The notes under the pieces: generated by a model
The model's input: only the letters and a program-made list of their open reading frames with translations
Databases searched by the model: none
What the model was told of the DNA's origin: nothing
Shown: positions 1 through 64,000 of the stretch, one piece after another
Position numbering within the stretch: position 1 is the first letter of the stretch
Layout of the letters: each line of letters starts with the position of its first letter
NCBI RefSeq assembly: GCF_030295915.1
Contig: NZ_AP027361.1
Span: forward strand, 1,612,001-1,676,000
From: Thalassotalea sediminis
GTDB lineage: Bacteria; Pseudomonadota; Gammaproteobacteria; Enterobacterales; Alteromonadaceae
DNA: 64,000 nt
Direction of reading: 5' to 3'
Position numbers and translations under genes: made by a program

Positions 1-94
1 TAACTTTTGGATGAATTTATTCACTAAATTACCTTAGGTGACCTTTTCTGTTACTTTACAAGGATAGTGTTAGGAGTACTTGATAAAACTTGCG

Positions 95-121
95 AAAAAA
101 AGCCAGCGTTAATTTGCTGGC
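95..121 (-). terminator. Rho-independent terminator of the phosphatase operon
   Basis: Stem GCCAGC (102-107) and GCTGGC (116-121) with an 8-nt loop. Read on the minus strand it is followed by seven T residues (95-101). It lies 24 bp past the stop of the alkaline phosphatase gene. Bases 1-94 hold nothing else I can support. Confidence 0.85.
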
Positions 122-145
122 GTTTTAATCGTTAAGAACCGTAAT

Positions 146-1525
146 TTATTTTTCTACGAGAGAGAAAACGGTGTTTGCAATATCGGTATTATCTTGTAAA
201 CCTCTTAGCAAATCACTTTGATTACCAATAGCGAAAACAGGGACGTCGATAGCAGTATGTCCTGACGTTGTCCAACCGGTATTGGTTTTGTTGTCGATTA
301 TTTTATTTAACGCTTTATAAAGTGCAAAATGAACATTAGGTTTACGTTGTTCTTTTTGTTGCTCGGTTGATAATGCTTCGTATGTTTTTAATTTACGTTC
401 AGCATTTTGCTTTGCCTTGGCAAGCGCAGCAACATCATCTTTTGAAATTTCTGTATTAGCTAATAGTTCTGCAATGTTAGCTTGATTAACCTCCATTGTA
501 AGTAACTTCTCAGCTGCCGCATAAGTCGAAGACTTCATTTTTCTTAATAATTCTGGTGACCAACGATATTCACCTTTTGCTGCTAATGTTAATCCACCAG
601 TACTATGATCAGCCGTTAGTACCACTTGCGTGTCTGGATGTTTAGCAACGTATTGCTCTAAGAAGGTGAGGGTTTTTGCTAAATCATGCATTTCAGCCAT
701 AGCACTGTTTATGTCATTACTATGTGCTGCCCAATCCACTTGGCTAGCTTCAATTAACATAAAAAAGCCTTGTGGGTTTTCTAAATGTTTAAGTGCCGTT
801 TTGGTCATATCCAATAATTTTCCACCACTATTATCAATAGCAGGTGGAAGACCAACGTCAGCAAATAAGCCGAGCAGTTTATTATCAGTATTTGTCTGTG
901 TTAACTGTTGAAAACTATCGATATATTCGAAACCAGCATTTTTAAACTCAGTCACTAAGTTGCGATCTTCTCGAATGAAATATTGCCAACCACCACCGAG
1001 TAATACGTCAAATTGAATATCATTATCAATATAACTGTCGGCAATTTCGTTGTAGTTTCGACGACTTTCATTGTGTGTAATATAGGCCGCAGGTGTCGCA
1101 TGGTTAACTTGTGATGTCACTACAACACCAGTTTTTTTACCGTGTTTTTTTGCGCGTTGTAAAACCGTTTCAATATGCTTCTTTTCACCATCGACACTAA
1201 TAGCGCCGTTATAGGTTTTTTCGCCCGTAGCCAAGGCTGTCGCACCTGCTGCGGAATCTGTAACTCGACCTGATACGTGATCAGGGTAGGTACTACTCAT
1301 ACCAACAAGGTGTCGATCGAATACAGTTTGTTCAACGTTAATCGTGATCGGGTCATCCGCATAATATCGGTAGGCTGATGTAAATGCTGGCCCCATTCCA
1401 TCAGCAACGATCATAATAACATTATTTACTTTTGTTGATGTTTTAGGTGCTTGGGAAGGTTCTTGAGTAGCCGCACAACCTAATGTTAGTGAGGCTATTG
1501 CAAGAGCAGGAATAAATTTTTTCAT
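146..1525 (-). CDS. Alkaline phosphatase (PhoA superfamily), probable lipoprotein
   Basis: Metal-dependent phosphomonoesterase that would release phosphate from nucleotides and other esters outside the inner membrane. The 459-aa product has a short signal peptide ending in LTLGC, a plausible though imperfect lipobox. It carries the family's metal site ADGMG (D42), nucleophile motif TDSAAGA (S91), and the later metal ligands in TADHSTGG and SGHTAID. The start at 1525 is preferred over the in-frame ATG four codons upstream because GGAA lies six bases before it and the signal peptide then begins MKKF. It follows the EEP-family gene by 15 bp, and both follow the TetR-type gene, so the three probably form an operon. 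The context with cytidine deaminase and thymidine phosphorylase across the divergent promoter suggests a role in nucleotide scavenging (inference). The lipid anchor is less certain than the enzyme family. Confidence 0.92.
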   Translation of the reverse strand: MKKFIPALAIASLTLGCAATQEPSQAPKTSTKVNNVIMIVADGMGPAFTSAYRYYADDPITINVEQTVFDRHLVGMSSTYPDHVSGRVTDSAAGATALATGEKTYNGAISVDGEKKHIETVLQRAKKHGKKTGVVVTSQVNHATPAAYITHNESRRNYNEIADSYIDNDIQFDVLLGGGWQYFIREDRNLVTEFKNAGFEYIDSFQQLTQTNTDNKLLGLFADVGLPPAIDNSGGKLLDMTKTALKHLENPQGFFMLIEASQVDWAAHSNDINSAMAEMHDLAKTLTFLEQYVAKHPDTQVVLTADHSTGGLTLAAKGEYRWSPELLRKMKSSTYAAAEKLLTMEVNQANIAELLANTEISKDDVAALAKAKQNAERKLKTYEALSTEQQKEQRKPNVHFALYKALNKIIDNKTNTGWTTSGHTAIDVPVFAIGNQSDLLRGLQDNTDIANTVFSLVEK

Positions 1526-1540
1526 TATAATTTCCATAAA

Positions 1541-2719
1541 CTAGTGATCTGTAAGCAAGATATCTACCCAAACCAAACGATGGTCTGAAGATGCTTTACG
1601 TGAATCAATTAATCGATATTTTTCATCATCTTTGGTTGGCCAAAAGACCCCTGAATCAACAACGGTAAAGCCATGTTTTGATGGTAACACATAATCGGCA
1701 CGCATCCGCCAATAGGCAGTATGATTTGCTGAAAATTGATTATCAGGCGTATGTAGTTTTGCGGCCTTACTTTGTGGCTTAGGGTCTTGTACTGACGGGT
1801 GATTTAATAATGCTTGTATACCACTATTAATAGCGTCACCTTCTACAGAAGATGCATTTAAGTCACCGGCAATAACAAATAAGTCCTGCTTTTTTAATCC
1901 GCCATAGTGATTATTATCATCATAAATATAATCGCTCTTGCCTGGCGTAATATAGTCTCGCCAAAAACGTATTTCATCATGGTTTCGCTTGCCATTTCTA
2001 TCTTCTGGGCCATCAAAAACAGGTGGTGTTGGGTGGCTTGCCAATAGATGCAATGTTGTGTCGTAAATGCGAATAGGAATATCCCAGTGTGACTTAGATG
2101 AAAGTCTTAACGCATCCCAAGCTTCTTTACTGTAATAGTCCTCGCCAGTTTCAGGTAAGGTAGGCTTTAGTGCACCAGGCATATCCTTCCACTTAAAATG
2201 TTGGAAAGTACGGATGTATTTTGCGTCGATTGGATAACGAGAAAGTATTGCCATTGCATATTGACCGGGGAAGTGGCCAAAACCATGAGTATCAGTAGGG
2301 CGGGTAATATTACCATCGCCATTGGTGTCAACGGGTAATAATACGCCGGTATTGACTGGTGCTTGGTAAGAGAACGCATAGTTAATAGGTTTTTGCCCAT
2401 TTTGGCTTTTTGACAGGTATTCGTGCATAAATTCTGCAAGCGCTTTACGTCCAACATTTCCCTTATTATCGATCTCGTTTATCAATAATATATCTGGGTT
2501 TATGCGTTGGATAATTTCGGCAATATTTTTAATCTGTTGATTGTTATTTGCTAAGGCGTCTGACAATTCGTCGCCTGTAATGTGCTTTTCACCTTTTTTA
2601 ACATAGTTTGTGGCATCCATGCTTACGTTAAACGTAGCAACACGAATAGGTTGTTTTGCTTGTACATTTTGGCTTGTCATTAACAGTAGTAAACCTGTAA
2701 TCGTAGTAAGTAGTTTCAT
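1541..2719 (-). CDS. Secreted endonuclease/exonuclease/phosphatase (EEP) family hydrolase
   Basis: A 392-aa protein with a signal peptide (residues 1-21, ending NVQA) and the DNase I-like EEP fold. Catalytic signatures are visible: N31 in ATFNV, E82 in INEID, D286/N288 in AGDLNAS, and a C-terminal SSDHR. EEP enzymes cleave phosphodiester or phosphomonoester bonds with a divalent metal. The exact substrate cannot be read from sequence, but export and co-transcription with an alkaline phosphatase favour extracellular nucleic acid or nucleotide breakdown. Residues 131-139 (DTNGDGNIT) form an EF-hand/dockerin-like calcium loop, an uncommon insertion. The stop of the regulator gene lies 2 bp upstream and the phosphatase start 15 bp downstream, so translation is probably coupled. 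Confidence 0.88.
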   Translation of the reverse strand: MKLLTTITGLLLLMTSQNVQAKQPIRVATFNVSMDATNYVKKGEKHITGDELSDALANNNQQIKNIAEIIQRINPDILLINEIDNKGNVGRKALAEFMHEYLSKSQNGQKPINYAFSYQAPVNTGVLLPVDTNGDGNITRPTDTHGFGHFPGQYAMAILSRYPIDAKYIRTFQHFKWKDMPGALKPTLPETGEDYYSKEAWDALRLSSKSHWDIPIRIYDTTLHLLASHPTPPVFDGPEDRNGKRNHDEIRFWRDYITPGKSDYIYDDNNHYGGLKKQDLFVIAGDLNASSVEGDAINSGIQALLNHPSVQDPKPQSKAAKLHTPDNQFSANHTAYWRMRADYVLPSKHGFTVVDSGVFWPTKDDEKYRLIDSRKASSDHRLVWVDILLTDH

Positions 2720-2721
2720 GT

Positions 2722-3351
2722 TTATTTTATCTCTAGTCCTTTTAAAATAAAGCCTGTAAGAAACTGCGTAACATGCTCTATATCTTCGTCCTCATAATCT
2801 GCGCGATTCATTATCGTCAAAATTTGCGTTTCAAAATCAGCGTAGTGTTGCGTTGTAGACCAAATAAGGAAAATCAAACTAACAGGGTCCACTTCTGCCA
2901 TTTTTCCTTCGTTAATCCATTGCTGGAATACTTTAGACTTCTCTCTAACCCATTTTCGTAAATAAGTGCGCGCAAATTCTTTTAAATGCTGTGCACCTTG
3001 GATAATTTCCATCGCATATATTTTAGATGCTTTAGGCTCTTTAAATGACATTCTTACTTTTGCTGCAACAAATTTTTCAATAGCCACTTTGGGGCCATCT
3101 TCATATAGAATATCACCAATCCCTTGATCCCACATATCTAATGTTTGCTCTAGTACTGCGTGATAAATATTTTCTTTATTTTTGAAATAATACAGTACAT
3201 TAGCTTTTGGTAATCCAGCGGTATCAGCAATCGACTGTACCGTGGCACCTTTATACCCATTTGTAATGAACTCGTCTTGCGCAGCATCTAATATCTTTTG
3301 CTGGCTTTTAATGCGAATTTTACCTTGCTTTTTCGTTGAAATGTCAGTCAT
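2722..3351 (-). CDS. TetR family regulator, RutR-like
   Basis: A 209-aa repressor-type protein. The N-terminal helix-turn-helix (about residues 35-58, GATVQSIADTAGLPKANVLY) is followed by YYFKNKENIY, and the C-terminal ligand domain resembles the RutR/YcdC group (inference from overall sequence). RutR in E. coli senses uracil and thymine and binds TTGACCAnnTGGTCAA. Palindromes resembling that site lie 20 bp upstream of this gene, in front of the divergent receptor gene, and before cdd. The enzymes encoded nearby (Cdd, DeoA) would release uridine, uracil and thymine, so a pyrimidine effector is plausible. It heads an operon with the EEP protein and alkaline phosphatase. The family is secure; the RutR-like assignment and ligand are inference. 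Confidence 0.88.
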   Translation of the reverse strand: MTDISTKKQGKIRIKSQQKILDAAQDEFITNGYKGATVQSIADTAGLPKANVLYYFKNKENIYHAVLEQTLDMWDQGIGDILYEDGPKVAIEKFVAAKVRMSFKEPKASKIYAMEIIQGAQHLKEFARTYLRKWVREKSKVFQQWINEGKMAEVDPVSLIFLIWSTTQHYADFETQILTIMNRADYEDEDIEHVTQFLTGFILKGLEIK

Positions 3352-3371
3352 AAGTGTACTTATTATTATCG

Positions 3372-3387
3372 TTGTCTATTCGGTCGA
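3372..3387. promoter_or_regulatory. Candidate RutR-like operator upstream of the TetR gene
   Basis: On the minus strand TCGACCGAATAGACAA matches 10 of 14 defined positions of the E. coli RutR consensus TTGACCAnnTGGTCAA. It is 20 bp from the regulator start, so it could mediate autoregulation. It is the weakest of the set. Confidence 0.35.
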
Positions 3388-3645
3388 CTATTTATAGCCG
3401 CTTACACTACCAGAGATTGTAATATGCATGCAATCTCAACCGCTTAAATTGCGATGTTTTACGTAATTAAGTTTTAGTTAAGTGACAATTATAGCGCTTA
3501 TTAACTATGATTAACAAAAGTCGCATATTTGCCTTGTATCAAGCATTGTAATATTTTTTTATTACCATTATTTGAATGTTTGGTTATTAAAAAAATATCA
3601 TTTTAAGCTTGTTAAATATGGCGCTTAAACATTCTGGTTGATAAG

Positions 3646-3661
3646 TTGACTAACTGGTAAG
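3646..3661. promoter_or_regulatory. Candidate RutR-like operator in the divergent region
   Basis: TTGACTAACTGGTAAG matches 11 of 14 defined positions of the RutR consensus TTGACCAnnTGGTCAA. It lies near the middle of the divergent intergenic region. Confidence 0.4.
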
Positions 3662-3922
3662 GTTATATTTTTGTGATTTTTTATATAAATATTTTATTAA
3701 TATTTGTATTGGTGAAAAAAAATCACTTGAACAGTGTATTTTGCTTAAGCTGTTGAATTTAAAATGGATAACAAGGTTTTTGTAGTGAGTGTAGGTGAAG
3801 TTAAATTTGTTATTTAACTTGTATTTATGTCTTATGTGAAATAATGTAATAAAAGTGTAAAAAAGGTCTGGTCTAATTTAAAAGAAAATAAAGACTTTAA
3901 ACCGTACATTTTGTTGTGCTTT

Positions 3923-3938
3923 TTGAACACTTGGTCAA
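3923..3938. promoter_or_regulatory. Candidate RutR-like operator upstream of the TonB receptor
   Basis: TTGAACACTTGGTCAA matches 13 of 14 defined positions of the RutR consensus, the best match in the window. It ends 50 bp before the receptor start, a position from which a repressor could block the promoter or early elongation. Confidence 0.6.
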
Positions 3939-3988
3939 CAAAATGTATGTCGTACAAAATAAAACATACACCAAGGGAAATTAACAAC

Positions 3989-6900
3989 ATGAAAACCCAA
4001 CGCCTCTCACTTATATCTGGTGCAGTTATTCTTGCGCTTGGATTGTCTTCGCCGGCTATGGCTGATGATACGTCATCTTCTATGCGTGGTAATGTGCTTA
4101 CTTCGGAAGGTTCGGCCGTAAAAGATGCGACTATTACAATTGTTCACGAACCATCAGGTACTACAAAAGTCTTGAAGGTAAATGAATCTGGTGCGTTCTC
4201 TGCTAGAGGTCTGCGCGTAGGTGGTCCATACAGTGTTACAATTGATTCCGATACGCATAAAGATAAAAAACTTGAAGGCATCTATATTACATTAGGTGAT
4301 GTTTTTCGTATAAATGAAACATTGTCTAGTGAAGATATCGAGCGTATTGCTGTTACTGGAGCCGGTGAATTCTTTGACCCATCTAAAGGTTCATCAAGTA
4401 TTTTTAGTGGCGACGCATTAACTAAATCACCAGCGTTTAACCGTGACTTAAAAGACATTGTTCGCCAAAACCCAATGGCTGTAGTGGGTAATGATGGTGT
4501 TTCGCTATCATTAGCAGGCTCAAACCCTCGCTACAATAGCTTGGCTGTAGACGGTGTAAACTTAAATGATGACTTTGGTTTAGCAGGTAATGGCTATCCT
4601 ACAGAACGTTCACCAATTTCTTTTGATTCAATTGATCAAATTAGCGTTGCTGTTGCTCCTTTTACCGCGAAAGAAGGTGGCTTCTCGGGTGGTAAAATTA
4701 GTGTTGTTACTAAGTCGGGTACCAATGAGTTTCATGGCTCTATGTTTATGGAAAAGGCAAAAGATGCATGGGCAGGAGATCCTGAAAACCCTGAAACGGG
4801 TGATGACATTGACTTAAGTTTTGACGAAGAGTCTTGGGGGGCTACGTTAGGCGGTCCAATTATCAAAGATAAATTATTCTTCTTTGCTTCTTATGAAACT
4901 TACGAGTCGCCAAGTTCTGTTGATAAAGGCCCATCTGGTGCAAATGTTGCAAATACAGTAGATCAAGTTTCTCAAGCGGAAGTTGATCGCGTTGTTAGTA
5001 TTGCACAATCAAAATATGGTTATGATGCAGGCAGTTGGAATAATTCTATTCCATTAGAAGATGAAAAATATTCATTAAAATTAGACTGGAATATTAATGT
5101 TGACCACCGTACATCATTTACTTATTCACATGGATTTAGTAACAGTGCTGGTAACCAGGGTGCAGGACGTTCTGATGATTTATATTTATCATCTCATTGG
5201 TACAACCGCTCAAATGAATTTGACACGTATGTAGGTCAATTATTCTCAAACTGGAACCAAGACTTTTCTACTGAATTCAAAGTGTCATATAAAGAATCGG
5301 TGAACGGTCAAGTGCCTTTAGGCGGCTTAGACTTCGGTGAAGTGAAAATTGAAACGATAAACGGTGGAGAAATAATGCTTGGTGCCGATGACAGTCGTCA
5401 TGCAAACAAGCTTACCAATGAAACATTTCAGGTTCGTGCAAGTGGTGAGTATTTATACGAAGACCACGCGATTTCATTCGGTTGGGAGTATGAATCTGTT
5501 GATGTATATAACATTTTTATGCAGCATTATTTAGGATCTTGGTACTTTAACAGCATTGATGATTTTGAAAATGGTGTAGCCGATTGGTTTGAATATCAAA
5601 ACAACCCAAGTTTAAACCGTGATGATGCAGCAGCGTCATTCAGTTTAAGTAATCATGCGTTATACGTTGAAGATAGTTGGGATATTTCCGACACATTCAA
5701 TCTAACTTATGGTTTACGATATGAATTAACCACTAACTCAGATAAGCCAAATGCAAACCAAGGCTTTAAGGATCGTTATGGCTACTCAAACGATGAAAAC
5801 TTAGATGGTTTAGATTTATTTATGCCACGTGTTGCATTCACATGGGATGCTACTGATGAGCTTACTATTCGCGGTGGCTTTGGGCGCTTTAGTGGTGGTC
5901 GTCCGAATGTATTTATCTCAAATGCGTTCACAAATGATGGTAGTCGAATAGCGTTATACAGAACATTTGGTGACGCTATTGCTGAAAATACTTTTTTACA
6001 AAATGCTGATCCAAATAGCATTCCACAACATGCACAAGATCAAATTGCTAATTCAGTGTTAGGTGGACCAAACTCTAACATTGATATGATTGATCCTAAC
6101 TTTAAAATCCCAACAACTTGGCAGTATAGCTTAGCAGCAGATTATGTTGCTGATTTCTCTGCGATTGGCTTAGGTGAAGATTGGCGTTTAAGTGCAGAAG
6201 TATTATATAAAGATAATGAAAGAGACATGATTTGGTCTGATTTATCACGTACGTTAGATACCTCAAAAGGTAACAACGGTTATACGGTTGAAGGTCGTCC
6301 GATTTATACTTTTGCTGATCCAAGCCGAGATGCTCGTGATGTTATGTTAACAAATACCTCTGGTGGTCATTCGTTAATTGAAACCTTTAGTTTAGCGAAA
6401 AGCTGGGATAATGGTTTTAAAGCAAACTTCTCTTATACACATTCATCAATTACGAACAAAATTGATGCAACGGGTACTACAACCAATACTGCGTATAACT
6501 ATAACCCAGTGATAGATCCGGAAAACCCAGAAGTGGGTACATCTGCATACGAAGTTAAGCATAGATTAACGCTTAATTTATCGTATAACACTGAAATCAT
6601 TGAAGGCTACAACACAGCATTTCATATGTTTTGGGAACGTAAAGCAGGTAGACCATACAGCAACTTACTTGGCTGGAACAATCGTGACGGTATCTCAGGT
6701 GAGCTTGACCTAACCAGCGCAAACTTACCATACGTACCAACCGGTGCTGACGATGCTGCGGTAGATTTCGTTAACGGTTTAAGTTACGACGAAGTGATGG
6801 CTGAATTTAGTAAAGTAGGTATTTCATCTGGTGGTGGATACGTTGCTAAGAATGGATTCAGAGCGCCGTGGACTACAACGTTGGATCTTAGATTAGAACA

Positions 6901-7165
6901 AGAAATTCCAGGCTTTATGGAAGGTCACAAAGGCTTAATTTACTTTGATATTAAAAACGCGCTAGCTATCTTTGATAAAGATGCAGCACGTATGTATCAA
7001 TTGCCATTTGGTCAATCTGCAACAGAAGTTATTGATTATAGCATTAATGATGCAGGTCAATATGTATATGAAAGTGCTAATGTTAGCCAAGGTGAATCGC
7101 CTGTTGAGTGGAAAGATCGTGAGTCTACTTGGTCTATGAAAATTGGTATTAAGTACGTTTTCTAA
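3989..7165 (+). CDS. TonB-dependent receptor, Oar-like, with carboxypeptidase-regulatory-like domain
   Basis: A 1058-aa outer-membrane receptor. A signal peptide (cleavage after PAMA, about residue 25) is followed by a carboxypeptidase-regulatory-like beta domain (about 30-110), a plug (about 125-240), and a long beta-barrel ending in KYVF, the terminal aromatic residue typical of outer-membrane proteins. Oar-like receptors import substrates using TonB energy; the ligand cannot be read from sequence. Its placement between secreted phosphatase/nuclease genes and nucleoside catabolic genes suggests nucleosides, nucleotides or oligonucleotides (inference). The start at 3989 has AAGGGA ten bases upstream and places the signal peptide at the N-terminus; the longer frame from 3911 is rejected. 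A terminator at 7184-7216 separates it from cdd. Confidence 0.9.
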   Translation: MKTQRLSLISGAVILALGLSSPAMADDTSSSMRGNVLTSEGSAVKDATITIVHEPSGTTKVLKVNESGAFSARGLRVGGPYSVTIDSDTHKDKKLEGIYITLGDVFRINETLSSEDIERIAVTGAGEFFDPSKGSSSIFSGDALTKSPAFNRDLKDIVRQNPMAVVGNDGVSLSLAGSNPRYNSLAVDGVNLNDDFGLAGNGYPTERSPISFDSIDQISVAVAPFTAKEGGFSGGKISVVTKSGTNEFHGSMFMEKAKDAWAGDPENPETGDDIDLSFDEESWGATLGGPIIKDKLFFFASYETYESPSSVDKGPSGANVANTVDQVSQAEVDRVVSIAQSKYGYDAGSWNNSIPLEDEKYSLKLDWNINVDHRTSFTYSHGFSNSAGNQGAGRSDDLYLSSHWYNRSNEFDTYVGQLFSNWNQDFSTEFKVSYKESVNGQVPLGGLDFGEVKIETINGGEIMLGADDSRHANKLTNETFQVRASGEYLYEDHAISFGWEYESVDVYNIFMQHYLGSWYFNSIDDFENGVADWFEYQNNPSLNRDDAAASFSLSNHALYVEDSWDISDTFNLTYGLRYELTTNSDKPNANQGFKDRYGYSNDENLDGLDLFMPRVAFTWDATDELTIRGGFGRFSGGRPNVFISNAFTNDGSRIALYRTFGDAIAENTFLQNADPNSIPQHAQDQIANSVLGGPNSNIDMIDPNFKIPTTWQYSLAADYVADFSAIGLGEDWRLSAEVLYKDNERDMIWSDLSRTLDTSKGNNGYTVEGRPIYTFADPSRDARDVMLTNTSGGHSLIETFSLAKSWDNGFKANFSYTHSSITNKIDATGTTTNTAYNYNPVIDPENPEVGTSAYEVKHRLTLNLSYNTEIIEGYNTAFHMFWERKAGRPYSNLLGWNNRDGISGELDLTSANLPYVPTGADDAAVDFVNGLSYDEVMAEFSKVGISSGGGYVAKNGFRAPWTTTLDLRLEQEIPGFMEGHKGLIYFDIKNALAIFDKDAARMYQLPFGQSATEVIDYSINDAGQYVYESANVSQGESPVEWKDRESTWSMKIGIKYVF

Positions 7166-7183
7166 GTTGAGTTAACACACGTT

Positions 7184-7216
7184 AAAAAGCCAACAGATTA
7201 TCTGTTGGCTTTTTTT
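7184..7216 (+). terminator. Terminator after the TonB receptor
   Basis: An inverted repeat with arms AGCCAACAGAT and ATCTGTTGGCT, flanked by A5 and a T-run, 18 bp after the receptor stop. The A and T runs make it potentially bidirectional. Confidence 0.85.
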
Positions 7217-7238
7217 ATGGAATTCGTTAAGATAAAAC

Positions 7239-7254
7239 CTGACCAATTGGTTAA
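7239..7254. promoter_or_regulatory. Candidate RutR-like operator upstream of cdd
   Basis: CTGACCAATTGGTTAA matches 12 of 14 defined positions of the RutR consensus and is itself an imperfect palindrome. It ends 18 bp before the cdd start codon, between the receptor terminator and cdd, so cdd-deoA appears to have its own regulated promoter. Confidence 0.55.
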
Positions 7255-7272
7255 TTTATTTTAAGGTTGTAC

Positions 7273-7689
7273 ATGCAAAAGAATAAGAATACCCCAAGTA
7301 TTGATGCGTTAGTAGATGCTGCAAAGATTGCTTATAACAGTGCATACGCGCCATATAGTCAATTTCAGGTAGGCGCAAGTTTGCTTACAAAAGATAATCA
7401 AGTCTTCAATGGCTGCAATGTTGAAAATGCGTCGTATGGTTTAGGTGTCTGTGCAGAACGTAATTGTATTGCTAATGCTGTTGTGCATGGATGTCAAACC
7501 TTTACTCACCTTGTTGTTTACACTGAACAGGAAAAGCTTACGCCCCCTTGCGGTGCTTGTAGACAAGTTATTGCTGAGTTCATGCTTCCAGAAGCAAAAA
7601 TCACGTCTGTAAATCACTTGAATCAAAGGAAAGAATGGTCGGTAGCCCAACTATTACCGGACGCGTTTTTACCTAGAGACTTAACATAA
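7273..7689 (+). CDS. cdd: Cytidine deaminase
   Basis: Zinc enzyme that deaminates cytidine and deoxycytidine to uridine and deoxyuridine. The 138-aa length fits the short, homotetrameric class. Zinc and catalytic residues are visible: C60 and E62 in CAERN, and C93 and C96 in PPCGACRQ; NVENASYG binds the ribose. The ATG at 7273 has AAGG at optimal spacing and is chosen over a TTG two codons upstream. Thymidine phosphorylase follows after 10 bp, so the pair acts in sequence: deamination, then phosphorolysis of the uridine-type product or thymidine. A RutR-like palindrome sits directly upstream. Confidence 0.95.
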   Translation: MQKNKNTPSIDALVDAAKIAYNSAYAPYSQFQVGASLLTKDNQVFNGCNVENASYGLGVCAERNCIANAVVHGCQTFTHLVVYTEQEKLTPPCGACRQVIAEFMLPEAKITSVNHLNQRKEWSVAQLLPDAFLPRDLT

Positions 7690-7699
7690 GGAGTCACTC

Positions 7700-9007
7700 A
7701 TGTTACCTCAAGAAATAATACGTCTAAAACGTGATGGTAAGCCACTTAGCACTGTGCAGATAAATTTTTTTGCATCAGGGTTAGTTGATGGTTCATTTAA
7801 CGATGCACAAGTGGGTGCAATGGCAATGGCTATTTTCCAAAACGGTATGGCAACCGAAGAAGTTATTGCATTAACCGATAATATGATGCGCTCCGGCGAT
7901 GTTTTATCATGGCCTGAGTTAGACGGCCCAGTCGTTGATAAACATTCTACAGGAGGTGTAGGTGATAAAGTAAGCTTTATGTTAGCAGCTATTGTTGCCT
8001 CTTGTGGTGTTTATGTCCCTATGATCTCAGGTCGAGGGCTAGGGCATACAGGTGGTACATCTGACAAATTAGAAAGTATTACCGGCGTAGACATTCAACC
8101 AAGTGTTGCACGCTTCAAACAGTTAGTAAAAGAAAATAATATGGCGATTATTACTCAAACTGATCGCTTAGCACCCGCAGATAAAAGACTGTATTCCATT
8201 CGTGATGTAACGGCTACGGTTGAGTCTATTCCTTTGATTACAGCGTCTATTTTGTCAAAAAAACTTGCTGCTGGGTTAGATTCTTTAGTTATGGACATTA
8301 AAGTGGGTAATGGGGCTATGATGTCTGATCTGGAAAATGCGCAGGCATTAGCCAAATCAATTGTGAGTGTCGCTAATGGTGCCGGCGTTAGTACACAAGC
8401 TATAATTACAGACATGAATCAAGTACTAGGGTTTACTGCTGGCAATGCGCTAGAAATGGTTGAAACGGCAGATTATTTAACTGGGGCTAATCGTTGCCCA
8501 AGGTTACATGGTGTAACAGTAGAGTTGGCGTGTGCGATGTTAATAAGTGCCGGTGTGACTCAAGACAAAGGCAGCGCTGAAGCTTTAGTTGAAAAGGCAC
8601 TTTCTTCTGGAGAAGCTGCAGAGCGATTTAACCGCATGATTGCACAATTAGGTGGGCCTGCTGATTTTATTGCCGATCCTTGGAAAATGATGAAAAAAGC
8701 TAAGGTAGTTCACGAGATTCTAGCGCCGGTAAGTGGCTACGTCAGTAAAATGGATACACGAGCAATAGGTATGCTAGTTGTGGCGATGAAAGGCGGTAGA
8801 ACAGCAAATGGTCAACAAATAGATCATAGTGTAGGGTTTGATGCTATTTTACCTATTGGTACGAAAGTAAGTGAAGGTGATGTAGTCGCTCGCTGTCATG
8901 CAAATAGTGCAGAAGAGGTTAAACAAGTAAGTCAGGGCTATATCGATGCTTTAACATTTGCTGACAGTGCTCCTGAGCAAACACTCATTTATCAACATAT
9001 TGTTTAA
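7700..9007 (+). CDS. deoA: Thymidine phosphorylase
   Basis: Cleaves thymidine and deoxyuridine with phosphate to the free base and deoxyribose-1-phosphate in the cytoplasm. At 435 aa it matches the bacterial DeoA length. The KHSTGGVGDK segment (81-90) and the family signature SGRGLGHTGGTSDKLE (110-125) are intact, as are the C-terminal alpha/beta domain elements. An AAGGAG ribosome-binding site precedes the ATG. It is the second gene of the cdd-deoA unit. The usual partners deoB, deoC and deoD are not in this window. The products thymine and uracil are the ligands known for RutR, which would link enzyme activity to the regulator (inference). Confidence 0.96.
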   Translation: MLPQEIIRLKRDGKPLSTVQINFFASGLVDGSFNDAQVGAMAMAIFQNGMATEEVIALTDNMMRSGDVLSWPELDGPVVDKHSTGGVGDKVSFMLAAIVASCGVYVPMISGRGLGHTGGTSDKLESITGVDIQPSVARFKQLVKENNMAIITQTDRLAPADKRLYSIRDVTATVESIPLITASILSKKLAAGLDSLVMDIKVGNGAMMSDLENAQALAKSIVSVANGAGVSTQAIITDMNQVLGFTAGNALEMVETADYLTGANRCPRLHGVTVELACAMLISAGVTQDKGSAEALVEKALSSGEAAERFNRMIAQLGGPADFIADPWKMMKKAKVVHEILAPVSGYVSKMDTRAIGMLVVAMKGGRTANGQQIDHSVGFDAILPIGTKVSEGDVVARCHANSAEEVKQVSQGYIDALTFADSAPEQTLIYQHIV

Positions 9008-9050
9008 AACGTCCTCTGAAATTAAAAGCACTTTTTTTGTCTACTCAAAA

Positions 9051-9068
9051 CCACCTCTATGGAGGTGG
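9051..9068. repeat. Short perfect hairpin next to a possible element remnant
   Basis: Arms CCACCTC and GAGGTGG with a 4-base loop, 40-odd bases after deoA and overlapping the 3' end of the minus-strand frame 9057-9326. Neither side has a T-run, so it is not a clear terminator. It could be an element end or a REP-like hairpin. Confidence 0.5.
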
Positions 9069-9326
9069 TGATCGTGCTGTCAGGGCTTCGCCTGTAAAGC
9101 TTATTTTTAAAAGTTCAAGTATCTTTTTAATGTTAAATTGCAGTGATGGAGCTTCTCGACACATACGAGTGGTGTGACGAGCATTGGTCATCGGGAAACA
9201 ATCAATTTTTCCTCCGTAATGCTTATCGGCACACCGACAATATAAAGAGATAAACAATAATTGAAAGTATTTTACGATGAAACTCAGTAAACGCTGAAAG
9301 ACATAAGCGCCGTTACAGGTAGTCAT
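9057..9326 (-). pseudogene. Possible remnant of a mobile element or unknown small ORF
   Basis: An 89-codon frame with a composition unlike its neighbours: rich in Cys and Arg, with segments such as GGKIDCFPMTNARHTTRMC and a terminal SPPP. It ends inside a perfect hairpin. It has no strong ribosome-binding site and I cannot assign it to a family. A transposase-derived fragment or a multicopy non-coding repeat is possible. The whole interval from 9008 to 9440 contains nothing else recognisable. Confidence 0.25.
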
Positions 9327-9440
9327 GTCAAAGCCAACTGATATGCTGGTGGATTATTTACTAAAAACTTCATCTTTTCTATAAAGTTATTTGTTCTTTA
9401 GCCGATAGTAAGTTGTCAGCAGCATTGTAGTGAAATAACT

Positions 9441-9971
9441 TTGACTAAAATAGTAACAACGCATAATCCGCTAATAGAGGAAGCACAATTAGGTCAACGC
9501 CTGAATGAATCGGTGCGTACGCCTGGTCATAGCGATTTTTCGTTAATGCTAGCGATGTTAGTTGAAGATGTGCGCATGCATAGTCAGTTTCAACTACCTC
9601 ATGATGATATCAATGAACCCGAAATAAATGATGACAAGCTCAGAAATCATTTTTCACTGCCTCCCAAAGCACCTATGGCATTAACAGACCTCACGCAAAT
9701 TTCTCAATATGGTCAAGCTGACTTGGTTGAGCAAGGGTTACTGTCGAGTGTGCATTTATCGAATGCACTTAATGAAAAGGCCATTGCTTTTAGAAATGAC
9801 AAGCGACATATTCCAAGCAATATTATCGAAAATACAAATCTATACTGCCAACTCAAACATAAAAATGCTGATGCATTGCCGAGTAAACGTAAAGAATTCG
9901 ATGCTAAGTCTTGGATACAATCATTGCAAAATACTATTGTCAACGCGCCAATTGTTGAACAAATGATTTAA
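9441..9971 (+). CDS. VC2046/SO_2500 family protein (unknown function)
   Basis: A 176-aa soluble protein without signal peptide or membrane segment. The N-terminal pattern (LGQRLNESV, then SDFSLMLAMLVEDV) recalls the VC2046/SO_2500 family found in Vibrio, Shewanella and relatives, whose function is not known to me. It appears to start at a TTG, because the in-frame ATGs downstream would remove the conserved N-terminus; no strong Shine-Dalgarno is visible. It stands alone, with 433 bp upstream without a gene and a convergent yfbR downstream. Family recognition is from memory and moderate. Confidence 0.62.
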   Translation: MTKIVTTHNPLIEEAQLGQRLNESVRTPGHSDFSLMLAMLVEDVRMHSQFQLPHDDINEPEINDDKLRNHFSLPPKAPMALTDLTQISQYGQADLVEQGLLSSVHLSNALNEKAIAFRNDKRHIPSNIIENTNLYCQLKHKNADALPSKRKEFDAKSWIQSLQNTIVNAPIVEQMI

Positions 9972-10172
9972 TAGCTAAAATTGGTGGTTAAAAATGAGCT
10001 AAATTATCACCTCTATAGTTCATTCAATCATGCAACTTATCGCTAACCTTCAATGGTTCAAGGTATTAATTTGGTATATTTACACCTAATAAGTTCTCTA
10101 ATTACATTAGGTTAGCAGTTAACCTGTTATGATAACTTTCAGCCTCTCTTGATGAGAGGCAAAAGTAGGGCG

Positions 10173-10790
10173 TTAACAATCTAGCGCTAATTTATCTACG
10201 GTGGCTGAACAGGCTGGTAAAAACGTTTCTAAAAAATAACTGACCTCAGGTAAGTCTTGTTTTAATTCATCAAGCTTTCGGCCTAAACGCTCTTCTACAT
10301 GGTCAAATTCATGGTTATTATGATTAAGCTCATCAACGGCTTTTATATAAGCTACAAGAATGTCAGCGGCCTTGACGAGTGCCTTATATGCTGGATCAAC
10401 ATGATCTTGAACAATAATATCGTAAAAAATGGATTGAAACTCTTCAGGTAATGATTGCAAGCATTCGCGTTCAGCGTGCGATTCAATCTTTTTAAATTCT
10501 CTCGCAATTTCCGGATTAGCGTATTTGGTTGGCGAAACAATATCGCCATAACGGGTTTCGCTTGCTTCATGATAAAGCGCTATCGTAGCGGCTCTATCTG
10601 GATTGATAGTACCACCAAATTTTTGGTTTTTTATCACCGCTAGCAAATGCGCGACTATGGCTACTTGGTGTGAATGTTCAGCGACATTTTCGGGCTTAAC
10701 ACAAAACATTAACGCCCAACGTTTTATTAAAGGCATGCGGAACATCCATGCTAAAAACGTACTTTGTTTCTTCGATTTTAGCTTTGCCAT
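10173..10790 (-). CDS. yfbR: 5'-deoxynucleotidase YfbR (HD domain)
   Basis: Hydrolyses deoxyribonucleoside 5'-monophosphates in the cytoplasm and participates in dUMP/dTMP supply. The 205-aa protein has the HD-domain metal ligands: EHSHQVA near residues 38-44, then LYHEASETRYGD at 72-84 (H74, E75, D83). The W residue near the N-terminus (FLAWMFRM) fits the family. It lies 12 bp after the aminotransferase gene, an arrangement also found in E. coli (alaA-yfbR), so co-transcription is likely. No clear terminator follows; the small hairpin at 10142-10160 lacks a T-run. Confidence 0.9.
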   Translation of the reverse strand: MAKLKSKKQSTFLAWMFRMPLIKRWALMFCVKPENVAEHSHQVAIVAHLLAVIKNQKFGGTINPDRAATIALYHEASETRYGDIVSPTKYANPEIAREFKKIESHAERECLQSLPEEFQSIFYDIIVQDHVDPAYKALVKAADILVAYIKAVDELNHNNHEFDHVEERLGRKLDELKQDLPEVSYFLETFLPACSATVDKLALDC

Positions 10791-10802
10791 TAGAGCCCCT
10801 TT

Positions 10803-12020
10803 TTATGCTTGTTTATAGGTACTAAAAAAATGTTTGATCCGTTCTAATGCTGGTATCAGTTCATCTTCATGCGGTAAGAAAACCAAACGGAAATAATTTT
10901 TTTGTGAAATATTAAAGCCACTGCCGTGCACGACAAGTATCTTTTCTTGTTTTAGTAAATCAAGTACCATTTTTTCGTCGTTGGTAATGTTAAATTTATC
11001 AGCATCTACTTTGACAAATAGATACAAAGCACCCATTGCTGCATTACAAGATAAACCGTCAATTTCATTTATCATCTTATGGGCAATATTACGCTGTTTA
11101 ATGAGTCGGCCATTCCCAGTAATTAATTCATTGATACTTTGGTAACCACCTAGTGCGGTTTGTATAGCATGTTGGCAAGGGACGTTGGCGCAAAGTCGCA
11201 TTGAAGCCAGTATATTTAAGCCTTCTAAAAAGTCTTCTGCGTGCAGCTTTGGTCCTGTAATGACCATCCAACCGGCTCTAAAACCTGCGATACGATAATT
11301 TTTTGAAAGCCCTCCCATTGTAATGATAAGTACATCACTGGCTAAGCTTGCTGTAGGAATATGCTTTGCGTCATCGTATAAAATTTTGTCGTAGATTTCG
11401 TCACTAAAAACAATGAGTTGATGTTTTCGTGCTAACGCTAGTAAGCCTTGTAACACTTCTTCTGAATAGACTGAACCTGTTGGGTTATTTGGGTTAATTA
11501 ATACAAGCGCTTTTGTATTTTTATTAATTTTGCTTTCAATATCAGCTAAGTTTGGATACCAGTGATTGTCTTCATCACATTGGTAATGCACAGGTGAGCC
11601 ACCAGATAACGACACTGCTGCCGTCCAAAGTGGATAATCAGGTGCTGGTATTAACACTTCATCACCATCATTTAATAAGCCTTGCATGGCCATAACGATT
11701 AACTCGCTAACACCATTGCCAATGAAAATATCATCAACATTTAAGCCAAGAATTCCATTTTGCTGAAAATATTGCATTACTGCGACACGAGCAGAATATA
11801 TACCTTTAGAGTCACAATATCCTTGTGCTGTAGGTAAGTTGTGAATAACGTCTTTTAAAATATCATCAGGTGCTTCAAAACCAAACGGTGCGGGATTACC
11901 GATATTTAATTTTAAAATCTTATGTCCTTCGTCTTCTAAACGTCGGGCTTCCGCCGCAATCTGTCCTCTAATTTCGTAACAGACATTATTGAGTTTGGAA
12001 GATTTTTTGACATTTTGCAT
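10803..12020 (-). CDS. alaA: Pyridoxal-phosphate aminotransferase AlaA (glutamate-pyruvate)
   Basis: Class I/II aminotransferase of 405 aa that makes alanine from pyruvate and glutamate. NIGNPAPFGFEAP near residue 40 and NPNNPTG at 176-182 are typical, and the PLP lysine is K240 in GGLSKNYRIAGFRAGW. The sequence closely follows AlaA (YfbQ) of E. coli rather than aspartate aminotransferase, and the neighbour yfbR supports this. The ATG at 12020 is adopted; the upstream 150 bp to the divergent LRAT-like gene holds the promoter. Confidence 0.93.
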   Translation of the reverse strand: MQNVKKSSKLNNVCYEIRGQIAAEARRLEDEGHKILKLNIGNPAPFGFEAPDDILKDVIHNLPTAQGYCDSKGIYSARVAVMQYFQQNGILGLNVDDIFIGNGVSELIVMAMQGLLNDGDEVLIPAPDYPLWTAAVSLSGGSPVHYQCDEDNHWYPNLADIESKINKNTKALVLINPNNPTGSVYSEEVLQGLLALARKHQLIVFSDEIYDKILYDDAKHIPTASLASDVLIITMGGLSKNYRIAGFRAGWMVITGPKLHAEDFLEGLNILASMRLCANVPCQHAIQTALGGYQSINELITGNGRLIKQRNIAHKMINEIDGLSCNAAMGALYLFVKVDADKFNITNDEKMVLDLLKQEKILVVHGSGFNISQKNYFRLVFLPHEDELIPALERIKHFFSTYKQA

Positions 12021-12170
12021 TATTGACTACTTTACCTAAATTGTGGATTTTAATTACTTCCTATTGTTGCCAATTATTTACAGTATTGAAACAGTTACTT
12101 GCATTTTTTTTATAGCCTTTTATCCGAAAGTCTATAATCTTGTTATTAACATAGCTTTTTGGAGGGTGTT

Positions 12171-12761
12171 ATGCCATTACCTCTACTTTGGTTGGGTGCT
12201 GCGGCGGTATCTGCATTAGCCATTAAAGAATTGTCTGATGACCGGAAAAAACAACAACAGCGCCGTATTAGGTACGCAAAACCACAGCGTTTGAAAGATT
12301 TAGCTAGGCATGAATTTCCTGTGGCTATTTATCCTTCTGACTTAATGTCTACCGAACAAGCCGTAAAACCTGAAATAGGATCTTTAGTCTGTTGTGGCAT
12401 CGGAGGGTTACTCGATCATACTGGCATATGGGTTGATGATGACACCATTATTGAGCTTGATGGTGAGGGACTTATTAAGCCTATATCATTAGCGCGCTTC
12501 ACGAAAGAACGTTCAGGTAATCAAGTTTTTATTGCATGTGATTCAAGTGCTAAACCTATTGCGTGCGAATACGCAGCGGAGCGAGCTATTTCACAAATTT
12601 ACCAATATCGCGACTACCATTTAATTGAAAATAATTGTCATCAATTTATCTGGCAATGCTTTTCACCGAATGGTGAAAAGATCACAACGTTTAAATCATT
12701 AAATCTTAAATTAGCGCAAAAATTTGATAAAACAATTTATTGGGATTTACTTGATGCATAA
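12171..12761 (+). CDS. LRAT-like (NlpC/P60 superfamily, NC-motif) protein
   Basis: A 196-aa protein with a hydrophobic N-terminus (residues 1-20), which may be an uncleaved signal anchor. The core has the lecithin:retinol acyltransferase-like arrangement: H83 in LLDHTGIWV and C156 in the NNCHQF motif, a permuted papain-like His/Cys pair. Such proteins are acyltransferases, thiol hydrolases or unknown; the substrate cannot be inferred. GGAGG at 12161-12165 fixes the ATG at 12171, so the TTG-initiated extension is rejected. It is divergent from alaA and followed after 65 bp by the membrane-anchored unknown gene. Confidence 0.78.
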   Translation: MPLPLLWLGAAAVSALAIKELSDDRKKQQQRRIRYAKPQRLKDLARHEFPVAIYPSDLMSTEQAVKPEIGSLVCCGIGGLLDHTGIWVDDDTIIELDGEGLIKPISLARFTKERSGNQVFIACDSSAKPIACEYAAERAISQIYQYRDYHLIENNCHQFIWQCFSPNGEKITTFKSLNLKLAQKFDKTIYWDLLDA

Positions 12762-12826
12762 GTCTTTCATGTTTTACTGAATGCAGTACACTATCTTCCA
12801 TTGTTAATAAACCATTACATAGACTT

Positions 12827-14143
12827 TTGAAAATACTGCTTCGATCTTTTATAGCGATAGCATTTCTGGGTATATTGGTGCTTGTTACACTGATATTTTC
12901 TGCTTTACAGTCTCAACCCAAAAATGTGCAATTACATCAAATATCTCCAGAGGGTGCTAAACAAAGCCAACAGTTACTTAAAAAATTAGTGGCTAGCGGT
13001 AAAACGCAAGGGCATCAACAAATACGTATAACAAAAGATGAGTTAGATGGTCTAGCTGCACTACTGCATCGTGCTTTGCCACATGTCGCCGCTAATGCCG
13101 TACTAAACAAGCAGCACCTGACATTGTTCTCTACAATTACCTTGCCATTACCAGACATTATTAAACACCTTAATGTATCAATTGTTATATTACCTTCAAA
13201 AGAAGGACTAAAAGTTAAGGAGTTTTCTGCCGGCCACTTAACGATAAATGGTCGTTATTTTATTTCAACACTAAGTTATTTCGTTGATGTTTTTATTAAA
13301 CCCAACCTGCTTAGTGATATGTTGGCAATGATTAAAAAAGTAGGTGTAAATGCGTCTTATGTAGAAGCTGACTTATACATGGATAACCGTCTAATAGATC
13401 GAAATAATGATAACTCGGTATTAATAAAACTTAGAGACGATCTTGCACTGTTTGGTGACGCTAAGGAGATTAAACTTTACTATCAAGTTTTGGCAAACTT
13501 TGCAGAAACGCAAAAAATGAAAAGTTCAATCGCAGGGTATATTCGTGAAGTGTTTTTATTTGCTCAACAAAGGACTCACTCAGAAATTGATACCAATGCA
13601 CTATTACAGAATCAATCGGCGATTATGGCGCTTGTGATTTATTTTGGTACAGATAGATTTGAAATGCTGGTGGGTGACATTATAGGTGATAATGTTGCGC
13701 AAATTACCCGTCGTAATCGCATACGCTACAACACGCGTCTACAAGGACGTAAGGATTTACAAAAACACTTTATTTACTCAATGGCACTACAAATGTTTAG
13801 TAGTTTAGGTGCTAGCGATGCTATTGGTGAGTACAAAGAGTTTCTGGACAGTAATGGCGGAGGTTCAGGCTTTAGTTTTGCTGATTTAATGGCTGATAGG
13901 GCAGGTACGCGTTTAGCTAAAATCGTTGTTGCGAATGAAGGTAAAGCGTTACAAGCACAAACAATTTTAACCAACATAACCGACGAATCTCTATTGCCCA
14001 GCATAGAGGGGCTAGATGAAGGAATATCGCAACAAGAGTTTGTCAAAGTTTATCAAGGAATTAATCATAAAGGCTACCAACAAACATTACGTGACATAGA
14101 CGCTCGTATTGAATCATTACCCTTGTACCAGCTAGGCTGGTAA
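12827..14143 (+). CDS. Membrane-anchored protein of unknown function
   Basis: A 438-aa protein that I do not recognise. Residues 5-27 form one strong transmembrane or signal-anchor helix; the rest is soluble and probably periplasmic. The C-terminal part contains a Gly/Ser/Phe patch (GGGSGFSFADLMADRAG, about residues 345-361) that looks like a conserved functional loop, and INRKGY-like and R-rich segments precede it. The start is TTG at 12827, with no clear Shine-Dalgarno; it is chosen because the hydrophobic segment follows directly. It ends 24 bp before the tRNA-Asn-derived repeat array, whose hairpins could terminate it. Confidence 0.65.
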   Translation: MKILLRSFIAIAFLGILVLVTLIFSALQSQPKNVQLHQISPEGAKQSQQLLKKLVASGKTQGHQQIRITKDELDGLAALLHRALPHVAANAVLNKQHLTLFSTITLPLPDIIKHLNVSIVILPSKEGLKVKEFSAGHLTINGRYFISTLSYFVDVFIKPNLLSDMLAMIKKVGVNASYVEADLYMDNRLIDRNNDNSVLIKLRDDLALFGDAKEIKLYYQVLANFAETQKMKSSIAGYIREVFLFAQQRTHSEIDTNALLQNQSAIMALVIYFGTDRFEMLVGDIIGDNVAQITRRNRIRYNTRLQGRKDLQKHFIYSMALQMFSSLGASDAIGEYKEFLDSNGGGSGFSFADLMADRAGTRLAKIVVANEGKALQAQTILTNITDESLLPSIEGLDEGISQQEFVKVYQGINHKGYQQTLRDIDARIESLPLYQLGW

Positions 14144-14167
14144 AAGAAATTGCAGCTTTATTTAACG

Positions 14168-14879
14168 TGGCTCCCCTGATCTGATTTGAACAGGCGACAC
14201 ATGCAAGTTTAAAACAGTACAGTCCACCGCATTAGCGGTAGTGTTTAATTAAAAGGGATAGTACCTTAGATATAAAAAAAAGCCGCAATAAATTGCAGCT
14301 TTTCTTAAAGTAGCTCCCCTGATCTGATTTGAACAGGCGACACATGCAAGTTTAAAACAGTACAGTCCACCGCATTAGCGGTAGTGTTTAATTAAAAGGG
14401 ATAGTACCTTAGATATAAAAAAAAGCCGCAATAAATTGCAGCTTTTCTTAATGTGGCTCCCCTGATCTGATTTGAACAGGCGACACATGCAAGTTTAAAA
14501 CAGTACAGTCCACCGCATTAGCGATAGTGTTTAATTAAAAGGGATAGTACCGTAGACATAAAAAAAGCCGCAATAAATTGCAGCTTTTCTTAATGTGGCT
14601 CCCCTGGTCTGATTTGAACAGGCGACACATGCAAGTTTAAAACAATACAGTCCACCGCATTAGCGGTAGTGTTTAATTAAAAGGGATAGTACCTTAGATA
14701 TAAAAAAAGCCGCAATAAATTGCAGCTTTTCTTAAAGTGGCTCCCCTGGTCTGATTTGAACAGGCGACACATGCAAGTTTAAAACAGTACAGTCCACCGC
14801 ATTAGCGGTAGTGTTTAATTAAAAGGGATAGTACCGTAGATATAAAAAAAGCCGCAATAAATTGCAGCTTTTCTTAATG
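14168..14879 (-). repeat. Array of five tRNA-Asn-derived units, each with a terminator
   Basis: Five tandem units at 14168, 14311, 14454, 14596 and 14738, spaced 143, 143, 142 and 142 bp, run directly downstream of an intact tRNA-Asn. Each keeps about 35 nt of the tRNA 3' end including CCA (one fixed T-arm change) and the 11-nt CAGTCCACCGC block (plus-strand orientation). The 5' half and D-arm are absent, and a new segment replaces the anticodon-loop sequence. Each unit includes an inverted repeat AGCTGCAAT/ATTGCGGCT followed by a T-run on the minus strand, plausible as an intrinsic terminator. Units nearer the intact tRNA match it better at the acceptor stem. None can fold as a full tRNA. 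Confidence 0.9.
14843..14876 (-). terminator. Terminator of the tRNA-Asn operon
   Basis: Minus-strand stem AGCTGCAAT/ATTGCGGCT followed by seven T residues, immediately after the CCA end of the proximal tRNA-Asn. The same hairpin recurs once in each upstream-numbered repeat unit down to 14275. Confidence 0.8.
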
Positions 14880-14956
14880 TGGCTCCCCTGGTCTGATTTG
14901 AACAGACGACACATGGATTAACAGTCCACCGCTCTAACCAACTGAGCTACAGGGGA
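14880..14956 (-). tRNA. tRNA-Asn (GTT)
   Basis: A 77-nt cloverleaf read on the minus strand: acceptor TCCCCTG paired with CAGGGGA, discriminator G, encoded CCA. The anticodon loop CTGTTAA gives anticodon GTT, and the T-arm is GTCTG-TTCAAAT-CAGAC. It is the second gene of a two-tRNA transcript. Confidence 0.97.
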
Positions 14957-15026
14957 ATAATTTGTTTTGGCTTTCGCCTTATAACCGCACTAACTATGAA
15001 TATTAGATGCCATTATATTTAAATAG

Positions 15027-15103
15027 TGGCTCCCCTGGTCTGATTTGAACAGACGACACATGGATTAACAGTCCACCGCTCTAACCAACTGAGCTACAGG
15101 GGA
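15027..15103 (-). tRNA. tRNA-Asn (GTT), second copy
   Basis: Identical 77-nt cloverleaf to the copy at 14880-14956, with anticodon GTT and encoded CCA. It is promoter-proximal, 70 bp upstream of the other copy. Confidence 0.97.
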
Positions 15104-15140
15104 ATCATGTTTAGAGATTGTATCTCGTCAACGGGGCGGA

Positions 15141-15169
15141 ATATTAATGGCAGCTAGTCGGTGTGTCAA
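15141..15169 (-). promoter_or_regulatory. Sigma-70 promoter of the tRNA-Asn operon
   Basis: On the minus strand TTGACA (15164-15169) and TAATAT (15141-15146) are separated by exactly 17 bp and followed by a GC-rich discriminator, as in stringently controlled stable-RNA promoters. Confidence 0.85.
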
Positions 15170-15684
15170 CACTAAATTAAGAAAAAAATCATTTATACGA
15201 TTGTTTGCTCGTTTTACGTTCAGTCTGGCGGATTTGCCATCAAAGATTGCTGATGCTTTCAACAGTGTAATTTTACCTCTCTGTTTATCCAAGTTATCCA
15301 CGAAATCTGTGGATAACTACGTGGACTAAAGTGTAATAAAACGTTTTTACTGGCTTGTATCTTTATTTTTATGTTTAGTTAAACTGCACAAGAATTTTTG
15401 TTAAAACTATATTAAACAATGGCTTAAAGTGTATTCTTGTTGTTTTGTGATGGTGTTGTGTTATTTTTACGCAACATCGCATTTTTATAATATTTTGTGC
15501 ATTACTGCGATGAAATACACAAACATTTTCATTTTTGTTATTTCATAAACATGAAAAACCATTATTGTGTTTAAGAAGTTTTTAAGATTGATGTGAAAGT
15601 TAATTTTTACATAGCGAGTCTTCTAAGTATCTTTTACAATACACCACTCACTTTTCATGGTGGTAACCTAAAGTAACATAAGTA
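15170..15684. other. AT-rich intergenic region upstream of the MATE gene
   Basis: No credible gene. A 60-codon frame at 15147-15329 overlaps both the tRNA-Asn promoter and the DnaA-box pair and is rejected. The part after 15330 is very AT-rich and must contain the MATE-uvrB promoter, which I could not pinpoint. Confidence 0.5.
15293..15317. promoter_or_regulatory. Perfect inverted repeat with two DnaA-box-like halves
   Basis: GTTATCCAC and GTGGATAAC are separated by 7 bp. Read outward they give TTATCCACG (+) and TTATCCACA (-), the second being a perfect consensus DnaA box. A third partial match, TTATCCAAG, starts at 15285. An AT-rich stretch follows to about 15600. Confidence 0.55.
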
Positions 15685-17061
15685 ATGGCAGCGGAAAAAA
15701 ACAACAGACAAATAAACCTTCTTAAAGATCCTGTCGGTCAAACGTTAAAACAAATGACCATCCCGATGATTTACGGCATGATTTTGTTAATGACATTTAA
15801 CCTCGTTGACACTTTTTTTGTTAGTTTATTAGGAACGCAGCCTTTGGCTGCAATTAGCTTTACTTTTCCTATTACGTTTACCGTAATCAGTTTGACCATT
15901 GGTTTAGGTATTGGCACCTCTGCGGTCATTGCAAAATCGTTAGGTAAAGGAGATGACAGCTTTGCCAAATGCTCTGCTACTTCTGCATTAATACTCGCCG
16001 CGGTTGTGGTTGGTATTTTGTCTTTTACTGGATACTTACTGACAGATGAAATTTTTACTTTGCTTGGAGCAAGTGAAGACTTATTACCCGAAATTCGTAA
16101 TTATATGGATCTATGGTTTCTCGGTAGTGTATTTTTAATTGGTCCGATGATAGGTAACGCAATTTTACGCGCAAGCGGTGATACTAAAACGCCAAGTATT
16201 ATTATGGGCGTAGGCGGGATAATAAATGCTATTTTAGATCCAATCTTTATTTTTGGTTTTGGTCCAATTGAAGCTATGGGGATTAAAGGTGCCGCTTTAG
16301 CAACGTTAGTTTCGTGGATTTTTGGCTTGGCATATGTGTTGTACATAGTTGGTTATCAACGAAAGCTTATACATACTACTCTTGATTTATTTAGTACTTT
16401 TTTTAAAGCGTCTAAAACTATTTTACACATTGGCTTACCTGCGGCTGGCGCCAACATGTTAACACCTATTGCAGCGGCTATTTTAACCGCAATAGCTGCG
16501 ACATATGGAGAACCTGTTGTTGCCGCATTTGGCGTGGGTACAAGAATAGAGTCAATTGCTTGTTTAGTGGTTTTAGCGCTTTCAATGACCTTACCGCCGT
16601 TTATCAGTCAAAACTTTGGAGCAGGTCATATGCATCGTGTTCAGCAAGGTTATCAAACGTCGATTAAATTTGTCATGATTTGGCAAATTGCGATTTATTT
16701 AATATTAGTGTTGTCAGCGCCACTGATTGCCAACACCTTTACTGATGAACAACATGTTGCAGACATTATTAAACTTTTTATTTGGATATTGCCGTTAGGC
16801 TATGGTTTTCAAGGCATTATTATTCTTACCAATTCGTCTTTTAATGCCCTTCATAAACCAATGGTTGCGCTAATGCTTAGCATATTGCGATTATTTGTTT
16901 GTTATGTACCTTTGTCCTACCTAGGCAGTTTATGGTATGGCGTTGAAGGCTTTTTTATTGGCGGTTTAATTGGTAATGTGTTAATGGCAGCAATTTCTTA
17001 TAAGGCATTTGCAAAGCAATTTAATGACATTTCTTTCGCTCCAAAGGTTGTTTCTGAATGA
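15685..17061 (+). CDS. MATE family multidrug/Na+ efflux transporter
   Basis: A 458-aa inner-membrane protein with about 12 predicted transmembrane helices in two related halves. The N-terminal [14 protein letters not shown] and the repeated polar-glycine turns ([24 protein letters not shown]) are typical of the MATE/DinF-NorM superfamily, which exports cationic drugs or metabolites using a sodium or proton gradient. It overlaps uvrB by 4 bp (ATGA), implying translational coupling with a DNA-repair gene, a possible but unproven functional link. The specific substrate cannot be inferred. Confidence 0.9.
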
Positions 17062-19064
17062 AATCTTTAAAAATCGTTTCCGATTATACGCCCAGTGGTG
17101 ATCAACCAACGGCGATTTCAAAGTTAGTTGAAGGTATAGAAGATGGCTTAGCGCATCAAACGTTATTAGGCGTAACGGGATCAGGTAAAACCTTTACGGT
17201 TGCTAATGTTATCCAGACACTCAATCGCCCAACAATGATGTTGGCGCCTAATAAAACCTTAGCTGCGCAGCTATATGGTGAAATGAAAGAGTTTTTTCCT
17301 AATAATGCGGTTGAGTATTTTGTTTCATATTATGATTATTATCAGCCCGAAGCCTATGTACCTACAACAGATACTTTTATAGAAAAAGATGCTTCTATCA
17401 ATGATCATATTGAACAAATGCGATTATCTGCGACTAAAGCTCTGTTAGAAAGAAGAGATGTTATTATCGTAGCATCAGTGTCGGCTATCTATGGTTTGGG
17501 GGATCCCGATTCATACCTAACGATGATGTTGCATTTACGTCAGGGCGACATTATTAACCAACGTGATATATTGCGTCGCTTAGCAGAGCTTCAATATACA
17601 CGCAACGATGTTGCTTTTCAGCGAGCAACCTACCGCGTGCGCGGTGATGTAATTGATATTTTTCCTGCTGAATCTGATCGGTTAGCTTTACGTGTTGAAT
17701 TATTTGATGAAGAAATTGAACGTATTAGCGAGTTTGATCCTTTAACAGGACAAGTTGAACGCACGCTAGCACGCGTAACCGTTTATCCAAAAACACACTA
17801 TGCAACGCCTCGTGAAAAGATTTTAGCGGCAGTAGAAAACATAAAAGTTGAGCTGAAAGAACGGGCAACCCAATTAAAAGATAACAATAAATTAATTGAA
17901 GAGCAGCGCATCGTACAACGTACACAGTTTGATATTGAAATGATGACAGAGCTTGGTTATTGCTCTGGGATTGAAAATTACTCTCGTTATCTTTCTGGCA
18001 GGGCACCAGGGGAAGCGCCTCCGACACTCTTTGATTATCTACCTGATGATGGCCTACTTATCATTGACGAGTCACACGTCACCGTACCGCAAATTGGCGC
18101 AATGTATAAAGGCGATCGCTCTAGAAAGGAAAACCTGGTTGAATATGGATTTCGACTGCCTTCTGCACTTGATAATAGGCCAATGAAGTTTGATGAATTT
18201 GAAGCGTTAGCACCACAAACAATTTACGTATCTGCAACGCCGAGTGATTATGAATTAGAGAAGTCGAGTGGCGAGGTTGCAGAACAGGTGGTCAGGCCTA
18301 CAGGTTTGTTGGATCCTGAAATTGAAGTGAGGCCTGTAGATACACAAGTTGATGATTTGTTGTCAGAAATACGTATTCGTGTTGCTATTGGTGAGCGAGT
18401 GTTAGCTACGACATTAACAAAAAGAATGGCCGAAGATTTAACAGAGTATTTAGACGAACATAACGTAAAAACGCGCTATTTGCATTCAGACATTGATACC
18501 GTTGAACGTGTGGAAATTATTCGCGATTTTCGTCTTGGACATTTTGATGTTTTGGTTGGGATAAACTTGTTAAGAGAAGGCTTAGATATGCCTGAAGTTT
18601 CCCTTGTTGCCATATTAGATGCAGATAAAGAAGGTTTTTTACGTTCTGAGCGTTCACTTATTCAAACTATAGGGCGTGCAGCGCGGAATATAAATGGTAG
18701 AGCCATTTTATATGCTGATCGTATTACCGGATCTATGAGACGTGCAATTGATGAAACAAATAGAAGAAGAGAGAAGCAGGAACAGTACAACAAGCTAAAT
18801 AATATTACGCCAAAAGGTGTTATTCGACGCATTACAGACGTGATGGACGTTGGTGATACGCCAGAAGCAGCGTTGATCAAAATGAAAAATAAAGCGGCAG
18901 AGCCTGACGCTGATTATAAAGTATTATCAGTTAGCGAAATTGATGAGCAAGTCAAACAGCTTGAAAAGCAAATGATTGATCATGCTCAAAATTTAGAATT
19001 TGAACAAGCAGCAAGCCTAAGAGATGAGATTGCTAAACTGCGCCAACAACAACTAACAGTGTAA
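17058..19064 (+). CDS. uvrB: Excinuclease ABC subunit B
   Basis: The damage-verification helicase of nucleotide excision repair, loaded by UvrA and cooperating with UvrC. At 668 aa it is full length. Visible features are Walker A GVTGSGKT near residues 39-46, the beta-hairpin region [12 protein letters not shown] near 95, helicase DESH in LLIIDESHV, motif [11 protein letters not shown], and the C-terminal UVR coiled domain ending LRQQQLTV. It overlaps the MATE gene by 4 bp. The E. coli gene is LexA-controlled, but I saw no CTGT-N8-ACAG box before the MATE gene or at the junction. Confidence 0.98.
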
Positions 19065-19100
19065 GAAGTAAGCTGCTTTATTGATTGTTGGCGTGGTAAT

Positions 19101-19313
19101 TTACCTTAGCTCAAACATGGTGTAATTTGAAATGACATTGGAAATTGCTTCACTGTTGCAATTACTAAGATGGCTAATGTCTTCGATGATTTTATCTTGA
19201 ATATCAACCGGAAAAAGCATTAATTGCTCTAGATATAAATGTGCTTGCGTTTCATTGTTATTGGCCATTAACTCTGCTAAACGACTGGCATGACTTCTCC
19301 ATATTGCACTCAT
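19101..19313 (-). CDS. Small hypothetical protein (70 aa)
   Basis: A 70-aa, acidic, probably all-helical protein without signal peptide or membrane segment. A GAGG Shine-Dalgarno lies 9 bp before the ATG, and codon use looks like that of a real gene. I do not recognise a family. It lies between convergent uvrB and the response regulator gene, 158 bp upstream of the latter's 3' end, and may be a single-gene unit. Confidence 0.55.
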   Translation of the reverse strand: MSAIWRSHASRLAELMANNNETQAHLYLEQLMLFPVDIQDKIIEDISHLSNCNSEAISNVISNYTMFELR

Positions 19314-19471
19314 AAGCTTTACCTCACAAAAAACAAGGTGATTATTCTCCTTGTTGTAAACCTAAAACGGTCGGGTAGACCATTCTATTAAGTTTAGCTT
19401 AGTGTTGGTTGTTTTTTATACAGCTTTGTTATTAAAAATATGCTTTATTAAAGTTCTACTATAATAGCGAT

Positions 19472-20839
19472 CTAATCGTTTGTTATTTGGTACTTTTCTA
19501 AACGATATAAAAATGCTTTGTAAGACATTTGTAGATATTTAGCCGCTTTTGTTCGATTGCCTTGATGCATTTTTAACGTTTCAGCTAAGCAATGGCATTC
19601 AAACTGCTCCCAATTAAACCCTTCGGGCGGTAATGAAAAAGTGGGTATATCGTTTGCTAAGTTGCTTTTTATGTCGCTTGCACCGGTTAACTCTGTATCA
19701 TCATCGAGTAATACAAATCGTTCAATGCGGTTTGATAACTCTCTAACATTGCCTGGCCAGTGATAGTCTAAAAGTTTACGGTACATGGCTTCTGTTAATG
19801 CCAACGGTTGGCATTGATGTTGTTTAGCATGTACTTGAATAAAATGATCTGCTAACAAAGGGATATCTTGCTGGCGTTCACGCAATGGTGGCATATTAAT
19901 GGGGACTACATTTAATCGATAAAACAGATCTTCTCTAAAGTTTCCGTTTTTTACTTCTTGTGCCAAGTTGCGGTGGGTTGCGGCAATAACGCGAACATTT
20001 AACATGACCTCATCATTACTCCCGAGTTTGGTTATCGTGCTTTCCTGTAAGAATCGAAGTAGATGCGCTTGTAAACTTGGTGATAACTCTCCAATTTCGT
20101 CAAGAAAAATAGTGCCATTGTTGGCCGCTTCAAAGCGTCCTATTTTTGTGGTATTCGCACCTGTATAAGCGCCTTTTTCAGCACCAAATAACTCAGCTTC
20201 GGCAAGAGATTCAGCAATGGCTCCGCAGTTTATCGCGACAAACTTTTCGTTTTTGCGAGCACTTTTATCATGCAAGGCTCTTGCTGCAAGTTCTTTACCT
20301 GTGCCACTTTCACCTAAAATTAGTACGGTGGCATTAGTGCCTGAAATTTTCTCTATGCGTTGATATACGGCTTGCATTGCAGGCGTTTTTCCTACCAAGC
20401 CTACGAGTTGCTTTTGTTCACTGAGTTGTGCATTTAACGACTTGTTTTCGCCACGCAAAAGTTTGGCTTTTAGCGCTTTATCTATGGTTAATAACAGCTC
20501 TTGTCGCTTAAAAGGTTTCGGAAGGTAGTCATCTGCTCCTTTTTGCAGTGCCTCGACAGCATGATTTATCGTGCCGTAAGCGGTGGCTATTACGAACCCT
20601 AAATCGTTTTCTTGTTGTCTTATATAGTTAAGTAAATCAATCCCCGTTAATTCTCCTAACTTCCAGTCAGAAAAAATAACATCAAAAGACTGTTTTTTTG
20701 TGAGTAAAATAGCTTCTTCTACACAATCTGCGCTAGTAACGTTAAAGTTACTGGCAATCAAAATATCGCAAATTAGTTGTCGCTGATCCGGCTCATCTTC
20801 AACCACTAAAATATGATATTGAGCGGATAATTCAATCAT
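19472..20839 (-). CDS. Sigma-54-dependent response regulator (NtrC family)
   Basis: A 455-aa activator with a receiver domain (D58 in IFSDWKLG as phospho-acceptor), an AAA+ sigma-54 interaction domain (Walker A GESGTGKE; GAYTGA, a known variant of the GAFTGA loop contacting sigma-54), and a C-terminal Fis-type helix-turn-helix (GNRTKAAKYLQMSYKAFLYRL). It is driven by the partner kinase, whose stop codon it overlaps as ATGA. An in-frame extension to 20872 is rejected. Twin palindromes and a sigma-54 promoter in the divergent region suggest that its main target is the secreted protein gene at 22622, and perhaps its own operon. The layout resembles zraSR/zraP, although the target protein differs. 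Confidence 0.94.
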   Translation of the reverse strand: MIELSAQYHILVVEDEPDQRQLICDILIASNFNVTSADCVEEAILLTKKQSFDVIFSDWKLGELTGIDLLNYIRQQENDLGFVIATAYGTINHAVEALQKGADDYLPKPFKRQELLLTIDKALKAKLLRGENKSLNAQLSEQKQLVGLVGKTPAMQAVYQRIEKISGTNATVLILGESGTGKELAARALHDKSARKNEKFVAINCGAIAESLAEAELFGAEKGAYTGANTTKIGRFEAANNGTIFLDEIGELSPSLQAHLLRFLQESTITKLGSNDEVMLNVRVIAATHRNLAQEVKNGNFREDLFYRLNVVPINMPPLRERQQDIPLLADHFIQVHAKQHQCQPLALTEAMYRKLLDYHWPGNVRELSNRIERFVLLDDDTELTGASDIKSNLANDIPTFSLPPEGFNWEQFECHCLAETLKMHQGNRTKAAKYLQMSYKAFLYRLEKYQITND

Positions 20840-22314
20840 GATTTTACTCCAAACACTGCGCGAGCGGTGCAACCTATGTCTTGGTTATTAGTTAGCGTAA
20901 GGTCACCTTTGTAGTGTAACGTGATTAAACGATTAGCAATATATAAGCCCATGCCAGCACCTTCAGGTTTAGTTGAAATATGCGGTTGAAATAATTGTTG
21001 TTTAATATGGGGCGCTAAACCAACACCATTATCTTTCACTTTAATTTCGACACCTTGTTGTAAAACATTGGCTGTAATTGTGACGTTATCGCCAGTTTCA
21101 GATGCTTCACAGGCATTATTTATCAGTGTATGTAAGATACTTCTTATTTCTGACTCTGCGCCCTTTATCGTAAGGTTCTCTTTGACATTTACGGTAAATT
21201 CAATTGTTTTATGCATGGTCGACTTATATTCAAGAATAATATCTTGAATGACAGCTAATATCGGTACGTCCTCATCGCGTGATATACCATTAGCAGTGAG
21301 GGTGAGCAGTGCTTTTATGCTTTTATCTAAGTGTTGTATTTTGTGCTGAATAGTCGCGAGTAGTTTATGTTTATGCTCAAGATTAAGCGTATCATCTTCA
21401 AGTTGCTCAATGGATAAACCTATTGTGTGAATCGGGTTTCGTAACGCATGTGCTAAACCCCTGCTAACCTCACCAAGTTCAGCAAGGTGAGTCAATTCTT
21501 TATTTTGTTGCTCTGCTATAGAAAGTTGCTCTAATCGTTGTACTAGCGTATTAAAATGAGAAATAGTGGTGCGGATCTCTTTTACACCTACTTGCGCTAC
21601 ATGATGTTTATAGTCGCCTTGCGATAAGTGTTCAAATCCTTTGGTAAGTAATCTAAGTGGTTTATTAAATTGTGAACTTAACCAAAATGCGAATAATAGG
21701 CCTATTATAGCAACCGCAATCAACATCAGTTGAATTTTCTCAAATAACGCTTTACTGCTGTCACTAATACGGCTTGTAGATACCCAGGTTTGTTGGTGAA
21801 TATTGGGTGACTTAACAACAAACGTTTTTAAGTCATCTGGAGAGAGTCGTTGTCTCTCAATATTTTGTTGATGAATATTATCTATGATTGTTTTGAATTC
21901 TTTCTTTAGTACATTTTTGTTAATGTGTACTTGTGTCTCGTTTTCCTGGTTTTTGGTATGCGACTGGCTTTGGTTTTTGGGTTTATCAATGGACTCTGTT
22001 GTTATATCGATAACCTTTTTATCATCAAAACGATACACTTTGACATTCGTACTTTTATTGTCAGAATTAACGACTTTTTCTTCAACTTGCCACGTTTGAC
22101 TGCCTTCTTTAGGCATTTCAACGATAAAGTTTGTCGGTTGGTCATTTATTTGTTCTACCGCGAGTTCTATGACTTTTTCAGAGTATTGACGTGCTTTTAA
22201 ATCAACTTCTTTAGCGATAGTGTTTTCGATCCAATACACTAATACTAATTGAACTAAGGTCAATAATGAGATCAATCCACCAATAAGTAAAAATAGATAG
22301 CCACGCAATGACAT
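20836..22314 (-). CDS. Membrane sensor histidine kinase
   Basis: A 492-aa kinase with TM1 (7-28), a hydrophilic periplasmic domain (about 30-193, rich in Gln, Asn and Lys, without Cys), TM2 (194-213), HAMP (214-266), a dimerisation domain with H289 in GLAHALRNPIHTIG, and a C-terminal ATPase domain with NNACEAS, DNGVGL and GAGMGLYIANRL. It would phosphorylate the adjacent regulator, with which it overlaps by 4 bp. The H-box LRNPIH matches the NtrB/ZraS-type class that partners sigma-54 activators. The stimulus is unknown; the periplasmic part has no recognised domain, and I do not see His/Cys clusters suggesting metal sensing. Confidence 0.93.
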   Translation of the reverse strand: MSLRGYLFLLIGGLISLLTLVQLVLVYWIENTIAKEVDLKARQYSEKVIELAVEQINDQPTNFIVEMPKEGSQTWQVEEKVVNSDNKSTNVKVYRFDDKKVIDITTESIDKPKNQSQSHTKNQENETQVHINKNVLKKEFKTIIDNIHQQNIERQRLSPDDLKTFVVKSPNIHQQTWVSTSRISDSSKALFEKIQLMLIAVAIIGLLFAFWLSSQFNKPLRLLTKGFEHLSQGDYKHHVAQVGVKEIRTTISHFNTLVQRLEQLSIAEQQNKELTHLAELGEVSRGLAHALRNPIHTIGLSIEQLEDDTLNLEHKHKLLATIQHKIQHLDKSIKALLTLTANGISRDEDVPILAVIQDIILEYKSTMHKTIEFTVNVKENLTIKGAESEIRSILHTLINNACEASETGDNVTITANVLQQGVEIKVKDNGVGLAPHIKQQLFQPHISTKPEGAGMGLYIANRLITLHYKGDLTLTNNQDIGCTARAVFGVKS

Positions 22315-22354
22315 AAGGTACCAACATCTTAAAATTTAAATTCAACTATGCTGT

Positions 22355-22370
22355 AACAAGTATAATGCCA
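22355..22370 (-). promoter_or_regulatory. Weak candidate sigma-54 promoter for the kinase-regulator operon
   Basis: Minus-strand TGGCATTATACTTGTT matches the -24 element and most of the -12 element, but the nearly invariant GC at -12 is GT. It lies 40 bp upstream of the kinase start. Confidence 0.3.
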
Positions 22371-22454
22371 AGATAGTTATAAAAATTATTATAATAAAAA
22401 CAACGCATTAATATAGCATGCTTTTCATGTTTTCTTGTTTAACCGTTTAATTGA

Positions 22455-22487
22455 CTGATATCAGGAATAACGGTTCCCGATATCAGG
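22455..22487. promoter_or_regulatory. Twin palindromic activator sites (UAS)
   Basis: CTGATATCAGGAA (22455-22467) and CCGATATCAGGAA (22477-22489) have centres 22 bp apart, about two helical turns. They are placed about 75-100 bp upstream of the sigma-54 promoter, the usual enhancer geometry for an NtrC-family regulator. Confidence 0.65.
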
Positions 22488-22554
22488 AAATTTTTATTTG
22501 TTATGCAGCGGTTTATTTTCATTAATTATCTGTAAATTAAAGAAAATTATTCAT

Positions 22555-22570
22555 TGGCATAGTCTTCGCT
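22555..22570 (+). promoter_or_regulatory. Sigma-54 promoter of the secreted protein gene
   Basis: TGGCATAGTCTTCGCT fits TGGCAYR-N4-TTGCW at all but one position, with GG and GC exactly 10 bp apart. Transcription would begin near 22580, about 40 bp before the start codon. Confidence 0.7.
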
Positions 22571-22621
22571 TTTATCCTCTGTGAAATGGTTATTGCATTT
22601 AATATTGGAAGGAAGAAAAAG

Positions 22622-23197
22622 ATGAGAACAATAAACAAAACTACCCTAGCTATTGCGTTTTCCGTTTTAGGAGCCTTGAGCAGTATGTCTGCCATTGCAA
22701 TGTCGACGGCAGAGATCAAAGAACATCGCATCGAGGTTATTGCTGATGGGGAGCAAGACGTTCAAGTATTTGTAAGCACCAATGGTGAGGTAACTGAGCT
22801 AGCACTACCTAAAGCGACTCTCAGTGATACAGTTGCACTAAAAGATGCGTTAAGTGATTTGCCAGAAGATTTACGTAATAAGGTGGCAGAACAACTGGGC
22901 AATATTCACCTAGATGCGAATATAGTAAAAATTCATTCAGATTCAAAAGCTATCACATCTTGGGCTGATGGTGATGCAGAACAAGTATTTGTTTTTGAGA
23001 TAGAAGACGAGACTTCAGATAACAATATTGCTAAGAAAATTATCAAAAAATTTAAACATGATGGCGCGCATAAAGTCATAGAGATTAAAAGAAATGGCCA
23101 CATGGGACCCGAGCTTATTATGAAGTTGCTCAAAAATGGTGAGTTTACGGTAGACGATTTAGACAAAATTCAACAGGCACTTGATGCAAAGCGTTAA
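22622..23197 (+). CDS. Secreted protein of unknown function, probable target of the adjacent two-component system
   Basis: A 191-aa protein with a clear signal peptide (residues 1-26) and then a soluble, acidic and basic mixed domain. A central beta-rich segment (EVIADGEQDVQVFVSTNGEV, then AEQVFVFEIED) is followed by a basic stretch (KKIIKKFKHDG) and a C-terminal helix pair. It has no LTxxQ or Cys motif, so it is not a recognisable ZraP, CpxP or Spy relative; I do not know the family. GGAAGGA precedes the ATG at 22622, and a 12-codon upstream extension is rejected. A sigma-54 promoter and twin activator sites lie upstream; a terminator lies at 23226-23253. Confidence 0.82.
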   Translation: MRTINKTTLAIAFSVLGALSSMSAIAMSTAEIKEHRIEVIADGEQDVQVFVSTNGEVTELALPKATLSDTVALKDALSDLPEDLRNKVAEQLGNIHLDANIVKIHSDSKAITSWADGDAEQVFVFEIEDETSDNNIAKKIIKKFKHDGAHKVIEIKRNGHMGPELIMKLLKNGEFTVDDLDKIQQALDAKR

Positions 23198-23225
23198 TTT
23201 CTAATTCATATTCAAACGCTTTTTT

Positions 23226-23253
23226 GCCACCTTACATTTAAGGTGGCTTTTTT
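23226..23253 (+). terminator. Terminator after the secreted protein gene
   Basis: Stem GCCACCTTA/TAAGGTGGC with a 4-base loop and six T residues, 28 bp after the stop. Confidence 0.88.
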
Positions 23254-23270
23254 GTGAACCTTTAAATGGC

Positions 23271-23762
23271 TTATACGGTTAACAAGCGCTCTATGTCATT
23301 AACAAGCTCTTCTGGTTTTGTTGTTGGAGCATAGCGCTTAACAACTTTGCCGTTACCATCGACAAGAAATTTGGTAAAGTTCCATTTTATTGATTTAGAG
23401 CCGAGAATACCTGGCGCTTCTGTTTTGAGGAATTTAAATAATGGTGCAGCATTTTCACCATTTACATCGACCTTATCCATTAACGGAAAGTTTATATTAA
23501 AATTGAGATCACAAAATTGTTGAATTGCTTCGTTATCACCTTTTTCTTGTTTACCAAACTGGTTACATGGAAAAGCAAGTATTTCAAAGCCCTTATCCTT
23601 ATATTTTTGATAAAGTTCTTCTAATCCAGCATATTGAGGTGTAAAGCCACATGCACTTGCTGTATTTACAATAAGTACAACTTTATTCTTCAAACTATTT
23701 AACTCAAATGCTTGTTTTCTATTGGTTACAACTTGATATTGGTAGAAGTTGTTGCTCATCAT
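23271..23762 (-). CDS. Glutathione peroxidase family protein (Cys type)
   Basis: A 163-aa cytoplasmic thiol peroxidase that reduces hydrogen peroxide or lipid hydroperoxides with thioredoxin or glutathione. The peroxidatic residue is C38 in NTASACGFT, not selenocysteine; the FPCNQFGKQE signature with the catalytic Gln and the WNFTKF tryptophan/asparagine are present. The sequence resembles E. coli BtuE. The second ATG (codon 2) could equally be the start. It is convergent with the secreted-protein gene and divergent from the dehydrogenase gene, so probably a single-gene unit. Confidence 0.92.
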   Translation of the reverse strand: MMSNNFYQYQVVTNRKQAFELNSLKNKVVLIVNTASACGFTPQYAGLEELYQKYKDKGFEILAFPCNQFGKQEKGDNEAIQQFCDLNFNINFPLMDKVDVNGENAAPLFKFLKTEAPGILGSKSIKWNFTKFLVDGNGKVVKRYAPTTKPEELVNDIERLLTV

Positions 23763-23879
23763 TGGTTCCTGTGGTCGGATGTCTTGGTAACAATAATGGA
23801 TAAAAGTTAATTTAACAACTATCCGATGTACTGAATCATGTTATAAACTATGTTTTCAGTATGTTGTAAAGAGATGGTT

Positions 23880-24749
23880 ATGAAAGTAGCATTTATCGGG
23901 TTGGGCGTAATGGGTTACCCAATGGCAGGGCATTTAGTCAAAGCAGGGCATGAAGTCACGGTTTATAATCGCACGACAGCAAAAGCGGTAAGTTGGTGTG
24001 AAACCTTTGATGGTCAATATGCCGATACACCAGAGCAGGCCGCGCAAGGCTGTGAAATCGTGTTTGTTTGTGTGGGTAATGACGATGATGTTAGGCAAGT
24101 TTTAACAGGCGAGAACGGTGTTTTCTCCGGTTTAACTAAAGGTACTATTGTTGTTGATCATACTACCGCTTCAGCGTCACTTGCTAACGATATGCATAAG
24201 GTAGCACTTGAATATGGCGTAGGCTTTATTGACGCACCGGTTTCAGGTGGCCAAGCGGGTGCTGAAAATGGCGTATTAACCATCATGTGTGGAGGCGAAC
24301 AAGCAGTTTTCGATAAAGTACAACCTGTAATGGATGCATACGCACGTTTTAGCCAATTGATGGGCGATATCGGCTCTGGTCAGCTTGCTAAAATGGTTAA
24401 TCAAATTTGTTTTGTTAATACGGTTCAGGGGCTTGCAGAGGGGCTAAACTTTGCGCAACACGCAGGGCTTGATACCGATAAACTGTTAGCCACAATTTCT
24501 AAAGGAGCGGCGGGTTCTTGGCAAATGGATAATCGCGGTAAAACCATGTGCGATCGTGAGTTTGATTTTGGCTTCGCGGTTGATTGGGTACGTAAAGATC
24601 TTGGCATGGCATTTGATGAAGCTGAAAAACTCGGTGTTGATTTGACGATTACAAAACAACTCGATAAGTATTACCAAGAAGTACAAGCAATGGGCGGTAA
24701 TCGCTGGGATACGTCGGCGTTGATAGCCAGATTTAAAAAACCAGAATAA
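23880..24749 (+). CDS. Beta-hydroxyacid dehydrogenase family, NAD(P)-dependent
   Basis: A 289-aa oxidoreductase of the 3-hydroxyisobutyrate dehydrogenase/tartronate semialdehyde reductase/glyoxylate reductase group. An N-terminal Rossmann fold (GLGVMGYPMAGHL, residues 6-18) is followed by the substrate motif DAPVSGGQAGAENG and the catalytic lysine segment GQLAKMVNQ, which is typical. The arginine of YNRT in the dinucleotide pocket suggests NADP preference (inference). The physiological substrate is unknown. The start at 23880 follows GAGATGG; a 10-codon extension is rejected. A small exported NTF2-like protein follows after 15 bp and may be co-transcribed. Confidence 0.88.
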   Translation: MKVAFIGLGVMGYPMAGHLVKAGHEVTVYNRTTAKAVSWCETFDGQYADTPEQAAQGCEIVFVCVGNDDDVRQVLTGENGVFSGLTKGTIVVDHTTASASLANDMHKVALEYGVGFIDAPVSGGQAGAENGVLTIMCGGEQAVFDKVQPVMDAYARFSQLMGDIGSGQLAKMVNQICFVNTVQGLAEGLNFAQHAGLDTDKLLATISKGAAGSWQMDNRGKTMCDREFDFGFAVDWVRKDLGMAFDEAEKLGVDLTITKQLDKYYQEVQAMGGNRWDTSALIARFKKPE

Positions 24750-24764
24750 AAACAGGAAAATAAT

Positions 24765-25256
24765 ATGCCAATTTTAACCTATATAAAAACATTACTCGTG
24801 GTGAGTTTTTTCGCTCACTTTTCATTATCAGCGAAAGAACAGGTGCTGCAGGAGTTAGATGCTTATTGGCAATATATGGCGACGACAGTTTCACAAGGGG
24901 ACTTTGAAGGCTACGCGAGTACATTTCATCCGGATGCAGTTTTTGTAACAGATATTGCTAATACCAGTTACCCAATTGGTAATGCATTAGCGCGTTGGCA
25001 GCAAGGCTTTGTTGATACTAAAGCGGGGAAAATGCAAGCTGGCGTTGATTTTAAATTTACGCAGTCTTTGGTGAGTGAAAATACAGCACATCAAACAGGG
25101 TATTTTTATTATTACAGTATTGATAGCCAAGGTAAAAAGACACCTTTTATTGCTTATTTTAAGGCGTTATTAGTGAAAAAGTCGGGGAAATGGCAAATGA
25201 TGATGGAGCATCATATAAAGCAAGTAGACCAACAAATATGGGATAACGTTAACTAG
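24765..25256 (+). CDS. Exported SnoaL/DUF4440-like (NTF2-fold) protein
   Basis: A 163-aa protein with a signal peptide (about residues 1-22) and a single NTF2-like domain: LDAYWQYMATTVSQGDFEGYASTFHPDAVFV-type opening and a terminal KSGKWQMMMEHH strand. Such domains are ligand-binding or enzymatic scaffolds; no catalytic set is evident. It lies 15 bp after the dehydrogenase and is closed by the terminator at 25337-25361. The function is unknown. Confidence 0.75.
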   Translation: MPILTYIKTLLVVSFFAHFSLSAKEQVLQELDAYWQYMATTVSQGDFEGYASTFHPDAVFVTDIANTSYPIGNALARWQQGFVDTKAGKMQAGVDFKFTQSLVSENTAHQTGYFYYYSIDSQGKKTPFIAYFKALLVKKSGKWQMMMEHHIKQVDQQIWDNVN

Positions 25257-25336
25257 TCGCTCGAGTTCCTGAACCGTCAACAATTGTTCTTTTTGGCTTA
25301 GCAACATAAGTGTGAGAAGAAACGCATCGTAATTCG

Positions 25337-25361
25337 AAAAGGCACGCTAAGTGCCTTTTTT
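25337..25361 (+). terminator. Terminator after the NTF2-like gene
   Basis: AAAAGGCAC and GTGCCTTTTTT arms with a 5-base loop, 80 bp after the stop. Confidence 0.85.
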
Positions 25362-25510
25362 AATTTTCTAAAGTTGTAACTTAATAAGGTATTGTAACCT
25401 TTAAATACAATCTCTTCTTGTCTCATAATTAACATTTATGTAACAATTGTACAAATAGCAATGGACTGCTAACTGTTTTGGCCGTCCAAATTTTATCTAA
25501 AGGATGGTAC

Positions 25511-28255
25511 TTGACTGTGATTAAAAATAAAGATGTAGTGTTGTTATCGATGCTAACACTCTTATCCGTAGGCTGTGGTGGTGGGGGTTCTAGTTCTGGT
25601 TCAACGTCTAAACAGGCAGCTAACACTGCACCCGTAATTTCGAATTTCAGTGAAACATCAGGGTATGAACGTGATGCCATCAGTGTTATTGCTAATGCAT
25701 CTGATAGTGATGGCTCTATTGCAAGTTATACATGGCAACAAACAGCGGGTACCACGGTTTCTTCACTAGTTGACGATCAAAAGGAATTGTCTTTTATTGC
25801 GCCCTCGGTGTCAGAGGATGAAACACTAACGTTTACGGTGCAAGTAACAGATAATAACGGCGCATCTGCCAGTAAATCTGTCGATATTAGTATCAGCGCT
25901 TATGAAGCGATTGATAATGCTGCGTTTGAAGATAATGGTTTTAAGCAGTGTTTGCCAAGTTCAGCGGAGAATGATCTTGGTCTTGTTGAAATTAACTGTG
26001 ATGGTATTGAATTTACTTCTTTAGCAGATTTAGCGTTGTTTCCTAACCTGAAAAGCGTAACAATTACTAACGCAAAATTAAGCAATGTAGCAACTTTTCC
26101 AAAGCTAGAACAACTTAACTATCTAGATTTATCAGGAAACTTCATACAAGATATTGACTCAGTTTTAGCGTTAACGTCACTTATTTATTTAGACTTAAGT
26201 AATAATCGACTTTATTCAAAAGACTACGACTTCGAACAACTCGCTGATTTAGAAACATTATTATTTAATAATGCTTTATATTACTCGGCGATTGACGCCA
26301 ATATTTTTAGTGGATTGACTAAGTTGTCAGTGCTCGATTTAAGTAATGTTTATCTTAATAACCCGCAAACAATAGAAAATCTTGTTAACTTAACTGATTT
26401 GAAGCTATCAAATGTTGGTTCTCGTTTTAATGCATTAAGCTTTTTAGCAAAGCTAGAAAGTCTTACGCATTTAGACATTAGTCATAATAATTATGTTACC
26501 GATTTAAGTGCCTTAGCTTTAAAAGATTCGATAACACATCTTAAGTTAAATGGCATTGGTACAACTGACTTCACACCTATTAGTGATATGACCTCATTAG
26601 TATCGCTCGATATTTCTGATAATTACGCAGAAATAGACTTGAGCGAACTTCAAGGATTGATAGACCTAGAAGCACTAAATATGAATAATGTTAGGTCTAT
26701 TAGTAACTTAGATAGTTTAAAGCAACTCACTAAGTTAAAAGAACTTTCATTGCAGCGTGCAGACTTGACTAGTGTTTCCTTTGTTGAGTCTTTAACCAAT
26801 TTAGAAAAACTAAATATCCAAGAGAATAGTCGTTTATCTGATATCAGTGGGCTGTCTGCTGCAACACAATTGACTTATTTAGATCTTTCAAACAACCGTA
26901 ATCTAGATGATATAAGTTCACTGGAAAACCTTACCAACCTTGAATATTTAAACATTGGGCGTTTGTATTATAACGCTGCAATTGATGTTTCTCCTCTTGC
27001 TGGCCTAACAAAGCTTTCAGCATTAATACTTGCTCATAATAGCTATGAAAATCTTGACCAGCTAGTTAATTTAACCGCGCTTGAAGAACTTTCTATTAGC
27101 TCGGCCAATATAAAGACATTGTTTGATATGAAAAATCTACTGTCGTTGAAATCAGTTGTGTTGGAAGGGCTATCTAGCTTAACCACTTTAGATGGCCTTG
27201 AGGGGGCTGTTAATGTGGAATCTCTTTCATTAACAAGTATGTATTCTTTAAATGATATGTCAGCCGTTAGTGAATTAAAAGATGTAGAATACTTAACAAT
27301 GAATAATGTAGATAATGTTGAATCTATGGCGTTTCTCTCATCGTTAATTAATCTAAAACAGCTAAATGTTTATTCTAATAAACATTTAGTATCACTAGAT
27401 GTGTTAACGGATCTTTCTGCGCTAGAGTCACTTAAAATGACAAGCATGAGTAAGTTAGTTGATATTAGCGCGTTAACTGACTTAACATCATTAAAGACAA
27501 TAGATTTAAGATATAATTACGCATTATTGTGTGCAGATATTAATGACTATATCGAGGCGAGACCTGAATCTACGCTACAATACTCTTCCAATTGCGTTGA
27601 ACGTCCAATAAATTTGGAACTGTTTAACGATGAAACATTTGCAGCTTGCGTACGAAACAGTGGTAATGATATTGCTGATATTACAGAGATATACTGTTAT
27701 TCACATGGAATTAATTCGCTTGTTGGTATAGAACAAATGGAAAATGTTCGTGATATAACTTTATATTTCATGGAAGATAATATCGACTATGCACCATTGA
27801 ATGAACTAAAAAAACTAAGAGCACTCTCTATTTTTAATGGGCAATTAACTTATGTACCTGACTTTTCAGGAATAGAAAAACTGTCGAGATTAAATATAAG
27901 CAGTAATAAAATATCCTCAGTTAATATTGAAAATATATTGCCATCGCTTGAGTACTTAAATCTTTCGTCAAACGATATTGATGAAATAGCTTATATTGAG
28001 TATATGCCTTCGTTAGTTAATCTAGATCTTAGTAGTAATAAATTAACCCACATCAATAAGATACAGTCTTTGAGTAAACTAACGGAACTAAACTTAACAT
28101 ATAATGATATTAATGATTTAACGCCACTAAATAACTTATTGGAGCTAAATTATTTATATTTATATGGAAATGAAAATATTGATTGTGCTGAAGTTGAAGA
28201 TTTAAAACAAAGTATCACTAACTTGTGGATCAACGAACCAAGGCATTGCCAATAA
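25511..28255 (+). CDS. Leucine-rich-repeat surface lipoprotein with PKD/Ig-like domain
   Basis: A 914-aa protein. The signal ends at LLSVGCGGGGSSS, a lipoprotein-type cysteine plus Gly/Ser linker. A PKD/REJ-like beta domain (about 35-130) precedes a long array of about 22-residue internalin/SDS22-type leucine-rich repeats (LxxLxxLxLSxNxLxDISxL). The array is split by a second Cys-containing cap near residue 705 (FNDETFAACV then EIYC) that resembles the first cap (FEDNGFKQCL then EINC), followed by six more repeats, so the LRR unit looks internally duplicated. It is probably outside the cell and involved in binding or adhesion (inference). TTG at 25511 is favoured by AAGGA seven bases upstream; GTG at 25517 is an alternative. 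Confidence 0.82.
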   Translation: MTVIKNKDVVLLSMLTLLSVGCGGGGSSSGSTSKQAANTAPVISNFSETSGYERDAISVIANASDSDGSIASYTWQQTAGTTVSSLVDDQKELSFIAPSVSEDETLTFTVQVTDNNGASASKSVDISISAYEAIDNAAFEDNGFKQCLPSSAENDLGLVEINCDGIEFTSLADLALFPNLKSVTITNAKLSNVATFPKLEQLNYLDLSGNFIQDIDSVLALTSLIYLDLSNNRLYSKDYDFEQLADLETLLFNNALYYSAIDANIFSGLTKLSVLDLSNVYLNNPQTIENLVNLTDLKLSNVGSRFNALSFLAKLESLTHLDISHNNYVTDLSALALKDSITHLKLNGIGTTDFTPISDMTSLVSLDISDNYAEIDLSELQGLIDLEALNMNNVRSISNLDSLKQLTKLKELSLQRADLTSVSFVESLTNLEKLNIQENSRLSDISGLSAATQLTYLDLSNNRNLDDISSLENLTNLEYLNIGRLYYNAAIDVSPLAGLTKLSALILAHNSYENLDQLVNLTALEELSISSANIKTLFDMKNLLSLKSVVLEGLSSLTTLDGLEGAVNVESLSLTSMYSLNDMSAVSELKDVEYLTMNNVDNVESMAFLSSLINLKQLNVYSNKHLVSLDVLTDLSALESLKMTSMSKLVDISALTDLTSLKTIDLRYNYALLCADINDYIEARPESTLQYSSNCVERPINLELFNDETFAACVRNSGNDIADITEIYCYSHGINSLVGIEQMENVRDITLYFMEDNIDYAPLNELKKLRALSIFNGQLTYVPDFSGIEKLSRLNISSNKISSVNIENILPSLEYLNLSSNDIDEIAYIEYMPSLVNLDLSSNKLTHINKIQSLSKLTELNLTYNDINDLTPLNNLLELNYLYLYGNENIDCAEVEDLKQSITNLWINEPRHCQ

Positions 28256-28277
28256 TACGTTACTATGTGTTTACTTT

Positions 28278-28316
28278 TAAAAAAGGTGTCACTTATTTGA
28301 AGTGACGCCTTTTTTA
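28278..28316. terminator. Bidirectional terminator between the LRR gene and sbcB
   Basis: Arms GGTGTCACTT and AAGTGACGCC with an A-run before and a T-run after, serving two convergent genes. Confidence 0.88.
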
Positions 28317-28331
28317 TTTGAATTGATTTAA

Positions 28332-29792
28332 CTAAACATTTCCTTGCAAATACTCATATAACGCTTTTAACACTGCCACTTTGCTCTTATCACTTTCATG
28401 TTCATGCACAAGGTTTTCAATTTTTAACATAAATTCATCAGCAGAAAGTATACCTTTACCACCATACTGCAATTTACTTTGGCAATAACTCTGCCATTTT
28501 AATTGTTCTTCGTTATTGAGCGTTTGAGGATAATTTCTTGCTCTAAACCTAAATAACAATGTGTTTAAACGTTCATCTTGAAACTGGAACGGGTGTGTAG
28601 CTAATTGCTCTACCGGTAACTGATGTAAAATTTCCATCTGTGCTTTGTCACTTTGACTGAAAAAAGCGCCACCATATAAGGCATGTTCAGCATCTGGTTG
28701 TTGATCTTCATCGTACGACTCGGGTGCAAACACGTCACTTAATTTGTCCCGAATATCAGCGTGCTGTTTCAATTTTGCTAAATTGTCTAAACAGGTTTCT
28801 CTTGGTATTGCTAAACGTTCTGCATTTTCGGGTAGCAACGTTTTTGCCGGCGCTACTACCGGGCATTTATTGACATGAATAAGTTTAACGGGAATGGGTA
28901 ATTCATTTTCTGCTAATTCATCATGCCTAGTATAAAGTCGCGCTTTAATTTCTTCACTGGTAAGCTCAAAAAGTGGTGCAGGGTCTTGTGCTAAGTCGAC
29001 GGCAATGACAGCATTTTTATTTTGAGGATGATAAGCAACCGGCGCAAACCAACTCGTACAGCCATGAATGGATGATATCTTACTCGATGTATGCACTACT
29101 GGGGTCATATTATATACATCTAATAATTCACTAACTTGTTTTTTACTGCGTAAACTGAAAAGAAATTGGAAGAGTTTTGGTTGCTTTTCTTTTATCAATT
29201 TTGCCATTGCTATTGTCGCGTAAACATCACTCATCGCATCATGTGCGGCTTCATGGTTTATGCCATTTGCAGCGGTTAATAATTCTAATCTAAAACTTAC
29301 GCGTTCTTCACCTGTTTGTTTATCAGTAACCTTAGGCCATTCAATACCTTCAGGTCTTAATGCGTAACAAGCCCTCACCATATCAATAATGTCCCATCGG
29401 CTATTACCGTTTTGCCATTCACGTGCGTAAGGGTCGTAAAAATTACGATAAAAAAGATAACGCGTAACTTCGTCATCAAAACGAATATTATTATAACCTG
29501 CAACGCAAGTGTTAGGCTGAGTAAAAAGTTGATGAATACTGTGAGCAAAATCGGCTTCCGACAAACCATCTCGTAATGCTTTTTGAGGTGTTATACCTGT
29601 CACTAGTGCTGCTTCGGGGTGCGGCAAGTAATCTGCTGGCGGTCGACAGTAAAACATTTCAGGTTCCCCAATAATGTTTAAATCAAAATCGGTTCTTATG
29701 CCTGCAAATTGTGATGGTTTGTCATACTTTGGGTTAACACCCCAGGTTTCATAATCGTGCCAGAATATTGTGGGTTGTTGATGACTGACCAT
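28332..29792 (-). CDS. sbcB: Exodeoxyribonuclease I
   Basis: A 3'-5' single-strand exonuclease used in recombination and mismatch repair. The 486-aa length matches E. coli ExoI (475). The DEDD exonuclease motifs are visible: D13 and E15 in FWHDYETWG, GYNNIRFDDE, and the HDAMSDVYAT segment with catalytic His/Asp. The SH3-like and C-terminal helical domains follow. The gene is monocistronic, convergent with the LRR gene and divergent from the chemoreceptor. Confidence 0.96.
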   Translation of the reverse strand: MVSHQQPTIFWHDYETWGVNPKYDKPSQFAGIRTDFDLNIIGEPEMFYCRPPADYLPHPEAALVTGITPQKALRDGLSEADFAHSIHQLFTQPNTCVAGYNNIRFDDEVTRYLFYRNFYDPYAREWQNGNSRWDIIDMVRACYALRPEGIEWPKVTDKQTGEERVSFRLELLTAANGINHEAAHDAMSDVYATIAMAKLIKEKQPKLFQFLFSLRSKKQVSELLDVYNMTPVVHTSSKISSIHGCTSWFAPVAYHPQNKNAVIAVDLAQDPAPLFELTSEEIKARLYTRHDELAENELPIPVKLIHVNKCPVVAPAKTLLPENAERLAIPRETCLDNLAKLKQHADIRDKLSDVFAPESYDEDQQPDAEHALYGGAFFSQSDKAQMEILHQLPVEQLATHPFQFQDERLNTLLFRFRARNYPQTLNNEEQLKWQSYCQSKLQYGGKGILSADEFMLKIENLVHEHESDKSKVAVLKALYEYLQGNV

Positions 29793-29969
29793 ATATAAGA
29801 CGGTTACCTAGTAGTTGCTTGAATGCGCGTGCTTAGCATCATTGCCGTTAAGCGCTTTGTGGAAGAAGTAATTATAGAAAGGAGAGCGTCAATATATCAA
29901 CAAGTTTTCGATAAGATAACTAAATGATTGACTTATTGCGCTAATAACGAATGCACGGCACTTTAATGT

Positions 29970-30029
29970 AATTGTACTAATATTCAATTAATTTTACTTG
30001 TTATGTTTTTATGGAATTGTACTAATATT
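29970..30029. repeat. Two exact 15-bp direct repeats before the chemoreceptor gene
   Basis: AATTGTACTAATATT occurs at 29970-29984 and again at 30015-30029, 45 bp apart start to start, in the 268-bp divergent region. The second copy ends 31 bp before the chemoreceptor ATG. These could be sites for one regulator. Confidence 0.6.
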
Positions 30030-30060
30030 GTATGTAAATTAAAATTATTGAAGAATAACA

Positions 30061-31680
30061 ATGAACTGGACGATTTTAAGAAAGCTACAGGCGCTATCAC
30101 TTGCCATTGTCTTAGTGTTTACCATTTCCTTACTTGTAATTAAATTCTATAGCAATGAAATTGGTAATAAATTTAATCAGTTTTATAACAGCAACTTTAC
30201 TACTGCTATGCAATTTGAACGCATTAAAGAAGTTCAAGTGGATACCATGTTAAATATTCGCGGTTTGCAAATTAGTTATTTATTGCAATTAGAAGATCAA
30301 ACGGACGGATATTTAACAGTCATAACGGCTAATCACAAACAAACACCTGAGTTGATGGCGAAGTTAGTTACTTCATATCAAGGAAATCCAAGCAAGCTTG
30401 CTGAATTGAAATCACTCGTTGAGGATTATCAGCTTAAAGCGGATGCATTTGTCGACGCGATGAAAAATACCTCAGATCATAAAGCACCTTATGAAGTCTT
30501 CAAGTCCTTTGTCGACAGCTATTACGTGTTGGTGGAGTTTTTCGATGGTTTTAAAAAAATAGTAGATAATGCCGCCTTAGATACTAAGCAAGAAATAGAA
30601 CAGGCCATTGCGATTGCATCGTATGTTTTTTACCTAGGGCTATTGGTTTCCTTAATTGTTTCAATAGGTTTAAGTCAATTAATTGCTCGCGGCATTAGCC
30701 AAGCTGTTACACAAGTGAAAAATGTAGCGTTTAAACTGTCAACGGGGTTGTTAAATATCTCATGTGCGGTATCAACGCAAGATGAGATGTCAGAATTAGC
30801 AACGTCGATTAATACAACGGTAGAGAGGTTACGTTCTACCATGTCAGACATTAAGTCTTCTGGCGATATTGTTGCCAGCAATAGTGATGAAGTTCTTAGT
30901 TATAATAATCAATTGCAAAAAGGCGCACATGCAATTACAGATAACATTGATCTTGTGGTAACGGCAATAGAGGAAATGGCGCAAACGAGTCAAAATATTG
31001 CGCAAAACATAACGCAAACAGCTGCTGCCGCTGGTGAAATTAATGATTTAGCTGGGGTCAGTTTATCTGCTTCACAAGAATCTGTGAAAGAAATCGAAAT
31101 ACTTGTAAACGCCTTGAAGGAAACGGGCGTTACCGTTGATAACTTAAAAGCTGAAACAGTTAATATTGAAAAAATTCTTGATGTTATTAAAGCTATCTCT
31201 GAACAAACAAACCTATTAGCACTTAATGCTGCAATAGAAGCAGCAAGGGCCGGAGAACAAGGACGTGGCTTTGCTGTTGTAGCGGATGAAGTGAGAGGCT
31301 TAGCACAGCGTTCGCAAACCTCAGTAAACGAGATTGAAGCCTTACTCGGTAGTTTAACAATGGCAGGTGATCAAGCACAGGAACAAATGAACCATAGCAG
31401 TAATATTGCACACTCACTCAATGATCGCGTTTTACACAGCAATGCATTAATGGAAGATATTCGTCATAAAGTTAATGATGTAAATAGTCAGGCACATGAA
31501 ATCGCTACTTCTGCTGAAGAGCAAAGTACCGTTGTTGTAGAAATTAGTAAAAACATGCATGACATTAAAGCATTGGTTGACCAAAATGCAGTTTTTGTTA
31601 ATACCTCAAATGAAAAGAGTCACGAAATGAAAAATGCTAGTAGCCATGTATTAACGCAACTTGACTACTTTACGATTTAA
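30061..31680 (+). CDS. Methyl-accepting chemotaxis protein
   Basis: A 539-aa inner-membrane chemoreceptor: TM1 (9-28), a periplasmic helical-bundle sensor (30-180), TM2 (about 183-204), HAMP (205-258), and a cytoplasmic signalling domain with the conserved hairpin tip [20 protein letters not shown] (about 381-400) that contacts CheA and CheW. The sensor resembles four-helix-bundle MCPs with no recognisable ligand. No C-terminal CheR-binding pentapeptide is present. It stands alone; exact 15-bp repeats lie upstream. Confidence 0.94.
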
Positions 31681-31838
31681 TTAAAGTCTCAAATTGTTGC
31701 TCTTTGTATTACAAGTAAGGGGCAACTAACTTATTTGTTGTTTGTACTTAATTTAAGTCCGGAAAGTCAAAATCTCGTCGGTTAAATTGGCATTAATCTT
31801 GATAAAGCACTATGACAAATTTTATTAGGGATTAATGT

Positions 31839-32711
31839 ATGAAAAAGCTCGCGTTATTATCACTTTTTTGTTTGCCACTTATTACGCAAGCAGATGTTGT
31901 GGAGTTCAAGGGGAAAGTTACTGATATTCTGATTGGGAAGTCAGCACTTATTAAAGTTGGTGTAAATGTACAGGAAGATGAATCAATTGTATGTTGGAAA
32001 GCAGACAGTGAACAACCATGGCTATTTACCTTTGAACGCGGACATGAATATTCTGAGCACTGGTTTGATGTATTGAATTTAGTACGTAGAACACAAGAAA
32101 CCGTGCGTATTGGTTATGCCGAAAATGAAGATAGTGAATGCGCTATCGAGTACCTTGCACTATTGAAAGGTGATGGTATTGCAGATGATGATCAAGTAGG
32201 CGATTCACTACAACGCACAGGCCAATATGGCAATATTGCGCAAATCTTTACTAACGGCCTGACTGAGTCGAGTTACCATGCAAGTGATAATTATGGTGCT
32301 GACGTACCCGCTGCCGCATTTGATGGCCATATTTTTAATGAACAAATTGTTGATGGTGAGGGCAGCCTGATAAATCGCGGTATTTGGTTGGTTAAAAAGG
32401 ATTCTGAAAACAAAGAGACTGAATATTGGTTGCAAGTCGAGTTTGAGGAAAATGTTACCGTTTCTGGCTTTAGAGTTATGCTAAATGCGAAAGCAACTGA
32501 ATTAGGCCGAGGTCCGCGTCATGTGACTATTTTAACATCATTGGATGGTGAAACATTTGAAGAACAAGGGCAATATAATTTGGGTAAATCTATAGATCAA
32601 CGTGCCAACTTACCAACAAAAGTTGATGCTAAAATTTTTAGAATCCAAGTTAACTCAAACCAAGGTGATAGCTTTATCGAAATTGACGAATTAGAAGTGT
32701 ATTCAAACTAA
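31839..32711 (+). CDS. Exported protein with C-terminal discoidin (F5/8 type C)-like domain
   Basis: A 290-aa protein with a signal peptide (1-18, ending TQA). The N-terminal half is a small beta domain (about 20-110) with two Cys residues that may pair (C52, C102). The C-terminal half (about 145-290) has the discoidin-like order of segments: an entry SSYHASDNYGADVPAAAFDG, WLQVEFEENVTVSGFRV, a RHVTILTSLDGETFEEQ strand, and a final IDELEVY. Such domains bind glycans or surfaces. It is single-gene, with AGGGA upstream and a terminator at 32735-32757. The domain call is by pattern; the role is unknown. Confidence 0.72.
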   Translation: MKKLALLSLFCLPLITQADVVEFKGKVTDILIGKSALIKVGVNVQEDESIVCWKADSEQPWLFTFERGHEYSEHWFDVLNLVRRTQETVRIGYAENEDSECAIEYLALLKGDGIADDDQVGDSLQRTGQYGNIAQIFTNGLTESSYHASDNYGADVPAAAFDGHIFNEQIVDGEGSLINRGIWLVKKDSENKETEYWLQVEFEENVTVSGFRVMLNAKATELGRGPRHVTILTSLDGETFEEQGQYNLGKSIDQRANLPTKVDAKIFRIQVNSNQGDSFIEIDELEVYSN

Positions 32712-32734
32712 CTAATCGTTTGAATATTTTATTG

Positions 32735-32757
32735 AAGGGGCTAATAGCCCCTTTTTT
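32735..32757 (+). terminator. Terminator after the discoidin-like gene
   Basis: AAGGGGCT and AGCCCCTT arms with a 3-base loop and a T6 run. Confidence 0.9.
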
Positions 32758-32896
32758 ATTGTTAACTCAACCCTCTACGCAATTGGATTATTTATAGCAG
32801 CTCAAAAAAAATTAGAGATGAATTATTTTCACTTTTTAAGTACATTTTGGTTTGCTAACCTGCAAAATCTTTTTACTCATTTGATTACTTTGCTTC

Positions 32897-33376
32897 ATGG
32901 CTAAACATACTAATTTCTTAATTGTTAAAGATGACCTATCGGATGGACAAATTGTCGATATACTCACAGAACACTTACAAGATATGTATGCAAATTCTCC
33001 TGCTGAAAGTGTTCATGCTTTAGATGTAAATGCATTGAAAAGTAGAGATATTACCTTTTGGGCGCTAAAGGATAATGGGCAGACACTTGGGTGTGTTGCA
33101 ATTAAAAAGCATAACGATGCATTCGCTGAAATAAAGTCAATGCGAACAATAAAGGTGGCAAGAAACCTCGGTGTAGCAACTAGGTTGTTAGCCCATGTTG
33201 TTGAAATGGCGACACAAGGTGGTTTTAAGGAACTTAAACTAGAAACAGGCACAACGGCGTTTTTTAAACCCGCGCGAGCATTGTATCAACGCCATGGATT
33301 TAATGTGTGTGAACCATTTGGTCATTATTGCGCTGATCCGCATAGTACTTTTATGTCACTTGATTTATCGCCTTAG
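32897..33376 (+). CDS. GNAT family N-acetyltransferase
   Basis: A 159-aa acyl-CoA transferase. The acetyl-CoA binding segment is RTIKVARNLGVATRLLAHVVEMA (pattern R/Q-x-x-G-x-A; here NLGVATRL), followed by the LKLETGT strand and the ARALYQRHGF helix-turn typical of the fold. The substrate is unknown. It ends 4 bp inside the 3' end of the convergent AstE-like gene. Confidence 0.85.
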   Translation: MAKHTNFLIVKDDLSDGQIVDILTEHLQDMYANSPAESVHALDVNALKSRDITFWALKDNGQTLGCVAIKKHNDAFAEIKSMRTIKVARNLGVATRLLAHVVEMATQGGFKELKLETGTTAFFKPARALYQRHGFNVCEPFGHYCADPHSTFMSLDLSP

Positions 33377-34419
33377 ATAGAGTCAGTACTAGGCATGTTT
33401 ACCACATAAAATAAGCAATCATTCTTTGCAATGTCCATATTGTTTGTTGCCATAAACATTTTTAGATGTGTGGCACAGATGAGTTGGTTGTCGCGCACAG
33501 CAAAGTATTTATCAACGACATTTTCACCAATATCATTAACGAGTGCTAAATTATCTAACCCGTGTTCATCTAGCCAGCCAAGCATCTGTCCCGTTTTGGC
33601 ACTACCATAGTTAAACTGTTCTATTTTACTGACTAAAGTTACACCGCTATGGCCTTCATCATGGAGCGCATAAGATAAATTTACTTCGGGTTTTAGTTTT
33701 AGTCGCAGGGGCTTGTAAACAATTTCAACGGATTTATCTTGATGATGATTTTCTATAGAGGAACAATTTGCTAGTTTATTTATGCCCTCATAGGCAGTGA
33801 TATGCGCTTGTTCGTCACTTGCACCTCCACATTCAACAGTAATGGTTGGACAATCAAAATTTTGTTCCATCAAAGCACCTAACGTGATCCCTGATAAAAT
33901 AATAGTGTCACAAAAAAATGAGGTTAATGTTAATCCCTTGGTAGAGACTAAAGGGGCTACGGCGAAAGAGGGTCCTGAGCCCGACGTATTATGCAAATCT
34001 ACCACCACTTCTGGGTTTACTTCTCTGATCGCGTTTTCAATAATATTCGCCCGTTGGAAATAACCATGATCTAAGCCACTACCAAAACATCGATTAATAT
34101 CCAATCCCTCTGGCAAGTAGCGATGCGATAACATTGGTGGTGCTGTTGCGGCTTCAACAGAGGCAATGATAAAACGTAAGTTGGTTTCTGGCTCTGGCAA
34201 TGAACCATTATTTGTTAACCAACGATGTATCGCAATAAGTCCGGAAGGTTCATTACCGTGCAGTAATGTAACAATTACACGTGTTTTGTGCGGGTTTTTA
34301 CCCGTTATATCAATTACAGTTGGTACGTCAAGTGATAACAAGAATTGCTGAAAGTCACCTTTGAGTGTTACTTGATCAGGGTTTGATAAAAACTCAATAT
34401 CTTTAAAATCAATGTTCAT
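33373..34419 (-). CDS. AstE/AspA-like metallo-deacylase (M14 fold)
   Basis: A 348-aa protein of the succinylglutamate desuccinylase/aspartoacylase family, zinc hydrolases that remove an acyl group from an amino acid. Zinc ligands are visible as H54 and E57 in LHGNEPSG and H143 in VDLHNTSGSG; the catalytic Glu probably lies in ITVECGG. A GGGAG site five bases before the ATG at 34419 fixes the start. It follows the GCS2-like ligase by 2 bp, forming a tight pair that would make and break an amide bond on related compounds. It is not next to arginine-catabolic ast genes, so the substrate is open. Confidence 0.82.
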   Translation of the reverse strand: MNIDFKDIEFLSNPDQVTLKGDFQQFLLSLDVPTVIDITGKNPHKTRVIVTLLHGNEPSGLIAIHRWLTNNGSLPEPETNLRFIIASVEAATAPPMLSHRYLPEGLDINRCFGSGLDHGYFQRANIIENAIREVNPEVVVDLHNTSGSGPSFAVAPLVSTKGLTLTSFFCDTIILSGITLGALMEQNFDCPTITVECGGASDEQAHITAYEGINKLANCSSIENHHQDKSVEIVYKPLRLKLKPEVNLSYALHDEGHSGVTLVSKIEQFNYGSAKTGQMLGWLDEHGLDNLALVNDIGENVVDKYFAVRDNQLICATHLKMFMATNNMDIAKNDCLFYVVNMPSTDSI

Positions 34420-34421
34420 TA

Positions 34422-35876
34422 TTACTCCCAAGTTGATACGGGGGCATGGCTTTGATACTGGGTTTGATAATCTTTAACGAGTTGCTCTAATGCCTTATCA
34501 ATTGATAAGGAACTGGTTAACTGATTAAAACGCTGTTTTTGCCAAATCGCACCGGTAACATTGTTGATTAAACGTTGTTCAATGATGTTGAGATAATAAT
34601 CTGCTTCTTTGGCGGAAATATTGAGATTCGTCAAACCTTGGTGAGCTATTGGTAATAATTTTATCATTACTTGTTTTATATCAATTTCCTGTGGTTGATA
34701 TTGGTTTTGATGTGGCCAAAGTATTTTCGCATCTAAACCGTATTGCGCAGCTCGGTAGAAATTGTAGTCGGCAAATTGGAACGGAATATACGCACAATAT
34801 TCATCAATTTTATCGATAAAACCATTGGCAAGGCCGATGGCAAACGCAGCATTAGCGATCATATCTACAGGCGTTGGTCCCGCTGGAATTGCTCTAAATT
34901 CTAATCTTATATGGCCATTACCTTCGGTTGAAAAAACAGGGCGATTCCATGGCCAAATGGTACCCATATGAAAACAAAGCTCGTGATAGCTATCTTTTGT
35001 ATTGTCAGGGCTTAGATAGGGCATTAAGGGGGGATACAATGAAACTGACTGTGCAAAGAGCTCCCAAATTGAGTTTCTTACCCAACCATGACCAAAGTTA
35101 ACACGTGTTGGTTGGTGCCAAGGATATTGATTTCGTCTTCTTACATCTAAGGATTGTTTAAATAAAGCGATTCTTGTTTCATGCCATAAATTTTTGCCTA
35201 AAAATATTGGTGAGTTTGCTGCTATTGCTGTAACGAATGGTAGTGTTAGTTGCGCGGCATTGAATAATTTAACCATATTTTCAGGCGGGCACATTAAATG
35301 TACCTGGAAAGACGTGTTTGCGCCTTCTGCACAAATATCACGAAAGTCGATATCTAAAGATTCATCGCCGTTAATTGAAACGCGGAAGTGCTCACCTCGT
35401 TGCTTTGAAATTTTATCAGCTAAACAGGCGTATCGCGCTATCCCGGTCATACAAGAACTGTTTAATTGTTCATGCTTTATTGTCGGTAGTATGCCTATTG
35501 GCAAGGCAGAACATTGGTGTTGCTCTGTAACCTTATTTAAAACTGCAAGTTTGTGATTAATTTCTTGCTTTAGTTGACTAAAAGGCGAACCTGTTTGCTT
35601 TACGGCACTTAAATTTAACTCCAAGTTATATTGATTTAATTCATGTTGAAATTGTTGGTCATTGATACTTGATATGACTGCCTCATTTGAAGGGCTTGCG
35701 TTACCATGACTATCAATAAGGTACATCTCAAGCTCCGCACCCATTTTTAACTGTTCATCGCCAAAGCCACTTTTAGCTAAAGTCGTTTTTAACTGCTCGA
35801 GCTGAGCAAATAGTCGAGCTTGAAAGGTTTCTTTTTCTCTATCTGTGAAGCTAGTCCGTTCAATTTGTTGTCCCAT
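34422..35876 (-). CDS. GCS2-type glutamate-cysteine ligase-like carboxylate-amine ligase
   Basis: A 484-aa ATP-dependent ligase of the glutamine-synthetase-like fold. The opening KMGAELEMYLID (E48, E50) carries the metal-binding glutamates typical of GCS2/YbdK proteins, and the RLEFRAIPAGPTPVDMIANAAF segment is characteristic of the C-terminal half. Members join glutamate or another acid to an amine; the true substrate is unknown, and classical gshA activity cannot be assumed. It is the first gene of a two-gene operon with the AstE-like hydrolase and is divergent from the MoxR operon. Confidence 0.82.
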   Translation of the reverse strand: MGQQIERTSFTDREKETFQARLFAQLEQLKTTLAKSGFGDEQLKMGAELEMYLIDSHGNASPSNEAVISSINDQQFQHELNQYNLELNLSAVKQTGSPFSQLKQEINHKLAVLNKVTEQHQCSALPIGILPTIKHEQLNSSCMTGIARYACLADKISKQRGEHFRVSINGDESLDIDFRDICAEGANTSFQVHLMCPPENMVKLFNAAQLTLPFVTAIAANSPIFLGKNLWHETRIALFKQSLDVRRRNQYPWHQPTRVNFGHGWVRNSIWELFAQSVSLYPPLMPYLSPDNTKDSYHELCFHMGTIWPWNRPVFSTEGNGHIRLEFRAIPAGPTPVDMIANAAFAIGLANGFIDKIDEYCAYIPFQFADYNFYRAAQYGLDAKILWPHQNQYQPQEIDIKQVMIKLLPIAHQGLTNLNISAKEADYYLNIIEQRLINNVTGAIWQKQRFNQLTSSLSIDKALEQLVKDYQTQYQSHAPVSTWE

Positions 35877-36092
35877 CGCTTCTGATCTCGTTTGCTACAT
35901 TCATTGTTATTATGATTTAAAGCATTGGTTAAAAACTTGATAGAGGTCAAAAAACGAACAGGTAATGTGTGGTGTTTAAGCGGCTCATAAATTAGCCTAT
36001 TTTATCAGGTCAATTTGCGATAAAGTGAGTTTATATACAAAACGTCTATGCTTAATACTTAGCCTTATCAAGCAGTAAATGAAAGGATGTCG

Positions 36093-37040
36093 ATGCAGCA
36101 TTATATTGAATCAATACTCGAACAAATTGAAAAAGTTGTTATAGGAAAACCACAACAAGTAAAACTGTCATTGGCATGTTTGATGGCCAAAGGGCATTTA
36201 CTTATTGAAGACTTGCCTGGTATGGGGAAAACAACGTTAGCACATGTGCTCGCAAGTGCCTCAGGGTTGAGTTATCAGCGGGTGCAATTTACCAGTGATT
36301 TATTACCCGCTGATATAATTGGTGTCTCAATTTTTGATCAACAACAGATGTCTTTCACTTTTCATCAAGGGCCTCTTTTTAATCAAGTGGTGCTTGCCGA
36401 TGAAATTAATCGTGCTAGCCCTAAGGCGCAAAGTGCATTATTAGAAGCGATGGAAGAAAACCGTGTGAGTGTTGACGGTGAAACGTATGAGCTGCCCGAT
36501 CCTTTTTTTGTTATTGCGACTCAAAACCCATTGTTTCACTCAGGTACTTATCCTTTACCAGAGTCGCAATTAGACCGATTTATGATGAAAATATCACTTG
36601 GTTTTCCTGACAGGGCATCAGAACGTGCCATTTTGCAAGGCGACAATTCTGCATTATTTGACGCGATCGCACCTGCAATAGATATTGAACAATTAAAGTT
36701 ACTACAACAACAAGTGAAAGCTGTTTTTGTCGCAGACGAGATCATCAATTATGTTATCGCACTATGTGAATATACTCGAAACAGTGACTTGGCGATAAAC
36801 CCCTTATCACCAAGGGCTGGAAAGTCATTACTGGCTGCGGCAAAAGCGTGGGCGATAATTCATCATCGAAACCATGTTTTACCTGACGATATTAAAGCTG
36901 TTTTTGCGCCAGTATGCGAGCATCGGCTTGCTGGAAGTCGCCATGCTGTTCAAACAGATAGCGCAAACGGAAGTGTGAGTAATTTTGCTGATGTTATTTT
37001 ATCGAAAGTGAGTAGTGAAAATCCGTTTGGTTTAGATTAG
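36093..37040 (+). CDS. MoxR family AAA+ ATPase
   Basis: A 315-aa chaperone-type ATPase. Walker A GMGKTT and Walker B LADEINRASPKAQSALLEAMEE are both present, the latter the MoxR signature. A GAAAGGA site five bases upstream favours the ATG at 36093 over one two codons earlier. It begins the common MoxR-DUF58-transglutaminase operon, whose members are thought to mature or assemble an envelope complex. The DUF58 gene follows after 13 bp. Confidence 0.93.
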   Translation: MQHYIESILEQIEKVVIGKPQQVKLSLACLMAKGHLLIEDLPGMGKTTLAHVLASASGLSYQRVQFTSDLLPADIIGVSIFDQQQMSFTFHQGPLFNQVVLADEINRASPKAQSALLEAMEENRVSVDGETYELPDPFFVIATQNPLFHSGTYPLPESQLDRFMMKISLGFPDRASERAILQGDNSALFDAIAPAIDIEQLKLLQQQVKAVFVADEIINYVIALCEYTRNSDLAINPLSPRAGKSLLAAAKAWAIIHHRNHVLPDDIKAVFAPVCEHRLAGSRHAVQTDSANGSVSNFADVILSKVSSENPFGLD

Positions 37041-37053
37041 CGAGTATTTATTT

Positions 37054-38064
37054 ATGCTAAATTCGCTAAAACATACGTTAAACCGCCGCTTTTTTGCTTT
37101 TGTAGATAATCGTATAAAGGTTAAAAAAAGCCATCAGTTAACGCATAAAACTATCTACATATTACCAACTTTGTTTGGCTCGTCATTTATGGGATTTATT
37201 GTTTTGTTGTTCATCTTGGGCACAAACTATCAAAATAACCTTATTTTGTTTGTCTGCTACTTATTATCCAGCTTGTTTATTGTTGTAATGCTTCATAGCT
37301 TTCAGAATTTATTGGGGATTAAAGTTTCCTGTAAAGGGGAGTTTTACACGCAAGTTGATCAGGCTTTAGATGTCTCACTCAACATTAGTAGTCAGCACAA
37401 GCTTTATGCGGTGAGTTATTTTTTTGCCGACCAACAAAGCGATTTTTGCTCTATTGTTGACGGCGATTCTACATTGAAAAGTAAGGTGTTCTATGACCAA
37501 AGAGGTGTACATTCATTAGCGCGTTTTACCTTGAAAAGTGAATTCCCACTTGGCTTGTTTCGTACTTGGACACATATTAGATTTCCTGTCTCTGTTGTCG
37601 TATACCCTAAACCCTTAGTATGTCAGGTGGCTGATTTATCACCCATGTTAAGCGACGATGATAATGGTCAAAGCGCGTTACCTGAATTTGATGGCGATGA
37701 TTTTTTCGCACTAACACCGTATCAGCAAGGTTGGCCGTTAAGTCGTGTTGCTTGGAAAAACGTTGCTAAGGGTCAAGCGTGGCAAATTAAACAAACGGCT
37801 AGAACGGTAAGGCATGATGATTTAGTGTTACGACTTGCGGATATGCCAGCTTCGCTATTAGAAAATAAGTTGAAACAACTGTGTTACCTTGTGCTCGATC
37901 TTACACAAGGACAACAGTCTTTTGCTGTTGAACTTGATAAACGTAAGATTGCAACGAATAAAGGGGTTAAACACACCCAGCAATGCTTGCATGCCATCGC
38001 GACATATAATCAACAAACAAGTGTGCATTCATCTCAGGCTCAGGTAGAAAGGTCGGAGCTTTGA
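37054..38064 (+). CDS. DUF58 domain protein
   Basis: A 336-aa membrane-associated protein. Two hydrophobic segments lie near residues 30-75, followed by a soluble DUF58 region. The conserved DUF58 core DDFFALTPYQQGWPLSRVAWKNVAKGQAW corresponds to about residues 222-250 and is followed by a von Willebrand-like fold ending. It is part of the MoxR operon and overlaps the transglutaminase gene by 4 bp, which implies coupled translation. The partner of the MoxR ATPase is probable from conserved context; its biochemical function is not established. Confidence 0.9.
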   Translation: MLNSLKHTLNRRFFAFVDNRIKVKKSHQLTHKTIYILPTLFGSSFMGFIVLLFILGTNYQNNLILFVCYLLSSLFIVVMLHSFQNLLGIKVSCKGEFYTQVDQALDVSLNISSQHKLYAVSYFFADQQSDFCSIVDGDSTLKSKVFYDQRGVHSLARFTLKSEFPLGLFRTWTHIRFPVSVVVYPKPLVCQVADLSPMLSDDDNGQSALPEFDGDDFFALTPYQQGWPLSRVAWKNVAKGQAWQIKQTARTVRHDDLVLRLADMPASLLENKLKQLCYLVLDLTQGQQSFAVELDKRKIATNKGVKHTQQCLHAIATYNQQTSVHSSQAQVERSEL

Positions 38065-40079
38065 TGATGACGACGATAAGAGGGCAGTTACCTAAGTTTT
38101 CTTCCATGTGGTTGCTTGTATTGCCGATCGCCAATTTTGCCGTGCTTGCGCCTGAGCTTACACAGTGGTTTATTGCGTTAGCGGCAATCAGTTTGCTGTG
38201 GCAATGGGGTATTTATAGACAATCATTACCTAAACCTAAAACATGGTTAAAAGCCATTATTGCTTTGTCAGGGTGTTTATTATTGCTGGTTACGGGTAAG
38301 TCTTTAGGACTGTTGTCTGCCATGTTGCATTTACTTTGTTTGTCGTACGTACTTAAACCTTTAGAGCTGCGTAGGCGTTATGATCTTTATCAGTGGTATC
38401 TAATTGGCTTATTGCTGTTAAGTTGTGCATTAATTTTTCAACAATCTATCTATTTCGCTGTCATTGTTTTATTGATTTTCATCGTTAACTTATGTTTTTT
38501 AGCAAGTTTATTTCGTCCTAAGGAGCAATTGAAGGTGCAGTTTTTTTACGCTGCTAAGCTGTTATTACAAAGTGTACCTTTAGCCATTTTACTCTTTGTG
38601 GTGTTCCCAAAAATTCCACCATTTTGGCAAGTACCTCAGTCAAAAGGTATAGAAACGGGGTTAAGTGATACGTTAAAAATTGGTGATATATCGAAGCTTG
38701 CTTTATCCGATAAATTGGCCTTTCGTGTTGAATTTGAACAGCAAGTACCTGACTACCAACAACTTTATTGGCGAGCAATGGTGCTAGAAGACTTTGATGG
38801 CAAATCTTGGCATCGTAGCCATCAACATCAAGCTGATATAAAGCAATACCAAAAAGTACCGCGAACCCGTATCGCGGCAATTGGAGAACAACAGATTATT
38901 GATTATCAAGTTGTGTTAACACCGAGTTTTCAACCTTGGATGTTTGTTTTAGATGTAGGCGAGTTGGCGTCGTTTACAGATAATGAACAAGTCATTACAT
39001 TGAACGACTACTCACTTTATTCACAACGTGATATTACCCGTCCTTTCGCTTATAACGTGCGGAGTAACTTAACCCAGCCCCTTACACTCTATAAAACGCG
39101 CTTTCAAAAGCGCCGTAACGTAAAAGTTGATCGGGCTAGCAACCCAAAACTGTATCAATTGGGACAAAGGTTGCAGCAACAATATAATGATCCTCAAGCA
39201 ATAATAGACAGCGTGTTAGCGCAATTTCGCTTAAGTCCATTTCGTTATACCTTGGAGCCTCCACCATTAACGAATAACTCTTTGGATGAATTCTATTTTT
39301 CGACACAGGCGGGTTTTTGCGAGCATTATGCGAGCAGTTTTACGTTTATTATGCGTGCTGCTGGAATACCTGCGAGAGTGGTATTAGGTTACTTAGGTGG
39401 AGAATTGAATAAACAAGGCGATTATTACAGCGTATATCAACGCGATGCTCACGCTTGGAGTGAAGTATGGTTTGAAAACCGTGGTTGGGTAAGGGTTGAT
39501 CCTACTGCAGCGGTAGATCCAAGTCGTGTAGAGCAAGGGTTTTCTCCTCAACTTATGAAGGAACGTGAGCAACTCAGTGACTTTAATGTTACACAATGGC
39601 TCAAAGGTAACTTGTTGCAAACAGCGCGGCTCTACTTAGACACCATTGATTATCAATGGACTAAATTGGTGATCAATTATTCGAGTGATACGCAGTTTGC
39701 TTTGCTTACCTCTTGGTTTGGTAAACATATAGCAACGAAAACAGCACTGTTAATACTTGTTGGTTTTTTATTGAGTGTTGGTTTGTTCTTTCTTGTGCGG
39801 TGGTTAACGCTAGTTAATATATCGCAAAAGACATCGGTGCTAAAGCTATATGAGAGAGCCTTAAAATTACTTGCGAATAAAGGGATCTTAAGACAGCACC
39901 AAGAAACTGACCGAGACTACATCAAACGTATAAAAACGGTAAATGAATTAGCATCAAAGGAGTTTGCTGGCATTTTGGTGCTTTATAATAACTATACGTT
40001 TGCAAACCAAAGGGAAGTACAAGTAGAAAAAGCATTAAAGTATAAGGTTGGGCGCTTAAAACGTGCGTTGAAGTCGTAG
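38061..40079 (+). CDS. TgpA-like membrane transglutaminase (DUF3488 + transglutaminase)
   Basis: A 672-aa inner-membrane protein. An N-terminal block of five or six transmembrane helices (to about residue 185; DUF3488) precedes a periplasmic transglutaminase-like domain with the catalytic triad regions GFCEHYASSF (Cys) and RDAHAWSEVWFE (His) plus the DPT Asp. A further transmembrane helix near 555-580 leads to a cytoplasmic DUF4129-like tail. Related TgpA of Pseudomonas is essential for viability (established for that species). It is the last gene of the MoxR operon; a terminator follows at 40086-40112. Confidence 0.93.
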   Translation: MMMTTIRGQLPKFSSMWLLVLPIANFAVLAPELTQWFIALAAISLLWQWGIYRQSLPKPKTWLKAIIALSGCLLLLVTGKSLGLLSAMLHLLCLSYVLKPLELRRRYDLYQWYLIGLLLLSCALIFQQSIYFAVIVLLIFIVNLCFLASLFRPKEQLKVQFFYAAKLLLQSVPLAILLFVVFPKIPPFWQVPQSKGIETGLSDTLKIGDISKLALSDKLAFRVEFEQQVPDYQQLYWRAMVLEDFDGKSWHRSHQHQADIKQYQKVPRTRIAAIGEQQIIDYQVVLTPSFQPWMFVLDVGELASFTDNEQVITLNDYSLYSQRDITRPFAYNVRSNLTQPLTLYKTRFQKRRNVKVDRASNPKLYQLGQRLQQQYNDPQAIIDSVLAQFRLSPFRYTLEPPPLTNNSLDEFYFSTQAGFCEHYASSFTFIMRAAGIPARVVLGYLGGELNKQGDYYSVYQRDAHAWSEVWFENRGWVRVDPTAAVDPSRVEQGFSPQLMKEREQLSDFNVTQWLKGNLLQTARLYLDTIDYQWTKLVINYSSDTQFALLTSWFGKHIATKTALLILVGFLLSVGLFFLVRWLTLVNISQKTSVLKLYERALKLLANKGILRQHQETDRDYIKRIKTVNELASKEFAGILVLYNNYTFANQREVQVEKALKYKVGRLKRALKS

Positions 40080-40085
40080 ATAAAA

Positions 40086-40112
40086 ATAAAGCCCCAAGAA
40101 GGGGCTTTATTA
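40086..40112. terminator. Bidirectional terminator between tgpA-like gene and infA
   Basis: AATAAAGCCCC and GGGGCTTTATT arms with a 5-base loop, between convergent genes. Confidence 0.88.
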
Positions 40113-40131
40113 ACGTAATCTTATTTAAAAC

Positions 40132-40356
<225 letters not shown>

Positions 40357-40434
40357 TTAAACCTCTATTTTGTGCATTGATAAAAAATCTGCGCAGATCA
40401 TGCACAAATGTTCGGCTAAAGTAAAGCTATACTG

Positions 40435-41136
40435 CTATTTATTTATCGTTTGCCAGCGATTATTTTGCAATATTTGGTGCGGGAAGTAGCGATTTTTATA
40501 ATTCATCTTTTGACAGTCGTCTATTTGGTAGCCAAGATACAAGAAGGTTTTTTTGTGTGAAATGGCTACTTGAATTTGATTTAAAATAGAATAACTACCG
40601 ATACCTGTTTTACGATATTGAGGGTGATAAAACGTATACACTGCTGATAAACCATCTTCGAGTACGTCAGTCACTGCAACGCTAACTAATGTTTCTTCGT
40701 GCCATAGTTCAATAAATAACTGTGAACACAACTGTGATGAAAGAAATGATTGAAACTGCTTTTCGCTAGGCGGATACATAGCGCCATCAAAATGTACTTC
40801 GTTGATGTATTGTTCGTACAATGGGTAATAGTAGTTTTGTAAAGTATCTTTAATTACCACAACTAAATGTTGGTTCTTTTTTTGTAATCGTTTTTGGCTT
40901 TTTGTTGGCTTGAAGGCGGCGGCAACAACGCGCAGTGATTGACATGCGTTACAGTTTTCGCAATAAGGGCGATATATTTGATCACCACTACGACGAAAAC
41001 CTTGATGCATTAACCAAGTGTATTTTTCACTAGTTTGTAGTCGTTCGTCTACGGCAATTAATAAGCGTTCTTCTTTTTCAGGTAAGTAATTACAAGGAAA
41101 TTCCTGACTTACCCCAAGTTTATAACTATTGTTCAT
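40435..41136 (-). CDS. bpt: Aspartate/glutamate leucyltransferase (Bpt)
   Basis: A 233-aa aminoacyl-tRNA-protein transferase of the N-degron pathway; Bpt adds leucine to N-terminal Asp or Glu. The N-terminal motif [15 protein letters not shown] (C-x2-C-x2-C) and the ATE-like central segment are present, with the C-terminal GNAT-like fold ([21 protein letters not shown]). It starts 3 bp after the aat stop, so it is co-translated with the other N-degron transferase. Confidence 0.93.
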
Positions 41137-41139
41137 AAT

Positions 41140-41856
41140 TTACAGTATAGCCAAGGGTAGCGTTCTTGGTTGCCAGAAAGAGTTAGGTAACTGACGATTT
41201 GTTTCAATGCGTTGCTGCTTTAAAAAGGCTACTCTAGGTATTTCAATGCAGCCCATATCCGCAAGGAAAGGGTTTAATAATTGGCAATCAATAAATGGTA
41301 TCTGTTGTGTTTGTAATAGTTGTGCCAGGGAAACTAATGCTATTTTCGATGCATTAGATTTGGTATAAAACATTGACTCACCAGAAAAGAAACCACCGAT
41401 TGCTACACCGTACAAACCACCAACAAGTTCATCCTCGTACCAAACTTCTATTGAATGAGCATATCCTTGTTTATGAAGCTCAATATAACCTTGCTTCATA
41501 TCATCAACTATCCAGGTTTCCTCGTTGCGAAAAGGAGCGTCAGCACAATAATCAATGACTTCTTCAAAAGCGTGATTCAAACTAACAGTATAGGGACATT
41601 TCTTGATGAACTTTCTTAATGTGCGGTTTATTTTTAATTGTTCGAGAAAAATAATTGCCCTAGGATCAGGTGACCACCAAAGTATAGGATCTTGTTCACT
41701 AAACCAAGGAAAGATACCAGCTTGGTAAGCACTCTTGATACGCTCAGGTGTTAAATCTCCCCCTATGGCAAGCAAGCCGTTTGGATCTTGCAGAGCCTTG
41801 TCAGGGGGAGGAAAGGAGAGACTTCCTGATTCAAGCCATTGGAGAGTCTCTGACAT
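41140..41856 (-). CDS. aat: Leucyl/phenylalanyl-tRNA-protein transferase
   Basis: A 238-aa enzyme that attaches Leu or Phe to proteins with N-terminal Lys or Arg, sending them to ClpAP. FPPPDKALQDPNGLLAIGGDL, FPWFSEQDPILWWSPDPRA and the later GGLYGVAIGGFFSGESMF signature are typical. It lies between trxB (18 bp upstream) and bpt (3 bp downstream). Confidence 0.97.
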   Translation of the reverse strand: MSETLQWLESGSLSFPPPDKALQDPNGLLAIGGDLTPERIKSAYQAGIFPWFSEQDPILWWSPDPRAIIFLEQLKINRTLRKFIKKCPYTVSLNHAFEEVIDYCADAPFRNEETWIVDDMKQGYIELHKQGYAHSIEVWYEDELVGGLYGVAIGGFFSGESMFYTKSNASKIALVSLAQLLQTQQIPFIDCQLLNPFLADMGCIEIPRVAFLKQQRIETNRQLPNSFWQPRTLPLAIL

Positions 41857-41874
41857 CTAAATCGTAGCCTTGGG

Positions 41875-42840
<966 letters not shown>

Positions 42841-43017
42841 TTAATACTAATAGCTTCTGTTATTGGGATTCTAGGGAAATAACTCAAGATGGTAAAATAA
42901 CTTTTTAATTATTAATTTATGACTTTTGTCTAATTTGCACGAAAACTTTACAGTAATGTGTGATTAGTAATCAATTATTGTTAATAATTAACGTTACTTG
43001 GATTGCGTAATCGTGCA

Positions 43018-43599
43018 TTAATAATGTTTATATTGGCCTATTACATTTTCAATTGTCATAATACCGAACAATACTTTACGTATAAAAGATTCAGAACTGC
43101 CGACGAGATTAAAGTTTGGATGCTGTGACCAAATAGCTTGTAATTTTGTGTCTAATTCAATGGCAGCTTTATCTGACTCATTTCTTATCGGGTTATTACT
43201 GCGAATACTTTCACCTGATTTTGCTGCTGTTTCAAAGAAAATTACTGCGTCGTATCGGGCAAATTCTTCTTCAATTGAGGAGCCCATTGTTTTAAAAAAG
43301 TCCTCTTTACTGTCTGGCCAATACGCAAGGCCGTCTAAACTGCCACGGTCACACAATACAACGCACTCTGGATATGTAGCTCGTTGAATATCTTCTAGAT
43401 GCTTTTGTAAGTTAAAAATTGCTACTTGTTGTGTACGTAAAACAGTATCGTTTTTTGCACGATCTATGCCCCCGCTAAACATCATTGTCGCAGCTTCTGG
43501 TACTGATGCGATCTTGCCACAAAATTCTCTACGAATAAGGTCTAGCGCTGTTGTTTTACCACCGCCTGGCCCTCCAGTTAATACTATTCGTTTTTTCAT
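43018..43599 (-). CDS. AAA_28/NadR-like ATPase
   Basis: A 193-aa P-loop protein with Walker A TGGPGGGKTTALDLI near residues 8-21 and the CDRGSLDGLAYWP segment, typical of the AAA_28 or NadR-kinase-like family. These are small nucleotide-dependent kinases or ATPases of unclear function. The start at 43599 gives the P-loop at the usual N-terminal position; a 39-codon extension into the upstream gene is rejected. It follows the YdeP-like oxidoreductase by 28 bp, so it may be co-transcribed. Confidence 0.8.
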   Translation of the reverse strand: MKKRIVLTGGPGGGKTTALDLIRREFCGKIASVPEAATMMFSGGIDRAKNDTVLRTQQVAIFNLQKHLEDIQRATYPECVVLCDRGSLDGLAYWPDSKEDFFKTMGSSIEEEFARYDAVIFFETAAKSGESIRSNNPIRNESDKAAIELDTKLQAIWSQHPNFNLVGSSESFIRKVLFGIMTIENVIGQYKHY

Positions 43600-43627
43600 T
43601 AGTTTTGATACCTTTGGCTGATGTTCA

Positions 43628-45937
43628 TTATAGAATACGCTGTTCAATGCTTTTATCGAGATATACTGCGATTGCTTTAGATGTTGGGGTATAGGATCTA
43701 TCACCAACACTTTCAATGGGCACTAAAGGGTTTGTTTCTGGGTAGTAAGCTGCTAAGTTTCCTTGCGGTATATCGTAAAAAAACAAACTAAACCCTGATA
43801 TTTTTCGAGTTATGTTATCAGGCCAAATTGACGTTATATCAACGCGTTCACCGTCAGAAAAACCTAGTCTTTTAGCGTCTTTCTCATTAATAAATAATAT
43901 ATTACGCGAATTCTTTATACCGCGATACCTATCATTCATGCCGTAAATTGTGGTGTTGTATTGATCATGTGAACGTAGCGACTGTAATGTAAATAGCGTT
44001 TTTTTCTCTGGTGCGTGGCTTTGCATCAGATCTTTAACGAGCGCATCAGGCAAGGAGTTCACACTAAACTGTGCGCGATTACTCTCTGTTAGCCATTGAT
44101 ACTCTACTGCACTATTGCCTAAATAAAATCCGCCGGACTGCTTTATTTTTTCATTAAACTGTGAAAACTGTGGTAACGCATTGGCAATTAATTCACGAAT
44201 GTTGTCATAATTACTAGCAAGCGAAAGCCAATTAACTGCGGTTGCACCAAGTGTTGCATGAGCGATATGAGCAACAATAGCGGTTTCGGACATTTGCTTT
44301 GTACTTAAAGGTGGTACATTACCTTGAGACGCATGTACCATGCTAAAGGTATCTTCTACCGTAATTTTTTGTTCGCCAGATGCCTGCACATCAATTTCAG
44401 TTCTACCCAAGCAAGGAAGAATCAATGCATCTTGCCCAACCAACAAGTGACTACGGTTTAGCTTGGTACTAATTTGAACATTAAGTGTGGTATTTCTTAG
44501 CGCTTTGTAGGTCTGTGCTGTATCTGGCGCCGCTGAAGCAATGTTACCGCCTAACGCAATAAACACCTTACTTTTTTTATCAAGCAGTGCATTTAGCGCG
44601 TGAAATACATTATGACCGGACTTATAGGGAAGAGGCTGTTGCGCTATTTCTGATATTGCATCGACAAATGCTTTACTCGGCTTTTCATTGATACCGACTG
44701 TACGGTTACCTTGCACATTAGAATGCCCCCTAACAGGGCATAAACCGGCACCTTTTTTACCAATGTTACCGCTAAGTAATTGTAAGTTAACAATCTCTTG
44801 AATTGTGGCCACTGAATGTTTGTGTTGTGTTATTCCCATGGCCCAAGTACAAATAACCTTATCTGCGTTTAAGAAAACATTGGCAGCCTGACGAATGTCG
44901 TGTTCTGTTAGGCCTGATTGTTCCGTTATTTGTTGCCATGTTGTTTTATCAACGATACTGATATATTCATCAAAATTTTTACAATGCTGTGAAATAAAAT
45001 CGTTATCGATAACTGCATTATTCCCTTGTTGTAACGCTTTAGTATTCGTTTCTAATATTACTTTTACAATACCTCTAACAGCCGCCATATCACCGCCTAA
45101 CACTGGGGTAAAATAGGCATGACTTATCGTTGTTGCGTTTGGTGTTAGAAGTTCTACCGGATCCTGTGGGCTCGCAAAACGCTCTAACGCCACTTCTTTT
45201 AGGTTGTTGAATGTCACTATTTTACAGCCATTTCGAGCCGCTTTACGAAGCGCATTCATCATTCTTGGGTGGTTAGTGCCTGGGTTTTGACCAAAGACAA
45301 AGATCGCATCAGCATGGTCAAAATCATCGAGAACAACGGTGCCTTTGCCAATGCCAATAGATTCATTTAAGGCGACCCCACTAGCCTCATGACACATGTT
45401 TGAGCAATCAGGAAAGTTATTTGTACCATACATTCTGCCAAATAATTGATAAAGGAAAGCGGCTTCGTTACTTGCACGGCCCGAGGTATAAAACTCTGCT
45501 TGATTAGGCGAATTTAGTTGTTTTAAATGTGTGGCAATTAAATCGAAAGCGTCCTGCCAACTAATAGGGAGATAATGGTCAGTTTCTGCATTATAACGCA
45601 TCGGCTCTACTAGTCGGCCTTGGTATTCCAACCAATAATCGCTTTGCTTCATTAAGTCGCTTACTGTATGAGCGGCAAAAAATGCGGCGTCGACTTTTTT
45701 ACTGGTTGACTCCCACGCAATGGCTTTTGCGCCATTTTCACAAAACTGAAGCAAACCTTCTTTTTCATCACCCCATGCACATCCTGGACAATCAAAGCCT
45801 TTATTTTGATTGGCTTTTAGTAGGTTTTTTACATTGGTGTTTGGTTGTTGGCTTTGAACAACATGTTTAATTGTCGATGTTAATGAAGATAGGCCACCAG
45901 CTTTAAGCGGCTTATCATGGAAGTTTTTATCAATCAT
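43628..45937 (-). CDS. YdeP/FdhF-like molybdopterin oxidoreductase
   Basis: A 769-aa member of the formate dehydrogenase/YdeP branch of molybdopterin enzymes. The N-terminal CPGCAWGDEKEG cluster segment is the YdeP-type version rather than the CxxCxxxC iron-sulfur set of FdhF, and no in-frame TGA selenocysteine is seen. Molybdopterin-binding segments such as FYTSGRASNEAAFLYQLFGR and WAMGITQHKHSV follow. YdeP is linked to acid resistance in E. coli, but its substrate is not established. Three start choices remain: GTG 45958, GTG 45946 (with GAGTGG upstream), ATG 45937; the ATG is reported here. Confidence 0.87.
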   Translation of the reverse strand: MIDKNFHDKPLKAGGLSSLTSTIKHVVQSQQPNTNVKNLLKANQNKGFDCPGCAWGDEKEGLLQFCENGAKAIAWESTSKKVDAAFFAAHTVSDLMKQSDYWLEYQGRLVEPMRYNAETDHYLPISWQDAFDLIATHLKQLNSPNQAEFYTSGRASNEAAFLYQLFGRMYGTNNFPDCSNMCHEASGVALNESIGIGKGTVVLDDFDHADAIFVFGQNPGTNHPRMMNALRKAARNGCKIVTFNNLKEVALERFASPQDPVELLTPNATTISHAYFTPVLGGDMAAVRGIVKVILETNTKALQQGNNAVIDNDFISQHCKNFDEYISIVDKTTWQQITEQSGLTEHDIRQAANVFLNADKVICTWAMGITQHKHSVATIQEIVNLQLLSGNIGKKGAGLCPVRGHSNVQGNRTVGINEKPSKAFVDAISEIAQQPLPYKSGHNVFHALNALLDKKSKVFIALGGNIASAAPDTAQTYKALRNTTLNVQISTKLNRSHLLVGQDALILPCLGRTEIDVQASGEQKITVEDTFSMVHASQGNVPPLSTKQMSETAIVAHIAHATLGATAVNWLSLASNYDNIRELIANALPQFSQFNEKIKQSGGFYLGNSAVEYQWLTESNRAQFSVNSLPDALVKDLMQSHAPEKKTLFTLQSLRSHDQYNTTIYGMNDRYRGIKNSRNILFINEKDAKRLGFSDGERVDITSIWPDNITRKISGFSLFFYDIPQGNLAAYYPETNPLVPIESVGDRSYTPTSKAIAVYLDKSIEQRIL

Positions 45938-46179
45938 TTTAGACACGGAAATTACCACTCAAGTCTGCTAACTCTCATTATGCCGTGATAATAAAGCAAT
46001 ACAAGTGAGACGTTACTGTTTGCACTCTTTTATTGTGTTACATCATGCTTTGGTGATAATCGCAAATATCTAACAGCTTATCGTTTCAACACAAATATCA
46101 GTACGTTTATCACAGCTATGCTGCGTACATTATGTCAAATGGACTACAGTGATAACGAATGGTTAAACAAGGAAACATT

Positions 46180-46905
46180 ATGGTGAGTAAATATATAAAA
46201 GTGTGCATTTTAGTTTTTATGGTGTTACCTACTTTTCTTATAAATGCACAAGAAACGGTATCACGTTCAGCGCAAGACTTAAAACGAGACATCAATAGTA
46301 AAGGTCTTGAGATTATTAAAATGAGCCGAGTAAAACCAGGCATGACAGTTTTAGATTTACTTGGTGGCGGTGGTTATTATTCTGAATTACTTGCCAATAC
46401 CGTGGGCTCAGAAGGGCGTGTATATTTACATAATAATAAAGCGTATATGCCGTATGTAAACAAAGAGCTTGTTGAACGTTTAGCAAATGACCGATTACCA
46501 AACGTTATTCGCTATGACAGAGAAATAGAAGATTTAGGCGTGAGCACTGCACAATTTGACGCGGTGTTTTTTATCTTGGGTTATCACGATATATATCATA
46601 AAGCTCAAGGGTGGGACATTGATAAGCAAAAGTTATTTGACCAAGTTTTTCCTGCCATAAAGCCAAATGGCAAGCTAGTAATCGTTGATCATTCTGCGTT
46701 AGAAAAAAGTGGTGTTAAATATGCACAAGATTTACATCGCATTGATAAGCAATATGTCATTGATGAAGTCAGCGCACATGGTTTTGTACTTGAACAAGAA
46801 AGCGATTTACTTGCAAACCCTGATGACTCAAGAGTTATTTCGCCATTTAAACCAGAAATTAGACGTAAAACAGATAGGTTTGTATTGCTTTTTAAAAAGT
46901 TATAA
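46180..46905 (+). CDS. Exported class I SAM-methyltransferase-fold protein (COG4798-like)
   Basis: A 241-aa protein with a signal peptide (1-23, ending INA) and a Rossmann methyltransferase core: VLDLLGGGGYYSELLANTVG is motif I, followed by LVIVDHSA and a late FVLLFKK strand. An exported SAM-dependent enzyme is surprising because S-adenosylmethionine is cytoplasmic; known homologues are annotated as predicted methyltransferases without proven activity. AAGGA precedes the ATG at 46180, so the seven-codon extension is rejected. It is a single gene, convergent with rsgA. Confidence 0.82.
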   Translation: MVSKYIKVCILVFMVLPTFLINAQETVSRSAQDLKRDINSKGLEIIKMSRVKPGMTVLDLLGGGGYYSELLANTVGSEGRVYLHNNKAYMPYVNKELVERLANDRLPNVIRYDREIEDLGVSTAQFDAVFFILGYHDIYHKAQGWDIDKQKLFDQVFPAIKPNGKLVIVDHSALEKSGVKYAQDLHRIDKQYVIDEVSAHGFVLEQESDLLANPDDSRVISPFKPEIRRKTDRFVLLFKKL

Positions 46906-46933
46906 ACAGTATGGTTAGCCGTTAGCTCGTAAA

Positions 46934-46968
46934 AGCAAACAAGCAATGTTATACATCGCTTGTTTGCT
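46934..46968. terminator. Hairpin between convergent genes
   Basis: Long inverted repeat AGCAAACAAGC / GCTTGTTTGCT around a partly paired loop. No strong T-run follows on either strand, so termination is plausible but less certain. Confidence 0.55.
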
Positions 46969-46974
46969 AAACCA

Positions 46975-48018
46975 TTAATACGGGTTTTTATGTTGTTTTT
47001 TATCTTTCATCACTTGTTTTATCATTTTTCCAAATTGCTTATCCTTGTCTCTTTGCTGTTTTAGTGTCGCATTATTGTGGAGCTGTTCGCGTAGTAACTT
47101 GTGGTAGTTTGTTAATCGACGACTATCAAGCGTACCTGCCATTACCGCATTTTGAACTGCACAGTTGGGTTCATCTACATGATTACAATTTTTAAATCGA
47201 CATTTTTCAGCAAGCGCTTCTATATCAGAAAAAGCATGCTGTATACTTTCTTCACTGCCAATGAGTTGTAATTCGCGCATACCAGGGGTATCAATAATAA
47301 TGCCGTTATCAGCGCTAATATATACCGAACGTGCAGTTGTTGTGTGTTTACCTTTATCATCACCTTTACGTATTTCACTTGTGCGGGTAACGTTTTCAGC
47401 TAACAATTGATTAATCAAGGTTGATTTTCCAACACCGGATGAACCAACAAATGATACGGTCCGTCCTGGTTTACACCACGGAGCAAGTTGTGCCGCTGAA
47501 AATGTTAGTAATCCGTTCACGGCGAGTACCATTAACAAAGGATTCAATGATTGAACTTGGGCAATTTTACTTTGTACGTCTTTACAAAGATCAGATTTAC
47601 TAAGCACTATTACCGGTTCGACGTCGGCATCGAAGGCTAACGTAAGATACCGCTCTAGTCGGCTTAAATTAAAGTCCTGATTCAAAGACATCACGACAAA
47701 CAAGGTATCGATATTAGCAGCAATATATTGTACTTTGGCGTGCGTTCCTGCGCCTTTTCGTGAAAATAGCGATTTTCTATCAAGCAGCCGCATAAAACGA
47801 TGTTCTGCGTCTAATAAAACCCAATCTCCAACCGTCATTGCCGGCAAACTCATGGTTATAGGTAAAGTAATAGATTGTGATTCAAGTTGTACAATATAGT
47901 CGTTGCGGTGGTGCGCCGTTATACGTCCACATTGACAGTCTTCATATTCTTCAAGTGAGAGTTGTTGTTGAAAAAATGGTTGCCAACCTAGTTGGCTTAA
48001 TGAATAGTTATTATTCAT
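46975..48018 (-). CDS. rsgA: Ribosome small subunit-dependent GTPase RsgA
   Basis: A 347-aa late 30S-assembly GTPase. An N-terminal OB fold (residues 1-100), a circularly permuted GTPase domain with SKSDL (G4), P-loop GSSGVGKSTLINQL and DTPGMREL (G3), and a C-terminal zinc knuckle CRFKNCNHVDEPNCAV are all present. AAGGGA seven bases before ATG 48018 fixes the start over the 21-codon extension. A 13-residue candidate leader ORF with a strong ribosome-binding site lies upstream. The orthology to E. coli rsgA versus a second paralogue cannot be settled here. Confidence 0.9.
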   Translation of the reverse strand: MNNNYSLSQLGWQPFFQQQLSLEEYEDCQCGRITAHHRNDYIVQLESQSITLPITMSLPAMTVGDWVLLDAEHRFMRLLDRKSLFSRKGAGTHAKVQYIAANIDTLFVVMSLNQDFNLSRLERYLTLAFDADVEPVIVLSKSDLCKDVQSKIAQVQSLNPLLMVLAVNGLLTFSAAQLAPWCKPGRTVSFVGSSGVGKSTLINQLLAENVTRTSEIRKGDDKGKHTTTARSVYISADNGIIIDTPGMRELQLIGSEESIQHAFSDIEALAEKCRFKNCNHVDEPNCAVQNAVMAGTLDSRRLTNYHKLLREQLHNNATLKQQRDKDKQFGKMIKQVMKDKKQHKNPY

Positions 48019-48141
48019 TGATATATCCCTTCGATTATGTGTTTTTACACAATAAGAAGTATTAGGGATAATGGTATGCATTAACCCTGTGTTGTGAAAA
48101 CACCGGGCAGAAATAAGAAAGGGCTATTTAACGTTGTTAAA

Positions 48142-48183
48142 TTAGTTTTGACTCACTGCCGGGTGGGTAAATAAAACAATCAT
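48142..48183 (-). CDS. Candidate 13-residue leader peptide upstream of rsgA
   Basis: MIVLFTHPAVSQN with stop TAA, preceded by an AAAGGAG sequence five to six bases before the ATG, an unusually good ribosome-binding site. An inverted repeat (ATTTAAC/GTTAAAT) follows immediately, and a second hairpin (CCCGGTGTT/AACACAGGG) lies near 48090-48112, before rsgA. No family match is known to me. It could be a regulatory leader or a chance signal. Confidence 0.35.
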   Translation of the reverse strand: MIVLFTHPAVSQN

Positions 48184-48251
48184 TTTTTCTCCTTTTCATT
48201 GGTCAATCTATAGCTTGCGAAGTTGACATCTTTATCGATATCACAACGATA

Positions 48252-48812
48252 TTATTTACTTATTGTTACTTGGGCGTCAATGACTTCTTGCAACTTGTCA
48301 GTAAATTGTTGGCTCATACTGGTTAAACTAGTTAGGTGCTCGTTAGAGAGAGTATTAATGCGCTGACTTACTAGATTGTCTTGTGTAATGAGCTGTTGCT
48401 CTTTTTTATCGAGTTTTTGTTTTTCGTTTTGCTTAACCGTACTCTCTAACGAATCACCAATATTTTTCAATTGTTGGTTATAAGTGGTGTGTTTCTTGTT
48501 CAATGCAGTTAAGTATTGTTTTGATAGCGTTGATAGTGAAAGAAGTTCTTTCTTAAGTGTGTCATTCTTGGTTTGAAGTTGCTTTGTTTCAGCGCTTAAT
48601 GTTTGCTTTGTTTGCTCTAACTGTCGCTTTGTTTTATCAAAGTAGGCGTTGACACTTACGGTTAAAAAAGGAATTAACGCAATAAAAACAGGCGTAGCTA
48701 TACTCAAAAATTGGTATTTTAGGTAAAACGGTTTTTCTAAGTCGGTAACTTCTAATGTTAAACGCTTGAGTTCAAGCGCTGCCATTTTTTCTTCAATGGT
48801 GCTTTCTGACAC
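48252..48812 (-). CDS. Membrane-anchored coiled-coil protein, unknown
   Basis: A 186-aa protein with a short cytoplasmic N-terminus, one hydrophobic segment (about residues 34-52, FLSIATPVFIALIPFLTVSV) and a long Gln/Lys/Leu-rich region (about 58-180) with coiled-coil character. I do not recognise a family. It is an isolated gene between rsgA and the sirtuin gene, transcribed on the minus strand. Confidence 0.68.
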   Translation of the reverse strand: MSESTIEEKMAALELKRLTLEVTDLEKPFYLKYQFLSIATPVFIALIPFLTVSVNAYFDKTKRQLEQTKQTLSAETKQLQTKNDTLKKELLSLSTLSKQYLTALNKKHTTYNQQLKNIGDSLESTVKQNEKQKLDKKEQQLITQDNLVSQRINTLSNEHLTSLTSMSQQFTDKLQEVIDAQVTISK

Positions 48813-48974
48813 GTATTTTCCTTAAGCATTCTTTTTATAGGGTCCAATGACCAAATAACGTTGTTCAGCAAAAAATTACATGATAGTGAATTAATAATTC
48901 AATGTGAAGTTGCTGCAGATAACTTTAATCAATACAATTTCTTAATTGATAAATAAGCAGTTGAAGAGTCGACA

Positions 48975-49679
48975 ATGGTGGACAAGCTAAAAAAGATAGT
49001 ATTGTTGAGCGGTGCAGGTATGAGCGCAGAAAGTGGTATCAATACCTTTCGCGATGCTGATGGCCTTTGGGAAGGCCATGACGTTATGTCAGTAGCCAGT
49101 ATAGAAGGTTGGTATCAAAATCAATCATTAGTGCTCGACTTTTACAACCAACGCCGTAAACAATTGACTGAAGTCCAACCCAATGCAGGGCATTACGCAT
49201 TAGCAAAGGCGCAGACGCTGTTTGATATCGCTATTATCACACAAAACGTTGATGACTTGCATGAAAGAGCAGGCAGTGAAAATGTTATACATTTACATGG
49301 TGAATTGAAAAAAGCACAAAGTACACTATACCCTGAATTTGTTTGTCCTTGGGATGGTGATATTCAACTTGGTGATGTTTGTCCTCAAGGAGCACAACTT
49401 AGACCTTATATTGTTTGGTTTGGCGAAGACGTACCCCAAATAAATCATGCTGTATCACAGGTCACTTGTGCTGATACCATTATTGTTGTTGGTACTTCTA
49501 TGCAAGTATACCCAGCTGCAAATTTAGTGAGTTACGCTCCTGAACAGGCGGATGTCTACTATATTGATCCTAAACCACAACTTAACGAAGCGTTAAGACA
49601 ACGAGATAAATTAACGGTGTTAGAACAGACGGCAGCTATTGGTATACCCGCATTACTTACAAAGCTAGCAGAGGCATGA
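48975..49679 (+). CDS. Sirtuin-family NAD-dependent protein deacylase, zinc-less type
   Basis: A 234-aa Sir2 enzyme that removes acyl groups from lysine using NAD. GAGMSAESGINTFRD (NAD site), TQNVDDLHERAG, and the catalytic His in HLHGEL are intact. The YNQR (Y-x-x-R) near residue 55 matches class III desuccinylase/demalonylase enzymes. Only two Cys lie in the small domain (FVCPWDGD and GDVCPQG), so the usual four-Cys zinc site is absent, as in a subset of bacterial sirtuins. It is probably monocistronic; the glutaredoxin gene follows after 86 bp. Confidence 0.9.
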   Translation: MVDKLKKIVLLSGAGMSAESGINTFRDADGLWEGHDVMSVASIEGWYQNQSLVLDFYNQRRKQLTEVQPNAGHYALAKAQTLFDIAIITQNVDDLHERAGSENVIHLHGELKKAQSTLYPEFVCPWDGDIQLGDVCPQGAQLRPYIVWFGEDVPQINHAVSQVTCADTIIVVGTSMQVYPAANLVSYAPEQADVYYIDPKPQLNEALRQRDKLTVLEQTAAIGIPALLTKLAEA

Positions 49680-49765
49680 TGAGACAGCACAGCACCTTAT
49701 TGTTGTTTGCCACTGCAACTGTTAGAATGCGCGGCTTTAAAATTTAACCGAAGGTATTGCTGTAG

Positions 49766-50158
49766 ATGTTTATTTTACGATGGGTAATTGGCCGTATTAT
49801 TTTGTTCTTTGACTTTGTATTTTCACCACGCTCGCCAAAACTTACCTTGGAACAGCAGGCTGAAATTGCACAAGCAACTGAGAATATGAGTCTTTATCAA
49901 TTACCTGCGTGTCCATTTTGTGTAAAAGTGCGTCGTGCGATGAAACGTAACGGTATTAAATTACCTTTACAGAATATCAATAAATCAACAGATGCTAATC
50001 AAGCTTTGGTTGAACAAGGTGGTAAACGCAAAGTGCCTTGTTTACGTATTGAACATGATAACGATCGCGTTGAATGGTTATATGAGTCAAACGATATCAT
50101 TACCTATCTTGCTAATTGTGTTAATAACACTTCATTAGCAGGTAATAAAAGCGTTTAG
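49766..50158 (+). CDS. Glutaredoxin / GST-N domain protein
   Basis: A 130-aa thiol-disulfide protein with a hydrophobic N-terminal segment (about 5-20, perhaps a membrane anchor) and a thioredoxin-fold domain with the CPFC active site near residue 49 (LPACPFCVKVRRAM), a KVPCLRIE cis-proline segment and the ESNDIITYL C-terminal helix typical of glutaredoxins and GST N-domains. Its 3' end overlaps the convergent GNAT gene by 24 bp. Confidence 0.9.
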   Translation: MFILRWVIGRIILFFDFVFSPRSPKLTLEQQAEIAQATENMSLYQLPACPFCVKVRRAMKRNGIKLPLQNINKSTDANQALVEQGGKRKVPCLRIEHDNDRVEWLYESNDIITYLANCVNNTSLAGNKSV

Positions 50159-50605
50159 TAACGGTTGTTGCTTTTGATAGCTACGATACCGACAGCTTAG
50201 TACTTCATTTAAATGCTGCTCGATTTGATTATCCGGCAGCATTGATAATCCCACCTTTGTATAAAGCGTTTTCAAGTTTGGTGCTGCAAAACAAACAATT
50301 GTTGCGTGTTGGCGTATACAATGCTCGAGCAGTGTCTTTGCTAACCCTAAACCTTGATGGTCTGCTTTCACGACTAAGGCATGTAATAATGCTTGGGTGT
50401 TGCGTTCAGTCAAGGTTGATACAATCACACTGGCGATAATGTCATCGTTGTTATCTTTTAGTAAATAACAATGATCATAACCCATAAAACTGGCTGAATA
50501 ATGCTGGTTTTTATAAAAGCGCATGATTGCTTTCTTATCTGACTTTTGCGCTAAATACAGGGTATAGCCATTAGTTTTAGTGGTAAAATGTTGTGTCATT
50601 GTCAA
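50135..50605 (-). CDS. GNAT family N-acetyltransferase
   Basis: A 156-aa protein with a GNAT acetyl-CoA loop (HQGLGLAKTLLEHCIR; the Q-x-x-G-x-A pattern) and conserved LHALVVKADH strand. The substrate is unknown. ATG at codon 1 or 3 could be the start. Its 3' end overlaps the convergent glutaredoxin gene by 24 bp, which is uncommon and means that each stop lies inside the other gene. Confidence 0.8.
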   Translation of the reverse strand: MTMTQHFTTKTNGYTLYLAQKSDKKAIMRFYKNQHYSASFMGYDHCYLLKDNNDDIIASVIVSTLTERNTQALLHALVVKADHQGLGLAKTLLEHCIRQHATIVCFAAPNLKTLYTKVGLSMLPDNQIEQHLNEVLSCRYRSYQKQQPLLNAFITC

Positions 50606-50629
50606 ACTATCTATGCAAGATTAAACATT

Positions 50630-50655
50630 AAAAAAGGCGCTCATTGAGCGCCTTC
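50630..50655 (-). terminator. Terminator of metG
   Basis: Minus-strand arms AAGGCGCTC/GAGCGCCTT with a 3-base loop, followed by a T-run, just past the metG stop. Confidence 0.9.
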
Positions 50656-50658
50656 GTT

Positions 50659-52695
50659 TTATTTAACTCGCATACCCGGTTGAGCACCATCATCTGGATT
50701 TAATATCCAAAGATCTTTGCCGCCTGGGCCTGCTGCTAATACCATGCCCTCTGACATACCAAAGCGCATTTTACGCGGTGCCAAATTAGCAACCATGACC
50801 GTCAGTTTACCTGTTAAGTCTTCAGGTTGGTACGCTGATTTAATGCCAGCAAATACCTGACGTGTTTCTTGGCCGTCATTATCAAGCGCTAGCTCTAAAC
50901 GTAACAGTTTATCGGCTTTTTCAACATGTTCGGCTTTAACGATTTTGGCAATACGTAAGTCAATTTTAGCGAAATCGTCAAATTGGATTTCTGGCGAAAT
51001 AGGGTCGTCAGCAAGCGGACCTGTTGGGGCTGGCTTACTTTCTACTAAGTTCTCTTTTGATGCAGCGACCATGGCTTCTACTTTGTCCATATCAACTCTT
51101 TGCAATAGCGCTTTAAACTTGTTGATTTTGTGATTGGTTAATAATGATTTATGACCTTGCCAAACAAGTTCATCATTGAGAAACGTTTCAGTACTCTCTG
51201 CTAATTTTGGCAGCACAGGTTTTAAATAAATCATCAATATACGGAATAAATTTATGCCAAGAGAACAAACATCCTGTACTTCTTGTTGCTTGGTGTCATC
51301 TTTCACTAACACCCAAGGTTCTTTCACTGCAATGTATTCATTCACTTTGTCTGCTAATGCCATAATTTCACGCATGGCCTTACCAAATTCTCTATTTTCA
51401 TAGAGTTCAGCAAGTCTATCGCCCGCTGAAGTTACTTCATCAGCCAATGCTTGATCATTAATGTTAGTGGATAACATGCCATCAAAGCGTTTAGTAATAA
51501 AGCTTGCACAACGCGAAGCAATGTTAACAACTTTACCTACAAGATCGGAATTAACGCGTTGGGTAAAGTCTTCGAGATTTAAATCTAAGTCATCAATACG
51601 GTTTGTAAGTTTAGCGGCATAGTAATAACGTAAATACTCAGGGTTTAAGTGATCTAAGTAAGTGCGTCCCTTGATAAAGGTACCTTTAGATTTAGACATT
51701 TTAGCGCCGTTTACGGTAACAAAACCGTGCGCAAATACCGATGTTGGTTTGCGGTAGCCTGAGCCTTCTAACATTGCCGGCCAAAATAAACTATGGAAAT
51801 AAATAATATCTTTACCGATGAAATGATAAAGCTCAGCATCTGAGTCTTCTTTCCAATAGGAATCAAAATCAATATTGTTTTTGTCACATAGGTTTTTAAA
51901 GCTGCCCATGTAGCCAATTGGTGCATCTAGCCACACATAAAAGAACTTACCAGGGGCATTTGGAATTTCAAAGCCAAAATATGGCGCATCGCGACTTATA
52001 TCCCATTGTTGCAAGCCTTGCTCAAACCATTCATTAAGTTTATTCGCCATTTCTTCTTGTAAAGAACCGCCTGTGGTCCACTCTTTTAGCATTGTTTCAA
52101 ATGCAGGTAAGTCAAAGAAAAAGTGCTCTGAATCTTTTAATATAGGTGTTGCACCAGATACGACTGAACGCGGGTTAATAACCTCTGTCGGTGAGTAAGT
52201 CGCACCACAGTTATCACAACTATCACCGTTTTCGTCTTCGCTTTTGCAGGTAGGGCAGGTACCTTTAACAAAGCGATCAGGTAAAAACATGCCTTTTTCT
52301 GGATCATAGAGTTGTGAAATTACGCGAGACTTTATGTGACCGCTATCATGCAATTTATTGTATATCTCACTTGCAAACGCACGGTTTTCATCGCTATGCG
52401 TTGAATGATAGTTATCAAAGCTGATCATAAAGTCACTAAAATCAGTCATATGCTCTTCACGCACGCCGGCGATCATGGCTTCCGGAGTAACGCCTAATTC
52501 TTGTGCTTTTAGCATAATAGGTGTGCCGTGAGCATCATCAGCACATACGAAGTAAGTTTCGTGACCACGCATTCGTTGGAAACGAACCCAGATATCGGTT
52601 TGTATGTGTTCTAATAAGTGGCCTAAATGGATTGAACCATTTGCGTATGGTAAAGCACAAGTAACAAGAATTTTGCGTTTATTTGGTGATTGCAT
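50659..52695 (-). CDS. metG: Methionyl-tRNA synthetase
   Basis: A 678-aa class I synthetase that charges tRNA-Met. HIGH-type HLGHL in [12 protein letters not shown], the zinc knuckle [24 protein letters not shown], and the C-terminal Trbp111-like tRNA-binding domain (about 570-678, [20 protein letters not shown]) are all present. The length matches E. coli MetG (677). It is divergent from mrp, as in E. coli. Confidence 0.98.
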
Positions 52696-52852
52696 ATAGA
52701 TTTCTAACTGAATTTAAATGTGACTAAAATTAGGTGGTAATTAAGGAGTGAATGGTACAGAATTTAATTAAATTTTTCATTAAATAATATCGACAAATAG
52801 TGCATTTGTTAGATTTTCTTTATTTTATCCATAACGAAATGATGGCCTGATC

Positions 52853-53950
52853 ATGTTTTCATCTTTATTTGGTTCGTCTGTACCTACTGAAACACGCGAA
52901 AAAATTACTGAATTTTTCGACCATTACCATGACGATATTTTTCCAGATGGCATCGCAAAATATTGCAAAATGAGCGAAATTACACTGGTTAAAAAGACTA
53001 TTAGCTTAAAGATTGATATGCCATTTGCTTGCGATGGTGCGTTAGATCGTTTTGCTGATGCCTTATTATCAGAAACAGGGATCTCAGTGCTTATTGATAG
53101 TCATTTAACATTGCAAGCCAATAAGCGACATAACATAGCGGGTATAAAAAACATTATTGCAATCGCTTCAGGTAAAGGTGGCGTTGGTAAATCAACGACA
53201 ACAGTAAATGTTGCTTACGCACTCGCGGCTGAAGGTGCAAATGTTGGCATACTAGACGCAGATATTTATGGTCCGTCGATTCCCAAAATGCTTGGGTTAG
53301 AAGGTACACCGGTAACGTCGCCTGATGGTAAGAAAATGCTACCACTTGATAAAGACAATATTACAGCAATGTCTATTGGTTTTCTTGTTGATGAAAAAGA
53401 TGCCACCGTATGGCGTGGACCTATGGCGAGTAGGGCGTTTAACCAATTACTGAATGAAACTGCCTGGCAAGATATTGATTACTTGTTGATTGATATGCCA
53501 CCAGGTACTGGTGATATACAATTAACGTTGGCACAACAAGTGCCAGTGGCTGCTGCTGTTATTGTCACCACCCCTCAAGATATTGCCCTTGCTGATGCTG
53601 TGAAAGGCATAGAAATGTTTAACAAGGTGAATGTTCCTGTGCTTGGCGTTATTGAAAATATGAGTTATCACATATGTGAACATTGCGGAGAATCTTCGCA
53701 ACTCTTTGGTCATGGTGGTGGAAAGTACCTAAGTGAAGAGTTTAAAACGCCACTACTTGGGCAATTGCCACTTAATATTGACATCTGTAAGTTGGCTGAC
53801 AATGGTAAAACACCAATAATTGAAAATAGCGCTAGTGAAATTGCGCAACAATACCGTAGAATAGCGGGCAACATCGCCGCTGAACTGTTTAAGCAAAAGT
53901 CAGAACATAGTCCTGACAGTAATGAAATATTCATAAAGCAAGTAGATTAA
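52853..53950 (+). CDS. mrp: Mrp/ApbC iron-sulfur carrier ATPase
   Basis: A 365-aa P-loop protein that binds and transfers Fe-S clusters. An N-terminal MIP18-like domain (about 1-95) precedes the deviant Walker A ASGKGGVGKSTTT, the DADIYGPSIPKMLG switch, the DMPPGTGDIQLT Walker B, and the CEHCG cluster-binding CxxC. It is divergent from metG across 157 bp and is followed by dcd after 48 bp. Confidence 0.96.
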   Translation: MFSSLFGSSVPTETREKITEFFDHYHDDIFPDGIAKYCKMSEITLVKKTISLKIDMPFACDGALDRFADALLSETGISVLIDSHLTLQANKRHNIAGIKNIIAIASGKGGVGKSTTTVNVAYALAAEGANVGILDADIYGPSIPKMLGLEGTPVTSPDGKKMLPLDKDNITAMSIGFLVDEKDATVWRGPMASRAFNQLLNETAWQDIDYLLIDMPPGTGDIQLTLAQQVPVAAAVIVTTPQDIALADAVKGIEMFNKVNVPVLGVIENMSYHICEHCGESSQLFGHGGGKYLSEEFKTPLLGQLPLNIDICKLADNGKTPIIENSASEIAQQYRRIAGNIAAELFKQKSEHSPDSNEIFIKQVD

Positions 53951-53998
53951 TCGATTACCAGCATTGGTATTATTGTAAATAATAAGAAAGTACGCCCT

Positions 53999-54595
53999 AT
54001 GAGATTGTGTGATAAAGATATTCAACTTTTGTTAAATCAAGAAAAAATTGTAATTTCACCTATGCCAGACGAAAGCATGATATCTGGAGTAAGTGTCGAT
54101 ATTCGTTTAGGTAATGAATTTCGTGTTTTTCAAGATCATACTGCGGCTTATATTGATTTAAGTGGCCAGAAAGAATCTGTACAAAAAGCGATGAATTCTG
54201 TGATGAGTGATGAAATTGTCATCCCTGATGGCGAAGCGTTCTTTCTCCATCCTGGTGAACTAGCGTTGGCAGTAACTTATGAGTCGGTTACATTACCAGC
54301 TGATATTGTTGGTTGGTTAGATGGTCGTTCTTCATTAGCTCGTCTTGGTTTAATGGTGCATGTTACCGCGCACCGCATTGATCCAGGCTGGTCAGGACAA
54401 ATTGTCTTAGAGTTTTATAATAGCGGTAAGCTACCACTGGCATTGCGTCCAAAAATGAAAATAGCAGCGCTTAACTTTGAAACAATGTCTGGTGAAGCGC
54501 TACGTCCGTACAATAAACGCGATGATGCGAAGTACAAAGGGCAAATGGGCGCTGTTGCGAGTCGAATTAGTGAAGATGATAACACTGCAAATTAA
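53999..54595 (+). CDS. dcd: dCTP deaminase
   Basis: A 198-aa enzyme that converts dCTP to dUTP, the main dUMP source for thymidylate. MRLCDKDIQ at the start, VDIRLGNEF, the [29 protein letters not shown] catalytic core (with the SSLARLG phosphate motif) and [10 protein letters not shown] are typical. With cdd, deoA and yfbR it adds to the pyrimidine-deoxynucleotide theme of the window, but it is a housekeeping gene in its usual place. A convergent hairpin at its end may terminate it. Confidence 0.97.
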
Positions 54596-54605
54596 TGCAG
54601 TGTTA
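54579..54605. terminator. Hairpin between dcd and the YvcK/YbhK gene
   Basis: Arms ATAACACTGCA and TGCAGTGTTAT with a 5-base loop, overlapping the dcd stop codon. No clear T-run follows, so termination is uncertain. Confidence 0.5.
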
Positions 54606-55523
54606 TGAATTAACGGCTTGAGTGAGCGGCGTAGGGCTCGGTAATCTATTATCAAGACATTGTTGTAAGGCCACCAACAGTTTTTCTTTGTCATGATAGT
54701 GTGCGACTGATTGTGATGCGAGTTGACAGTTAATCACCGGTAACCGTTCAGAAACGATGTTATCGGGTGCTAGCACACTATTAATCGGCATAGAACCAAG
54801 ATTTTCTTCCAACCAATTCAGCTTTTCATCAAGCGTTATATTGCCAGCTGGGCTGTTTTCTGCGACAACATTTTCAACAAATACACAATGTGCTTTGCTC
54901 TTGATAATGCCATTAACAATATCCCGTACGAGTAACGGGGGAACAACACTGGTTAAAAAGCTACCAGGGCCAAGTATAATTAGGTCAGCTTCTTCTAATG
55001 CCTTTTTACAGCTATCAAGGGTTTTTACCAGCGGCGCAAGCATAAGGTTTTTTGGCATCACGGGCATTTCGTCAACAGAAAGTTCGCCAACTCTGCACCT
55101 GCCTTTCGGGTAAAAAGCAATTAAATCAGTAGGCGTTTCAGACATGGGGAGTACTGGCGTCTTAACCCTTAACAGCCGTCTTACAAGCTTTATTGAGTCA
55201 AGTGGTCGAGATTGAATTTGCCCTAATCCAAAGAGGATTAAGTTACCTAAATTATGTCCACCAAGTTCATCTTGACCATCAAAGCGAAAATTGAATAATT
55301 GGCTACCAATTGAATCTTCATCAACAAGCTGTGTTAGACAATTGCGTAGATCTCCCCATGCAATGGAGCTACTACGTTTACGAAGTCGCCCTGTAGAGCC
55401 CCCATTATCAGTTGTTGTTACAATACCCGTTAAGTTCTTTTCTAAAAAAGATAAACTAGATAGTACACGACCAAGACCGTGACCACCGCCAATAGCAACA
55501 ACTTTCGCGTCTTTTAATAGCAT
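54603..55523 (-). CDS. ybhK: YvcK/YbhK (CofD-like) family protein
   Basis: A 306-aa protein of the CofD/YvcK group, linked to carbon metabolism and cell shape in other bacteria. VAIGGGHGLGRVLSSL near the start, IVTTTDNGGSTGRLRKR, GDLRNCLTQL and GGHNLGNLIL are highly typical. The start at 55523 gives the same N-terminal length as E. coli YbhK; the 59-codon upstream extension has no family match and is rejected, although no strong Shine-Dalgarno is visible. It is a single-gene unit. Confidence 0.9.
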   Translation of the reverse strand: MLLKDAKVVAIGGGHGLGRVLSSLSFLEKNLTGIVTTTDNGGSTGRLRKRSSSIAWGDLRNCLTQLVDEDSIGSQLFNFRFDGQDELGGHNLGNLILFGLGQIQSRPLDSIKLVRRLLRVKTPVLPMSETPTDLIAFYPKGRCRVGELSVDEMPVMPKNLMLAPLVKTLDSCKKALEEADLIILGPGSFLTSVVPPLLVRDIVNGIIKSKAHCVFVENVVAENSPAGNITLDEKLNWLEENLGSMPINSVLAPDNIVSERLPVINCQLASQSVAHYHDKEKLLVALQQCLDNRLPSPTPLTQAVNS

Positions 55524-55874
55524 GAAAGATTCTAATATTTTACTGTAGCCCCTACCATAGCTATTTTTGCGCAAAAAATAAAGTAACCTTACACATCCAA
55601 GCAGATAATTATTGTTTATCTTCATACTTGGTGATGAAAGTTTTTTAGTATTCGGTAAATAATGGGTAATTAAGCTGTTGAATATATAAAAAATAGTCAA
55701 CTTGTTGTTTATCTAGCCACTTAAACAAAAAACGCGAAAAAAATGCCCTAAACACTAAATTAAAGGTTGACAGTTAATAGGGGGCTGCCTAAAATGCGCC
55801 TCGCTTTCAACGAGTAGAACATTGCACGTTGATGTCTATAATATAAGCACTAGGCCGTTTATGTTGTAGGTAGC
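55524..55874. other. Intergenic region between the YbhK gene and tRNA-Ala
   Basis: A 351-bp interval without a gene. It holds the tRNA operon promoter at 55767-55795 and a second TATAAT at 55837-55842 lacking a good -35 partner. The rejected extension of the YbhK frame covers 55524-55700. Confidence 0.6.
55767..55795 (+). promoter_or_regulatory. Sigma-70 promoter of the tRNA-Ala/tRNA-Glu operon
   Basis: Perfect -35 TTGACA (55767-55772) and -10 TAAAAT (55790-55795) with a 17-bp spacer and a GC-rich discriminator, about 80 bp before tRNA-Ala. Confidence 0.85.
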
Positions 55875-55950
55875 GGGGCTATAGCTCAGCTGGGAGAGCG
55901 CTTCGCTGGCAGCGAAGAGGTCTGCGGTTCGATCCCGCATAGCTCCACCA
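55875..55950 (+). tRNA. tRNA-Ala (GGC)
   Basis: A 76-nt cloverleaf with acceptor GGGGCTA / TAGCTCC, anticodon stem CTTCG/CGAAG and loop CTGGCAG giving anticodon GGC, T-arm with GTTCGATCC, and encoded CCA. Confidence 0.97.
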
Positions 55951-56120
55951 AGAATTTTTAAGGAAATGTTCTGTGAATGTTTTTTAGATAGATTTTATAA
56001 TAGCTGTTAACTACTCGGTAGTTGATTGTTGTTAATAAGTCGTAAGGTCATTTTTGCAAGCTTAGCTTTCAAAAACTTTACGCTAAAACAGCGAAAACTA
56101 TTTCGCTAAACAGTTTTAGT

Positions 56121-56196
56121 GTCCCTATCGTCTAGAGGCCTAGGACACCGCCCTTTCACGGCGGTAACAGGGGTTCGAATCCCCTTAGGGATGCCA
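56121..56196 (+). tRNA. tRNA-Glu (TTC), copy 1
   Basis: 76 nt; acceptor GTCCCTA/TAGGGAT with a G1-U72 wobble, anticodon loop CTTTCAC giving TTC, encoded CCA. Confidence 0.97.
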
Positions 56197-56429
56197 CATT
56201 AATCACGGCAACGTGAGTAGGGTAAAGCAATCTAGGTCTTGTTTTATCCTTGGTGAAAACCAAAAGAATTTTGTTGAGCAGGTTATCGTTCAACAAGCGA
56301 TAAAAGTAAAAAATATATGTTTTCTACTTTTGCGCTGAGACTTGTTAGTTGTAAGGTCATTTTTGCAAGCATAGCTTTCAAAAATCTTACACTAAAACAG
56401 CGAAAACTATTTCGCTAAACAGTTTTAGT

Positions 56430-56505
56430 GTCCCTATCGTCTAGAGGCCTAGGACACCGCCCTTTCACGGCGGTAACAGGGGTTCGAATCCCCTTAGGGA
56501 TGCCA
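56430..56505 (+). tRNA. tRNA-Glu (TTC), copy 2
   Basis: Identical in sequence to copy 1, with anticodon TTC and encoded CCA. Confidence 0.97.
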
Positions 56506-56738
56506 CATTAATCACGGCAACGTGAGTAGGGTAAAGCAATCTAGGTCTTGTTTTATCCTTGGTGAAAACCAAAAGAATTTTGTTGAGCAGGTTATCGTTC
56601 AACAAGCGATAAAAGTAAAAAATGCATGTTTTCTACTTTTGCGCTGAGACTTATTAGTTGTAAGGTCATTTTTGCAAGCATAGCTTTCAAAAATCTTACA
56701 CTAAAACAGCGAAAACTATTTCGCTAAACAGTTTTAGT

Positions 56739-56814
56739 GTCCCTATCGTCTAGAGGCCTAGGACACCGCCCTTTCACGGCGGTAACAGGGGTTCGAATCC
56801 CCTTAGGGATGCCA
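56739..56814 (+). tRNA. tRNA-Glu (TTC), copy 3
   Basis: Identical in sequence to copy 1, with anticodon TTC and encoded CCA. Confidence 0.97.
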
Positions 56815-57047
56815 CATTAATCACGGCAACGTGAGTAGGGTAAAGCAATCTAGGTCTTGTTTTATCCTTGGTGAAAACCAAAAGAATTTTGTTGAGCAGG
56901 TTATCGTTCAACAAGCGATAAAAGTAAAAAATGCATGTTTTCTACTTTTGCGCTGAGACTTATTAGTTGTAAGGTCATTTTTGCAAGCATAGCTTTCAAA
57001 AATCTTACACTAAAACAGCGAAAACTATTTCGCTAAACAGTTTTAGT

Positions 57048-57123
57048 GTCCCTATCGTCTAGAGGCCTAGGACACCGCCCTTTCACGGCGGTAACAGGGG
57101 TTCGAATCCCCTTAGGGATGCCA
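57048..57123 (+). tRNA. tRNA-Glu (TTC), copy 4
   Basis: Identical in sequence to copy 1, with anticodon TTC and encoded CCA; the terminator of the operon follows. Confidence 0.97.
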
Positions 57124-57137
57124 CTTCATTGAAGTAC

Positions 57138-57166
57138 AAAAAAGCCAGCTTTATGCTGGCTTTTTT
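57138..57166 (+). terminator. Terminator of the tRNA-Ala/tRNA-Glu operon
   Basis: AAAGCCAGC and GCTGGCTTT arms with a 5-base loop followed by a T-run, 14 bp after the last tRNA-Glu. Confidence 0.93.
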
Positions 57167-57520
57167 GTTGCTGATAATTAATGCAATCCCCCGTCAATAT
57201 TGAGCTGCTTAATACACATTAAAAACCTTGTAGTAACTAATTCCACAGCTTTATTGCAACATAGGTAATGAAGTTGATGTTATGTTTAGTTGTAAGAGGG
57301 GTTGGTGTAAGTTACTTTGCCTTTATATCGTATACCTACCTACAAGTATTCACACGACCAAATATACGCCGTCATTAAAGAGCGATTAGAAGCGCAATAG
57401 TAGCTCCGATCCTGTTTAGTCATACCATAACAATATCTTTTGCTGCTTTAGCTATTTTGCACTTCTGAACTGGTTACCGACAAGTAATGTATTGATCGCT
57501 TAGGTTCAGTAATTTTGCAC
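57167..57520. other. Gene-free interval with a possible ORF fragment
   Basis: No full gene. A 27-codon frame at 57317-57400 (TTG start) contains the plausible peptide YSHDQIYAVIKERLEAQ and then two stop codons. It could be a remnant of a helix-turn-helix or transposase gene, or chance; nothing else in the interval is recognisable. Confidence 0.3.
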
Positions 57521-59092
57521 TTACACTGCAGTATCAAATAAGTTAATACTTTCTTCAGCAAAACCAACACCGGCTTCGTTGTAAAAGTTGAATACCTTAT
57601 CTACACCGAATTCTTCTAACGCTTTTCGTTCATCATCATAGCGCGCTATCGCTGCAATTTTACCTTGATAGTTAGCATGTTTAAGCTGAACCGTGATATT
57701 GACAATATCTTGTACAGAAGGCAATGCAAGTAATACTAATTTAATGCGAGATAAATCAATATTTTCCCAAAAGTCAGCATCTTCCGCATCACCTTGGAAA
57801 GCTTGTACGCCATCTGCCGACAGTAAATCTATTTTTGATTTATCAGTATCTAAGCCCCAGGCTTGGTTTGGATGTTGACTTTGCAAAGCGCGATATGCCC
57901 CCATTCCTACACGCCCCATGCCTATAATAACAACGGGTGCATCACAGGGTTGAACAAATGAGTCTTCAGGTAATTTATTAGGGTGCTGATGCTTACTAAT
58001 AAGCGTTTTATGATTGGCATAAAACTCATGAGCAAAATTGTACAGTACATTGGTAATAACAAAAGAAATTGACACTGCTAATGCGAGGATCACTAACCAT
58101 TCTTTCGGTAACCAACCTGCTGATGTGCTCAATGCAGCAACAATTAACCCAAACTCGCTAAAATTACCTAAGGCCAATGATGATAAGAACGCGGTACGTG
58201 CGCGTAATTTTAGTTTAATAAATAAGAAAAAGAACAAGGCAAATTTCAGTGGCAGCATTAAGGTTAAAATACCTGCAATAGCAAGCATTTCCCACGTTGG
58301 TAGCGCCGTAAAGCCAATCGACAGAAAGAAGCCAATAAGAAAGATATCTTTAAAGCTCATTAATGATTTAGTGATCTCAGTCGCCTTAACATGGCTTGCT
58401 AAATACATTCCCGCAAGTAGGGCACCTAAGTCCCCTTTAATTTTTACAAGTTCAAACAGTTCATAAGCGCCAAATGCTAAGAAAAAGCCAGTAAGCGGGA
58501 GTAATTCGCCATGACCAACCTTAGAAATAATGCGATTTACCAATGGCTTCAATGGGATCAAAAGTAACAGCAAAAACGCCCAAGCGGTTGGCACTTTTCC
58601 GGTAGCTGCAACGAGAAAGGCAACGGCAACAATATCTTGCATAACTAAAATACCAACCGCTAACTTACCATGCCTGGTTTTCATTTCGCCATGATCTTCC
58701 AACAGCTTAACCACACAAACAGTACTACTAAACGACAATGCAAATATAACTAACCCCGCTATTTGGTAGTCTGCATCGGCAAAATAAGCCACAGAGAGAA
58801 AGGCTAATAATTTGAATACTGCAACACCGCCTAACATCCAAATTAGGGTATGCGATAAGCTACCTGCCCACACTTCAGTTTTAATTAAATCTTTAATGTT
58901 TAGTTTTAAGCCAATGGTAAATAACATTAACGTAATACCAATATTGGCAAGAGAGAGCACTAAATCATCGGCTTGATAACCCATAAAGTGGAGAACAAAG
59001 CCTGCTAATAAGTAGCCAATTGATGGTGGAAGCGTGATAACTTTTGCGGCAAAACCACATAAAAAAGCGAATAAAATCCAAATAAATTCCAT
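57521..59092 (-). CDS. Kef-type (CPA2) cation:proton antiporter with TrkA-N domain
   Basis: A 523-aa membrane protein: about 12 transmembrane helices (1-375) of the monovalent cation:proton antiporter-2 type, then a cytoplasmic Rossmann domain with VIIGMGRVGMGAYRALQ near residue 393, a TrkA-N/KTN nucleotide-binding site. It resembles the YbaL/KefB-KefC group, used for potassium efflux and pH or electrophile response. No separate ancillary subunit gene is adjacent. It ends about 14 bp after tesA on the same strand, so the two may be co-transcribed. Confidence 0.9.
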   Translation of the reverse strand: MEFIWILFAFLCGFAAKVITLPPSIGYLLAGFVLHFMGYQADDLVLSLANIGITLMLFTIGLKLNIKDLIKTEVWAGSLSHTLIWMLGGVAVFKLLAFLSVAYFADADYQIAGLVIFALSFSSTVCVVKLLEDHGEMKTRHGKLAVGILVMQDIVAVAFLVAATGKVPTAWAFLLLLLIPLKPLVNRIISKVGHGELLPLTGFFLAFGAYELFELVKIKGDLGALLAGMYLASHVKATEITKSLMSFKDIFLIGFFLSIGFTALPTWEMLAIAGILTLMLPLKFALFFFLFIKLKLRARTAFLSSLALGNFSEFGLIVAALSTSAGWLPKEWLVILALAVSISFVITNVLYNFAHEFYANHKTLISKHQHPNKLPEDSFVQPCDAPVVIIGMGRVGMGAYRALQSQHPNQAWGLDTDKSKIDLLSADGVQAFQGDAEDADFWENIDLSRIKLVLLALPSVQDIVNITVQLKHANYQGKIAAIARYDDERKALEEFGVDKVFNFYNEAGVGFAEESINLFDTAV

Positions 59093-59105
59093 TAAGTATT
59101 ACTCA

Positions 59106-59723
59106 TTATTTCATTAGGGTATCAAGTTGTTCTGCAACATAGTCAGCAATAATCGGTTGCGCTTTAACATTCGGGTGAATGCCATCGTTCATCATAAGCT
59201 CAGGATCTAAAGCGACTTGTTCCATAAAAAAGGGTAGAAGTGTTGCATTGGTTTCTTCAGCCACTTCTTTAAATACCGCCTCGAACATATTGTTATAACG
59301 AGGACCGTAATTAGGTGTTATTTTTATTTGCATCAGCGAAACCGGTATATTTTTATCTTGAGCCAGCGAAACCATTTGTAACAAATTGTTTTTTATAGCT
59401 TTTGGATTATAACCTCTCAAACCGTCATTGCCACCGAGCTCGATAATTAAATGATCTACATCATTATCGGCTAAAATGCCCGGAAGTCGAGATAAACCGC
59501 CACTTGTTGTCTCACCACTTATGCTAGCATTAAGAATAGTGTATGGTGCTTTTTGCTCGTTAAGTCGTTCATTGAGTAAGTGAACCCAGCCTTGATGTTG
59601 TTGCATCCCATAACTTGCACTGACACTATCACCTAGTAGTAAAATGGTGTTAAACGCTTGAGCCTTTGATCCATTGATTAAAGAAAACAGTATTAAGTAA
59701 ATAAAAAGTAGGTAGTTTTTCAT
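59106..59723 (-). CDS. tesA: Multifunctional acyl-CoA thioesterase/protease/lysophospholipase TesA (SGNH)
   Basis: A 205-aa periplasmic SGNH hydrolase. The signal peptide (about 1-22) is followed by block I LLGDSVSASYG, block III GGNDGLRG, and block V DGIHPN with the catalytic Asp and His. It matches E. coli TesA/ApeA in order and length. The start ATG at 59723 overlaps the start codon of ybbA on the other strand by 2 bp (plus-strand CATG at 59721-59724), and a nine-codon extension into ybbA is rejected by comparison to family N-termini. Confidence 0.93.
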   Translation of the reverse strand: MKNYLLFIYLILFSLINGSKAQAFNTILLLGDSVSASYGMQQHQGWVHLLNERLNEQKAPYTILNASISGETTSGGLSRLPGILADNDVDHLIIELGGNDGLRGYNPKAIKNNLLQMVSLAQDKNIPVSLMQIKITPNYGPRYNNMFEAVFKEVAEETNATLLPFFMEQVALDPELMMNDGIHPNVKAQPIIADYVAEQLDTLMK

Positions 59724-60459
59724 GCAGGTAAGTTCCGATACAATTCTCAAAGTTAACGATCTGACGAAGTCGGTTCAGTTAGAAGGTAAATCATTATCGC
59801 TATTACAGCCAACCCATTTAACGGTAAATGCTGGTGAAACCCTCGCGATAGTGGGCTCCTCTGGCTCCGGTAAAACCACGTTGCTCTCAATTTTAGCCGG
59901 ATTAGATTTACCAAGTTCAGGTGAAGTGTATCTTAAAAACCACCCATTACACCAGCTTAATGAAGAACAACGTAGTCAGGTAAGAGCGCAACACGTTGGC
60001 TTTATTTTTCAACAATTTCTGTTAGTTAATAGTTTAACGGCATTAGAGAATGTTATGTTACCCGCTGAACTTGCCAATACAGAAAACGCACTAGCACGTG
60101 GACAAAAACTACTTGAACAAGTTGGGCTAGGCGATCGAATGGATCACTACCCAAGCCAGCTATCAGGTGGTGAGCAGCAACGTGTCGCTATTGCAAGGGC
60201 TTTTATTACCGAACCGGATATTTTATTCGCTGATGAACCTACGGGTAACCTTGATACCAAAACAGGGCTAACGATTACTGATTTACTTTTTGAGCTAAAT
60301 AAAAAAACAGGTACAACACTTGTACTTGTTACGCATGACCCAAAACTTGCCGCCCGTTGTCAACGACAAGTAGAAATGGACAGTGGTGTGTTAACCGATG
60401 TTCAATCAGATAGTGATTTTGTGGAACAAACGGCGGCAAACGTAGCGAATATGGGTTAA
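59722..60459 (+). CDS. ybbA: ABC transporter ATP-binding protein YbbA
   Basis: A 245-aa ATPase of the MacB/LolD group. Walker A GSSGSGKTT, Q-loop region FQQFLLVNSLTALENV, signature LSGGEQQR, Walker B ILFADEPTG and H-loop THD are present. It partners the FtsX-like permease that follows; their reading frames overlap by one base at TAATG. The N-terminus aligns with E. coli YbbA, supporting the start at 59722 despite the overlap with tesA. The cargo is unknown; it is probably lipophilic (inference). Confidence 0.94.
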   Translation: MQVSSDTILKVNDLTKSVQLEGKSLSLLQPTHLTVNAGETLAIVGSSGSGKTTLLSILAGLDLPSSGEVYLKNHPLHQLNEEQRSQVRAQHVGFIFQQFLLVNSLTALENVMLPAELANTENALARGQKLLEQVGLGDRMDHYPSQLSGGEQQRVAIARAFITEPDILFADEPTGNLDTKTGLTITDLLFELNKKTGTTLVLVTHDPKLAARCQRQVEMDSGVLTDVQSDSDFVEQTAANVANMG

Positions 60460-63014
60460 TGATGACAGTAAAAAACAATATATGGATTAAACAATCTCTG
60501 CGCTTACTTGATCATGAGTTAAGACGCGGCGAGCTAACGATCATTTTTTTAGCTATTGTACTCGCCGTTGCAACCGTCTTTTCATTAACTGGTTTTTCAG
60601 GGCAAATTAAACACGCAATTGTCGCCAATAGTACCAATACTATTGCCGCTGATAGGGTGTTTAGTGGTAATGGACCTGCTGATGAAAAATATATTGAAAA
60701 GGCAAAATCACTGCGTTTAAACATAGCCAAAAAAGTGTACACCGACTCAATGGTTTTTCACGGCGATAATATGATCTTAAGTGAACTTGACGCGGTGAGC
60801 GAAAACTATCCTTTGCGTGGTGAGTTATCGATAAAACGCTCAATTGATGGCGAGGAAGAAATTGTAGGTGGACCTAAACGCGGTGAGTTATGGGTTGAGC
60901 GTAGCCTTTTAAGTCGTTTAGGTGTCAACGTAGGAGATATAGTCGAAATTGGTGTAGCCCCCTTTAAAATTGCTGGCATTCTAGTGAATGTACCTGATCG
61001 CTCATACCGTTTTCTAGTGGCAGGGCCAAGTATCATTATGCATGTGGATGACTTACCAGCGACTGAATTAGTACAACCAGGTAGTCGAATTTATCATGCT
61101 TATTTGTTCACTGGCGAACCAGAAGATATTGATGCATTTGAAACGTGGATTAAGCCACAAGTAAATGATACCCAGCGTTGGTATGACGCTAAACGTGCTC
61201 AAAACCGTTTATCATCAACATTAGACAGTGCAGAAAGATTTCTATCGCTTGCAAGTATGTTAGGTATTGTACTTGCTGCCGTAGCCGTTGCTGTTGCCAG
61301 CCGCAGATACGGGCAACGCCATCAATCGGTTGTTGCTGTCTTTAGAGCACTTGGTGCGACAATGTCACATGTTAGAAATTTGTATTGCTTACACTGGACA
61401 TTATTAAGTGTGATCAGTATCGGTGCAGGGTTATTACTTGGGTATCTTTTATTACTGTTAGGGGCGAATGCAATAGAAAGCTACTTGTCATTAGATAATA
61501 CGCCATTAACGTTTACACCGTTTATTACAGCCATAGTTACGGGGTTAATCTGTGCGGTTGCCTTTGCTATTCACCCAATTAAAGAATTGATTCAAACATC
61601 ACCGTTATCTGTTATTCGTGGTTTTAAAACCAATACACTGCCTAAGTTTGGTAGCCACCAACTTATTCCTTTAATCGCGTTGTTTGTTTTGTTGCTAATG
61701 TTTAGTGGTGATTTTGTCATGAGCCTTTCATTATTAGCAGGTGGGCTATTAGTGTCGGCAATTTTACTAACAATTGGTCGCATGGTTATGAGTGCGGGGC
61801 GCAGTGTTGGAACAAAAGCAGGGCAGTCATGGCATTTAGCATTAGCGAATTTGAAACGTCGTGCTAGTGAAAATAGTGTGCAATTAGTCAGTTTTACGAT
61901 CGCCATTAAATTATTGTTGTTAATTACGGTAATGAAAACATCTATTATTGATGAATGGCAGTCACAATTCCCTGACGATACGCCAAATCAATATTTGGTC
62001 AATATAACTGAAGAACAGATAGCGCCTTTACAAGCATTTACGGAAGAATACGATATTCCTCATCGTGGTTTTTATCCTGTATATCGTGGACGTTTAACAG
62101 CGATTAATGGTGAAGAAACCGTTAGGGTTGAACGCGATGACGAAAAGGCAGATGAAAACTCTACTGCTGAAAACACTGATGAGGAGAAAGAAAAAGAAGG
62201 TCGTCGCGGTATGGGGCGTGAACTGGGTTTAACATGGCGTGATAATGTGCCTTATCAAAATGAAATTTTAGAAGGGCGTTGGTGGCAACAAGGTGATACT
62301 ACGCCGCAAGTTTCCATTGAATCAGGTGTGGCAGAGCGGTTAGAGATTAAACTAGGAGATGAACTGTCTTTTGATTTAGGCGGCCGTAAGTTTACCGTAC
62401 CTGTAACCAGTATTCGCGAGGTTGATTGGAAAACACGACAACTTAACTTCATTATGGTGTTTAACCAAGCAGTGTTTGAAGACTTTCCTACTACGTCAAT
62501 TTCTGCCTGGAAAGTAGCGCCTGAGAAAAAAGACGCCTTTTATGATCTAATTGCTCAATATCCAACAATTTCAATGATCGACTTTGATGCCATTATGAAA
62601 CAGCTCAATGAAATGATTGAGCAAGTTACGATTGCTATCGAGTTAATTCTAGTATTGGTGGTGCTAGCAGGTAGCTTAGTACTTGTTGCACAAGTGCAGG
62701 CAAGCATGGAAGAAAGAGAGCGTGAATTAGCCATACTTCGTACGCTAGGGGCAAAAGGCTCACTATTGAGAAACAGTATACTGTTTGAATTTGTTGCGCT
62801 AGGTGCGATTGCTGGTTTTATGGCAAGTGTTGGTATGGAAATAGGTGTGTTCATTCTGCAAACACAAACCTTTGAAATGGATCCAACATTTCACTTTAGC
62901 TATTGGTTAGTAGGTATTTTGTCTGGTGCGATTTTTGTTGGTACGATTGGCATGATAAGTTGTTGGCGATTGTTGAACCTGACAAGTGTTACCTTGATCA
63001 GACGTACGATGTAA
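60459..63014 (+). CDS. ybbP: FtsX-like ABC permease YbbP
   Basis: An 851-aa inner-membrane permease, somewhat longer than E. coli YbbP (804). There is a first transmembrane helix near 25-50, a periplasmic MacB-PCD-like domain, then two groups of helices (about 265-440 and 715-851) with FtsX-type motifs (ERERELAILRTLGAKGS). A strongly acidic, low-complexity segment with many Asp, Glu and Lys (about residues 558-582) inserts into the second periplasmic domain and looks like a lineage-specific addition. It forms a complex with YbbA; the substrate is unknown. Confidence 0.92.
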   Translation: MMTVKNNIWIKQSLRLLDHELRRGELTIIFLAIVLAVATVFSLTGFSGQIKHAIVANSTNTIAADRVFSGNGPADEKYIEKAKSLRLNIAKKVYTDSMVFHGDNMILSELDAVSENYPLRGELSIKRSIDGEEEIVGGPKRGELWVERSLLSRLGVNVGDIVEIGVAPFKIAGILVNVPDRSYRFLVAGPSIIMHVDDLPATELVQPGSRIYHAYLFTGEPEDIDAFETWIKPQVNDTQRWYDAKRAQNRLSSTLDSAERFLSLASMLGIVLAAVAVAVASRRYGQRHQSVVAVFRALGATMSHVRNLYCLHWTLLSVISIGAGLLLGYLLLLLGANAIESYLSLDNTPLTFTPFITAIVTGLICAVAFAIHPIKELIQTSPLSVIRGFKTNTLPKFGSHQLIPLIALFVLLLMFSGDFVMSLSLLAGGLLVSAILLTIGRMVMSAGRSVGTKAGQSWHLALANLKRRASENSVQLVSFTIAIKLLLLITVMKTSIIDEWQSQFPDDTPNQYLVNITEEQIAPLQAFTEEYDIPHRGFYPVYRGRLTAINGEETVRVERDDEKADENSTAENTDEEKEKEGRRGMGRELGLTWRDNVPYQNEILEGRWWQQGDTTPQVSIESGVAERLEIKLGDELSFDLGGRKFTVPVTSIREVDWKTRQLNFIMVFNQAVFEDFPTTSISAWKVAPEKKDAFYDLIAQYPTISMIDFDAIMKQLNEMIEQVTIAIELILVLVVLAGSLVLVAQVQASMEERERELAILRTLGAKGSLLRNSILFEFVALGAIAGFMASVGMEIGVFILQTQTFEMDPTFHFSYWLVGILSGAIFVGTIGMISCWRLLNLTSVTLIRRTM

Positions 63015-63037
63015 ACATTGTTTTAATCAACGCACAG

Positions 63038-63078
63038 AAGTATCGTTATTTTTAATCGGATAACGATACTTTTTTTTA
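63038..63078 (+). terminator. Terminator after ybbP
   Basis: Arms AAGTATCGTTA and TAACGATACTT around a 12-base loop and a T8 run. Confidence 0.88.
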
Positions 63079-63124
63079 TTAATCAGTTATATTGCCGAGA
63101 TAAAAGCACAAGAAACTAACTATT

Positions 63125-64000
63125 ATGGGATTATCACAGCCAAGCTCTGGCGTATTAAAAGGGTTATTAATTACCGCGGCATTGTTTGTTGTATTTGCGG
63201 GGATCAAATCGGCCACCAATATTCTGGTACCTTTTCTTTTGTCGGTATTTATCGCCATTATTTGTAACCCTTTGGTGAATAAAATAGAGCGCTATAAAGT
63301 CCCTAAAGCGCTCGCTGTATTATTAGTGGTGATATTTGTTGTTAGTATTGTTATGTCGCTAGCAGGGTTAGTGGGCAACTCGTTATCACAGTTGTCAGCA
63401 TTGATGCCTGCTTATCGTGAACAGCTTAATGATCAGCTTGTTTGGGTGGTGGAGCAATTAGCATCGTATAACGTGATTTTATCGAAAGAATTAGTCATGG
63501 AGCATGTTGACCCTGCTGCAGCAATGGGCTTAGCGGCTGATATGTTGAGCGGTTTAGGTAATGTAATGGCCAATTTATTTCTGATCATCATTACGGTTGT
63601 GTTTATGTTATTTGAAGCACCTTCATTATCGCACAAGTTTCATCTCGCGCTTGATGACCCCGAAATGCGTTTAAAGCAAATTGATAAGTTTTTGTCGTCG
63701 GTTAATAATTACTTGGCAATTAAAACATTGGTCAGCATAGCAACAGGTGCGTGTGTGTCTATTATGTTATGGGCAATTGGTTTAGACTTTCCACTGTTGT
63801 GGGGCGTACTGGCATTTTTACTTAATTACATTCCCAATATTGGATCTATTATTGCCGCTGTACCGGCGATGTCACTGGCCGTTTTACAGTTAGGGCCTGC
63901 TTATGCTGGTTTTATTGGTTTAGGTTATCTCACTATTAATACAGTAATGGGGAATATGGTTGAGCCACGTTACCTTGGCAGAGGGCTAGGTTTATCTACG
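63125..64000 (+). CDS. AI-2E family/PerM-type transporter, cut by window end
   Basis: The frame is open from ATG 63125 to the window end (292 codons, no stop), so the 3' end is missing. The N-terminal MGLSQPSSGVLKGLLIT leads into multiple transmembrane helices and the family's PLLWGVLAFLLNYIPNIGSIIAAVP segment. Relatives (YdiK, PerM, TqsA) are about 350 aa and include the AI-2 exporter TqsA and sodium/proton antiporters, so the substrate is open. Confidence 0.9.
   Translation, partial: MGLSQPSSGVLKGLLITAALFVVFAGIKSATNILVPFLLSVFIAIICNPLVNKIERYKVPKALAVLLVVIFVVSIVMSLAGLVGNSLSQLSALMPAYREQLNDQLVWVVEQLASYNVILSKELVMEHVDPAAAMGLAADMLSGLGNVMANLFLIIITVVFMLFEAPSLSHKFHLALDDPEMRLKQIDKFLSSVNNYLAIKTLVSIATGACVSIMLWAIGLDFPLLWGVLAFLLNYIPNIGSIIAAVPAMSLAVLQLGPAYAGFIGLGYLTINTVMGNMVEPRYLGRGLGLST

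Follow-up and report, generated by a model that had tools for sequence, protein, structure and literature searches.

In enteric bacteria, genes of the cdd, deo and nupC type are coordinated by the LacI-family regulator CytR and the DeoR-family regulator DeoR. In marine environments, DNA is a source of phosphorus, nitrogen and carbon. The portions of the literature retrieved by our search contained no account of marine bacteria coordinating DNA digestion with uptake. E. coli RutR (TIGR03613; PDB 3LOC, 4JYK and 6Z1B) contacts uracil through W77, Y97, W167, Q171 and Q179 (PMC10891134). RutR regulons for pyrimidine catabolism have been compared in 68 genomes of 13 groups, with about 10.9 genes per genome and taxon-specific changes of the motif (Leyn et al., 2016; PMC5343134). 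The consulted portion of that account does not name nucleoside, nuclease or receptor targets for RutR, unlike the locus described here, and overlap between the two is possible.

The window analysed here is a stretch of 64,000 nucleotides from Thalassotalea sediminis, and contains a RutR-like regulator of a type found in Colwelliaceae and close relatives. Like E. coli RutR, this regulator has TetR_N (44.7 bits) and TetR_C_3 (152.6 bits) domains, a putative palindromic operator of about 16 bp and the residues W77, W167, Q171 and Q179; unlike E. coli RutR, its gene neighbours serve DNA and nucleoside use rather than belonging to a rut operon, and rut genes were not found beside it. The features of the locus are as follows (match counts refer to the RutR consensus).

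146..1525, minus strand: alkaline phosphatase (PF00245), third and last gene of a same-strand trio headed by the regulator gene
1541..2719, minus strand: endonuclease/exonuclease/phosphatase-family enzyme (PF03372), between the regulator and alkaline phosphatase genes
2722..3351, minus strand: RutR-like TetR regulator, 209 aa
3372..3387, palindrome: weak operator before the regulator, TTGTCTATTCGGTCGA, 10/14 matches
3646..3661, palindrome: central operator, TTGACTAACTGGTAAG, 11/14 matches, about 340 nt upstream of the receptor
3817..3877, plus strand: block upstream of the receptor, conserved in an alignment of seven close loci
3923..3938, palindrome: receptor-proximal operator, TTGAACACTTGGTCAA, 13/14 matches, downstream of the conserved block and ahead of the receptor gene
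3989..7165, plus strand: TonB-dependent receptor, 1058 aa, with a CarboxypepD_reg domain, divergent from the regulator
7187..7216, plus strand: hairpin followed by a T-run in the receptor–cdd gap, read directly from the sequence
7239..7254, palindrome: cdd operator, CTGACCAATTGGTTAA, 12/14 matches, the top cross-validated matrix score in the window
7273..7689, plus strand: cdd, cytidine deaminase (TIGR01354)
7700..9007, plus strand: deoA, thymidine phosphorylase (TIGR02643)

The gene for the PF03372 enzyme starts 2 bases past the regulator stop, and thus the two are probably co-transcribed. The N-terminal sequences of this enzyme and of the alkaline phosphatase suggest that both are secreted. 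The conserved block probably represents the receptor promoter, and the hairpin with its T-run suggests that cdd–deoA probably has a promoter of its own. The genomic context points to nucleosides or DNA fragments as candidate substrates of the receptor. The order and strands of all six genes are kept in 50 of 69 orthologous loci, a set obtained from 80 loci by dropping 11 which lay outside L035–L104 or had less than 65% regulator identity. cdd–deoA was not found in five loci with more than 5 kb of sequence past the receptor, and the receptor classes in the orthologous loci cut across species.

The gene placements that the initial annotation gave for the regulator, the receptor and cdd are right, and its four 16-mers are present with the match counts it reported. 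The window has nine places with up to three mismatches against 3.45 expected, a number reached in 3 of 100 shuffles when mismatches are simply counted; motif matches in the window alone are therefore only moderately unlikely. With a cross-validated matrix, trained on relatives after removal of the window and of the six loci closest to it (L035–L040), the sites at 7239 (19.0) and 3923 (17.2) are the top two places across the 64 kb. The site at 3646 is fifth (10.5), below two places in one coding ORF (26315 and 27054). The site at 3372 scores 5.2–6.2 and is no better than background at the cross-validated value of 5.2; its aligned position is retained in six close loci, with drifting letters. 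As a class, the palindromes exceed chance, with the comparison across relatives being decisive, and the 3372 site is weak taken alone.

The idea had also been exposed to refutation if the palindromes were not conserved upstream of orthologous genes, and it survived this check: a cdd-proximal operator scoring at least 11.5, the threshold, occurs in 51 of 54 orthologous loci, and a matrix built from the cdd sites alone gives 60 sites spread over 47 of the 62 tetR–receptor gaps, counts which come from related loci and hence are not independent. In the tetR–receptor gaps, shuffled controls gave a mean of 0.13 sites (60 shuffles, maximum 1) and the reversed motif gave one site. No site at threshold was present in 3 of the 54 receptor–cdd gaps or in 15 of the 62 tetR–receptor gaps; matrix training omitted three of the 54 cdd regions with fewer than 11/14 matches. 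When no motif is given in advance, TGACC-N4-GGTCA is the exact dyad seen most often in the receptor–cdd gap (40 of 54 loci), in segments which reached 20 nt into cdd. A second palindrome, GATGA-N4-TCATC, which was apparent in 30 of 62 tetR–receptor gaps, was rejected as an artefact: the segment overlapped the receptor gene by 20 nt, and the gap proper lacks the pattern.

Positions within the divergent region differ in how widely they are kept. A site of the central class, as at 3646, occurs in 28 of 62 loci, and 23 of 62 have a site at or above threshold close to where the regulator gene begins. The exception to the wider conservation is the site 65 nt upstream of the receptor, as at 3923, which was found only in the window, L035 and L036; 8 of 62 loci carry a site of any kind no more than 180 nt from the receptor. 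In 22 loci with long leaders, the TTGACC of the operator precedes the best −10-like hexamer on its downstream side by 16 nt (mean for the hexamer 3.77 of 6), suggesting that the operator would cover the −35 element.

Operators of this kind are also present at distant genes. An operator precedes deoB/udk–nupC–deoC–tdk–upp in 8 of the 10 regulator-bearing genomes (missing in G016 and G017) and in none of 12 that lack the regulator (Fisher p 1.4e-4); with the window's own genus counted once, the numbers are 4/6 and 0/12 (p 0.005), and if the longest-ORF start of deoB is used, which puts the G003 site inside the frame, the count is 7/10 (p 7e-4). The second distant target encodes a member of the ExeM/NucH extracellular DNases (NF033681, 604 bits), and a RutR-like operator is seen here before the gene, scoring 20.1 in the window genome and three genus mates and 26.2 in G011. 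The regulator and a nuclease match occur together in 9 of 34 genomes searched (G000–G005, G011, G012 and G017), and all nine have a site of at least 11.5 near some nuclease gene, the G005 site coinciding with the predicted start. Of the 13 genomes that have a nuclease match and no regulator, one has such a site (G019); for some of the 13, the flank covered may stop short of the start codon. The initial annotation had proposed a pyrimidine-responsive regulon for uptake and catabolism; its single RutR-type regulator and conserved operators are retained, and the regulon is wider than uptake and cdd–deoA, including deoB/udk and the ExeM-type nuclease.

Counting motifs over the whole window genome is too noisy to define the regulon: up to two mismatches gives 29 places against 18 for the reversed motif, and a degenerate pattern gives 15 against 10. 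When 26 motif places outside the window were read in context, 20 lay wholly within ORFs of at least 80 aa and were set aside. In the window's genus, a phosphoribosyltransferase gene whose match to a hypoxanthine-type enzyme is weak likewise carries the operator; it was rejected as a core target because the site is present in the five genus genomes and not in G005, G011, G012, G016 or G017.

The motif is also shared with paralogous regulators. In two Colwellia, a second copy of the regulator is accompanied by operators before nucleoside phosphorylase, endonuclease I and transketolase genes (families tested in L087), and operators also precede purine and reductive-pyrimidine genes adjoining paralogous regulators, as well as nucleoside genes in G019 and G042, which are genomes without a window-type regulator. 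Thus, the motif cannot identify the window regulator where paralogs exist. No such paralog was found in the window genome, where the regulator is the sole member found of its own family, and genes of the xanthine dehydrogenase/adenosine deaminase type or dihydropyrimidine dehydrogenase type, which are seen beside paralogs, are not adjacent to it. Compared with the enteric CytR and DeoR, a TetR-type protein seems to fill the role here; four proteins of the window genome match E. coli CytR with 28–32% identity, and a CytR among them is possible.

Three other explanations bear on these results. Chance occurrence of the palindromes in AT-rich DNA would agree with the background score of the 3372 site and with a whole-genome count near that of the reversed control, but is very improbable given the conservation in cdd and tetR–receptor gaps, the near-empty shuffled controls and the co-occurrence of operators with the regulator; the data already contradict chance for the cdd and intergenic sites collectively, and chance is possible for 3372 alone. 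Another alternative is that the window encodes a genuine ortholog of RutR with a drifted regulon. The best matches of the regulator among solved structures are RutR entries (E 2.4e-37), it shares the domains of RutR, and window-type loci have operators of the same TTGACCANNTGGTCAA type; in the E. coli rutA–rutR gap, used as a control, the matrix found one site (11.6), with no other of at least 11 in that 9.5 kb. In addition, a tree with the window and rut clades as sisters is not rejected (p-AU 0.168). However, the regulator scores 170.5 bits against the RutR equivalog TIGR03613, for which the cutoff is 368; the E. coli control passes this cutoff, and none of 119 genomes sampled from the order does. 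The window clade (100/100) and the clade of E. coli RutR and relatives (100/100) are separate, in trees which took 21 of the 69 window-type rows; a second tree left out L313, L296, L107, L105 and one L179 row for their long branches, and the duplicates L300, L303 and L307. The window genome gave no match to full-length dihydropyrimidine dehydrogenase, and none to RutA in a search run without its own positive control. The identification as RutR in the initial annotation is therefore not upheld, and orthology with a drifted regulon is improbable.

The nature of the signal is less constrained. W77, W167, Q171 and Q179 are all retained in 67 of the 69 rows, the other two having F in place of W167; Y97 is replaced by F or I in all 69, and the combination WFWQQ occurs in 61. 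The regulators beside purine genes mostly carry the same pocket letters, as WYWQQ, and the pocket was therefore rejected as proof of a pyrimidine effector; the window regulator may sense a pyrimidine. The operators and the regulon could be real with a purine base or deoxyribose phosphate as the signal, the regulator being descended from regulators of purine genes. In agreement with this, the nearest tree neighbours of the window clade (97/97) include L106, whose locus carries a xanthine-dehydrogenase-family gene, and L301, beside an amidohydrolase-family gene, and the phosphoribosyltransferase of the window's genus has an operator. The core targets cdd, deoA, udk, upp and tdk, on the other hand, represent pyrimidine and deoxyribose steps, and the uracil contacts of RutR are retained, so that a purine or deoxyribose phosphate signal is rather unlikely.

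Comparison establishes the presence and conservation of the operators, the association of their occurrence with that of the regulator, and the gene content. We infer that the window regulator binds these operators and represses, and the reading we prefer, and consider fairly likely as a whole, is that a repressor of TetR type, belonging to the RutR superfamily, runs a regulon with which the cell feeds on extracellular DNA, a pyrimidine base being the putative inducer. The repressor would bind a 16-bp palindrome of consensus YTGACCANNTGGTCAR at four kinds of promoters: that of its own operon with the nuclease-family enzyme and alkaline phosphatase, that of the divergent TonB-dependent receptor, that of cdd–deoA, and, at a distance in the window genome, those of deoB/udk–nupC–deoC–tdk–upp and the ExeM-type secreted nuclease. 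The cdd operator appears to overlap the promoter, and binding would consequently block transcription. Digestion of external DNA and entry of its nucleosides would let cdd and deoA release uracil and thymine; either base, or a close analogue, may then fill the conserved pocket, free the operators and open the pathway. A bolder version, which we put forward tentatively and with some doubt, is that this Colwelliaceae repressor is a uracil/thymine-induced master switch for eating extracellular DNA, covering secreted nucleases, phosphatase, a dedicated outer-membrane receptor for nucleosides or DNA fragments, the inner-membrane transporter and the deo pathway, and that the receptor gene has been repeatedly swapped between species within a cassette which is otherwise vertically inherited.

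The role of the regulator appears wider than the known uracil-sensing switch, as a single operator type would link a secreted nuclease, a phosphatase, an outer-membrane receptor, a transporter and deoxyribose catabolism to one regulator. The reuse of the RutR-type operator beside paralogous purine, pyrimidine and nucleoside regulators is a useful case for regulon splitting after duplication. For marine bacteria of this group, the regulon offers a model open to testing and puts forward its outer-membrane receptor as a candidate for taking up nucleosides or DNA fragments.

The RutR-like TetR regulator of the window belongs to a six-gene cassette in which a TonB-dependent receptor is encoded divergently:

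146-1525, minus strand, alkaline phosphatase
1541-2719, minus strand, endonuclease/exonuclease/phosphatase-family enzyme
2722-3351, minus strand, TetR regulator
3989-7165, plus strand, TonB-dependent receptor with a CarboxypepD_reg domain
7273-7689, plus strand, cytidine deaminase (cdd)
7700-9007, plus strand, thymidine phosphorylase (deoA)

As the regulator, nuclease and phosphatase genes share one strand and the regulator and nuclease genes are spaced by 2 bases, the operator preceding the regulator probably governs the nuclease and phosphatase as well. A single scan covering 84,980 species genomes yielded 87 relatives, of which the best 80 loci were taken; among these, Thalassotalea and other Colwelliaceae are the closest named relatives as judged by the regulator. 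The orthologous set consists of 69 of those 80 loci (at least 65% identity in the regulator) plus the window, whose genome is a single contig of 3.9 Mb. The six-gene order and strands are kept in 50 of the 69 loci. In nine of the remaining 19, a contig end cuts the receptor side or the receptor is partial (L043, L050, L054, L060, L063, L078, L084, L094 and L101), and two others, L087 and L089, are second copies. cdd-deoA was not found in five loci with a receptor and more than 5 kb past it (L042, L045, L047, L091 and L096), and a phosphatase match is absent in three orthologous loci (L079, L083 and L097).

The initial annotation placed RutR-type operators, 16-bp palindromes, before the regulator, the receptor and cdd, and its four 16-mers (3372, 3646, 3923 and 7239) were recovered on re-check with identical positions and match counts. 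By a plain mismatch count, the 64-kb window contains nine places with three or fewer mismatches against 3.45 expected, a number reached in 3 of 100 shuffles. With a matrix built from relatives, excluding the window and its six nearest loci (L035-L040), the best two places in the whole window are 7239 (19.0) and 3923 (17.2), the latter having a counterpart at this position in L035 and L036 but in no other locus. The 3372 site scores 5.2; six close loci keep its aligned position but not all of its letters. Site 3646 ranks fifth (10.5), below operator-like sequences at 26315 and 27054. Both of these lie within a single coding ORF (25478-28255) and are probably due to chance.

In the receptor-cdd gap of the orthologous loci, a motif-free dyad count gives TGACC-N4-GGTCA as the commonest exact dyad (40 of 54 loci), and an operator scoring at least 11.5 precedes cdd in 51 of the 54, being missing in L088, L092 and L093. 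A matrix made from 27 distinct cdd sites, taken from 51 of the 54 loci, was applied to the tetR-receptor gap, which was unseen in training, and detected sites in 47 of 62 loci, 60 sites in all. As the loci are related, all such counts fall short of independent trials. For comparison, shuffles gave a mean of 0.13 sites (maximum 1 in 60 shuffles), the reversed motif gave 1 and the coding rate predicts 0.46. Among the 62 loci, sites are regulator-proximal in 23, central in 28 and receptor-proximal in 8, with regulator-proximal and central sites together in 7.

The same operator occurs outside the cassette. In the window's genome, ATGACCATTTAGTCAA (score 14.8) sits in the gap that separates deoB from udk-nupC-deoC-tdk-upp. 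Of 36 genomes sampled, 22 have a deoB match; among these, the deoB/udk operator is present in 8 of 10 genomes with the regulator versus 0 of 12 without it (Fisher p = 1.4e-4), or in 4 of 6 versus 0 of 12 when the window's own genus is counted once (p = 0.005); the site in genome G003 hinges on the choice of the deoB start codon, and with that site discounted the count is 7 of 10 (p = 7e-4). Among the best 80 of the 87 relatives, the udk/deoB site was seen in 19 loci, a raw count irrespective of whether a locus extends as far as udk. Also in the window's genome, CTGACCAAATGGTAAG (20.1) is located 51 nt upstream of an ExeM/NucH-type secreted nuclease gene (family match 604 bits); an operator of the same score is found in G001, G002 and G004, weaker ones in G003, and one of 26.2 before the homolog in G011. 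In G012, cdd-deoA adjoin adenosine deaminase and a paralogous regulator, yet bear TTGACCAAATGGTCAA. The second regulator copies at L087 and L089 (Colwellia sp. 75C3 and 12G3) have their own receptor, and operators there precede nucleoside phosphorylase-family, endonuclease I and transketolase genes (families tested in L087); these loci may represent a duplicated, purine-leaning sub-regulon.

RutR regulons averaging about 10.9 genes per genome have been reported for 68 genomes drawn from 13 groups, with taxon-specific changes in the motif (Leyn et al., 2016; PMC5343134); the portion of that article compared here assigns RutR no targets among nucleoside, nuclease or receptor genes. This regulon is likewise absent from the titles and abstract starts among the matches listed for RutR (Alteromonadales, Colwellia, ligand, nucleoside/deoA, purine catabolism) and for TonB-dependent nucleoside uptake, extracellular DNA, receptors with DNA degradation, and TetR with nucleoside catabolism.

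The solved structures nearest to the window regulator are those of RutR, and the two have the same domains. Nevertheless, the protein is a RutR-superfamily member with a RutR-type operator and not RutR by the tests made, because it scores 170.5 bits against an equivalog cutoff of 368 and because, in a 61-row tree including 21 of the 69 window-type rows, its clade is separate from that of E. coli RutR and five relatives, each supported at 100/100. None of 119 sampled genomes of the order passes the cutoff, which the E. coli control passes. A gene reading like rutA adjoins three of the five relatives (L292, L294 and L295; luciferase family confirmed for L292), and grouping of the two clades is not rejected (p-AU 0.168). 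The window's genome gave neither a RutA match (in a search that lacked its own positive control) nor a full-length match to dihydropyrimidine dehydrogenase, so the regulator is unlikely to act in pyrimidine ring cleavage.

At 22 loci whose cdd leader is long, a 16-nt spacer separates the TTGACC half of the operator from the best -10-like hexamer downstream of it (mean 3.77 of 6), as would be expected if the operator covered the -35 box. At the 28 short-leader loci the operator is near the cdd start, a position from which it would impede initiation or early elongation. Both layouts are consistent with a repressor. Uracil and thymine are the products of cdd and deoA on deoxynucleosides, and the simplest loop would therefore be product induction by these bases. 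In the RutR-uracil structure (PMC10891134), uracil is contacted by W77, W167 and Q171, by Y97 through water, and by the partner chain's Q179. In the order W77, Y97, W167, Q171, Q179, the 69 window-type rows read W-F-W-Q-Q (61), W-I-W-Q-Q (6) or W-F-F-Q-Q (2). Because most paralogs adjoining purine genes have W-Y-W-Q-Q at these positions, the pocket residues do not discriminate between pyrimidine and purine effectors.

In 47 six-gene loci, pairwise identities of the regulator, cdd, deoA, nuclease and phosphatase intercorrelate at 0.60-0.88, whereas their correlations with receptor identity range only from 0.17 to 0.24. Single-linkage clustering of the receptors of 56 loci at 60% identity gives 12 classes, which do not follow species boundaries; between the window and L037, identity is 88% in the regulator and 38% in the receptor, and between L036 and L065 it is 75% and 83%, respectively. 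The receptor looks to have been repeatedly replaced inside a conserved cassette, with fast divergence as the alternative; phage pressure or substrate change might have driven such replacement.

Elsewhere in the order, superfamily members adjoin xanthine dehydrogenase-, adenosine deaminase- or dihydropyrimidine dehydrogenase-type genes (some named by reading, not by family test), and several of these paralog loci bear the same operator. Beside TetR_C_3 paralogs, it precedes xanthine dehydrogenase- or dihydropyrimidine dehydrogenase-type genes at L168 (8809), L180 (9594 and 13023), L173 (7102), L176 (9176) and L177 (9802). Near-perfect operators also lie in gaps near a nucleotide-deaminase-family gene (PF14437/PF00383; L181, 4472, in G013) and near a gene without assigned identity (L183, 4719, in G011). 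Two genomes without the window-type regulator carry the operator type as well: in G019, CTGACCAAATGGTCAG (26.1; L184, 4625) precedes two genes, one of the pfkB family (ribokinase-like) and one for a ribonucleoside hydrolase of the RihC/UriH type, and in G042, operators of 25.1 and 18.1 (L185, 4564 and 4602) directly precede a gene for a nucleoside channel of the Tsx type (PF03502, 48 bits). The G042 case suggests that in a further family as well the operator type extends to nucleoside uptake across the outer membrane. One motif seems to be common to several pathway-specific paralogs, and cross-talk is therefore likely where such paralogs coexist.
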